Virus record (IMG/VR): IMGVR_UViG_3300029813_000061
Span: 1-32,035 of that record
DNA length: 32,035 nt
Source: a virus
Direction: 5' to 3' (one strand)
The translations under genes were made by a program, and so were the position numbers. The notes beneath the pieces were generated by a model. It was not told where the DNA came from, did not search any database, and saw nothing but the letters and a program-made list of their open reading frames with translations. The first letter of the stretch is position 1. The number at the start of each line of letters is the position of its first letter. Positions 1-32,035 of the stretch are shown here, piece after piece.

Positions 1-1577
1 AGCTTAGGAAAATCAAACTCAGGCATCTCTAATTTAGGAATAATTTTTACTATGATTTCTTTATCAGGAATATCGGTTACTGCTTTAATCCCTTCCTCAA
101 TTTCCTTCCAGCGATTCCTGATGTTTTCATATTCGGGAAGAGTGGCAATTGCTTTTAAAACTCTGGCGTAATTTCTACCATGTTTATTGAATATGTCAGT
201 CCATTCTTCAGTGGTTATGATTTCATTGCCAATTAATTCTCTTCTTAGCTTCATGGCCTTTGCCATAGAATTAGTTCCAACAGAAACAGCCCACGCCATC
301 GCTTCTTGTGCTTTAATAAATAAATTTTGCTGCCTACAAACATGGACAGCTATTTCTTTATAAACATCTATATAAAAACTAAATTCTTCCCGTATGGCTG
401 ACATTTGCATAGATATGGCATCGGCAACTTCATTCGTTTTTTTTGTGAATTTTTCCTCAAAATCTTCAGATGTCCGAATCGCTTCTCTCATCGGATCAAT
501 CAAGCCTTCGTAGAAGGCGATTTTCCATTTATCGGTTGCAACTTTGACGGCCTCAATCCAAAAATCCATTGACTCCATTTGTTTCTTAAATGCCTCATCG
601 GTCAATCCCAGAGCCTTTTCCGTAAGTTCAATATCAGAAGCAAAGCCTTCCGCTGCTTCACCCGCTAATCCCATAACAGCAGTCAAGGCTCGGACATTTG
701 GCACAAATATGCTTAAAAGTTTATTACTTCCACCTGTCCCTTTTTCTAATTCCTTTAAAAGTCCTGATAATCCTTTTGCCTTAAGTGCGGATGTTGACCA
801 TTCAAACCCCAAATTTCTTGCTAATATTTGAGCCTCTTCTGTAGGGTTAAGAATCGACATAAGCACTTGACGGAGCTGCATCGTAGCTGTTCGAGAATCA
901 ATTCCTTGCCTGGTTAAGGTCGACATGGCAGCGGCTATTTCGTTGAAGCGCAATCCTAATTTAGAAGCAACAGGCACAACAGTACCTAAAGAACCCGCCA
1001 TTTCTTCAAAAGTCAACTTTCCACGTTTCACGGTCGCAAACATAATATCTGAAACATCCGTGGCATCTTCTGCTTCCATGCCATAGGCGTTGATTACGGT
1101 CGTTATGGCATCAACGGCGGTTTTTGTATCGGTTATACCGGCTTTTGCTGCCTTTGCGGCTACTCCAAGAAATTCAATAGCTTTCGCTGGTTCTATCGAA
1201 GCGGAAAGGACTTGATACATTCCTTTTGCAAGATCGGCTGTATCACCTAAAGTTGGGGACAGTCGGCGAAGCTCATCACGCATTTTACGGGTCTCGCCCC
1301 TGGATATATTGAGCATCGTTGTAACGTTCGCCCACTCTTTTTCAAACTCTCTTCCTGTGCGGAAAACATCCTTAATCTGCCTGACCATCGACCTGACAAC
1401 CAGGGTAGCACCGGCAGTTATCCCTATTCCAGCCGCTATCTGTTTCCACATCTTTGTCAATTTAGGCGATGTTTTGGTTGCAGCTCCCCCCAATCCTCCA
1501 ATACTTTTATCTAATTGCGTTATGGAAACTTGTCCGCTTTTACTGTCCACAACAATTTGAAATTTTATATCAGCCAC
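1..1577 (-). CDS. Phage tail tape measure protein (N-terminal part, runs off left edge)
   Basis: The minus strand is open from a GTG at 1577 to the window edge, giving about 525 residues without a stop. The protein begins MADIKFQIVVDSKSG and then has long helical stretches typical of the TP901-type tape measure core: an N-terminal part with alternating Lys and Gly-rich segments, then TAVDAITTVINAYGM, DVSDIMFATVKRGKLTFEEM and RFNEIAAAMSTLTRQGID, which are the recognisable conserved part of that family. The family sets tail length and helps DNA ejection. It lies directly downstream of the G/GT-like chaperone frames, 1 base after their stop, which is its canonical position. The C-terminal half is outside the window. 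Confidence 0.93.
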   Translation of the reverse strand, partial: MADIKFQIVVDSKSGQVSITQLDKSIGGLGGAATKTSPKLTKMWKQIAAGIGITAGATLVVRSMVRQIKDVFRTGREFEKEWANVTTMLNISRGETRKMRDELRRLSPTLGDTADLAKGMYQVLSASIEPAKAIEFLGVAAKAAKAGITDTKTAVDAITTVINAYGMEAEDATDVSDIMFATVKRGKLTFEEMAGSLGTVVPVASKLGLRFNEIAAAMSTLTRQGIDSRTATMQLRQVLMSILNPTEEAQILARNLGFEWSTSALKAKGLSGLLKELEKGTGGSNKLLSIFVPNVRALTAVMGLAGEAAEGFASDIELTEKALGLTDEAFKKQMESMDFWIEAVKVATDKWKIAFYEGLIDPMREAIRTSEDFEEKFTKKTNEVADAISMQMSAIREEFSFYIDVYKEIAVHVCRQQNLFIKAQEAMAWAVSVGTNSMAKAMKLRRELIGNEIITTEEWTDIFNKHGRNYARVLKAIATLPEYENIRNRWKEIEEGIKAVTDIPDKEIIVKIIPKLEMPEFDFPK

Positions 1578-1578
1578 G

Positions 1579-1911
1579 TTAGTTCTCTTTTGCCTTGCTT
1601 TTTTCCCTTTCTATTGAAAGTTGATGGTTAAAAATTATGTTCATAGACACGAGGAAAATCTTTTTTGTCATTCCTTTTAATTCAAGTTCCCTCATTAGCT
1701 CGCCTATAAGATTCGTTTGAAAAGTAAATGAATTGACATTCTCGTAAAACCAATTGAGGCAAAACACCTCAAACTCAGTCAACTCCTTTTCATATTCTGC
1801 CAAAGAGCAATTAGCGCAGCCGCTTCTATCTTCTCCTATCTCATGCCTGTGCTCTTCAGGCTTCAGCAACAAAGGCCACAGTTCTTTATGCCAGGCGAGA
1901 TAGGTTTCTAA
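1579..1911 (-). CDS. T-like extension of the tail assembly chaperone, read by -1 frameshift
   Basis: This frame continues the upstream 121-residue chaperone in the -1 frame and adds 110 residues, for a predicted 231-residue G-T fusion. It begins LETYLAWHKELWPLLLKPEE and contains a Cys pair (CANC), then amphipathic helices. There is no ATG near its beginning and no ribosome site before its only early candidate start, a TTG at 1872, so independent translation is unlikely. Its position between the tail tube genes and the tape measure is where long-tailed phages keep the GT extension, which binds the tape measure during tail assembly. The role is inferred from position and frame arrangement rather than from recognised sequence similarity. 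Confidence 0.72.
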   Translation of the reverse strand, partial: LETYLAWHKELWPLLLKPEEHRHEIGEDRSGCANCSLAEYEKELTEFEVFCLNWFYENVNSFTFQTNLIGELMRELELKGMTKKIFLVSMNIIFNHQLSIEREKSKAKEN

Positions 1912-2273
1912 TTTTTTACGAAATTCTCTAAATCTTTTGCATACTCTGCAATTGCAGTTCCTAAAAACTTTGTTTTTCCTTTAAGTTTTTCACCCAGTAA
2001 TCGCTTCAATACCGCTTTTTTTATCTGCATATCTTCAATCGGTAGCAATTTCCCTTTCTGTTTGACATCCCATTCTTGGACACAATCCATAGCTATGCCC
2101 AACATGATTTCAGAAAACGGTCTCACTCCTCCGTCTTGATCGAATCCGTCAACGGCTGTGATAGACTCAATCGGGCTAAGCCTTAACTCAATCACGGGGG
2201 GGTCAAGCTCTTTCGTGTCTAACTCGAATTTTATCCACTCCGAGACAGCTTTCCTTTCTTTGAATTCACCCAA
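1908..2273 (-). CDS. Tail assembly chaperone, G-like
   Basis: A 121-residue protein that starts at TTG (2273), five bases after a perfect AGGAGG. It is acidic in the first half and Lys-rich in the second (KKAVLKRLLGEKLKGKTKF) and ends ENFVKN. It follows the tail tube genes and precedes the tape measure, and its last sense codons form a slippery A AAA AAT immediately before the TAG. Together these mark it as the G-like chaperone that coats the tape measure before tube polymerisation. I do not recognise the sequence family itself; the assignment rests on order, size and the shift site. Confidence 0.75.
   Translation of the reverse strand: MGEFKERKAVSEWIKFELDTKELDPPVIELRLSPIESITAVDGFDQDGGVRPFSEIMLGIAMDCVQEWDVKQKGKLLPIEDMQIKKAVLKRLLGEKLKGKTKFLGTAIAEYAKDLENFVKN
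1911..1917 (-). promoter_or_regulatory. Slippery heptamer A AAA AAT for -1 ribosomal frameshifting
   Basis: In the frame of the upstream gene the codons are GTA AAA AAT TAG. The last base of GTA plus the next two codons form an X XXY YYZ heptamer (A AAA AAT), and the stop follows at once. A one-base backward slip gives AAA AAA TTA and enters the frame that runs to 1579. I see the heptamer and the open frame directly; efficiency and any downstream stimulatory structure are not established. Confidence 0.75.
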
Positions 2274-2309
2274 ATTTACCTCCTAAATTAAAATATAATT
2301 TAATTCTCT

Positions 2310-3344
2310 TTATGCAAGCATATCCGTATTTCTTTTGTTTTGCACTTTGAGTTGAACGGGCTTTGTAATCCCTGTCATGCCGGTGGGTGCTGCATCAGCC
2401 AGAAGTCCTCTCAGGATAATCTTTGCGGGAATGATGTTCTCATCGGGGTACTCCACATCTTCAATCTTCAACCGTGGGAACTCGAATTTGAAGAAGTAAT
2501 AAGACGTGCCTGTGATAAGTGCACCTGTAAATATCAGGTCGGCTTTCTTCTCATTCTCAGAAGTCCAGTCCCCGAAATAAACATCATTCACGTTGTTCAT
2601 GCGGTTTAATTCCAGCATCAATTTGACTGATACTTTTCCTTCCTCAAGCACTTCGATTATCGTCTGAGAACCAACTTCAGGCGCTCCGGCTTCAGGCTTT
2701 CGCTCAATTTCAAGTGTGAAGTTTTTGAGTCCAATTACATCACCGCCTGCCAGTGCACCCCCACCTTGAGCGTTCATCCTGAATGCCAACTGTTTCGCAA
2801 GAGCACGGTTATGCTTATCAGGAACCGTAACCGCAGCGAGAGTCGTAACGATTATAGAGCTATCCATAACCCTATCGCCTTTAATATCAGCCGTTAACTT
2901 GAGCTTTCCTCCGTCAATCGTGAATGTCAACTTATAGGGTTTCGCACTCGGTACGACATGGATCTTATCGTGTTTCTCTGTGGCATACGTCCCAAATAAC
3001 GTGGCGATCTTATTCGCCAACTCAAGGGTGTGCAACCGTGCGGTTCCTTCGGGTGTAGATGGGACTCCAGCGGTTCCAAATACCTGAGCAATGATGGGAC
3101 CCAAACCCTCATAACGGGCATCGAATTCAAGAGAAAAATCCACGGGGTCATAATCACCTAAATCTAAATCGCTCTCAAATGCGCTCACAGGCGATTCTTC
3201 GGGAATCATAGTGATAGACTGCTTTATGGCTCCTGCATTGAGAGGTAGGATTCCATTTCCAGCCCCATTGACATCAATTTCAGTCCCCCAGGCAGAGGCT
3301 TTCTTCCATGCGCTTACATTTAAACGTTTTTCAATATCTGACAT
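2310..3344 (-). CDS. Phage tail tube protein, short paralog
   Basis: A 344-residue protein beginning MSDIEKRLNVSAWKKASAWG. It is collinear with the 568-residue product just upstream: the same N-terminus, the same core (DPVDFSLEFDARYEGLGPI, FGTYATEKHD, HVVPSAKP, PDKHNRA) and the same C-terminus (YPDENIIPAKIILRGL, GMTGITKPV, NKRNTDML). It lacks both inserted domains of the longer copy. Size, charge pattern and position between the tail completion genes and the chaperone pair fit a major tail tube protein. Two adjacent copies suggest one is the main tube subunit and the other a variant or decorated subunit. Confidence 0.8.
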   Translation of the reverse strand: MSDIEKRLNVSAWKKASAWGTEIDVNGAGNGILPLNAGAIKQSITMIPEESPVSAFESDLDLGDYDPVDFSLEFDARYEGLGPIIAQVFGTAGVPSTPEGTARLHTLELANKIATLFGTYATEKHDKIHVVPSAKPYKLTFTIDGGKLKLTADIKGDRVMDSSIIVTTLAAVTVPDKHNRALAKQLAFRMNAQGGGALAGGDVIGLKNFTLEIERKPEAGAPEVGSQTIIEVLEEGKVSVKLMLELNRMNNVNDVYFGDWTSENEKKADLIFTGALITGTSYYFFKFEFPRLKIEDVEYPDENIIPAKIILRGLLADAAPTGMTGITKPVQLKVQNKRNTDMLA

Positions 3345-3363
3345 TTTTATCTCCTCATTTTAT

Positions 3364-5070
3364 TTATGCTCCAAGCATATCGTTTGTTCTTTTATTCATG
3401 ATACTGAGCCGGACGGGCTTTGTGATTCCCGTCATCCCATACGGGGCGGCATCGGCCTCTAATCCCCTCAGCACTATTTTTGCAGGGATTATATTTTCAT
3501 CAGGATAGTCAACATCTTCGATTACAAGTCTTGGCAGCTCAAATTTGAAATAGTAATCATAAGGACTCGCAATTTCAGCCCCTGTAAAAACTATATCCAG
3601 CTTTTTCTCATTTCCTGCTACCCAATCGGCAAAGTATGCCTTGTTCACATCATCCATGCGGTTGAATTCTAACGTGATCTTCACGGTAGCCTTACCTTCT
3701 TCCAGGGTTTCGATTATCGTTAGCTCTCCACTCTCATGCGCCCCGCCCTCCGGAGTTCTTTCTATTTCTATCGTGAGGCTCTTGACTTTGATTTTATCGC
3801 CATCCGCAAAGGCAGAACCGCTCACGTTGTCGGCTACATAAGAAGCCGAACCCGTGTCATCGGCGGCATCGCTGTAGCCACAAAGGTCTGAGATGTCCGT
3901 GGCTTTATGCGTCCCCGTATTCCAGAGCAAAGAGAAAGTTGAAGATGCGGCTATCGTGAATTTGTGAGTCGACGTGGAGTAGGTTATGGTATAGGTAAAC
4001 GCTCCGGCCTCCTCTAGTTGTTTCTTTATTTCCGTACACAATGCGGTTGACGTATAGCTTCCAAGGTCAAGCGTTGCCGTTAATTCATCCCCATTTTCCT
4101 TAAAATCAATGTGTTTATTCGTAGCGGTAACATCAAACATCACATTCGCCGAAGCATTCATTCTCAAGACAGCTTGATGGAAGAATATCCGGTTATGTTT
4201 ATCGGGAGGATTGACAGAAGCCATAGAGCCCACAACGCCTGAATTATCAATCAAGTTATTTCCCTTAAAGTCTGCGGTAATCTTGAGTTTCCCGGCGTCG
4301 GTTCCAAAAGTCAGTTTATGGGGTTTGGCTGAAGGGACAACGTGAATCCTGTCATGCTTTTCAGTAGCATATGTCCCGAACAGCCCGCTTACCTTGGCCT
4401 TCAAATCCAGTACATGAAGATAAGCCGCTGTAGCTCCCTGCTGTGTCGGCCCGCCCTTCGGAAAATGGAACCGGGTATAATCAGCCGTATAGGTCGATGC
4501 CCCGGTGTCATTTGCCGCATCATTAAATCCGCACATATCGGAAATATCTGTTGCCTTGTGCGTCCCGGTATCCCATCGAAGAGTAAAATTCGAGGGTGCT
4601 GCTATTGTAAATTTCCGGGTCGCCTTGGAATGCGTGACTGTATAGGTCAATGCCCCCGCTGCATCCAACTGAGTTTTCATCTCCGCACATAAAGCATCTG
4701 CGGTGTATGTTCCGAGCGTCAAGGTTGCTGTAAGCTCTGCGGCGCCTTCGTCAAAGTCGATGTATTTACAGGAATCCGCCACAACGAACCTCTCATCTGT
4801 TCCGAAGACCTGAGCCATAATCGACCCCAATCCCTCATATCTCCCGTCAAACTCAAGGGAGAAGTCTACCGGGTCTTTATGTGGAATATCCAGGTCGGAC
4901 TCCATAGCACTAACCGCCGATTCTTCCTCTACCGGAGGAATTGACAGTTTTAATGCCCCTGCATTCAAGGGGAGGATTCCGAGAGTGGCAACATTTACGT
5001 CAACCTCTGTCCCCCAGACAAGAGCGTTTTTCCAGGCTGACTTATTCAGTCTTTTTTCTATATCTGACAT
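3364..5070 (-). CDS. Phage tail tube protein, long paralog with two inserted repeat domains
   Basis: A 568-residue paralog of the downstream 344-residue protein. The scaffold is interrupted at residues about 94-200 and 311-418 by two mutually homologous domains of about 105 residues. Each reads approximately IDF-E-ELTATL-LG-YT, then a helix (LC-E-K-QL--AGA), then TYT, KFTIAA, W-TGTHKATDISD-CG and DDTG-ASY-AD. Repeats with this pattern are familiar from phage structural and adhesin-like proteins. In the short paralog these positions hold only brief linkers after VFGT and RMNA. I infer surface-exposed decorations on a tube subunit. Starts ATG 5070; its first 29 bases overlap the end of the preceding small gene. 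Confidence 0.8.
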   Translation of the reverse strand: MSDIEKRLNKSAWKNALVWGTEVDVNVATLGILPLNAGALKLSIPPVEEESAVSAMESDLDIPHKDPVDFSLEFDGRYEGLGSIMAQVFGTDERFVVADSCKYIDFDEGAAELTATLTLGTYTADALCAEMKTQLDAAGALTYTVTHSKATRKFTIAAPSNFTLRWDTGTHKATDISDMCGFNDAANDTGASTYTADYTRFHFPKGGPTQQGATAAYLHVLDLKAKVSGLFGTYATEKHDRIHVVPSAKPHKLTFGTDAGKLKITADFKGNNLIDNSGVVGSMASVNPPDKHNRIFFHQAVLRMNASANVMFDVTATNKHIDFKENGDELTATLDLGSYTSTALCTEIKKQLEEAGAFTYTITYSTSTHKFTIAASSTFSLLWNTGTHKATDISDLCGYSDAADDTGSASYVADNVSGSAFADGDKIKVKSLTIEIERTPEGGAHESGELTIIETLEEGKATVKITLEFNRMDDVNKAYFADWVAGNEKKLDIVFTGAEIASPYDYYFKFELPRLVIEDVDYPDENIIPAKIVLRGLEADAAPYGMTGITKPVRLSIMNKRTNDMLGA

Positions 5071-5248
5071 TTGCTTTCACCTTTTTTGTGGATTTTTTTA
5101 TCACAGGCTTGACCTTTTCAATCCAGCCATCCCTTTCCCAGTTAGCAATAATGTCGGGATGAATCCCCTTCTCTCCAGGGTTGAAGACCTCACCTATTTG
5201 TATCAAGCCATAGGCTGTGTATTGACTTTCTCGTATCCATTTATACAT
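5042..5248 (-). CDS. Small basic protein of the head-tail region, unknown function
   Basis: A 68-residue protein with ATG at 5248 behind GAGGTGAGCT. It contains a compact segment (GEVFNPGEKGIHPDIIANWE, then RDGWIEKV) followed by a Lys/Arg-rich tail. Its stop lies 29 bases inside the next gene, the long tail tube protein, so the two are probably translationally coupled. Small proteins are common between the tail completion and tail tube genes of siphoviruses, but I do not recognise the family. Confidence 0.7.
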   Translation of the reverse strand: MYKWIRESQYTAYGLIQIGEVFNPGEKGIHPDIIANWERDGWIEKVKPVIKKSTKKVKANVRYRKKTE

Positions 5249-5260
5249 AGCTCACCTCGT

Positions 5261-5743
5261 TTATAATTCATCAAAATCGCCGGTTGTTATGACCTTGACC
5301 CTTTGGTCAAAGAATCCAAAACCAACGACTGATAAATATCCGTTATCGGTTTCCGGCGGCTCATCAAACGTTGTCTGTACCCCCAGGGCTCCGAGAGTTC
5401 CTGCAGCACCGCTTTTGGAATCATCGTTTATAGCCTTCCTGATATCTCTTATTGCCTTTGTGAGCGGCGTAACAGTATCTGAATTGTCCTTGACATATCC
5501 TTTCACGTTCAAATACCAGTGTTCATCATAAAGGTCTGTCCCTGCGAATTCTATAGAACCCCCGCTGTCCCTGAAGACCATATACAGGGGTTTACTTGCC
5601 TTCACTTTTGCCTCTTCCCAGTGAACAAATTTCTTTGCCACATCATAGGGGGTAAAGAAAAAATCATCCCCTGCGGTTATCGCCTTTAAGACAGCGATAA
5701 TCCTGTCAATGATTTTCAGTGATAGAGGATTTACAGGTGCCAT
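5261..5743 (-). CDS. Probable tail terminator / tail completion protein
   Basis: 160 residues, ATG at 5743 after a GAGG. Starts with a helix (LSLKIIDRIIAVLKAI), then mixed alpha/beta with VKGYVKDNSDTVTPLTKAIR and a glycine-rich beta C-terminus (GYLSVVGFGFFDQRVKV). The size and the order connector, HK97 gp10-like, this gene, tail tube match the tail terminator (U-like) slot. The first helix followed by a beta sheet containing an 'Y-V-G--K' strand is consistent with that fold. Function is by synteny; sequence recognition is weak. Confidence 0.65.
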   Translation of the reverse strand: MAPVNPLSLKIIDRIIAVLKAITAGDDFFFTPYDVAKKFVHWEEAKVKASKPLYMVFRDSGGSIEFAGTDLYDEHWYLNVKGYVKDNSDTVTPLTKAIRDIRKAINDDSKSGAAGTLGALGVQTTFDEPPETDNGYLSVVGFGFFDQRVKVITTGDFDEL

Positions 5744-5744
5744 T

Positions 5745-6320
5745 TTATAATGACCTCGATTTCAGAGTTTTTAATATCTCTTCAGCTTTCATTGCCTGAT
5801 AAAGCTGAAGCTTCATTTGGTCTATTGAAGTCTCAAGCCAATGACGGGCAGGGATATCAACCTCTCTCTTCAACACAAAGAGAGGCTTCAAACCCTTCTT
5901 GCCTTTTCTTTCTACCAGGAGAACATTCCCTTTCTTGGACTTGATTATAAAAGCGTCTGGAAAATTGGCCGCCCTACCCTGGACCCCAGGTAACGGAATT
6001 GTAAGCATCTTGGCTTTAGCTCGAACCTTCCCGCCCTTTTCCTGGATTCGGGCATATTTTACGGGCTTGCGTCTAAACACACCTGAACCGATTATGGAAA
6101 TGATCATCTCACCTTTCATATAAACTTTACTTGCGATGCTTCGGGCCAGCTTTCCCGTCCGCCCTTTTCTCGATTTGAATATTACTCTCATGATATTCGT
6201 TTTCGTCTTTTTCTCAGTCTTACTTGTCCAGCCCTGCATATTAAACAGAATCGCCTTGTCCAGCTTCCTATATCTCTTCAGCCTCTTCCGGGCCTTGCTT
6301 GTGTCAACCGTCATTTTCAT
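5745..6320 (-). CDS. HK97 gp10-like / virion morphogenesis protein (tail completion)
   Basis: 191 residues, very basic. Diagnostic segments are KGRTGKLARSIASKV (TG-L--SI motif), PVKYARIQEKGGKV (YA---E-GG motif) and the C-terminal IPARHWLETSI (I-AR-FL--A motif); these together mark the gp10/gpG-type head-tail joining proteins. Such proteins sit at the head-tail interface and are needed to complete the tail. It overlaps the connector gene upstream by four bases (ATGA), so the two are co-translated. It is longer than typical members (about 120-150 residues) because of an extended Lys/Arg-rich middle. Confidence 0.8.
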   Translation of the reverse strand: MKMTVDTSKARKRLKRYRKLDKAILFNMQGWTSKTEKKTKTNIMRVIFKSRKGRTGKLARSIASKVYMKGEMIISIIGSGVFRRKPVKYARIQEKGGKVRAKAKMLTIPLPGVQGRAANFPDAFIIKSKKGNVLLVERKGKKGLKPLFVLKREVDIPARHWLETSIDQMKLQLYQAMKAEEILKTLKSRSL

Positions 6321-7120
6321 AGTCTTTTATACCTATCGAGAGTAGCCTTCACATCCTCTAAAAGCTCATTGACTTCTATGCTGATTGAGCCCCCATCGAA
6401 ACTCCGGCTTGTCTCGCCCCATTCCTGCTTATCCTGTCTCTTCCAATCTTTAGCCACTTGCTTCATACAGGCCAATTCTAAATCCTTCGGGATATTAATA
6501 ATCGCATCAGGCTCATTGACGGTCATGACATTGGAATTGCCGCCTGAGATATCAATAGTCTCATCATCTGCGAATTCCCCCGTTATGGATACGAACTCGA
6601 CATAGCCGACAGCGTCTTCACCCGCCCATGTTCCGCTCGTCACTTTGATTGCCGCAACTTCACCTGAACCGGAAGCACTTGTCAGGGTTTTCCCAATGGC
6701 CGGCTCTTCCGAGCCTGAGTCAAAATGACGGGATTCAACAATTTGAAATCCAGCTTTATAATCCGTGAGTTTTATTCCCTTTCTGTTCTTAGTCCAATTT
6801 CCATTAACTTTATACAAATAACCTTCTTCAGCATAAAGAATGTAATCCTCATCTGTGCCTTCGGTTAAGGCAATATCGTCTTCTGTTACCGTAACCGCAG
6901 CCACAGGCCAATCGGGAAGCTGAAACTCCTTCTCTCCATTACCATCTAAATAAAGCGTCGCATAGATCTGCTCTTTCAGGTTGCGATCCGTATATGTGTC
7001 AAACAGGGAAGAGATAGCATTAATCAGCATTTCGAGAATGGCATCAACGGTCGTTCCCGCTTCATCAATATAGACCTTTATCCTTGTGAGCGTAACAAGT
7101 GCGTTATTTTCAAGAGCCAT
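6317..7120 (-). CDS. Head-tail connector protein (gp6-like) with an internal domain insertion
   Basis: 267 residues. N-terminal helices (LVTLTRIKVYIDEAG, ILEMLINAISSLFDTYTDR) and C-terminal helices (IPKDLELACMKQVAKDWKR, then LEDVKATLDRYKRL) match the helical bundle of phage adaptor/connector proteins that attach beneath the portal. Between about residues 131 and 208 a Gly/Thr-rich beta segment is inserted (KTLTSASGSGEVAAIKVTSG ... NSNVMTV), which explains the unusual length; the family is normally about 100-200 residues. The helical frame is recognisable and the insert is an addition to it. Confidence 0.78.
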   Translation of the reverse strand: MALENNALVTLTRIKVYIDEAGTTVDAILEMLINAISSLFDTYTDRNLKEQIYATLYLDGNGEKEFQLPDWPVAAVTVTEDDIALTEGTDEDYILYAEEGYLYKVNGNWTKNRKGIKLTDYKAGFQIVESRHFDSGSEEPAIGKTLTSASGSGEVAAIKVTSGTWAGEDAVGYVEFVSITGEFADDETIDISGGNSNVMTVNEPDAIINIPKDLELACMKQVAKDWKRQDKQEWGETSRSFDGGSISIEVNELLEDVKATLDRYKRL

Positions 7121-7128
7121 GTTTCACC

Positions 7129-7353
7129 TTAGAATTTTTTGGTCTTGGCCTTCTTTATCATCTTATCCCGGGGGGGCTTTTCGATTTCCTTTACCTTAAC
7201 TTCTGTAAAGAATTCGGGATAACCCTTCAAAAGTTGTTCCCCTTTCGCATCGGGAACGTCCTTCTCTTCTCCGTCCAGGAAGTTAACAGGCTTATCCTCG
7301 AAAAAGCCGATATACTTTTCCATAACCTCTGTTTTCTTGAATCTGATTCTCAT
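7129..7353 (-). CDS. Small protein between decoration and connector genes, unknown function
   Basis: 74 residues; ATG at 7353 with AAGGAGG upstream. Contains PVNFLDGEEKDVPDAKGEQL and YPEFFTEVKV, then a Lys-rich tail (KMIKKAKTKKF). The pattern 'V-F-G----V-D--G--L---YP--F' is one I have seen in short proteins located beside head-tail connector genes, but I cannot assign a function. A GC-rich hairpin lies just upstream of its ribosome site. Confidence 0.72.
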   Translation of the reverse strand: MRIRFKKTEVMEKYIGFFEDKPVNFLDGEEKDVPDAKGEQLLKGYPEFFTEVKVKEIEKPPRDKMIKKAKTKKF

Positions 7354-7381
7354 AGTTTTGCCTCCTTAAATTTTAAGGAAA

Positions 7382-7408
7382 GGGCGGGGCATTTCGCCTA
7401 CCCCGCCC
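7382..7408 (-). terminator. Strong GC hairpin between head and connector genes (terminator-like or attenuator)
   Basis: A perfect 8-base-pair stem (GGGCGGGG / CCCCGCCC) with an 11-base loop. On the minus strand it is followed by TTTCCTTAAAATTT, which is T-rich but interrupted. It sits after the capsid and decoration genes and before the connector. This fits a partial terminator that lets capsid genes be expressed more than tail genes, or an mRNA-stabilising hairpin. The stem is certain; the termination role is inferred. Confidence 0.6.
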
Positions 7409-7434
7409 ACTTATCAACGTGCTATAAATCCGAA

Positions 7435-7830
7435 TTAAGCGTCGTATTCGAGATAGGTAATTTCCAGATATGAGCGTGTGAGTGCGAGTCCACTTCCAGT
7501 TTTTGTCACTTCAAATTGCAGTTGGGTTCCAGCAATCGGTTCAGCATAAGCAGGAACGAGAGTCATGTCGTGCAGTTCGCCTGCAACGAATGTCTGCCCA
7601 CCCGACACGGGACCATTCGCAAGAGTCGCAATATCATTCGTTACGTCAGTCAGCCTAAAGGTGTTATAGTTGGTATCAGCCGCAGCGCAGGCAGTATCGG
7701 CACCGAGCCGAACCTTCGTGATCTTAATCTTACGCTTGAGAATCCACAGCGGCCATTTGATGGCATCAGAATCAATGCCAATGACACCGAGGCAAATGTT
7801 TTTCTGTTTTTCTACATAAGGTAAACTCAT
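7435..7830 (-). CDS. Probable head decoration / capsid-associated protein
   Basis: 131 residues, start ATG 7830 after AAGGAGAATAAA; an in-frame extension to 7911 would overlap the capsid gene and lacks a ribosome site. The sequence is mostly beta: KWPLWILKRKIKITKVRLG, then TLANGPVSGGQTFVAGELHD and LQFEVTKTGSGLALTRSYLE. Position directly after the major capsid gene fits a decoration or stabilisation protein. I do not recognise a named family, so the role rests on synteny and predicted beta-rich composition. Confidence 0.68.
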   Translation of the reverse strand: MSLPYVEKQKNICLGVIGIDSDAIKWPLWILKRKIKITKVRLGADTACAAADTNYNTFRLTDVTNDIATLANGPVSGGQTFVAGELHDMTLVPAYAEPIAGTQLQFEVTKTGSGLALTRSYLEITYLEYDA

Positions 7831-7843
7831 TTTATTCTCCTTC

Positions 7844-9226
7844 TTAACCCATACCTCCGCCGATTCCGATGAATTCGTTACCGACGGTTGTGACGTCCCA
7901 ACGATCAACAAGAGCCTTCCTGAAAGATACGATCAATTGATTCTGGTCCACTTCTGCGTCTTCCTTGAAAGTAAGCTTCGGAACTCCTCTTGTCCCAAGT
8001 AGTATTCCTGGAACATAAACTACAATCAATTCGGTCTTTAGCCTCGCAGCTTGGTCTGCATAACCTGTGGTGTGAAGGTCTTGCCTGACCTTCTCAGAAG
8101 TGATAATTGAAATACCGTCCAGCTTTGCGATCTCACCAGTGAAGATAACAGCTCTGTCACCGTATTTATCCAACGTGATAACCTCTGCAAGTCCTCTTAA
8201 CTCGTTATAAGAGGTAACGCCTGCAATAACCGCCAACTTGGAAGGCTGAAGTCCCCATTTACCCATTGCTGTTACAATTGCCCTGAAAGTTGTGATCGTG
8301 AATGTGGCATTATCAACAACTGTGGCAGCGGAAGCCTCGAATAACGCCCTTATTCCCTTGAAGATTCTCCTTCGGTCTTTCGTGCTGATAATGTCATAAT
8401 CCATAGGGGTAGCAGCGTCATTGTCGCCGTTGAGAATAACATCGTCCCAAGCCTCTGCACCGGACTTCGTTAATTCTTCTTTCAGGTTCGGGATAATAGG
8501 AATAATCGAATCTTCATTTAATTCGTCTGAGAAAAGAACCCTTGCTTTCAACTTTCCAGCCGTGAGCGTTCTTTTTCCTGTGCCTGGAGTAGATGGCGGA
8601 GCCTTGGAAGGTTCATCACTTATAGATTCGGGAACAAGGTAAAAATCAATTGAACCACTTATGAAAGGTAGATCATAGGGATTGCTGGGCATGGGTATAT
8701 CACGGAAGAGCTTGGCAACTTTACTCTCTAACCGGAACTTCTCAATTAACTCCGTACTCAAAAAGGTAGGAACCCATTCAGCGCCTTCCTCTGCGGTTGC
8801 CGTATCCATTGCCTTCCTCAAGGCTGATCTTGAAGTGTCGAAGCTCTGCCACATCTTTAGATTGCGGGGATCTGTCTTCAGGATAGTCGCTGTAATATAG
8901 GCCTTATCCATGAAGGTCTGGAGTTCCTTTTCCTGGTCATTCAACTCTCTGGCAGGCAGGCGCATGATCTTATTGATACTCCTGGCTTCAACTTTCGGCC
9001 CATCTGAAAAATCTATTTTCCTCACAGGTGGTTTAAGATTAGGTTCGTCTCCCTTAGCTTTTTGGCGCAGCACTAGAGCGTCAATTTTATCCTGCAGCTC
9101 TTTCAGGTCTGGCACTTTCTTTTCTTCTTTGTATTCTTGTAGAATTTTGTCGATTTCTTTCCTGTCTTCAGATGCTATCTCTTTCAGATTCTCTTCTAAC
9201 TTTTTTAGAAGTTCTTCTAATGTCAT
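7844..9226 (-). CDS. Major capsid protein, HK97 family
   Basis: 460 residues, starting ATG 9226 inside the protease stop (ATGA overlap). Residues 1 to about 60 form a highly charged coiled coil (LEELLKKLEENLKEI ... LKELQDKIDALV), the expected delta/scaffolding domain, which the prohead protease would remove. The remainder has HK97-fold landmarks: EGAEWVPTFLSTELIEKF (N-arm/E-loop entry), TAGKLKARVLFSDELNEDS, EAWDDVILNGD, a P-domain helix, and a C-terminal beta segment (NQLIVSFRKALVDRWDV). Delta-domain loss should leave roughly 330-400 residues in the mature shell. Confidence 0.92.
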   Translation of the reverse strand: MTLEELLKKLEENLKEIASEDRKEIDKILQEYKEEKKVPDLKELQDKIDALVLRQKAKGDEPNLKPPVRKIDFSDGPKVEARSINKIMRLPARELNDQEKELQTFMDKAYITATILKTDPRNLKMWQSFDTSRSALRKAMDTATAEEGAEWVPTFLSTELIEKFRLESKVAKLFRDIPMPSNPYDLPFISGSIDFYLVPESISDEPSKAPPSTPGTGKRTLTAGKLKARVLFSDELNEDSIIPIIPNLKEELTKSGAEAWDDVILNGDNDAATPMDYDIISTKDRRRIFKGIRALFEASAATVVDNATFTITTFRAIVTAMGKWGLQPSKLAVIAGVTSYNELRGLAEVITLDKYGDRAVIFTGEIAKLDGISIITSEKVRQDLHTTGYADQAARLKTELIVVYVPGILLGTRGVPKLTFKEDAEVDQNQLIVSFRKALVDRWDVTTVGNEFIGIGGGMG

Positions 9227-9981
9227 ATTTTGTCCTCCATTAAATTTCTTTTAAGGTGTTCTCGGAATTCTTTCCGAGATTCCTTGATTTTCTCGACTAC
9301 TGAAAATATCTTATTTATGTCAACAGGATCGAGTTCCTGTAACTGCTGGCTATCCTTATTTGTCTCAATATCATTGCCTTCTAGCAAAGCCTCATCTATT
9401 GATTGAACGGCTATCTCTCCAGGCAATAATTCTTTCTTTTTTTTGCCATCGAATGCTTTGGTTATAGCCTGGCTGACTTGCCCTCCCTTGACCATGTCCA
9501 TAACGGCGTCCTGGTGGGCTGGAAGCAATACGGCTGAATATTCGAGAAGCTCAATTTCCTTAAAATCAAACCCAACGAGATGGTCGCCTTCTACTATATC
9601 CTCTGTCTTTTTGGGGATGAATCCGACCGACCATCCTATGAGCTTCTCTTTTGCAAGAATCCATAAATCATTAACTAAATCCTTGAGCTTTTGGGATAGA
9701 CCCTCATCCATCAAAAAGCTTGTTCCTGCATATAGGCTTTTTCCCTCTTTTTTGAATCCCTTGTTTTTACCAACAACGGGAAGCGGGTCAAGCCCACTGT
9801 AGCTGTGTCCATAAAGAACCGTTGGCTTTTTCTTGAAGTCCTTGGTATCGATGCCGTCGATCCTGATAATATCGCCCATACGGTCTTTGGTTTCTTTTGT
9901 TATCTTGTGCCAGATCGTTCTTGACTTCTCATCTATCTCTTTTATTTCAGTATCGACTATGGTTTTTGTTATTTTCTTCAT
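9223..9981 (-). CDS. Prohead serine protease (HK97 gp4-like, peptidase family U35)
   Basis: 252 residues. Catalytic landmarks are visible: His59 in TVLYGHSYSG and Ser118 in LIGWSVGFIPKK, followed by EIELLEYSAVLLPAHQDA, which matches the family's 'ELLE-S-V--PA---A' block. This enzyme cleaves the capsid delta domain during maturation. The C-terminal about 80 residues (after LLPGEIAVQ) are charged and helical, probably the self-cleaved packaging segment. Order protease then capsid is canonical, and the stop overlaps the capsid start by four bases. Confidence 0.92.
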   Translation of the reverse strand: MKKITKTIVDTEIKEIDEKSRTIWHKITKETKDRMGDIIRIDGIDTKDFKKKPTVLYGHSYSGLDPLPVVGKNKGFKKEGKSLYAGTSFLMDEGLSQKLKDLVNDLWILAKEKLIGWSVGFIPKKTEDIVEGDHLVGFDFKEIELLEYSAVLLPAHQDAVMDMVKGGQVSQAITKAFDGKKKKELLPGEIAVQSIDEALLEGNDIETNKDSQQLQELDPVDINKIFSVVEKIKESRKEFREHLKRNLMEDKI

Positions 9982-9993
9982 TTTCTTAACCTC

Positions 9994-12120
9994 CTAGATT
10001 TGCCTCACTTCGGGATAAGTTGAGCAGAGGCAGTTTATGACGTTTTCAGGAGACGACTTGCTCGGATCGCCTGGATATTGCAATAACTCGCCCCCGACGA
10101 TAAAAGGCTCATTTAGGGAAATCGGCTCATCGGAATATCTGTGGTCTGCCTCCATGTGGCTCTCCCTTGTCTCAGGTGAAAATGCAGACAGCCATCCTTT
10201 GAGCTCTACGTATGGCGACTGTTTATAGCCTTCGACTTGACCAAAGTTCTCCACATTGCACATTTCGGTCCTAGATATCCTTCTTGACCTGTTATGTGAG
10301 AACCAAGCTCCAGGCTCTTCCGCTGTTCCCAAAAGGTTTTGAGCTAGCTCTTCAACCGTCCAGCCTTCGGATTGAGCAAGATTGATTTGTTTCAAAAGCT
10401 CCTTGACGGTCTTCTTGTTGATTACCGCCCCGGATTCCATGACTATCTTCTCAAGCTGTTGCTTCAAAGCCTCATTAAAATTGAAACCTTCCTGCTTGTA
10501 AACCGCCTTCATTTCCGGGTCATAAAGCATTCCCTTGCTTATCGACATTCCAGCTTCCCCAGCCTCCACAAAAGCATTGAAATAGCGTTGTTTCAGTTTA
10601 TCAAAGTAAATCTTCTCCTCTTTGTCCTGGTCAAATAATTCGGTAATCCTCAGATTCGGGATATCCTCTTTCTTCAGCTTCTTTAGTTTCTCCCTTAACC
10701 TTTTTACCTGGTCTTTAAAATATTCATCGACTTTCAGGGTGAACGGTTTTTCTTTAATGGATACCCGTTTGACAAAATTCTCCCAGAGGACTTTTTTCTT
10801 GGTTGGTTCCTGCCAGTAGGACGTTTTAACCTTTACCTCTTTCTTCTCCGATAAAGATTTCGCTTTCTTCGCCGATTCCTGACCAACCGGCACCATCGAC
10901 ATCGGCATATAATAAGTATCCCCGCCCTCATACGATTCTTTATTATATAGATCCGCCCTTACTTGATTGGGGGTCATGATTCCAGTGGTGACAAGATTCT
11001 TCGCAATGTCCGATTTTTCCTTCTCATCATCCTGGAGGACTTTGATATTTGAGTAATCGTATTCAAAATGGTAATCCTTATTAAAATGAGGAGCTAGATT
11101 CAAAGTCAGTTTATCCGCAACAAGGTCAAGAATGGGTATAACCGCATCCTGCCAGAATTTCTTTTGTTGGACTTCCATATTTGAATAATTAGCATATTCG
11201 AGAAGACCGACCACAGAAGGAGGGACTCCCAAGCAGGCTAAAATTTCCTCCCTGTTCATTTTCCTCATCTCGATATATTGAGCATCTTTAGGTGATTTTC
11301 CAAGCTCCTTAATTTCCAAACCTCCTGAACAGTAACCCATGATTCCGGCCTTCTTTGGGCCTTTATGGACTTTATTCCATTCCCGCCTGTGTTGTTTTTT
11401 TTGGTCTGTGTTTACGTTATCTTTACTATAAAAATACGACCTTGGAGTCGCATCATTCTTTATAAAATTCTTGTTATAGGCTACTGCATCAAACTCCATA
11501 ATTGCCGTATTCTTTGCAGGTTGTAACATACCAAGACCAAGAAAGTAAGAGTCGGGATTTGCCAGCTTGAAGTGGATGACCTCGGATGGATCAAGGTCTT
11601 TCTCTTTTCCTACGTTATTGGTGAAAATATATTTTTCTATGAATTTTTGGGGATGGTCTTTAATCTGTACCTGCTCAGGTTTAATCCACCATATTTCAAC
11701 CGGGGGATTGGCTTCAGAGATTTCCCCGTCCTCCTGAGCCCCGACCAGATTCCAGTAAGCATTCCCCGTGATGACAAGATTCACTACGGTTATTTGTTTC
11801 AATTCCCTATTAGAGAGGAAAGGGTTCGGCCTCATCATGAGATGATTCAACTCCTCTCCTGTCACTTCTTCAATCGTTTCTCCGACATCTTTTACGATCT
11901 TCAATTTAGGTTTTGTCGAAGCAACTGCAATAGCAATAGCAGCGGCATAAAGCCAGGGCAACTGCCTGAAAGCATCAATGAAATCCTTATACTCTGAAAC
12001 TTTCTCCGTTTCCGGCTTATCGGTATGTTGTCCCTCTATTTCAGCGGCCATGAATCCAGCCATCTTTTTTTCAGCCTTTTCATAACCAAACCGGTTTAAG
12101 ACGTTTTTTATTAAAGCCAT
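9994..12120 (-). CDS. Portal protein fused to a MuF-type minor head protein
   Basis: 708 residues. Residues 1 to about 425 are an HK97-type portal: AYWNLVGAQ, PVEIWWIKPEQVQIK, EVIHFKLANPDS, GLGMLQPAKNTA, ILACLGVPPSVVGL, YSNMEVQQKKFWQ and the stem-like ITTGIMTPNQVR-type segment (NLVTTGIMTPNQVRADL). Residues about 560-708 are a MuF domain: SRRISRTEMCNVENFGQ, LKGWLSAFSPETRESH and VINCLCSTYPEVR. The MuF domain normally belongs to a separate gene directly downstream of the portal gene; fusion makes one polypeptide that would place MuF at the portal vertex. A charged linker joins the two. It starts inside the last base of the terminase gene (12120). Confidence 0.9.
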   Translation of the reverse strand: MALIKNVLNRFGYEKAEKKMAGFMAAEIEGQHTDKPETEKVSEYKDFIDAFRQLPWLYAAAIAIAVASTKPKLKIVKDVGETIEEVTGEELNHLMMRPNPFLSNRELKQITVVNLVITGNAYWNLVGAQEDGEISEANPPVEIWWIKPEQVQIKDHPQKFIEKYIFTNNVGKEKDLDPSEVIHFKLANPDSYFLGLGMLQPAKNTAIMEFDAVAYNKNFIKNDATPRSYFYSKDNVNTDQKKQHRREWNKVHKGPKKAGIMGYCSGGLEIKELGKSPKDAQYIEMRKMNREEILACLGVPPSVVGLLEYANYSNMEVQQKKFWQDAVIPILDLVADKLTLNLAPHFNKDYHFEYDYSNIKVLQDDEKEKSDIAKNLVTTGIMTPNQVRADLYNKESYEGGDTYYMPMSMVPVGQESAKKAKSLSEKKEVKVKTSYWQEPTKKKVLWENFVKRVSIKEKPFTLKVDEYFKDQVKRLREKLKKLKKEDIPNLRITELFDQDKEEKIYFDKLKQRYFNAFVEAGEAGMSISKGMLYDPEMKAVYKQEGFNFNEALKQQLEKIVMESGAVINKKTVKELLKQINLAQSEGWTVEELAQNLLGTAEEPGAWFSHNRSRRISRTEMCNVENFGQVEGYKQSPYVELKGWLSAFSPETRESHMEADHRYSDEPISLNEPFIVGGELLQYPGDPSKSSPENVINCLCSTYPEVRQI

Positions 12121-13313
12121 CAGAATGCCTCAAACATAGGAATTGGGCCCTTGCAGTGCGTATAAATCCCATATCTTATGGCATCCATAGCATGATTATC
12201 AGAATCAATTGGAACAGGCAGATAATTCCCATCTTTGTCTTGCTTTCTCACATATGACCTTTGTTCTGTTGATATTTTTTCGCTTCCGTCCATGATATGA
12301 ATTGTTTGTTGAAGTAAAAAATCTATTCCAGCCCTTACAGAATCCGGCCCCTTTTCACAGGGTTTTGCGTTTAATCCTAAATCGTATAATTCTTGGATAG
12401 ATTTAGGTTCTGCAGAATCGCAGTATATTTCATCGCTTCCAGTAATCCCCCTAGATTTCATCTTCGCACCTAGTTGGATATTAGTGAGTCCGGTTTCATA
12501 GATAACCTCTTCAAGCCAGAACTCATCAGCCTTTCGGTAAATTCTAATGACCGTAGCAGGATCAATACTGTAACCAAAATCACAACCGTAAAAGATTTCA
12601 TCAAATTTAATGTCAGGCAGTGGGACTAAATCCCAATCATAAATGACGCCTTCCAGCTCTCCCCATTTGCCTAAGAAATAAATGTTATAAAGATTTTTAT
12701 TAATGTGCTTATACTGCTTGAGCTTTTCGACCTCTTCCGGCTTTGCCCAAGGATTGTCATAAACGGTATAGTGCAGCTTGTGGCTCTTTCCGTTCCCGTT
12801 CTCAAAAAACCTTTTATAAACCCAGGACGTCTTCCCTACCGGATTAAAGTCAAAAATAAACTGACTGAATTTACTCTCTCCACCACGTATGACCATATTG
12901 AGCATATCGAAATCTAACTCTCTCATTTCAGTTATTTCATTCATCCAGACAAAATCCACATCTGTGATAGATTTAGCCTTTTCATAGTCGTCTTTATTTT
13001 CTATACCGAGAAACAGGATTCTTAGACTTAAGCACTGCGCCATATAATCGCTTCTGTTAAGATTGAATGGAAGACCAAATTTCTCAGCTCTACCCTGCAT
13101 AATCTCAATGACTGTTGATTTTAGCCTTGGTAATGTTTTCCTTGCGATGATTGCTTTAAGTTTTTTCTCTGGCTGTATGATAGACTGGAGGAGAAGTTTG
13201 TCCACAATGGAGTAAGTCTTTCCTGCATTTTTCCCACCTCTAACGCATAACTCTGGGGCTGTGGATTGGAATAACTCCTGGTGCTTATGGTTTAAAATTT
13301 TATTTAGATTCAT
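12120..13313 (-). CDS. Terminase large subunit (XtmB-type ATPase-nuclease)
   Basis: 397 residues from ATG 13313, chosen because it overlaps the small terminase stop and has a purine-rich site (AGAAGAAAACG); a TTG at 13349 would extend it by 12 residues. Walker A is GGKNAGKT (26-33), Walker B VDFVWMNE (119-126), then the nuclease half with Asp245 (GCDFGYSID), Asp299 (YCDSAEP) and the DNHAMDAIRY block (372-381). These are the expected ATP-driven packaging motor and headful/cos-cutting nuclease. It precedes the portal as usual. Confidence 0.93.
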   Translation of the reverse strand: MNLNKILNHKHQELFQSTAPELCVRGGKNAGKTYSIVDKLLLQSIIQPEKKLKAIIARKTLPRLKSTVIEIMQGRAEKFGLPFNLNRSDYMAQCLSLRILFLGIENKDDYEKAKSITDVDFVWMNEITEMRELDFDMLNMVIRGGESKFSQFIFDFNPVGKTSWVYKRFFENGNGKSHKLHYTVYDNPWAKPEEVEKLKQYKHINKNLYNIYFLGKWGELEGVIYDWDLVPLPDIKFDEIFYGCDFGYSIDPATVIRIYRKADEFWLEEVIYETGLTNIQLGAKMKSRGITGSDEIYCDSAEPKSIQELYDLGLNAKPCEKGPDSVRAGIDFLLQQTIHIMDGSEKISTEQRSYVRKQDKDGNYLPVPIDSDNHAMDAIRYGIYTHCKGPIPMFEAF

Positions 13314-13632
13314 CGTTTTCTTCTGGCATGTATTTATCTGAGAGTTCAAAAGTTACCGCCCCGCTGTGTTCCATAGATACATTCGAGGGAAGCATTTTCA
13401 TTAACCACCCATAGAAAATTTCTTTATTTCTTTTGTTGGCTATAATCCATTTTATGAATCCTTCTTCTCCTCCGACTCTCTTGTCATTCAGTGCATTAAT
13501 GACCATCTTTTTTATGTCTTCTGTAAATTTATCCTTAGCACCTTTCGGTCTACCAGGGTTGCCTCGCTTAAATGCTTTGTGACCTTTCTCTTTATACGAA
13601 TTTACGGTTTTCTTCTGGTTATTTACTGTCAT
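13300..13632 (-). CDS. Terminase small subunit-like protein
   Basis: 110 residues, Lys-rich. Contains GNPGRPKGAKDKFTEDIKKM, the 'NPGRPKGAK-KFT' N-terminal motif seen in terminase small subunits and DUF5681-type proteins, then a helical region ending in a short acidic tail. Small terminase subunits recognise the packaging site. It precedes the large subunit with an overlap of 14 bases and follows a 61-residue gene with an ATGA overlap. Assignment is by motif plus gene order. Confidence 0.8.
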   Translation of the reverse strand: MTVNNQKKTVNSYKEKGHKAFKRGNPGRPKGAKDKFTEDIKKMVINALNDKRVGGEEGFIKWIIANKRNKEIFYGWLMKMLPSNVSMEHSGAVTFELSDKYMPEENDESK

Positions 13633-13814
13633 TTCTTTTCATCCATAATCACAACCATGACATCCTTATCAGCATGATGAAGGTGATTCAAATCATTCAG
13701 AATCTTAGTCTTCTTATCCGAATCAAACTCCAAGATAAGCCGTGTTGCCTTATCACCTGATACAAGGCTTTTATTATGTATGCTCTTTATCATAGCCTCA
13801 AATGCTACTCTCAC
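13629..13814 (-). CDS. Small protein upstream of terminase, unknown function
   Basis: 61 residues from GTG 13814, which overlaps the previous stop (GTGA); an internal ATG (MIKSIHNKSLVSGDKATRLI) is the alternative start. It has a beta-strand-rich pattern SLVSGDKATRLILEF and then DLNHLHHADKDVMVVIMDE. Short proteins with 'LVSGD-KARLVLE' followed by 'DKDVMVVI' occur upstream of terminase in other phages; I know no function. It is four-base overlapped with the small terminase. Confidence 0.75.
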   Translation of the reverse strand: MRVAFEAMIKSIHNKSLVSGDKATRLILEFDSDKKTKILNDLNHLHHADKDVMVVIMDEKK

Positions 13815-13957
13815 TTGTGATACCTCTTATTCGGAATAAACATCATAGGCTGTTGGGATTTCTTCTTCGCTTTTCTCCTTGCTTTAACAATCTGCTTCCT
13901 TCTCTTAGCCCTGAAAGATTCATTGATTTCATTCGGATGATGAAGTGGCATATTCAT
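13811..13957 (-). CDS. 48-residue basic protein
   Basis: Opens with MNMPLHHPNEINESFRAKRR and continues with a run of Lys/Arg (KARRKAKKKS) and a PNKRYHK end. It is bounded on both sides by four-base start/stop overlaps: ATGA with the 85-residue gene upstream and GTGA with the 61-residue gene downstream, which strongly supports real coding. The basic composition suggests nucleic acid binding, but this is inference. Not previously recognised by me. Confidence 0.72.
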   Translation of the reverse strand: MNMPLHHPNEINESFRAKRRKQIVKARRKAKKKSQQPMMFIPNKRYHK

Positions 13958-14211
13958 TTCTTAACCGCATTAAAAAAGCCAAAGAGCTTTTGAATATCAT
14001 TTCGTAGCAACCTATGGTCTTTCTCATTGTTATCCTTCATGTTCTCCATGCCTGTCTCCAGTGACGCAATCCTCTCGCCATAACCAGGATTGTCAGGCTT
14101 AATCTCCTTCTTTTTCCCATTCCGCCTCTCCATCACCTTCAACCCAATATAGACTATCTGAGCCAGAGTCAGGACTATCAGCCAACCGTATTTGAGAACA
14201 TCGCCTTCCAT
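13954..14211 (-). CDS. Small membrane protein with coiled coil (holin/hemolysin-XhlA-like)
   Basis: 85 residues. One N-terminal transmembrane helix (WLIVLTLAQIVYIGLKVM) followed by a basic turn and a predicted coiled coil (RIASLETGMENMKDNNEKDH, then RLLRNDIQKLF). Phages often place such a one-TM, coiled-coil protein beside the holin and endolysin. Start shares a base with the upstream stop (TAATG). Adjacent two-TM and endolysin genes suggest a lysis accessory role; this is inference from topology and neighbours. Confidence 0.72.
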   Translation of the reverse strand: MEGDVLKYGWLIVLTLAQIVYIGLKVMERRNGKKKEIKPDNPGYGERIASLETGMENMKDNNEKDHRLLRNDIQKLFGFFNAVKK

Positions 14212-14417
14212 TACCTCTTCCCCCAGATATCAGTAGCGGTCAACCCACTAATTATAAAAACCAAAAGCCCAACAATGTACGTTGAATATTTCACGAACCA
14301 ATCTAAATCGGCTTCCTTGAACAGCGTTATATAAAAGGCTATGGTCAAAAGGACTACTGCACCGAGGCTAAAGCCAGCCCTCCGTCCGAACCGCTTTTTC
14401 TCACTCATCGCCATCAT
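14211..14417 (-). CDS. Two-TM membrane protein, candidate holin
   Basis: 68 residues with a basic N-terminus (MAMSEKKRFGRRA) and two transmembrane helices (FSLGAVVLLTIAFYITLF and YIVGLLVFIISGLTATDIWG) separated by an acidic-aromatic loop. This size and topology fit a class II-type holin that permeabilises the inner membrane. Several ATG codons compete at the start (14417, 14414 and 14408, behind GGGAGG), which could allow holin/antiholin forms. It sits three genes after the endolysin. Confidence 0.7.
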   Translation of the reverse strand: MMAMSEKKRFGRRAGFSLGAVVLLTIAFYITLFKEADLDWFVKYSTYIVGLLVFIISGLTATDIWGKR

Positions 14418-14623
14418 CAACCTCCCTCGATGAACTTATCTGATATTTTTCTAAATTCTTTTTCCGTAATCATGCCTAATAAAAAAGCAATATAATGTCC
14501 GTTATAACAAAGCAGTTTCTTTAAATGTCTAATTTCAGCAAAAGGATTTGTAAAGGCATTAGAACATGATTTATCAATTATGAATTTATTATCTAAATAA
14601 TCTGAACTACATCCATCCATCAT
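14417..14623 (-). CDS. Small protein of the lysis cluster, unknown function
   Basis: 68 residues from ATG 14623, sharing its first base with the endolysin stop and preceded by GGAGG. Has three or four scattered Cys residues (MDGCSSDYLDNK, DKSCSNAF, LLCYNGHY) and a helical C-terminus ending IEGG. No clear transmembrane segment and no recognised domain. Tight overlaps on both sides show it is translated as part of the lysis cluster. Confidence 0.7.
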   Translation of the reverse strand: MMDGCSSDYLDNKFIIDKSCSNAFTNPFAEIRHLKKLLCYNGHYIAFLLGMITEKEFRKISDKFIEGG

Positions 14624-15072
14624 TAACCTCCCTTTGCAAAAGGATCACAGATTTTGTAATTGTTTCCCCTATAGTCGATAGGTCTCATCTTCACAAAAGC
14701 ATTATGTTTAATTGCATCGGCAATTGTTTTCGTTTTCGATCCTCCTCCAGAAGCCCCAACAACATGAAGGTCATCAACCATCATCTCGACATGAATCATT
14801 TTCTCTTGATAGGGGTGAGACCAGAAGACAAGGCAACCCATAGAACCCTTATTCCTTTTCTTGTCCTTGAATTTCTGGTATAGACTATCGGCTGTCATGT
14901 CTGTACCGTGATTTATTAGCCCTACCGATTGGAGGACTTCCAGAATTAATCCGGAGCAGTCAAAGCCCGATGGGTCATCACCGCCCCAAAGATAGAAATG
15001 GCCTATCCATTTTTGAAGATAGGTTACAGCTCTTCTACGTAGATAATAGGATTTTAATATGCCATTCGCCAT
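14623..15072 (-). CDS. NlpC/P60-family endolysin
   Basis: 149 residues, a single catalytic domain. The nucleophile is Cys39 in YLWGGDDPSGFDCSGLI, the classical NlpC/P60 entry motif; His94 lies in KMIHVEMMVDD, followed by DLHVVGASGGGSKT, the expected His/second-polar-residue blocks. These enzymes cut gamma-D-glutamyl-diaminopimelate bonds of peptidoglycan. There is no signal peptide and no cell-wall-binding domain, so export would need a holin. Neighbouring small membrane genes follow. Start ATG 15072 has only a weak ribosome site. Confidence 0.9.
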   Translation of the reverse strand: MANGILKSYYLRRRAVTYLQKWIGHFYLWGGDDPSGFDCSGLILEVLQSVGLINHGTDMTADSLYQKFKDKKRNKGSMGCLVFWSHPYQEKMIHVEMMVDDLHVVGASGGGSKTKTIADAIKHNAFVKMRPIDYRGNNYKICDPFAKGG

Positions 15073-15190
15073 ATCACTAATACTATAAACCCTGATTTTT
15101 GAGGTATTACGAAAAGTTGATTGATTTAATCAGTACAGGGGTGAGTAAATTAGGTAGGAAAGTTGCTTAAATTAATCGTTGACAAGGCAT

Positions 15191-15472
15191 TCAGGAAACC
15201 TCTTGCGTATCAAATTGTTGGCTCTTGAATCCTTTACACCATATTTCTTTCGTGACCACGTCCGGGAATCTAAACTCCCGGACCATGTTTATGTCTTCCG
15301 GAAGGACCCGGTCCAGACATATTCTTATTTTCCGTATCTCTTTTTCCCGGACCGCCTCTATATGGAATATATGATGGTTGAGTGAAATGACCCGGTAGCC
15401 GGCGGGCGGTCTCTCCAGAAGAAAGATAGCCCTGTCTACCGCTCTTTTGTGTCTTTGTTTAAATAATTCCAT
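15191..15472 (-). CDS. Unknown 93-residue protein in a GC-rich patch
   Basis: Starts ATG 15472, one base after the upstream stop; an in-frame extension to 15520 is less likely. Sequence features include ERPPAGYRVISLNHHIFHIE, then basic/acidic strand segments (KIRICLDRVLPEDINMVREF) and KEIWCKGFKSQQF near the end. Predicted alpha/beta, soluble. I do not recognise it. The DNA is visibly more GC-rich than its neighbours, as are the next two upstream genes. Confidence 0.6.
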   Translation of the reverse strand: MELFKQRHKRAVDRAIFLLERPPAGYRVISLNHHIFHIEAVREKEIRKIRICLDRVLPEDINMVREFRFPDVVTKEIWCKGFKSQQFDTQEVS

Positions 15473-15473
15473 T

Positions 15474-16148
15474 TCAATATTTCTTGAAGATTGTATAAAC
15501 GATATACACTCCGGCGCCAATCAAGACATACGTTTTGACGGTGGACCCGAGCTTTATGCCGGCAGCCTCTCTTATCGCATCCTTGGCGACACCATCAGCG
15601 CTAATTCTCAGGATCCGCTCGGCGTTGAATTTGCCGGTTTCAATCTCTGTGAGCATCACCTGTGCCAGAAATCTCTTGTTCAATTTATCTGTGACGCTGC
15701 CCTCCGGGTATTCGATGATCTCCTCGCCCGAGAGGGAAAAGGAGAAGATCGGCTTCCCGAGCTGTTTTATTGTAAACCTGGCCGTGGCCAACTGTTTTCG
15801 CAGGCTGGTGTTTTGAGTCCGGATATTCTTTATAATTTCATAGGGATCTTCGAGCTCCGGTTCTTCTTTCTCCAGAACCTCGAGCTTTTCTTCCTCCCCG
15901 GCGTCGGCCAGATCTCGCTCCGCCACGCTGCGGGTTAAAGTTACAATTTCGTCCTGCAGGAGTTTTTTCTCCTTTTCCTGCTTGATTTTAGCCTGATCTG
16001 CCGCTCGATGCTCTGCCGCCGTGGATATCTTCAACTTTTCATGGGCCCCGATGGATTTCTGGAGCCTATTGGACACACAAGACCTCTCGAGGAGAAGAAA
16101 GCCGGCCAGGACCACGAGAATGAGGGTTAGAACGTCCTTGATTTTCAT
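15474..16148 (-). CDS. Coiled-coil protein with a TM helix at each end
   Basis: 224 residues. N-terminal transmembrane helix (VLTLILVVLAGFLLLERSC), then a long charged coiled coil (from about residue 34 to 125, rich in Glu/Lys/Arg, e.g. QEKEKKLLQDEIVTLTRSVA), then a beta-containing middle (IFSFSLSGEEIIEYPEG), then KTYVLIGAGVYIVYTIFKKY, a second TM at the C-terminus. The N-terminal TM plus coiled coil recalls inner-membrane spanins, but a second TM and larger size do not. Function unknown; GC-rich DNA suggests recent acquisition. Confidence 0.65.
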   Translation of the reverse strand: MKIKDVLTLILVVLAGFLLLERSCVSNRLQKSIGAHEKLKISTAAEHRAADQAKIKQEKEKKLLQDEIVTLTRSVAERDLADAGEEEKLEVLEKEEPELEDPYEIIKNIRTQNTSLRKQLATARFTIKQLGKPIFSFSLSGEEIIEYPEGSVTDKLNKRFLAQVMLTEIETGKFNAERILRISADGVAKDAIREAAGIKLGSTVKTYVLIGAGVYIVYTIFKKY

Positions 16149-16429
16149 GGATGTATACTCCTATTTATTTTTAACAGGAACTCCCGGTAGAGGATCCGGT
16201 ATCTATGCTTTGTTTTTGGCTCCTGTACCCATCCGACGAAGCTCGAATGTTTCAGGGCGCCCCTGATCATGATTCTCTCGGATTGAGAAAGAGGGACTTT
16301 CTCATCTTTGAGATACATTCTCAGGTTCTCCCGGAGATCAACGTTTTCCTTTATGAGCTCCTTCCGGGATTGCCTTTTTGGAAAATATTTGTGGAGGATT
16401 TCCCGGAGGGTCGTTGGCTTAGTTTTCAT
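16145..16429 (-). CDS. Basic helical protein of unknown function
   Basis: 94 residues from ATG 16429 (it overlaps the previous stop by 11 bases); an extension to 16483 is possible but lacks an ATG with a ribosome site. Very basic, with helices TTLREILHKYFPKRQSRKE and ELIKENVDLRENLRMYLKDE and a tail KHRYRILYREFLLKINRS. Ends four bases into the next gene, giving an ATGA overlap. DNA-binding is plausible from charge; I do not recognise the family. Confidence 0.6.
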   Translation of the reverse strand: MKTKPTTLREILHKYFPKRQSRKELIKENVDLRENLRMYLKDEKVPLSQSERIMIRGALKHSSFVGWVQEPKTKHRYRILYREFLLKINRSIHP

Positions 16430-16658
16430 AATGCTCACGATTCCAGTCAATAATGGCCTCATATTCCTGCAATAGCCTTTCAATTAATTCGGCAAGCTCT
16501 CTCTCCTGTTCTATCTCTTCAAGCTCAAGCCGGATTTCTGCCTGTGCTTTTTGGATGTGTGGTAAGTCCTGCCTGTAATGGATAGACCTTAGGAAATAGC
16601 CGATGAAGAAAAAGGCGAGGGTGCAGACTAGGAATTGCCAGACGTTTGACTTTTTCAT
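16419..16658 (-). CDS. Small membrane-anchored coiled-coil protein
   Basis: 79 residues with an N-terminal TM helix (WQFLVCTLAFFFIGYFL) and a strongly acidic coiled coil (EIRLELEEIEQERELAELIE). The topology is that of an inner-membrane spanin or similar lysis accessory protein, but no partner with a lipobox is evident nearby, so the role is unproven. Overlaps the RusA gene by four bases. Confidence 0.65.
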   Translation of the reverse strand: MKKSNVWQFLVCTLAFFFIGYFLRSIHYRQDLPHIQKAQAEIRLELEEIEQERELAELIERLLQEYEAIIDWNREHYEN

Positions 16659-17062
16659 TGGTCTTCCTCTATTGTTATTTCCAACCTAGGTTTATTGGAA
16701 TAATCTTTCGTTATGTATCCTAATGTGAATTGATTGTCATTTTTATAAGCTAATTTCTCCAGAGCATCACAGACTGTCTTTACACAGTTATCAAAGTCTG
16801 GTCTTTTCGTTGGCTTCAACCTCTTTTCTTCTACCAGCTTCTTTTTCTTTTTGCTCATGGAGGCTGGTATTGAAACATAGATATTAAGGAAAATTCTTAG
16901 CGGCCCCTCAAGTAGAATGAAGTCCGGATATTTAATAACAAACAACTCCTTGATATATGTTTCATAATTTACAGTTTCCGTTGGCGTGTAGGTTCTATGC
17001 TTCGCCCACCTAGCTCGCAACTTTCCCTGTGGCTCACCTGGGACTGTAAGTTCAATCTTCAT
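16655..17062 (-). CDS. rusA: RusA-family Holliday junction resolvase
   Basis: 135 residues. N-terminal VPGEPQGKLRARWAKHR matches the RusA 'G-P-pk-R-R' block, and KRPDFDNCVKTVCDALEKLA carries the conserved acidic residues (Asp89, Asp91 and Asp99) of the active site, followed by YKNDNQF. RusA resolves four-way DNA junctions made during replication and recombination. It is joined to neighbours by ATGA overlaps on both ends. High certainty of family; role in phage recombination/packaging-ready DNA is inferred. Confidence 0.93.
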   Translation of the reverse strand: MKIELTVPGEPQGKLRARWAKHRTYTPTETVNYETYIKELFVIKYPDFILLEGPLRIFLNIYVSIPASMSKKKKKLVEEKRLKPTKRPDFDNCVKTVCDALEKLAYKNDNQFTLGYITKDYSNKPRLEITIEEDQ

Positions 17063-17436
17063 CTAAACAACTCCCCTTGCCCCGCATTCCTAAACTTCAA
17101 ATACTGTTTATGTTTTCGCAACATTACCTTCCTCTCCTCCAGCGTATCTATAGTTTTGCTTAATGTGCTAATAATCCTATCAACCTCTTCAGGGTCATCC
17201 ACAACGAAAATACCCCTTTCGCACCACGCAATGGGCAAGAGCTTCGTATAAATCCGCCTGAGCTTTCTATCCGTTATGGCAAAGTCAAAACGCTTGGCAT
17301 AGGAAAGGAGAATTCGCCTTCTCTTCGCATTCCGCCTTCCCATATAGTCCAGGAGGAGCTTGTCCTTTATAATTTCGATGATAGACTTACCTTCTTGTGC
17401 TTCATAATGAGCTTGGATGCGGTGGGTGTGGTTCAT
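17059..17436 (-). CDS. Basic helical protein, unknown function
   Basis: 125 residues. A basic N-terminal half (KDKLLLDYMGRRNAKRRRIL, LSYAKRFDFAITDRKLRRIY) is followed by GIFVVDDPEEVDRIISTL and a charged C-terminal helix. The pattern, short helix then 'DRKLRRIYTKLLPIAWC--GIFVV', resembles a DNA-binding winged-helix arrangement, but this is only a guess. ATGA overlaps on both sides with RusA and the 140-residue gene. Confidence 0.68.
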   Translation of the reverse strand: MNHTHRIQAHYEAQEGKSIIEIIKDKLLLDYMGRRNAKRRRILLSYAKRFDFAITDRKLRRIYTKLLPIAWCERGIFVVDDPEEVDRIISTLSKTIDTLEERKVMLRKHKQYLKFRNAGQGELFR

Positions 17437-17855
17437 TTTTTGATTTTTACTCCTGCCCTCTTAAAAGCTTGCCCTAGTCTATAATAGCTCGGATATTCTG
17501 CTATATAATTTCTCTCTTTCCAAATAAAAGCCTCATCCACCTCCACCTGCTTTCCCTTCGTATCGCTGATGATTTGGGTAACAAAATCCTGGGCTTCTTC
17601 CAGATGACCAGGGAAGTGCTTGCCCTTAAATCTATACCCAAAGGTTTCAATTAATCTTATTGCCTTCTCCTCCACATACTTCTCATCAATCTCAGGCTGT
17701 TGCTGGATAAGTCGCTTTACTTCTTCGTGTACCTGATAGCAAGTATCCGCCCCCTCTAAACAATTAAGGCAATCATTATTTTTGCTTTCAATATATCTAC
17801 GACACTCATTGAAAACATAATCAATATGCTTTAACAATTTCTTTTTATCCCGCAT
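17433..17855 (-). CDS. Unknown phage protein with an N-terminal Cys cluster
   Basis: 140 residues. Opens helical (KKLLKHIDYVFNECRRYIES) with Cys residues at NNDCLNCLEGADTCYQV, which might hold a metal, then EEKAIRLIETFGYRFKGKHF, then an acidic/hydrophobic stretch ending in a basic tail. Not a family I recognise. Start overlaps the preceding zinc-ribbon gene by 11 bases. Confidence 0.65.
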   Translation of the reverse strand: MRDKKKLLKHIDYVFNECRRYIESKNNDCLNCLEGADTCYQVHEEVKRLIQQQPEIDEKYVEEKAIRLIETFGYRFKGKHFPGHLEEAQDFVTQIISDTKGKQVEVDEAFIWKERNYIAEYPSYYRLGQAFKRAGVKIKK

Positions 17856-18045
17856 TTAAACCTCCTACTACCCGATATCCCTTATAGTCACAATTAGAGC
17901 AGTGAATATTCTGTCGTGGTGGATAGCCAACAGGGACTATCTTTGGGTACGTATCTAATAATTCTCTCCCACACTTAGGGCAAGAAATCTCATTGGGGCA
18001 ATGTTTATCATCTTCGCTCATCAATTCCTTCCTTTCATCGCTCAT
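17845..18045 (-). CDS. Small zinc-ribbon protein
   Basis: 66 residues with two CxxC knuckles, SCPKCGRELL and HCSNCDYKGYRV, separated by 25 residues: a zinc-ribbon layout. Starts ATG 18045 behind AAAAGGAGTCAAA. Likely a nucleic acid-binding or transcription-related small protein, but no specific role can be stated. One of several zinc-ribbon genes in the early region. Confidence 0.7.
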   Translation of the reverse strand: MSDERKELMSEDDKHCPNEISCPKCGRELLDTYPKIVPVGYPPRQNIHCSNCDYKGYRVVGGLNAG

Positions 18046-18244
18046 TTTGACTCCTTTTCCTCATATTTTTTATTACAATTTGAAAGCTTTCTTGAGCGGT
18101 TAAGAAATCCAAGTTCTCTGGCGCTTGTGGGGATTCATCAACATATTGAATACAGCCATCCATTATTTTTGATTCAATTCGTGCGATAATTCCAATGCTG
18201 TCAATTGCATCTCCTTTTGAAATCTTTATGTGTAATTTTTCCAT
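18035..18244 (-). CDS. Small protein of unknown function
   Basis: 69 residues from ATG 18244, chosen because a GGGGAGG lies 9 bases before it; an ATG at 18265 that overlaps the previous stop would add 7 residues. Contains KLHIKISKGDAIDSIGIIAR, then an acidic C-terminal half (YVDESPQAPENLDFLTAQES) and ends QNER. The C-terminus resembles the preceding gene's end because both encode the next ribosome site. No known domain. Confidence 0.62.
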   Translation of the reverse strand: MEKLHIKISKGDAIDSIGIIARIESKIMDGCIQYVDESPQAPENLDFLTAQESFQIVIKNMRKRSQNER

Positions 18245-18261
18245 TTTATTTATCCTCCCCT

Positions 18262-18555
18262 TCATCTCTCATTTTGGGGCTCCTTTTTTGATTTAGATGG
18301 TTTATAGAAACGACATCCCCACCACGTTGCCTTAGCTACATCTTCAGTGTAATTTTGTTTCTTTATAAAGCATTTTCCCCAAATTTCATCAATCGGTTTG
18401 TAGTAATAACAATTCCCGCAGTGTTGCTCTTCATTATAGACATTACACTGCCTACCACAAGCCTTACAGTACCAGCCTTCGCTTGAATCTTGCGTCCCCT
18501 TATCAAGCCATATAATAAAGGGAATAACTGGGGCATTGTGGCAATCGCTTTTCAT
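18262..18555 (-). CDS. Cys-rich zinc-binding-like protein
   Basis: 97 residues from ATG 18555 (GGGGG site 4-8 bases before); a GC-shadow extension to 18624 is rejected because it overlaps a coupled small gene. Cys pairs at GWYCKACGRQC and NEEQHCGNCYYYK, then WGKCFIKKQ and WWGCRFYKP. The pattern CxxC-x(n)-CxxC plus later Cys suggests zinc binding. Unknown function; the C-terminus 'PQNER' is shaped by the downstream ribosome site. Confidence 0.66.
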   Translation of the reverse strand: MKSDCHNAPVIPFIIWLDKGTQDSSEGWYCKACGRQCNVYNEEQHCGNCYYYKPIDEIWGKCFIKKQNYTEDVAKATWWGCRFYKPSKSKKEPQNER

Positions 18556-18716
18556 GATTCCCCCTTCAGCCTTTTGATGGCGGATTCGAGTTGGGTGATT
18601 TTCATATAAGTTTCTTCTCGCCATCTTTTTGACATTAACCCTGCTATTTCTAATGAATTTTTAAGATAAAAAAGATTATTTTCCATCATTCCAATAACAT
18701 AATCATATTCGCTCAT
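18552..18716 (-). CDS. 54-residue paralog of the MSEYDY small protein
   Basis: Starts ATG 18716 inside the previous stop (ATGA) and ends inside the next start (ATGA). The N-terminus MSEYDYVIGM and the C-terminal ITQLESAIKRLK are shared with the 83-residue product at 28085-28336, while the middle differs. Helical and charged, unknown role. Coupling on both ends supports it as a real gene. Confidence 0.68.
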   Translation of the reverse strand: MSEYDYVIGMMENNLFYLKNSLEIAGLMSKRWREETYMKITQLESAIKRLKGES

Positions 18717-18907
18717 ACCTTCCTCCCTAGTATTGATTTTAATGACCGATAGCCGAACTCTTTGCGTATGTTATAGAGATGGCTGTATGTTATGCCGAAT
18801 CGACCGGCAAGTTCTCTTAGCTGGATGTACGGAGCTTTGCTTAAAATCTCCTCACTCCTTTTGGCTATTTGTCGGCGTTGCTCTTTGGTCATTTGGTGGA
18901 GGCTCAT
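18713..18907 (-). CDS. Small HTH DNA-binding protein
   Basis: 64 residues. KAPYIQLRELAGRFGITYSH then LYNIRKEFGYRSLKSI forms a helix-turn-helix (reader helix TYSHLYNIRKEF) following a basic helical lead (TKEQRRQIAKRSEEIL). This is typical of small phage transcriptional regulators. It lies between a 144-residue unknown gene and the MSEYDY gene with ATGA overlaps on both sides, so it is likely co-expressed with early genes. Target unknown. Confidence 0.78.
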   Translation of the reverse strand: MSLHQMTKEQRRQIAKRSEEILSKAPYIQLRELAGRFGITYSHLYNIRKEFGYRSLKSILGRKV

Positions 18908-19338
18908 GGTTGCCTTCTAAGCGTTCTCTCGATGTATCCTTGTGCTATGCTAATTAATAAAGTAAGTTCTATTCCATCATTTTCTCCATCAAAATTTGCA
19001 TAAACTTTACCTCTTTCAAAAACCCCACTCTTCTCAAGGTTTCTCCAACATCTTTTAAAATATAACTGAGTCTTCTTTGGGGTCATGTCAATAATTTCAT
19101 TTATCCAGCTAATAATTTTCTCTTTAGCTTTTTCTGCACAGCCAAATTGAAAAGCTCCACATAAAACAAGCGAAGCTACCATTTCTTCCCATCTTCCTGA
19201 AATAAAATTATCTTTTAGTAAAGATTTTATTATTTCTTTTGCTGATTGGATTGTTTCTGACTCCTCTCTTTTCAAAGAGCTTGGATATTTCTCTTTTAAT
19301 TTATCAACCCTGCTCCAAATTGCTGGATTTCTTTTCAT
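18904..19338 (-). CDS. Unknown 144-residue early protein
   Basis: Helical and mixed charge. Segments include IKSLLKDNFISGRWEEMVAS, then a C-rich helical centre (LVLCGAFQFGCAEKAKEKII), then a basic helical block (TQLYFKRCWRNLEKSGVFER) and GIELTLLISIAQGYI. It could hold a winged helix but no clear motif is visible. ATG 19338 follows a GGAGG-like site (GGAGGTAATAG). Function unknown. Confidence 0.66.
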   Translation of the reverse strand: MKRNPAIWSRVDKLKEKYPSSLKREESETIQSAKEIIKSLLKDNFISGRWEEMVASLVLCGAFQFGCAEKAKEKIISWINEIIDMTPKKTQLYFKRCWRNLEKSGVFERGKVYANFDGENDGIELTLLISIAQGYIERTLRRQP

Positions 19339-19390
19339 CTCTATTACCTCCTTACCATAGTTTTATTCGCCATCAGGGAATTATTGGTCA

Positions 19391-19618
19391 TCATTTTTTC
19401 ACTATTCGACAATTAATAAGATTCTCTGCTTTCTTAACTCTCTTAACTAACCTATCAACCTCAATCCCCTTCAATCTGAGTGCATCCGACTGCTTAGAAT
19501 TTTCCTTAGTTAACCGATCAATATCAGCTTCCTGGTTTTTAATCTTCTGGCTAGCTAGAATGATGATGAAGATTAGGATTGCGATGACAGTTAGGTAAAG
19601 AATGGTTGTGAAGCTCAT
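19391..19618 (-). CDS. Small membrane-anchored coiled-coil protein
   Basis: 75 residues. N-terminal TM helix (ILYLTVIAILIFIIILAS), then a charged coiled coil (KNQEADIDRLTKENSKQSDA, LRLKGIEVDRLVKRVKKAEN). ATG 19618 behind GGAGAATCCCC. Resembles other one-TM phage proteins in this window; role unknown, possibly membrane organisation of replication or lysis. Confidence 0.66.
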   Translation of the reverse strand: MSFTTILYLTVIAILIFIIILASQKIKNQEADIDRLTKENSKQSDALRLKGIEVDRLVKRVKKAENLINCRIVKK

Positions 19619-19628
19619 GGGGATTCTC

Positions 19629-19850
19629 CTATTTTTTTATTTCTTTTTTCAGCCAATACACACCCTCTTTTTTTTCTCTCAGATATCCTCTCCATCTTCT
19701 CATAACTCTTTTTTTACTTACTATACTTTCGATTGCCTCCATAACATCATGAATCTTCATCGTACTTTTTGGAGTGCATATATTTAAAGCACACCAGATT
19801 AAAGCAAGTTTTTCCTTAAATTTCCTTTCCTTTACGACAATTATTTTCAT
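19629..19850 (-). CDS. Small basic protein, possible winged helix
   Basis: 73 residues. Basic N-terminus (KIIVVKERKFKEKLALIWC), then HDVMEAIESIVSKKRVMRRW, and RGYLREKKEGVYWLKKEIKK, where 'EGVYWLKK' looks like a winged-helix beta wing. ATG 19850 behind AGGAGGAGTT. A nucleic acid-binding role is likely from charge; not recognised. Confidence 0.65.
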   Translation of the reverse strand: MKIIVVKERKFKEKLALIWCALNICTPKSTMKIHDVMEAIESIVSKKRVMRRWRGYLREKKEGVYWLKKEIKK

Positions 19851-19859
19851 AACTCCTCC

Positions 19860-20612
19860 TTATAAAGGTGGCTTTGCCTTATATTTAGGATCGGCATATT
19901 TAATAAACGGTCTCCAAGTTGATTCAATCTTCTTCTTCTTATTTCCATTATAGAGAAATGTTTTGGCATGTTTTATAAATTGCTCATCGGTCTGTTCATT
20001 ATTTAGAATATTGATATATCCGGTAAGAGCATCTTCAAGTTCCTGTGGATCAACACCTTCATTCTGAATTAGATTTAACCATTTACCTTTAGCTTTCCCT
20101 TTATCATTGCTTCTTGGATATCTTTTCCACCATTTCTCAAACAGGCGATCAAGTTCGGCTTGATCGTATGTTATTTTAATTTTCTTTTTATTATTCTTAT
20201 TATTCTTATTTGATTTGGTAACGCCTTTTTCGTTACACTGTAACGTTTTACCGTTACTTTTCTTTTTTCGATGCTTCTTAACTCGCTCATAGCTCTCTGA
20301 TAATTGATATTTATCCCATGTTACAACATACAATGTTCCTGTATTGGATCGAGCTAATTTATTAAGTTTTATGAATTTTTCTATTGCTGATTTTAATATT
20401 TCTTCTGGAATATTAAATATTCCTGCAAGTTGCCGTGGAAGATAAGGAGTTTCTTCATTAGCTCGGATATGACCATCATCCTTTGATGCAAGAGCTAAGA
20501 GGTCGATCCATATCGCTCTTTCTTCAATCGTACACTCAAGCCTCATAGAGCCGAATATCCACTTATCAGCCCAAAAGGGAAACCAAGGTCTTTCAGATAA
20601 TCTCTTTTTCAA
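19860..20612 (-). CDS. Replication initiation protein (phage replisome organiser type)
   Basis: 250 residues from TTG 20612 with AAGGA upstream. Residues 1 to about 110 match the phage replisome-organiser N-terminal winged helix: SERPWFPFWADKWIFGSMRL, ERAIWIDLLALASKDDG, TPYLPRQLAGIFNIPEEILK and KLNKLARSNTGTLYVVTW. A low-complexity Lys/Asn linker (about residues 115-150) follows and the C-terminal part holds FEKWWKRYP-type helices (KGKAKGKWLNLIQNEG, FIKHAKTFLYNG). Such proteins bind the origin and recruit the host helicase. The linker DNA carries inverted repeats, a candidate origin. No helicase or DnaC-like loader gene is visible, so host helicase loading is implied. Confidence 0.85.
   Translation of the reverse strand: MKKRLSERPWFPFWADKWIFGSMRLECTIEERAIWIDLLALASKDDGHIRANEETPYLPRQLAGIFNIPEEILKSAIEKFIKLNKLARSNTGTLYVVTWDKYQLSESYERVKKHRKKKSNGKTLQCNEKGVTKSNKNNKNNKKKIKITYDQAELDRLFEKWWKRYPRSNDKGKAKGKWLNLIQNEGVDPQELEDALTGYINILNNEQTDEQFIKHAKTFLYNGNKKKKIESTWRPFIKYADPKYKAKPPL
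20170..20257. other. Candidate replication origin inside the initiator gene
   Basis: Four hexamers GTAACG/CGTTAC occur at 20218, 20231, 20240 and 20252 in alternating orientation; the middle two form a 15-base palindrome CGTTACACTGTAACG. Just beside them, 20170-20217 is almost pure A/T and contains tandem TTATTCTTA, a plausible unwinding element. The stretch encodes the low-complexity linker of the initiator. Lambda-type phages keep iterons inside their initiator gene. Repeats are seen; origin function is inferred. Confidence 0.55.
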
Positions 20613-20616
20613 TTCA

Positions 20617-21099
20617 TTATTCCTTTAAAAATATTTCACTTTCTGTGATATTTTCAATATTGCAAGAATCAAACCACCAATATTTAATTAAATCCTTCTT
20701 TAAAATAAGAATTCCTTTATTTTTATTGTCAGATTTAAAATAATTTATTATTGGATATTCATGTGCTGATATATGTAATCTCATATATTGAACTCTATAA
20801 ATAGCGACATTATTAATAAAGCTATGTATGCAAATTTGACTTTCACATATACTTATTCCACTTGGTTTTTGAGGAGAGCCTTGATAAATCTCTATACAAA
20901 TATTTGGACTATTTGAATATTTATCCTCATTTTTTATTTGAATAACATAAGGTATTTTATTTTTTATTACCCATAAATCTCCATACGCTCTAGTATCTAA
21001 TAAATCTCCAAGCCATCCTTCATTGCGAAATATGTTCAATATTTCCTCTTCCTTTTTTTGACCGATTATAAGATCGTTTTCAAAGCTTTCTCTATTCAT
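20617..21099 (-). CDS. PD-(D/E)XK-like nuclease beside a DNA methyltransferase
   Basis: 160 residues, DNA very AT-rich. QKKEEEILNIFRNEGWLGDL is the leading helix; AYGDLWVIKNKIPYVIQIKN then gives Asp41 and the Q-x-K (Gln54, Lys56) variant of the (D/E)xK active site, as in Hjc-like resolvases or small restriction-like nucleases. The C-terminal half holds several Cys and aromatic residues without a recognised domain. Its start overlaps the methyltransferase stop by four bases, so the two are co-translated. It could be a restriction-like partner or a recombination nuclease; I cannot decide. Confidence 0.6.
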   Translation of the reverse strand: MNRESFENDLIIGQKKEEEILNIFRNEGWLGDLLDTRAYGDLWVIKNKIPYVIQIKNEDKYSNSPNICIEIYQGSPQKPSGISICESQICIHSFINNVAIYRVQYMRLHISAHEYPIINYFKSDNKNKGILILKKDLIKYWWFDSCNIENITESEIFLKE

Positions 21100-21878
21100 T
21101 CTATTCGTTGATATATGTCTCCAATATTCGAGAATATCTCTATAAATCTTTTAATGTTTTTTCCTAGATAAATAATCATTGACGGGAAGGGCGCAGAGTT
21201 TTCACTTTCTCCGAATTTCAAACGCCCCCAAATAAAACAACGTGGATAATTCTTCATCCTTTGATACCACTTCGTATCTGTCCTTGACGGGGTTAATGCA
21301 ATTGCTTCTTGAGTATTTTCTTTTTCAAATTGTTCACAAAGATAATTAATCCAATTTTTTATTTCACCTCCATATGGAGGATTCATATAGATTTTTCCAT
21401 ACCATTCTTTTGAAAGAGCATCCTCTTCTTTTATGAAATGATTTTTTGCTGGAACATTTGGAAAATCAGGATTTGAGCATGGATCTAAATCAATCTCATT
21501 TAACAATTGAATTGTCTTTTCTATGATTAATTGAGGAGTAGTCCATTCAGAAGATTCGCTTAAAAAATGAACTGATTGATGTTCAGGTAATAAATGTCGT
21601 TTAATATATTCCCAGTTATGTTTGTTGTCGAACGACGACAATTCAGGATATTTTCTTGTAAATTGCACACATCGATATAATTCTTGTCGACTAATATCTA
21701 AATCTTTAGCAAGGCTTGCAATTGTTTTCTTGCCATATTCAGCTCTTTCAAATTTTAATTCATCTTCTATGATACGTTTTCCTATAGCATGCTTAGCTCG
21801 TACTATTCCTTCAAAATTCAAAAGCTTTAAATCAAAAATAAGTTTTTCATACCAGTCATATTGAAGAGCTATTTTCAT
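21096..21878 (-). CDS. Phage DNA N6-adenine methyltransferase with DUF1016-like N-terminus
   Basis: 260 residues. Residues 111-240 form a phage Dam-type methyltransferase: EWTTPQLIIEKTIQLL, LDPCSN (131-136), the catalytic NPPY (166-169, IYMNPPYGGEIKNW), ALTPSRTDTKWYQ and APFPSMIIYLG. Residues 30-80 resemble the N-terminal domain of DUF1016 proteins (HAIGKRIIEDE, RAEYGKKTIASLAKDL, ELYRCVQFTRKYP). It would methylate adenine in DNA, protecting phage DNA or controlling expression. The start follows a structured leader (21891-21947); the stop overlaps the nuclease gene. Confidence 0.87.
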   Translation of the reverse strand: MKIALQYDWYEKLIFDLKLLNFEGIVRAKHAIGKRIIEDELKFERAEYGKKTIASLAKDLDISRQELYRCVQFTRKYPELSSFDNKHNWEYIKRHLLPEHQSVHFLSESSEWTTPQLIIEKTIQLLNEIDLDPCSNPDFPNVPAKNHFIKEEDALSKEWYGKIYMNPPYGGEIKNWINYLCEQFEKENTQEAIALTPSRTDTKWYQRMKNYPRCFIWGRLKFGESENSAPFPSMIIYLGKNIKRFIEIFSNIGDIYQRIE

Positions 21879-21890
21879 CTACCTACCCCA

Positions 21891-21947
21891 ACCCTCCCCA
21901 GCCACAGGCGTGAGATCGCCTTGAAAAGGAGGGCAGCCAGGGAGGGT
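21891..21947 (-). promoter_or_regulatory. Structured leader before the methyltransferase gene
   Basis: Outer arms ACCCTCCC (21891-21898) and GGGAGGGT (21940-21947) are perfectly complementary over 8 bases, and a smaller stem GGCG/CGCC lies inside. The outer stem on the minus-strand RNA ends about 12 bases before the methyltransferase ATG, and its 3' arm is the purine-rich tract GGGGAGGGT, so pairing could hide translation-initiation purines. This fits translational or termination control; no family is recognised. Confidence 0.45.
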
Positions 21948-22369
21948 CATTGGGTTTCCTTTACCATTTCCCAGGGGTCTTTATTTTTCCACTGCATAGC
22001 TATCCATTTATGAATTCCATCATTTTTAACATTATGATGAGCTACTAAACATTCAAAAGGTTTGACTAGATGAATCGCACAATTATGATTAGGTTCAGTT
22101 AAGAAAATACACCTAGAGCTAAAAGCAAACCCAAATGAAGCTCGTCTTCCATGCTCTTCTTTTGAACCTGGACTCAATATATCAATATCTTTATCACTCA
22201 CCCAATAATCAATAACTAGGTATTTTTCATAAAGTTCTTTCATTGAAATCTTTAAATATTCGGCAACCTTTTCAGCCTCACCAGGCAAAAACCACCCTGG
22301 TCTTTTTTGACAATAACCCACACATTTTTTACATGAACAAGGCTTGGATTTTTTATATTTAGCCCTCAC
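21947..22369 (-). CDS. YkgJ-like Cys-cluster protein
   Basis: 140 residues from GTG 22369 (overlaps the previous stop, GTGA). N-terminal CSCKKCVGYCQKRPGWFLPG is followed by an EAEKVAEYLKISMKEL helix, and later SSRCIFLTEPNHNCAIHLVK then PFECLVAH. The order C-x2-C-x3-C, then C-x(7-8)-C-IH--KP-EC matches the YkgJ family of putative metal or Fe-S binding proteins. The family is of unknown role; its presence in a phage early region is unusual. Confidence concerns the family, not the function. Confidence 0.78.
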   Translation of the reverse strand: MRAKYKKSKPCSCKKCVGYCQKRPGWFLPGEAEKVAEYLKISMKELYEKYLVIDYWVSDKDIDILSPGSKEEHGRRASFGFAFSSRCIFLTEPNHNCAIHLVKPFECLVAHHNVKNDGIHKWIAMQWKNKDPWEMVKETQ

Positions 22370-22647
22370 TTCTCCCCCCTCACCAAAAAAGTATAGAGTG
22401 CCATAATCAATATGCTATACCCTTTCCTTCCCCCCTTCTCCCTCAAAGTGATAGTTTTCGCTTCAGGGTCTAGCTCGACTATTATGGGACGCTTTATTTT
22501 GGGGAGGGATATTTCTCGCTTAACGGGCTTGTTAAGTTTTGTCATGGTTTCTCCTTTTTCATCAGTAATCTTTGCATTAATCATTTTTAATAAGAGTAGG
22601 TAAATTAAAATCATGCCAAAAAATAAAACAATAAAATCTTGAATCAT
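22366..22647 (-). CDS. Dual-start gene: TM form (93 residues) and soluble form (59 residues)
   Basis: Two in-frame ATGs each have a good ribosome site: 22647 behind AAGGAG (7 bases) and 22545 behind AAAGGAGA (4 bases). The long form adds a TM helix (IVLFFGMILIYLLLLKM) before MTKLNKPVKREISLPKIKRP. The short form resembles a family of small phage proteins that start 'KL-KPV-RE' and end 'GRRKGYSILIMALY'. This suggests either translation of both products or a fusion of a TM peptide to an existing gene. Confidence 0.68.
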   Translation of the reverse strand: MIQDFIVLFFGMILIYLLLLKMINAKITDEKGETMTKLNKPVKREISLPKIKRPIIVELDPEAKTITLREKGGRKGYSILIMALYTFLVRGEK

Positions 22648-22712
22648 TAAAGGACTCCTTGAGCTAGTCTATATTCCTGCCATCTTTTTAAATGTTGTTG
22701 GTTTTTTCTCAT
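22647..22712 (-). CDS. 21-residue coupled microprotein (candidate)
   Basis: An ORF encoding MRKNQQHLKRWQEYRLAQGVL. Its ATG overlaps the previous stop (ATGA), and its TAA shares its last base with the ATG of the next gene (TAATG). A weak ribosome site AAAGGA precedes it. Basic and helical. The double coupling argues for translation, though it could simply be a linker for reinitiation. Confidence 0.42.
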   Translation of the reverse strand: MRKNQQHLKRWQEYRLAQGVL

Positions 22713-22927
22713 TTAATCCTTTTCCATCCATCACAAACGTAATACGTGGCGCATTCAAGCCTGACTTTAATCATTTTTTCTTCTGGGATACCTGCCTGCC
22801 TACATCTTTTACAGGTCGTTTTAGGCATATCAAAATATCCTTCATAATAATCGCAATTAAGGCAGCTTCTATGATAGATTGGCTTGAAATTCTTGGGTGC
22901 TACTAAACCATCACCCTTGTATTTCAT
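22709..22927 (-). CDS. Cys-rich small protein, zinc-ribbon-like
   Basis: 72 residues from ATG 22927 (GGAG six bases before); an extension to 22948 is less likely. Cys pairs HRSCLNCDYYEGYFD and TTCKRCRQAGIPE, then VRLECATYYVCDGWKRIK. The CxxC pairs suggest metal binding. It overlaps the small helical protein upstream by 17 bases. Function unknown. Confidence 0.68.
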   Translation of the reverse strand: MKYKGDGLVAPKNFKPIYHRSCLNCDYYEGYFDMPKTTCKRCRQAGIPEEKMIKVRLECATYYVCDGWKRIK

Positions 22928-23075
22928 CGTTTTCTCCAAGTGAATCAATCATAATGTTGATTTCATCAATCAAACTTACTAAATTGAGGCGTGCAAGTTC
23001 TTTAGAAACAGAGACATCGTTAAATAGTTCCTCAATAGCTTTCAGGGCTTTGTCATGTAATTCTTGATTATTCAT
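22911..23075 (-). CDS. Small helical protein
   Basis: 54 residues, ATG 23075 behind AGGAGGAGAAC. All-helical and acidic: KALKAIEELFNDVSVSKELA and NLVSLIDEINIMIDSL. Small proteins with 'ALKAIEELF-D-SVS---' and a second helix 'IDEIN' are common in phage early regions. I infer a conserved but uncharacterised early protein. Overlaps the next gene by 17 bases. Confidence 0.7.
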   Translation of the reverse strand: MNNQELHDKALKAIEELFNDVSVSKELARLNLVSLIDEINIMIDSLGENDEIQG

Positions 23076-23140
23076 GTTCTCCTCCTCTTCAAGTCATCAT
23101 CCATATCATCATCAACCTTTGCATGGTACTTCCTCATCAT
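23072..23140 (-). CDS. 22-residue acidic/basic microprotein (candidate)
   Basis: The ORF encodes MMRKYHAKVDDDMDDDLKRR plus RT and ends in an ATGA overlap with the following small helical gene. It contains a strong SD for that gene near its end (AGGAGGAGA). The Asp-rich centre is encoded by GAT repeats. Could be a genuine microprotein or a reinitiation leader; a weak start site argues for caution. Confidence 0.35.
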   Translation of the reverse strand: MMRKYHAKVDDDMDDDLKRRRT

Positions 23141-23142
23141 TC

Positions 23143-23364
23143 TTAATCCATCTTAGGAACATCCCCGTTATATTCAAAGCACTCGTAATTACCGCCACCT
23201 TTATCCAGCGTTATCTCAAAGCAGAGGTGAGGGTTTTCGTCATAATCCATACATATCTCACACCACATATCCCATGAATGAATGCTATGGGTTTGTGAAC
23301 GCTGGATAATTCTTATGTTGCGTCCAATGTGGTAATCAGGATGGTCTTCTTTTTTAAAGCTCAT
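23143..23364 (-). CDS. Small protein of unknown function
   Basis: 73 residues, ATG 23364. His/aromatic/acidic composition, SIHSWDMWCEICMDYDENPH and LCFEITLDKGGGNYECFEYN, with four Cys residues (WCEIC, LC, EC) that might bind metal. It overlaps the preceding gene's end by 11 bases, which indicates coupling. No recognised family. Confidence 0.65.
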   Translation of the reverse strand: MSFKKEDHPDYHIGRNIRIIQRSQTHSIHSWDMWCEICMDYDENPHLCFEITLDKGGGNYECFEYNGDVPKMD

Positions 23365-23560
23365 TTCCAGATTCCTTAAATTTTGTCATTGCTTTTATAT
23401 ATAAATTCCGTGCCTCTTCTAAATATTCTTCCCCTTCATCATGTGTTCTCAAGATTGAATCAATGCCGTTTAAAATCCTACGAATTTCATCTTTCTCCTT
23501 TGACATATTTTTCAGAAGTCTTTGTATTCGGATGAAACCTATTTTCATATCAGCTTTCAT
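23354..23560 (-). CDS. Small helical coiled-coil protein
   Basis: 68 residues from ATG 23560, behind GGGAGGGAATT. A longer frame to 23686, coupled by ATGA to the previous gene, is open but its extra part looks non-coding and contains a hairpin. The predicted protein is strongly helical: IGFIRIQRLLKNMSKEKDEI and RRILNGIDSILRTHDEGEEY. Function unknown. Confidence 0.65.
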   Translation of the reverse strand: MKADMKIGFIRIQRLLKNMSKEKDEIRRILNGIDSILRTHDEGEEYLEEARNLYIKAMTKFKESGNEL

Positions 23561-23605
23561 AATTCCCTCCCTGCAACCTATTTTTTCAAACAGGCTCAAG
23601 GGAAG

Positions 23606-23629
23606 GGGAGGATGTAGTCGCACCCTCCC
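23606..23629 (-). promoter_or_regulatory. Intergenic hairpin with GGGAGG/CCTCCC stem
   Basis: In the 122-base stretch without a gene between 23560 and 23683, a 6-base-pair stem (GGGAGG at 23606-23611 and CCTCCC at 23624-23629) encloses a 12-base loop. The minus-strand version has no T-run after it, so it is not a convincing terminator; more likely an RNA structure. Two similar stems occur elsewhere in this region. Confidence 0.35.
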
Positions 23630-23682
23630 AAGCTTTCCGACTATCGAACTTCTGGACTTCCCATATTCCAAAAAAAAGGGGT

Positions 23683-23913
23683 TCATACCCTATCCGGCCT
23701 ACCATTGGTGATGGGGCTTGATTCGATTATCTTCTTCATATCCGCTATTTCCGACCTTGCGTCTGCCTGCCATTCCAAATACTCCTCATCCCTACTCGCT
23801 TGACCGCTTGCAGCACATATGGCAGCCGTGAAGAACCCAACGATCCCACCGATGAGAAGACCGAGGATGAACCAGAAGCCCCAACTGCTAAAGAATGATG
23901 TTGTTTCGTTCAT
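23683..23913 (-). CDS. Small one-TM protein
   Basis: 76 residues, ATG 23913 behind GGAGTCCAACC. N-terminal TM (WFILGLLIGGIVGFFTAAICA) with a Cys, then acidic helical C-terminus (RDEEYLEWQADARSEIADMK). Resembles phage small membrane proteins with the pattern 'FILGLLIGG-VGF---A--AASG-ASR-EE' (DUF3789-like). Role unknown. Confidence 0.68.
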   Translation of the reverse strand: MNETTSFFSSWGFWFILGLLIGGIVGFFTAAICAASGQASRDEEYLEWQADARSEIADMKKIIESSPITNGRPDRV

Positions 23914-23925
23914 GGTTGGACTCCT

Positions 23926-24939
23926 TTAAACTTTCTCCCCTTCAAATAGGGTCTCTGGTTGTTTTGAAACTGTCTCTTTCTTTGGCTTCTCTGAATCGCT
24001 TGCTTTTTTCGGTTTTTCCTGCTTATCCTCCAACGCTGTCATTTTGACCTTGAAATGCTTAATTGCGTCCTCATATCCTTCTATATCCTCAAGCACATCC
24101 AGCCTTTCCTCCTCTTTTTGGGTGAGGCTACCTCCCAAGTCTCTGAACTTTTTCAGGATGAATGAGAGTTCCTGCTTGTGTGGGGCAAGGTCTTCTTTTG
24201 GCTTTGCTGGCTCTTTTTCATCTTCTGGTTTGAAGCCGTTTTTGGGAAATAAATCATCAACGGCTCGCTGGCTTTCATCAGGCTCCGGAAGTAAGGCTCT
24301 TGCTGGAGGAAGCTGTGCTAATTTTTGGATTTCAATAAGGCTCATACCTAAAGATAATTTAAGTGGAAAATGTTTGCCTTTTTTGATTTTATTCCCTTCA
24401 ATTCTATGGGTATCTAATGGTTCTCGCTTTAACACAAGCGGTATCATCGCCACTCTACCTGCGACACTTCTCACGTAGTCAATTCCACTATTAACATCAA
24501 TTATTGAATTTTTAGAGCTAGTTGATATTTGCCAAACCCCAACAGCTTCTTTGACTTCTGGAAGTAAAAATTGTAAAACCCCAACTGGTTTACATTTTTC
24601 CTCTTTTAAGTATTCACATGGACATTTGATTTCCTTAAATCCTCCCTTATCGAAATCCCAACAGATTGCATTTTCTCCATCACCTTTACAAAGAAGAATT
24701 CCACGGCCATATCTTTTATAATCTTGACGAAAAAAGATGCCTTCATCTTCAATGGGAAACATAATCGAAAGTTCTTTTGGTTCGTTGTCATAAATATCTC
24801 TAACAAGTGGTGGACAAACAAAATAGTCAGTCTCTTCTGGATATTCATTTTTAGTTTCAGGATGTATCTTTTTTATACCAAGCCTGATGACCCCAGCTCT
24901 TGGTAATCGCCTTCGATCTGATAAACCTTTAATTGGCAT
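23926..24939 (-). CDS. Gp3-like recombination directionality factor / phage DNA-associated protein
   Basis: 337 residues. The N-terminal block IKGLSDRRRLPRAGVIRLGI, then the conserved DYFVCPPLVRDIYDNEPKEL, SIMFPIEDEGIFFRQDYKRY and GILLCKGDGENAICWDF mark the Gp3-like family (recombination directionality factor-like). A Cys cluster CPCEYLKEEKCKPVG and later GSL, then a long charged Lys/Glu tail. Family members of phiC31 type control serine integrase; here the only integrase is a tyrosine recombinase, so a different job is likely. A strong GGAGGACAACC precedes ATG 24939, which overlaps the HNH gene by 11 bases. Confidence 0.78.
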   Translation of the reverse strand: MPIKGLSDRRRLPRAGVIRLGIKKIHPETKNEYPEETDYFVCPPLVRDIYDNEPKELSIMFPIEDEGIFFRQDYKRYGRGILLCKGDGENAICWDFDKGGFKEIKCPCEYLKEEKCKPVGVLQFLLPEVKEAVGVWQISTSSKNSIIDVNSGIDYVRSVAGRVAMIPLVLKREPLDTHRIEGNKIKKGKHFPLKLSLGMSLIEIQKLAQLPPARALLPEPDESQRAVDDLFPKNGFKPEDEKEPAKPKEDLAPHKQELSFILKKFRDLGGSLTQKEEERLDVLEDIEGYEDAIKHFKVKMTALEDKQEKPKKASDSEKPKKETVSKQPETLFEGEKV

Positions 24940-25396
24940 GGTTGTCCTCCATATTTTGATGAAAAATTAGATGTTCATAATTAGATTTAAAAAGCTCTAA
25001 ATTTTCTGGTCGGTTATCATTAGGAATAGCATTTTTATGATGGACAATTTCTGTTGGCTTTAAATATCTATTGAGAATTTTTTCCATAACCAATCTGTGT
25101 TCGTAAACATATCCTTGATGATCTGCATAAGGATGTTCTTTTTTAAGAATCATAACGTAACCATAAACTGTATTTTTTTGCCCACCTTTCCAATTCGATG
25201 GATTTTCTAATTGTGCTTTACTTATATTTTTTCGATGTTCAATAGAAAAATGTCTTCCTTCAAGAGCTTTGCTTATTTTTCTTTTTGTTTTTTCCGATTG
25301 ATTTTTTCCTTTATGTGCCTTACTCATTCTTTTTGTAGTTTTTTCTGAGTGTTTGCCTTCTTTATTCCAAGGGATATTTCCTTTTTTAAATGGCAT
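24929..25396 (-). CDS. HNH homing endonuclease with NUMOD3 repeats
   Basis: 155 residues. Residues 10-60 hold NUMOD3-type DNA-binding repeats (KHSEKTTKRMSKAHKGKNQS, EKTKRKISKALEGRHFSIEH, RKNISKAQ), then an HNH domain: YVYEHRLVMEKI (His100), IVHHKNAIPNDNRPENLELF (His119/120, Asn residues). Free-standing homing endonucleases cut a cognate intergenic site to spread. It overlaps 11 bases with the RDF gene and 11 bases with the exonuclease gene; both junctions share an ATGCCA(A/T)TTAA sequence. Confidence 0.9.
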   Translation of the reverse strand: MPFKKGNIPWNKEGKHSEKTTKRMSKAHKGKNQSEKTKRKISKALEGRHFSIEHRKNISKAQLENPSNWKGGQKNTVYGYVMILKKEHPYADHQGYVYEHRLVMEKILNRYLKPTEIVHHKNAIPNDNRPENLELFKSNYEHLIFHQNMEDNHAN

Positions 25397-26525
25397 TCTT
25401 AACCTCCTTTTTAATCCTTATTTGGTCAATAAACTTGACTCTCTTAGCTCGCTCAAAGACTTCCGGATCCACCTCACCATCTTTAATCGCCTGTTGAATC
25501 AATTTCGCTTGAGGACTGGCTATGAGATGCCATTTGCCTTTAAGCTCCTTGAGAAGATAATCCTCATCCAGAGAAGTCTTTTTACTGAAAATATGCTTAA
25601 GCCGTTCGGTTTCCTCTGCACCCGTAGCTTTGAAATACCGTATGAGCAAACCATAGACTTCCTTGATTTCCTTTTCCCGTTCAGCTATCTCAGATTTCAA
25701 TTGAACGTAACGATTCTCTGCACTTTCAACCAATTCTTTTTCCGGCTTTTCAATTGACGGATCGGCTTGCAATTCAGGCTCTTTTGCTTCTGGAATGCCC
25801 TTCCAACAATATTCCTTAAACCGGCAATAATTGCATTTAATGGAATCTCGCTCATGAGGGCGTTGGGGAATTTTCTTGGCATCGATTAATTGCTTTAGAT
25901 CCCTGAACCGTTTCCGGATAGCCTTGACCCGTTTTTCATCGTATGGAATCTTCCAGGCAGCAAAAGGAAAATCAGATGTTTCTCCTCTTTCCATATAGAG
26001 GATATAACCATAATCCTGGATATTCCTTTCTTTGAGGCTCTTGCTTTTCTTTGCTGCATATATGTACCAGAATAACTGGTCAATCTCTTCTTGATGAGGT
26101 TCTTCAACATTGAACGCATAGGGATTTTTGGATTTCAATTCCGTTACAACAAGCCCCCCATTTTCTGATACGAAACAATCAAGCCTTCCCGTAGTATCAA
26201 TCGCCCAATCTTCTAAACCATATTCTATGTCCCTTGAGTTATCTATGACCCTTTTCTTTTTCAGGCGTTCTTGAATCTCTTCATGATACATATTCCCATG
26301 ACGGAAAAAGACAATGGTTTTATCAGCTAGAGTCCTTCTTTTTTCTGGATGAACGAACCGATAATAAACCTCTCTATCGCAATGTGAAACGAACGACATA
26401 TATAAGTTCTTGGGTGCTTGCTTATCTCTTTGTCCAGAACCTTTCTTTCTCTCATCTCTATAGGAATCAATAAGCTCTTTAATTAGAAAGTGGTCTCTAT
26501 TTAATTTCTCTATCTGTATTGTCAT
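25386..26525 (-). CDS. Cas4/RecB-like PD-(D/E)XK exonuclease
   Basis: 379 residues. Core residues: HEEIQERL (His81), TGRLDCFV (Asp116), VVTELKSKNPYAF (Glu129, Lys131), then QLFWYIYA (Gln150 motif). Four Cys (49, 231, 234, 240: SHCDREVYYRF and CNYCRFKEYC) are arranged as in Cas4/AddB-type nucleases and could hold an Fe-S cluster. C-terminal coiled-coil extension to residue 379. Probably a 5'-3' exonuclease for phage recombination or replication. No partner single-strand annealing protein is evident nearby. The start overlaps the upstream gene by 4 bases. Confidence 0.88.
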   Translation of the reverse strand: MTIQIEKLNRDHFLIKELIDSYRDERKKGSGQRDKQAPKNLYMSFVSHCDREVYYRFVHPEKRRTLADKTIVFFRHGNMYHEEIQERLKKKRVIDNSRDIEYGLEDWAIDTTGRLDCFVSENGGLVVTELKSKNPYAFNVEEPHQEEIDQLFWYIYAAKKSKSLKERNIQDYGYILYMERGETSDFPFAAWKIPYDEKRVKAIRKRFRDLKQLIDAKKIPQRPHERDSIKCNYCRFKEYCWKGIPEAKEPELQADPSIEKPEKELVESAENRYVQLKSEIAEREKEIKEVYGLLIRYFKATGAEETERLKHIFSKKTSLDEDYLLKELKGKWHLIASPQAKLIQQAIKDGEVDPEVFERAKRVKFIDQIRIKKEVKNAI

Positions 26526-26893
26526 AACTCTTCCTTTTCTATATATTTTTTAGCTAACTCTATTACTCCTGTATCACGAATATTTTTTAAACCAAGTTCT
26601 GACATGGCTTTACGCAATGGTTCTAGCCATTTTTCCGCAATCTTGAAAAAGATGCGGTCTGGGTTATCCAAGCTTTCAGAAAATTCATATATTTCTGGAT
26701 ATTTCTCTTTATCCACCCACCAGCTCTTTAATTGATAATCCGCACCACAACAACTTGAGCTTGCCTCGCCATGAAAGAGATTCCAAGTAAAACCAACTCC
26801 ACTTAATTTTTCTCCACACAATAGACAATTATCTTTCTTAGGATTTAAAACTATTCGGTCAAAATCTTCACCTTTTAATCTAATCTTATCCAT
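26522..26893 (-). CDS. Zn-binding-like protein upstream of exonuclease
   Basis: 123 residues, ATG 26893, overlapping the previous gene's end by 8 bases. Cys pairs NCLLCGEKLSGVG and SSSCCGADYQLKSW near the N-terminus (a metal-binding knuckle and a CCG), then a helical half (YPEIYEFSESLDNPDRIFFK, FFKIAEKWLEPLRKAMSEL). Function unknown; immediate coupling to the Cas4-like exonuclease suggests a shared DNA-metabolism task. Confidence 0.68.
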   Translation of the reverse strand: MDKIRLKGEDFDRIVLNPKKDNCLLCGEKLSGVGFTWNLFHGEASSSCCGADYQLKSWWVDKEKYPEIYEFSESLDNPDRIFFKIAEKWLEPLRKAMSELGLKNIRDTGVIELAKKYIEKEEL

Positions 26894-27101
26894 AATCCCT
26901 CCTTTCTAATTTCTGTAACCTCCTTACCTCATCCCTGAAATCCCGCACGTCATCAAAATCAACCCCTTCCTCATCCAACTGTTCATGGTCATCCAGGCAG
27001 CCAATGCAAACAGGACTTAGGTAATGCTCCAGGATAATCTCATCACGGTCGTAGAGATGACCGCAGAGACTACAGCGGTATTTGTGCTTTGTCTTGCTCA
27101 T
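26886..27101 (-). CDS. Small zinc-ribbon-like protein
   Basis: 71 residues from ATG 27101, which overlaps the previous stop (ATGA). RCSLCGHLYDRDEII and SPVCIGCLDDHEQLD form two CxxC knuckles; the rest is acidic, ending in a basic helix (RDEVRRLQKLERRDYG). The final residues encode the ribosome site for the next gene. Unknown role. Confidence 0.7.
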   Translation of the reverse strand: MSKTKHKYRCSLCGHLYDRDEIILEHYLSPVCIGCLDDHEQLDEEGVDFDDVRDFRDEVRRLQKLERRDYG

Positions 27102-27295
27102 GGCTTTTCCACTATTGCTTGAATACCACGAGTTAAATAATGAAGCATAAAAAGAATAGCTGGAACCGAACACATAGGCTTTCCTACGATTGGGTCATCA
27201 ATCCACCATTCACATTTTTCTTTGGTGCAAGGATAGGTGCTTACTGAAAGTGCATCAGTATGAAACTTTAAAGGACATTCTTTATTTTCAGCCAT
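27098..27295 (-). CDS. Small Cys-containing protein
   Basis: 65 residues, ATG 27295 shares its first base with the previous TGA. Cys at KECPLKF, YPCTKEKCEWW and KPMCSVPA give a C-x(19)-C-x4-C-x(16)-C arrangement that could bind metal; C-terminal helix (LFMLHYLTRGIQAIVEKP). No known family. Confidence 0.65.
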   Translation of the reverse strand: MAENKECPLKFHTDALSVSTYPCTKEKCEWWIDDPIVGKPMCSVPAILFMLHYLTRGIQAIVEKP

Positions 27296-27486
27296 CACTC
27301 ACTCCTCTCTAAATCACAAAGAGCCCTATAATAAATAGCACCGTCTTCTAAATCCCTTACGCTATATGTTCCTGTAGCTTTTTCGATTCGGATAATTTTC
27401 CCTTCCCATTCATGTTTCAGAATTTTACCACCAGCACTCCTTTCATTTACCCAAACAACATCACCAACTTTTAATTTTTCAGCCAT
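27295..27486 (-). CDS. Small beta protein (SH3-like), unknown function
   Basis: 63 residues, ATG 27486 overlapping the preceding stop by 8 bases. Sequence KLKVGDVVWVNERSAGGKIL, EWEGKIIRIEKATGTYSVRD, LEDGAIYYRALCDLE is all beta with a 'VGD-V-V' start and alternating strands as in SH3-like barrels. Possibly binds nucleic acid or a host protein; unproven. Confidence 0.68.
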   Translation of the reverse strand: MAEKLKVGDVVWVNERSAGGKILKHEWEGKIIRIEKATGTYSVRDLEDGAIYYRALCDLERSE

Positions 27487-27673
27487 CTTGCCCCTCCCTT
27501 GCTTCTCTTAGGCGAGCTTTTTCAGCCCCCCAAGTATAAGTTCCTCTATATGGTCTCTTGACAATATTTCCACATTCAGGACAGGTATAATCTTCTATCG
27601 TTAATCCAAAGCGACGACCCACCACGGCAATGCCTATCCAATCACATTTAGGACACCAGGCTTTAATATTCAT
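27479..27673 (-). CDS. Zinc-ribbon protein
   Basis: 64 residues from ATG 27673 (GGGAGG site 6 bases before). WCPKCDWIGIAVVGRR and YTCPECGNIVKRPYRG form a two-knuckle zinc ribbon. The C-terminus AREGQDG overlaps the next gene's ribosome site and start. Likely nucleic acid or protein-binding; function unknown. Confidence 0.7.
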   Translation of the reverse strand: MNIKAWCPKCDWIGIAVVGRRFGLTIEDYTCPECGNIVKRPYRGTYTWGAEKARLREAREGQDG

Positions 27674-27908
27674 CCCTTCCCTCCCTTGCCTCATGCTTCT
27701 TTTTCAAATCCCACATTCTTTTATCTCCATCTTTCCAGTAGAAAAATAGACTCTGCGGCTCCCCTGATTTTCCTGCAAGTGATGGTATGTATTCCCTGTT
27801 ACAGTTTGAACAAAATGCGTAACATTCGTTACTGAACTTATTAATCTCATATTTCTCCAACTCTCTACCACAAAGGGGACAAAATAATTTCATTACTTCA
27901 ATTTTCAT
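27663..27908 (-). CDS. Zinc-ribbon protein, paralogous C-terminal junction
   Basis: 81 residues, ATG 27908. FCPLCGRELEKYEIN and AFCSNCNREYIPSL form two CxxC knuckles 18 residues apart; the C-terminus KKKHEAREGRDEY is nearly the same as those of the flanking genes because it encodes the ribosome site of the next gene. Unknown role. Confidence 0.7.
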   Translation of the reverse strand: MKIEVMKLFCPLCGRELEKYEINKFSNECYAFCSNCNREYIPSLAGKSGEPQSLFFYWKDGDKRMWDLKKKHEAREGRDEY

Positions 27909-28119
27909 CTCTCCCCTCCCTTGCTTCCTTCTGCAATTGAGCCAATGACGGCAAGCCTTTGTTCATCACCTCACCAAATGCCATTATCAAATTATCAAAG
28001 CATAATTTGACATCTTCCTGGCTTTCCCATATACTGATTTTAGTTTTAGATTTGTCCGTCGGGACAAAGTCGATTTTCCCCAGCTCACCTTTGGAGGGTG
28101 AGCTCTTTTTGGTTTTCAT
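27898..28119 (-). CDS. Small protein of unknown function
   Basis: 73 residues, ATG 28119. Basic N-terminus (KTKKSSPSKGELGKIDF), then a strand/helix segment (ISIWESQEDVKLCFDNLIMA) and helical QLQKEAREGRDEN C-terminus. Overlaps the previous gene by 35 bases in another frame and the next by 11. No recognised domain. Confidence 0.62.
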   Translation of the reverse strand: MKTKKSSPSKGELGKIDFVPTDKSKTKISIWESQEDVKLCFDNLIMAFGEVMNKGLPSLAQLQKEAREGRDEN

Positions 28120-28336
28120 TTTGATTCTCCTTTATTTTCTTGATGATATTAATGGCAGATTCGAGTTGGGTGATTCTTCCTTTTAAATGTTTTATTCGGC
28201 TTAAAGCATATTTTTCTGTAAATACTTTTAATGTATTAGTAGCAATTGCGTCCTTGTAATATTCAATTTGTTTTTTTATCTTCCTTATCTCTTTTTTAAA
28301 CATTTTAATCTCGATGGCATAATCATATTCGCTCAT
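28085..28336 (-). CDS. 83-residue helical paralog of the MSEYDY small protein
   Basis: Start ATG 28336 behind GGAGGAGGGG and inside the preceding stop (ATGA). Starts MSEYDYAIEI and contains RITQLESAIN, both shared with the 54-residue product at 18552-18716; between them is a long basic helix (KMFKKEIRKIKKQIEYYKDA). A coiled coil is likely. Unknown function; overlaps the next gene by 35 bases. Confidence 0.68.
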   Translation of the reverse strand: MSEYDYAIEIKMFKKEIRKIKKQIEYYKDAIATNTLKVFTEKYALSRIKHLKGRITQLESAINIIKKIKENQNENQKELTLQR

Positions 28337-28452
28337 CCCCTCCTCCCTTTCTTCCACTCATGAAATGCCCATAGTCCGAGAAAGATTAGAACGAGAATGA
28401 AGAATGTCAGGTCGATGGCAAATTCGATTTGTGTTAGGGTTTTTCCTATCAT
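28333..28452 (-). CDS. 39-residue membrane microprotein
   Basis: ORF MIGKTLTQIEFAIDLTFFIL followed by VLIFLGLWAFHEWKKGRRG: one TM helix with a basic C-terminal tail. ATG 28452; stop overlaps the MSEYDY start (ATGA). The hydrophobic run and coupling support it as real; no ribosome site is obvious except a weak GAGGC. Role unknown, perhaps membrane anchoring or holin-like toxicity. Confidence 0.55.
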   Translation of the reverse strand: MIGKTLTQIEFAIDLTFFILVLIFLGLWAFHEWKKGRRG

Positions 28453-28461
28453 GGTTTTGCC

Positions 28462-28704
28462 TCAGTCTTTTTCTTTAACGTTTCCCATCCAAAGAATTAT
28501 TTCTCTTATTGATTCTATTGAGAAAAAAGCGTTGTGCTTACCTGAAAGAACTGTAAAAAATGACACGCTTGAATTTCTCCATTTGCCAACACCAAGTAGG
28601 ATTTTGTTAAGTCTTCTTTGGATTGGATACATATCAGCAGGAACATCTATTTGATAGATTTTCTTCCCCAAGGTTCCATCTGATTTTAATATTCTTGCTT
28701 CCAT
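28462..28704 (-). CDS. 80-residue early protein, unknown
   Basis: ATG 28704 behind GAGGGAATT. Sequence opens MEARILKSDGTLGKKIYQID and continues with a mixed alpha/beta segment (YPIQRRLNKILLGVGKWRNS, SFFTVLSGKHNAFFSIESIR). Its start lies inside the upstream 32-residue ORF. Not recognised. Confidence 0.62.
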   Translation of the reverse strand: MEARILKSDGTLGKKIYQIDVPADMYPIQRRLNKILLGVGKWRNSSVSFFTVLSGKHNAFFSIESIREIILWMGNVKEKD

Positions 28705-28784
28705 AATTCCCTCTTACTTAATGCCATTGCCCTATACACTTTGGGAGAGCCGAAGCCCTCCCAGGAACATACAACTTGGTTCAT
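28686..28784 (-). CDS. 32-residue microprotein with an internal hairpin
   Basis: ORF MNQVVCSWEGFGSPKVYRAM, then ALSKRELWKQEY. Its ATG overlaps the stop of an 8-residue ORF (ATGA) that has a consensus AAAGGAGG, and its end runs 19 bases into the 80-residue gene. A cUUCGg hairpin lies within it. Either a microprotein or a regulated leader. Confidence 0.45.
   Translation of the reverse strand: MNQVVCSWEGFGSPKVYRAMALSKRELWKQEY
28743..28762 (-). promoter_or_regulatory. UUCG-tetraloop hairpin
   Basis: On the minus-strand RNA the sequence GGGAGGGCUUCGGCUCUCCC folds into an 8-base-pair stem (one G-U) closed by a C(UUCG)G tetraloop, an exceptionally stable motif. It lies near the beginning of the early leftward transcript, downstream of the CII-like gene. 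There is no T-run after it, so a processing, stability or antitermination-type role is more likely than termination. Role inferred. Confidence 0.5.
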
Positions 28785-28807
28785 TTTGAAATAGATTTGC
28801 GTCTCAT
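28781..28807 (-). CDS. 8-residue leader ORF (candidate)
   Basis: ATG 28807 behind a strong AAAGGAGG (5 bases) encodes MRRKSISK and stops in ATGA overlap with the 32-residue ORF. Too short to be a functional protein by itself; probably a translational leader for the following ORF. Confidence 0.35.
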   Translation of the reverse strand: MRRKSISK

Positions 28808-28837
28808 ATAACCTCCTTTCCTTAAGAATTCTGCTAA

Positions 28838-29290
28838 TCATAACTTCACATCCTTCCGAATCCTCAAGTCCAGCTCAGCCCCCTTTCTCCTCAATTCGTT
28901 TAAAACAGCGTGAATTTTCTTGTATTCTATTTTTGAAATCTTCTTATCTTCATAAGACTGCTCTATGATTTTTAATGCCCTTCCCAAAGTGATAGAAAGA
29001 TCAACTTCCCTTTTCCTGACAAAACGAACCCCTCTTTTAAATTTGACTGATTGAGTAGGAATGTACCCACATGGTTCGCAGATTCTGTGGAGAAGGCGAA
29101 CATCCCCCGTGCCGTTAACTATTTTGGGGATGGTATAGGCTAAAATCCCTTTGCCACGATTCATCTGATTCCATAATGCCGAATAGCCTATCTTTGCTTT
29201 TTCAGCTATAGCCTTTAGTCCTCCATTCGCTTGTGCTAGCTCAAGAATCAGTGAGCGAAAAATTTTGTTAGTAATTGCTTGCTGAACCAT
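28838..29290 (-). CDS. CII-like phage regulatory protein
   Basis: 150 residues. N-terminal HTH-like segment (GGLKAIAEKAKIGYSALWNQ) then IPKIVNGTGDVRLLHRICEP and CGYI, matching the phage regulatory protein CII family. C-terminal half is a basic coiled coil (KISKIEYKKIHAVLNELRRK). Such proteins act at the lysis-lysogeny switch. It is the third gene of the leftward operon after the Cro-like and excisionase-like genes. Confidence 0.76.
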   Translation of the reverse strand: MVQQAITNKIFRSLILELAQANGGLKAIAEKAKIGYSALWNQMNRGKGILAYTIPKIVNGTGDVRLLHRICEPCGYIPTQSVKFKRGVRFVRKREVDLSITLGRALKIIEQSYEDKKISKIEYKKIHAVLNELRRKGAELDLRIRKDVKL

Positions 29291-29319
29291 TCATTTAGCC
29301 TTAAAATTTATTTATGGGA

Positions 29320-29763
29320 TTAAAAATAGGCAGTCTTAGGTTTGCGAAAATGCTGCCTATTATCTTTGATGACCCTATCAACTTCTTGCTGTGTGAAATA
29401 GACCCTACCCATAATCTTGACCGCATTGATAATTCCAGCCTTCCTCCAGGCCATGAGAGTCGTGAGGCTTATGCCAAAGAAGCCGGCTACTTCTTTCGCT
29501 GTGAGGGGTTTTGGTTGGGTGGTCATTTGATTCCTAAATGCTCTTTCGATTCTTTCGAGCCTTCCTTCGATTTTTTTAAGTTTTTCTTTCTCAAGTCCTT
29601 CGGTCTGCTTTTTAATCCAAGACTTAACCCTGCATTTGGTTTCAAAATAAATGTGCCACGTATATTTAGGTTTAAATTTTCTGCCACATCCACAGGCACA
29701 TTCTGCTAATAAAGGAGGTTTATTAAGCCGATGATTATTAGTTGCTGTACGCTCGTTTAAACG
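29320..29763 (-). CDS. Cys-knuckle plus MerR/HTH_17-type excisionase-like protein
   Basis: 147 residues from ATG 29763. N-terminal CACGCGRKFKPKY with TKC forms a metal-binding knuckle, then a charged coiled coil, then an HTH_17/excisionase domain (PLTAKEVAGFFGISLTTLMA, WRKAGIINAVKIMGRVYFTQ, QEVDRVIK). HTH_17 proteins bind DNA as excisionases or regulators. Located between the Cro-like and CII-like genes, as expected for an early regulator. The knuckle fusion is uncommon. Confidence 0.78.
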   Translation of the reverse strand, partial: RLNERTATNNHRLNKPPLLAECACGCGRKFKPKYTWHIYFETKCRVKSWIKKQTEGLEKEKLKKIEGRLERIERAFRNQMTTQPKPLTAKEVAGFFGISLTTLMAWRKAGIINAVKIMGRVYFTQQEVDRVIKDNRQHFRKPKTAYF

Positions 29764-29780
29764 CATTTTACGCAATGATT

Positions 29781-29969
29781 TTATGAGGGTTCGTGACCCT
29801 CAATAAGCTTTTTGATTTTGTAAAGAGTACGATCGTGAGGTTTCGTGATTTTGCCATTAAGGAAACGACTTAAAGAACCAACCGAGCAGTTTAAAAGAAT
29901 TGCTGCCTGCGAGAGTCTCATGTCTCTTTCATTCAAGAATTGTCTAAACTTGTTTTTTAAATCATTCAT
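29781..29969 (-). CDS. Cro-like XRE repressor
   Basis: 62 residues from ATG 29969. Classic HTH: MRLSQAAILLNCSVGSLSRF then LNGKITKPHDRTLYKIKKLI. Divergent from the XRE repressor at 30078, with a consensus promoter and palindrome immediately upstream. Leader is very short (about 8 bases from predicted +1). Longer starts (29981 and 29999) are in frame but lie at or before the predicted transcript start. The last codons and stop lie in a hairpin. Confidence 0.8.
   Translation of the reverse strand: MNDLKNKFRQFLNERDMRLSQAAILLNCSVGSLSRFLNGKITKPHDRTLYKIKKLIEGHEPS
29784..29802 (-). promoter_or_regulatory. Hairpin at the end of the Cro-like gene
   Basis: TGAGGGT (29784-29790) and ACCCTCA (29796-29802) form a perfect 7-base-pair stem with a 5-base loop that covers the last codons and stop of the Cro-like gene. 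On the minus strand TAAAATC follows, with no clear T-run, so it could be an attenuator or stability element. Confidence 0.45.
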
Positions 29970-29983
29970 CTCAATATACATGA

Positions 29984-30012
29984 AATATATATCAAGCAAA
30001 TTGATATGTCAA
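29984..30012 (-). promoter_or_regulatory. Leftward promoter (PL/PR-like) for the Cro-like gene
   Basis: Minus strand: -35 TTGACA (30012-30007), exact 17-base spacer (30006-29990), -10 TATATT (29989-29984), a consensus-like sigma70 promoter. Predicted start near 29977, about 8 bases before the Cro-like ATG, so the transcript is nearly leaderless. It serves the long leftward operon. Confidence 0.75.
29990..30006. promoter_or_regulatory. Operator palindrome filling the promoter spacer
   Basis: TATCAAgcaaaTTGATA (6-base arms, 5-base centre) occupies exactly the 17 bases between the -35 and -10. A repressor bound here would block RNA polymerase. The divergent XRE repressor and/or Cro-like protein are the likely ligands. 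A second half-site TTGATATGTCAA overlaps it on the right (12-base partial palindrome). Confidence 0.65.
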
Positions 30013-30014
30013 GC

Positions 30015-30041
30015 TTTTTTTTATTTTTTTTATTTTTTTTA
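30015..30041. repeat. (T8A)3 tract between divergent regulators
   Basis: Three perfect repeats of TTTTTTTTA lie in the intergenic space upstream of the XRE repressor. A 9-base period is close to a helix turn, so the tract is likely intrinsically curved or an UP-like element. Repetition is seen; function is inferred. It could also be a mutational hot spot. Confidence 0.6.
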
Positions 30042-30077
30042 TTTGCCTTATACCAATTAAAATGATAAAAAAATACA

Positions 30078-30392
30078 ATGAATGAACGAGAAATTTTAGG
30101 ACAAAATATTCAAAGATATAGATTATTTAAGGGGATTAAAGCAATAGACTTAGCTAAAAAAATAGATTTATCAGAAGAGCATCTTTCAAAATTAGAAAAT
30201 GCACATGAAGATGCAAAAAATATTGGATTAGGCTATTTGATAAAAATTGCCAAAAAATTAAATGTCACAATAGAAGAACTTTTCATGAGCAATGGCAATC
30301 TTTTATCTTTAAGATTCATAATTTCAGACCATAACATTCATACTTTAAGAGAAGTCGCTAAAATAATTAAAGATTTGTTAGAAAAAAAATAG
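30078..30392 (+). CDS. XRE-family repressor (CI-like, short)
   Basis: 104 residues. HTH_3: LGQNIQRYRLFKGIKAIDLA, KKIDLSEEHLSKLENAHEDA, then LGYLIKIAKKLNVTIEELFM. The C-terminal part (residues 75-104) is short and helical, without the Ser/Lys peptidase domain of LexA-type repressors, so any prophage induction must work differently. Divergent from the Cro-like gene. No strong ribosome site precedes ATG 30078, so translation may be leaderless or weak. Confidence 0.83.
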   Translation: MNEREILGQNIQRYRLFKGIKAIDLAKKIDLSEEHLSKLENAHEDAKNIGLGYLIKIAKKLNVTIEELFMSNGNLLSLRFIISDHNIHTLREVAKIIKDLLEKK

Positions 30393-30401
30393 GAGGAAAC
30401 A

Positions 30402-30524
30402 ATGTTAAGCATAATTCTATTCATTATTTTTATTATTCCCTTCCTAATTTTATGTAACTATGTTGCTTACATAAGAACGAATGTTAGGGAAATTCGAGAT
30501 ATGCTCAAAAACAAAACCCAATGA
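30402..30524 (+). CDS. 40-residue one-TM protein
   Basis: MLSIILFIIFIIPFLILCNY then VAYIRTNVREIRDMLKNKTQ: a TM helix with a charged helical tail. ATG 30402 behind a perfect AGGAGG after the repressor stop. Coupled by ATGA to the next ORF. Located between repressor and integrase, where lysogenic-conversion or superinfection-exclusion genes often lie; expressed in lysogeny by position. Function unknown. Confidence 0.65.
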   Translation: MLSIILFIIFIIPFLILCNYVAYIRTNVREIRDMLKNKTQ

Positions 30525-30673
30525 AGCACATCATCATATACGACATTGAAGACAAGGAGCTCATAGACTTCCCCTGGTATGAAGATAAGGAAGTGCCGCC
30601 GATTGTGAAGCCGAAAGTTAAGAAGAAGGAAGGGGAGGAGGATGCCGAAAAGAAGAGAGGGCGCTGCTCTTAA
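30521..30673 (+). CDS. 50-residue charged protein
   Basis: MKHIIIYDIEDKELIDFPWY then a Lys/Glu-rich tail (KVKKKEGEEDAEKKRGRCS). ATG overlaps the previous stop (ATGA). Its end overlaps the integrase start by 32 bases and encodes the GGAGGAGG ribosome site used by the integrase. Possibly a lysogenically expressed small protein; no known family. Confidence 0.58.
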   Translation: MKHIIIYDIEDKELIDFPWYEDKEVPPIVKPKVKKKEGEEDAEKKRGRCS

Positions 30674-31751
30674 TAAGCAGACGGGGTATTACTTTTTTGA
30701 TGAGCGTGTAGGAATCGGCAAGGATAAAAAGCGAATCCGCTTCTCTCTCAAAACCCAAGACCCCTTAAAAGCGCAATGGCGATGGGAGCAGCATTATAGA
30801 AAAGTCTGGTCTGAGTATTACGGAATAGAATCCCCACTCAAGCCTGAGAGGGTTTCATTCTGGGAACTAGCCAATGAGTTCATCGACTATGAGAGGAACA
30901 TCAAGCGGATAAAGGAATGGAAGATGATCACCTACAGATTCAAATTCGTTCATGAAACATGGGGAGACATTGACATTCAGGATATCTCAAAAAAGCATTT
31001 CATCAAACTGGATGAGAGACTCAAGAAAGAAGGGCGTTCTGAGAATACGGTAAATCATTACTTCTCACTCCTTAAAACCTTTTTCAATTATGCCATAAAA
31101 CAAAAAAAGTATAAGGGTGAAAATCCCATCAAAGAAATAACCCCTTATGTCATAGATCAGAAAAGACGGGAATACAGCATGGAGGAAATAGAGAGGATAT
31201 TGGAGGCTGCGGAAAGAGTGGAAAAGGAAGCTCGGGCTTATGCTGTATTTCAGAAATATGCAAAAAGGATAATCCTGCTTCTGCTCTATACCGGAATGAG
31301 ATTGGGTGAAGTCCTTAACCTGAAATGGGACAACATCCAGGATGATAAGATAATCCTGAAACGGACAGAGACAAAGCAGAGAAAGGAGAAGGTCATTCCC
31401 CTTACCGATACGATCAAAAACATCCTTGAGCAGTTCCAGAACAAGAGGAGAAAGAACGGTTATGTCATTCCCTTGCGAAGGCGCAGCGGGCAGATGAGGG
31501 CAGGTTGGGCTAACTCGGTCATAAGGAAAATACGTGATTATTCAGGCATTAAGGATTTCATTTTCCATAACATCAGGCATACGGCCTCGACCCTCATGGT
31601 CTCTGAGGCTTTAGGAAAAGGAGTGGGGCTTGCTGATATAATGAAAGTTCTTGGTCACAGCCAAGTTGAAACGACTATGAAATATCTGCATCCTGATTTC
31701 GACAGGATGAAGAAAGCTGTAGAAGCCCTTGAAGAGAAGGTGAAAAAGTGA
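30642..31751 (+). CDS. int: Tyrosine recombinase integrase
   Basis: 369 residues, ATG 30642 behind GGGGAGGAGG. N-terminal AP2-like arm-binding region (GYYFFDERVGIGKDKKRIRF), SAM-like core-binding domain (residues 70-165), then the catalytic domain: Arg220 (LLYTGMRLGEVLNLKW), Lys in TETKQRKEKVIPL, His309/Arg312 (HNIRHTASTLMV), His339 (VLGHSQVETTMKY) and Tyr348. Catalyses site-specific integration. Downstream sequence contains a tRNA-like fragment and direct repeats expected of an att site. Confidence 0.94.
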   Translation: MPKRREGAALNKQTGYYFFDERVGIGKDKKRIRFSLKTQDPLKAQWRWEQHYRKVWSEYYGIESPLKPERVSFWELANEFIDYERNIKRIKEWKMITYRFKFVHETWGDIDIQDISKKHFIKLDERLKKEGRSENTVNHYFSLLKTFFNYAIKQKKYKGENPIKEITPYVIDQKRREYSMEEIERILEAAERVEKEARAYAVFQKYAKRIILLLLYTGMRLGEVLNLKWDNIQDDKIILKRTETKQRKEKVIPLTDTIKNILEQFQNKRRKNGYVIPLRRRSGQMRAGWANSVIRKIRDYSGIKDFIFHNIRHTASTLMVSEALGKGVGLADIMKVLGHSQVETTMKYLHPDFDRMKKAVEALEEKVKK

Positions 31752-31790
31752 TAATATTCTCAGTCGTTAGAAAGGCTAAAAAGTTCTATA

Positions 31791-31802
31791 TTGGTCAAGA
31801 TA
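31791..31802 (+). repeat. Direct repeat TTGGTCAAGATA, copy 1 (candidate integrase arm site)
   Basis: A 12-base exact repeat found 40 bases after the integrase stop and again at 31966. The two copies flank a tRNA-like fragment, the arrangement of arm-type integrase binding sites around an att core. Repeat identity is seen; binding is inferred. Confidence 0.55.
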
Positions 31803-31859
31803 GAATATCCAGGAATCACATATTTATTGACATTATTATAGTTATAAAAGATGACCCAA

Positions 31860-31880
31860 GGCGAGGTAGCTCAGTCGGTA
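31860..31880 (+). other. tRNA 5'-end-like fragment, candidate attachment core
   Basis: GGCGAGGTAGCTCAGTCGGTA matches the 5' acceptor strand, positions 8-9 and D-arm of a bacterial tRNA, then diverges from any tRNA (no GAGC, no anticodon or T arm). It sits 109 bases after the integrase gene, where phages that integrate in tRNA genes keep the attachment core. I cannot name the tRNA. No other gene is seen in 31752-32035. Confidence 0.5.
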
Positions 31881-31965
31881 ATTCCCTGACATACCTCATT
31901 ACCCCTGGGGGATGACGTAAACTAAGCTAGGATAATGCAGGATTTTAAAGACTTTGGGACTTGCT

Positions 31966-31977
31966 TTGGTCAAGATA
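31966..31977 (+). repeat. Direct repeat TTGGTCAAGATA, copy 2 (candidate integrase arm site)
   Basis: Second exact copy of the 12-base repeat, 175 bases from the first and on the other side of the tRNA-like fragment. Having matching arms on both sides is the pattern of an intact attP rather than of a prophage end. Confidence 0.5.
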
Positions 31978-32035
31978 TAAAAAGCTAATTATAATTGACT
32001 TATCCCTTATTTAGCCTTATCTTATAATCACCCTA

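Follow-up and report, generated by a model that had tools for sequence, protein, structure and literature searches.

The DNA studied here, called the window below, is the whole IMG/VR record IMGVR_UViG_3300029813_000061 (32,035 bases), which is classed as linear and is possibly a fragment; its source is a virus of bacteria or archaea. The minus strand carries a siphovirus virion block with the genes of a capsid protein (phrog_10), a head-tail adaptor (phrog_442), a neck protein and a probable tail terminator, followed by two tandem tail tube genes, LONG and SHORT, then by two small open reading frames (ORFs) and the beginning of what is probably a tape measure gene (Table 1). Between tube and tape measure genes, a pair of chaperones with a programmed frameshift is expected. 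The small ORFs found there (window 1579-2273, minus strand) encode 121 and 97 residues, and the first of them had no family match in Pfam and PHROG-type profile searches. Elsewhere in the window, a minus-strand ORF at 21096-21878 resembles by eye a phage DNA adenine methyltransferase.

Table 1. Tail tube genes of the window, their inserts and adjacent features
Feature	Position	Strand	Basis
Probable tape measure gene, start, cut by the record end	3..1577	-	Open-ended ORF of 525 aa; assigned by position and size
ORF of 121 aa in the position of a tail assembly chaperone	1908..2273	-	Position only
SHORT, tail tube gene of 344 aa with the insert-free scaffold	2310..3344	-	ORF; PF18906; collinear with LONG
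Shine-Dalgarno GAGGAG of SHORT, strong	3351..3356	-	Predicted anti-SD pairing -9.4 kcal/mol
LONG, tail tube gene of 568 aa with two inserts	3364..5070	-	ORF; AlphaFold2 model; VIA-align Z 26.8 vs 8ed0; purifying selection vs L005
Insert 2, LONG residues 311-417	3820..4140	-	In tube domain 2, first strand-strand loop; pLDDT 98.2 when modelled alone
Insert 1, LONG residues 94-200	4471..4791	-	Follows the helix of tube domain 1 directly
Shine-Dalgarno AGGTGA of LONG, weak	5077..5082	-	Predicted anti-SD pairing -4.3 kcal/mol
Probable tail terminator, directly upstream of LONG	5261..5743	-	Weak PHROG tail-terminator matches; 80.6% identical in L005

An earlier note on this sequence had proposed that a single tube subunit was duplicated and that one copy was decorated twice with the same module. 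Both ORFs lie where it had placed them (5070-3364 and 3344-2310, minus strand), and global alignment confirmed that their products are collinear from the first to the last residue, with scaffold blocks 75, 60 and 65% identical and two large insertions in LONG as the only large gaps. The limits of these insertions, residues 94-200 and 311-417, are within one residue of those reported before (94-200 and 311-418), and the insertion points correspond, as claimed, to short loops of SHORT, at about residues 91-104 and 193-197. The inserts are indeed homologous to each other, far beyond chance (protein identity 61%; DNA identity 68%, with 217 matches in 317 aligned bases). The same pair of 568 and 344 residues was found in a second virus, L005, with 83% and 85% identity to the window, so that the arrangement is not an assembly artefact.

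The identification of these proteins as tail tubes is supported by fold, family and the gene order of terminator, tubes, small ORFs and tape measure. SHORT matches Pfam PF18906 (Phage_tube_2) with E 4.2e-6 and 27.0 bits, just at the curated cut-off of 27; among relatives, L040 B gave 38.9 bits and SHORT of L028 gave 27.6 bits. In the Pfam search LONG had no PF18906 match, and its matches to AglB_L1 and hGDE_N fell below cut-offs and were taken as chance. A PDB sequence search gave no match for the whole of LONG or of SHORT, and tblastn against GenBank phages found no relative.

Structure prediction with AlphaFold2 was carried out for LONG, using an alignment of 30 proteins from the window and related loci. 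The model has a mean pLDDT of 74, lower in loops, and its secondary structure forms two repeats of the tube fold. Superposition by VIA-align gave Z 26.8 with the P74-26 tail tube (8ed0_A; 301 residues, 2.8 A, model residues 4-561), Z 25.2 with SH-Ab15497 and Z 20-23 with pb6 of T5 and DT57C; chain 9ioz_A of the T5 tip complex gave Z 19.6. According to this model, LONG and SHORT are paralogs with two tandem tube beta-sandwich domains of the P74-26/T5 type, and the full scaffold aligns with the self-assembling tube protein of P74-26 (8ED0) and with T5 pb6, where each subunit also has two fused tube domains. T5 pb6 carries an Ig-like domain; unlike LONG, it is without internal inserts of the module's fold. 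The tube protein of P74-26 is close in size to SHORT (348 and 344 residues) and builds trimeric rings with a smooth exterior from one kind of subunit (PMC10034513), whereas the window has tandem genes for two subunits, and one of these contains internal modules.

In the model of LONG, the two inserts occupy non-equivalent loops. It was tested whether they belong to the normal tube fold, and they do not, being absent from the SHORT, single and L040 copies of the relatives. The single insert of L028-L037 stands at the same site as insert 1, and that of L021, L022 and L026 at a similar position.

The insert of about 107 residues is, as judged from profile searches and modelling, an independent domain, and it is unrecognised by Pfam, PHROGs and NCBIfam at their cut-offs. 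Insert 2 was modelled alone with 41 relatives and contains a 15-residue helix. No Ig or FN3 profile matched the window module, and matches among the 41 members were at chance level; an Ig-type fold is also absent from the list of structural matches, an absence compatible with an Ig fold. The best Pfam pointers to adhesin-like domains were sub-threshold (pAdhesive_6, E 0.008 at best, 6 of the 41 members).

The closest solved structures belong to giant viruses of algae. The module superposes on the EhV-201 penton (8RBS chain K) with Z 14.2 over 102 residues (1.8 A, 22% identity) and on P1v1 of PBCV-1 (8H2I, 8h2i_bG) with Z 11.5, both well above all other fold matches. The same insertion domain of P1v1, and only P1v1, was the top PDB sequence-profile match (hmmsearch E 0.0016), and the best-scoring named predicted structures in BFVD were giant-virus proteins. 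No giant-virus Pfam family occurred among module matches up to E 1, and no paper was found on DUF5901, named by two of the giant-virus BFVD matches. Thus the penton insertion domains have the same fold over the whole module and are likewise surface insertions in a virion protein, but they belong to eukaryotic viruses, sit on a single jelly-roll penton scaffold and show marginal sequence similarity to the module. Weaker fold matches (adenovirus and mavirus pentons, FliD and sheath; Z 4-8) were treated as being at the level of a common fold.

The module was found in 47 other IMG/VR contigs, in tail tubes, tail-tip proteins, head-tail adaptors and fibres, and all its carriers are virion parts. 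Tail tubes with one insert occur in L021, L022 and L026, and L067-L074 encode a protein of 506-507 residues with the module near residues 243-349, that of L073 matching Phage_tube_2. Other carriers are phrog_8610 tail-tip proteins of about 365 residues, fn3-containing tip proteins, phrog_442 head-tail adaptors and a fibre-like protein of 1,020 residues with three module copies in a row (L020:4431-7493). In L005, a 251-residue phrog_8610 protein without the module lies directly after the tape measure gene. Some phages have the module in two virion proteins, namely adaptor and tube (L033, L036, L055, L061) or tube and tip (L053, L054). In a genome scan, for which the wide alignment of the module proved too diverse, a narrow alignment revealed two contigs of bacterial metagenome-assembled genomes, L049 and L050, with module-bearing tip proteins. 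These are binned as Aminicenantes and Candidatus Zixiibacteriota, a weak hint to hosts; a single plain tube gene, distantly related, is present in L050 as well.

Close relatives differ much more in inserts than in scaffolds: the scaffolds of L029 and L037 are 94% identical and their inserts 62%, with 92% and 60% for L030 and L035. In L034 and L035, the insert DNA is 96% identical against 88-90% in the flanks. Comparisons of this kind indicate that inserts are exchanged between close relatives, moving separately from scaffolds. Given also its spread over several kinds of virion protein, the module is a mobile domain, swapped among many phage structural proteins.

Two lineages with paired tube genes were recognised. 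In lineage A (the window and L005), LONG with two inserts precedes SHORT; in lineage B, SHORT precedes LONG with one insert. The latter comprises 15 contigs (L028-L031, L033-L037, L053-L057, L061), some of them near-identical to each other, with L032 and L052 as additional members cut by contig ends. Further relatives have two plain copies (L040) or one plain copy (L038, L039, L051). The scaffold tree supports duplication of one tube subunit with decoration of one of the copies: in it, the LONGs of the window and L005 form the sister group of their SHORTs (support 100/99 without and 95/73 with the distant outgroup L050) and single-copy rows adjoin both lineages. The LONGs of the two lineages are not one clade: the AU test, for which the groups were named after the arrangement had been seen, rejected a single ancestral LONG common to all phages (p 1e-39 and 3e-5). 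It appears from these trees that the pair arose twice, with opposite gene order and with one copy decorated each time. Gene conversion between paralogs could imitate two duplications, but the reversed gene order and the single-copy relatives on both sides argue against it.

As to double decoration with the same module, the presence of two homologous modules stands. A single clade of the window's two inserts was not rejected (AU p 0.37), and they may have arisen by duplication inside the gene or have been acquired separately. A single clade of all tube inserts was disfavoured (AU p 0.019).

Between the window and L005, the tubes (83-85%) and the terminator (80.6%) are far closer than the neck protein (30%), the 121-residue ORF (43%) and the N terminus of the tape measure protein (47%, compared with the N terminus of a 779-residue ORF in L005); for this reason, the terminator and the tube pair (window 2310-5743, L005:5106-8761) were probably transferred as one cassette.

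Rough omega values for the window against L005, with dS near saturation, were about 0.05 for insert 1, 0.01 for insert 2, below 0.04 for the scaffold of LONG and 0.03 for SHORT, which points to strong purifying selection on the inserts and both scaffolds. Selection of this strength on both genes, which are also found intact and side by side, in one operon order, in 17 contigs (counting the window), makes it very improbable, in our opinion, that the two genes are alternatives for different conditions or hosts, or that one of them is a decaying duplicate, even if the single-copy phages L038, L039 and L051 show that one tube gene is enough in some cases.

Predicted pairing with the anti-Shine-Dalgarno sequence is weak for LONG (-4.3, and -6.8 in L005) and strong for SHORT (-9.4, and -10.8 in L005), as it is for the capsid gene (-9.3), and this suggests that LONG would be the minor product in lineage A. 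In lineage B, strong Shine-Dalgarno sequences are predicted for both copies. There, SHORT and LONG show 23 fixed differences; the single-copy L051 agrees with LONG at 16 of these and with SHORT at 4, and the relative-rate test gave p down to 1e-5 with L038 and a weaker or absent effect with L051; on these grounds the plain SHORT is taken as the derived copy of lineage B. No such difference was found in lineage A. Because of this and of the different Shine-Dalgarno patterns, the roles of plain and decorated copies may differ between the lineages.

Summarizing these data, we give about equal weight to belief and doubt in the reading that we prefer, in which tandem tube paralogs of the P74-26/T5 type, LONG with its two mobile modules and plain SHORT, are both built into the tail shaft and the modules act as outward adhesins. 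Two fused tube domains per subunit would give trimeric, pseudo-hexameric rings; LONG would bring into them two copies of the mobile surface module, in two loops, and both paralogs would co-assemble in the shaft. The modules would then stud the tube exterior as low-affinity, high-copy adhesins, presumably for glycans of the host surface or the environment, and the ratio of plain to decorated subunits, which depends on a frameshift in SPP1, would be set here by two genes, each with its own ribosome binding site. We infer the outward orientation from the presence of the module in other exposed virion parts and from a volume estimate: a module takes roughly 14,300 A3, with up to six per ring, against a lumen of about 60,400 A3 per ring (lumen diameter as given in PMC10034513, assuming rings about 38 A high), so that the modules cannot all sit inside. 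By analogy with the 936 phages (PMC6669499) and SPP1 (PMC8718954), the modules are most likely adhesin-like.

Instead of binding hosts, the modules might be structural braces between neighbouring rings, making the tube stiffer or more stable. Insertion domain I of PBCV-1 crosslinks capsomers (PMC9617893), and a domain of the E217 sheath protein is weakly like the module (Z 7.9). Such a role is nevertheless improbable for a module that occurs with different neighbours in tips, fibres and adaptors, is missing from many related tubes and has alleles that are exchanged among close relatives whose scaffolds are almost identical.

More consideration is due to a quite possible, though tentatively held, explanation in which one paralog forms a specialised ring at the tube end (a tip initiator, a collar or a neck ring) and the other alone builds the shaft. 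T5 p140 is likewise a duplicated two-domain tube protein beside the main one; it forms one trimeric undecorated tip ring for attachment of the fibre collar (PMC10038345). P1v1 of PBCV-1, a penton paralog, marks the unique vertex with its insertion domain and holds the spike (PMC9617893). L040 keeps a second paralog without an insert, so that the duplicate has value beyond carrying the module, and the derived state of plain SHORT in lineage B counts against the preferred reading and agrees no less well with a specialised plain ring. However, the single tube gene of L038, L039 and L051 makes a second type of ring dispensable, and both lineage B copies have strong ribosome binding sites. Moreover, p140 is encoded in the baseplate gene region and is only 9% identical to pb6, whereas the window paralogs are adjacent and about 65% identical (60-75% by block, including the N terminus), being alike also in the regions taken to match Loop1 and Loop2 of P74-26.

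Tail tubes are usually described as built from one repeated subunit, at most with a fused domain at the tail end. The earlier suggestion that a tail of plain and decorated subunits would be unusual needs qualifying, as SPP1 has gp17.1 and its extended form in one tail at 3:1 (PMC8718954). In the lactococcal 936 phages, Dit, the major tail protein and the neck structure contain carbohydrate-binding modules, for some of which host binding was demonstrated (PMC6669499). The likeness to our locus thus lies in plain and decorated tube subunits (SPP1) and in modules common to tube, Dit and neck (936). In these phages, though, decoration comes from frameshift read-through of a single gene, which adds an FN3 or carbohydrate-binding domain at the C terminus, whereas here the decorated form is encoded by a second complete ORF with its own ribosome binding site and has internal insertions of a different fold. 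A two-form tail protein of the SPP1 type was therefore rejected for the window.

Mixed plain and decorated tubes, Ig-like decorations and duplicated tube rings are already known kinds, as is domain mosaicism in phage proteins (PMC10684548). A search of open-access papers gave nothing relevant on tandem or paralogous tube proteins. Within the literature and libraries searched, the two-gene route repeated in two lineages, the internal rather than terminal insertion and the unnamed module are new. The apparently separate evolution of the same arrangement in related phages suggests that a module on part of the tail pays off. The two lineages are a natural replicate, and together with single, plain-pair, once-decorated and twice-decorated relatives they make the purpose of tail decoration testable. 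The module itself recurs from neck to tip, has escaped the models of the main family libraries and finds its nearest solved fold in giant-virus pentons.

A broader and rather unlikely picture may be drawn, in which the module would represent a family of virion-surface domains common by descent to tailed phages and giant eukaryotic viruses. It would repeatedly accompany duplication of tube genes and give heteropolymer tails of plain and decorated subunits, with the ratio set by translation and the decoration swapped like a cassette.

A different insert of about 75 residues (FDSGSEEPAIGKTLTSASGSG...VMTVNEP) is present in the head-tail adaptors of the window (6317-7120, minus strand) and L005 (L005:3801-4565). 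It is nearly identical in both, with much more diverged adaptor flanks, and is probably another mobile virion module.
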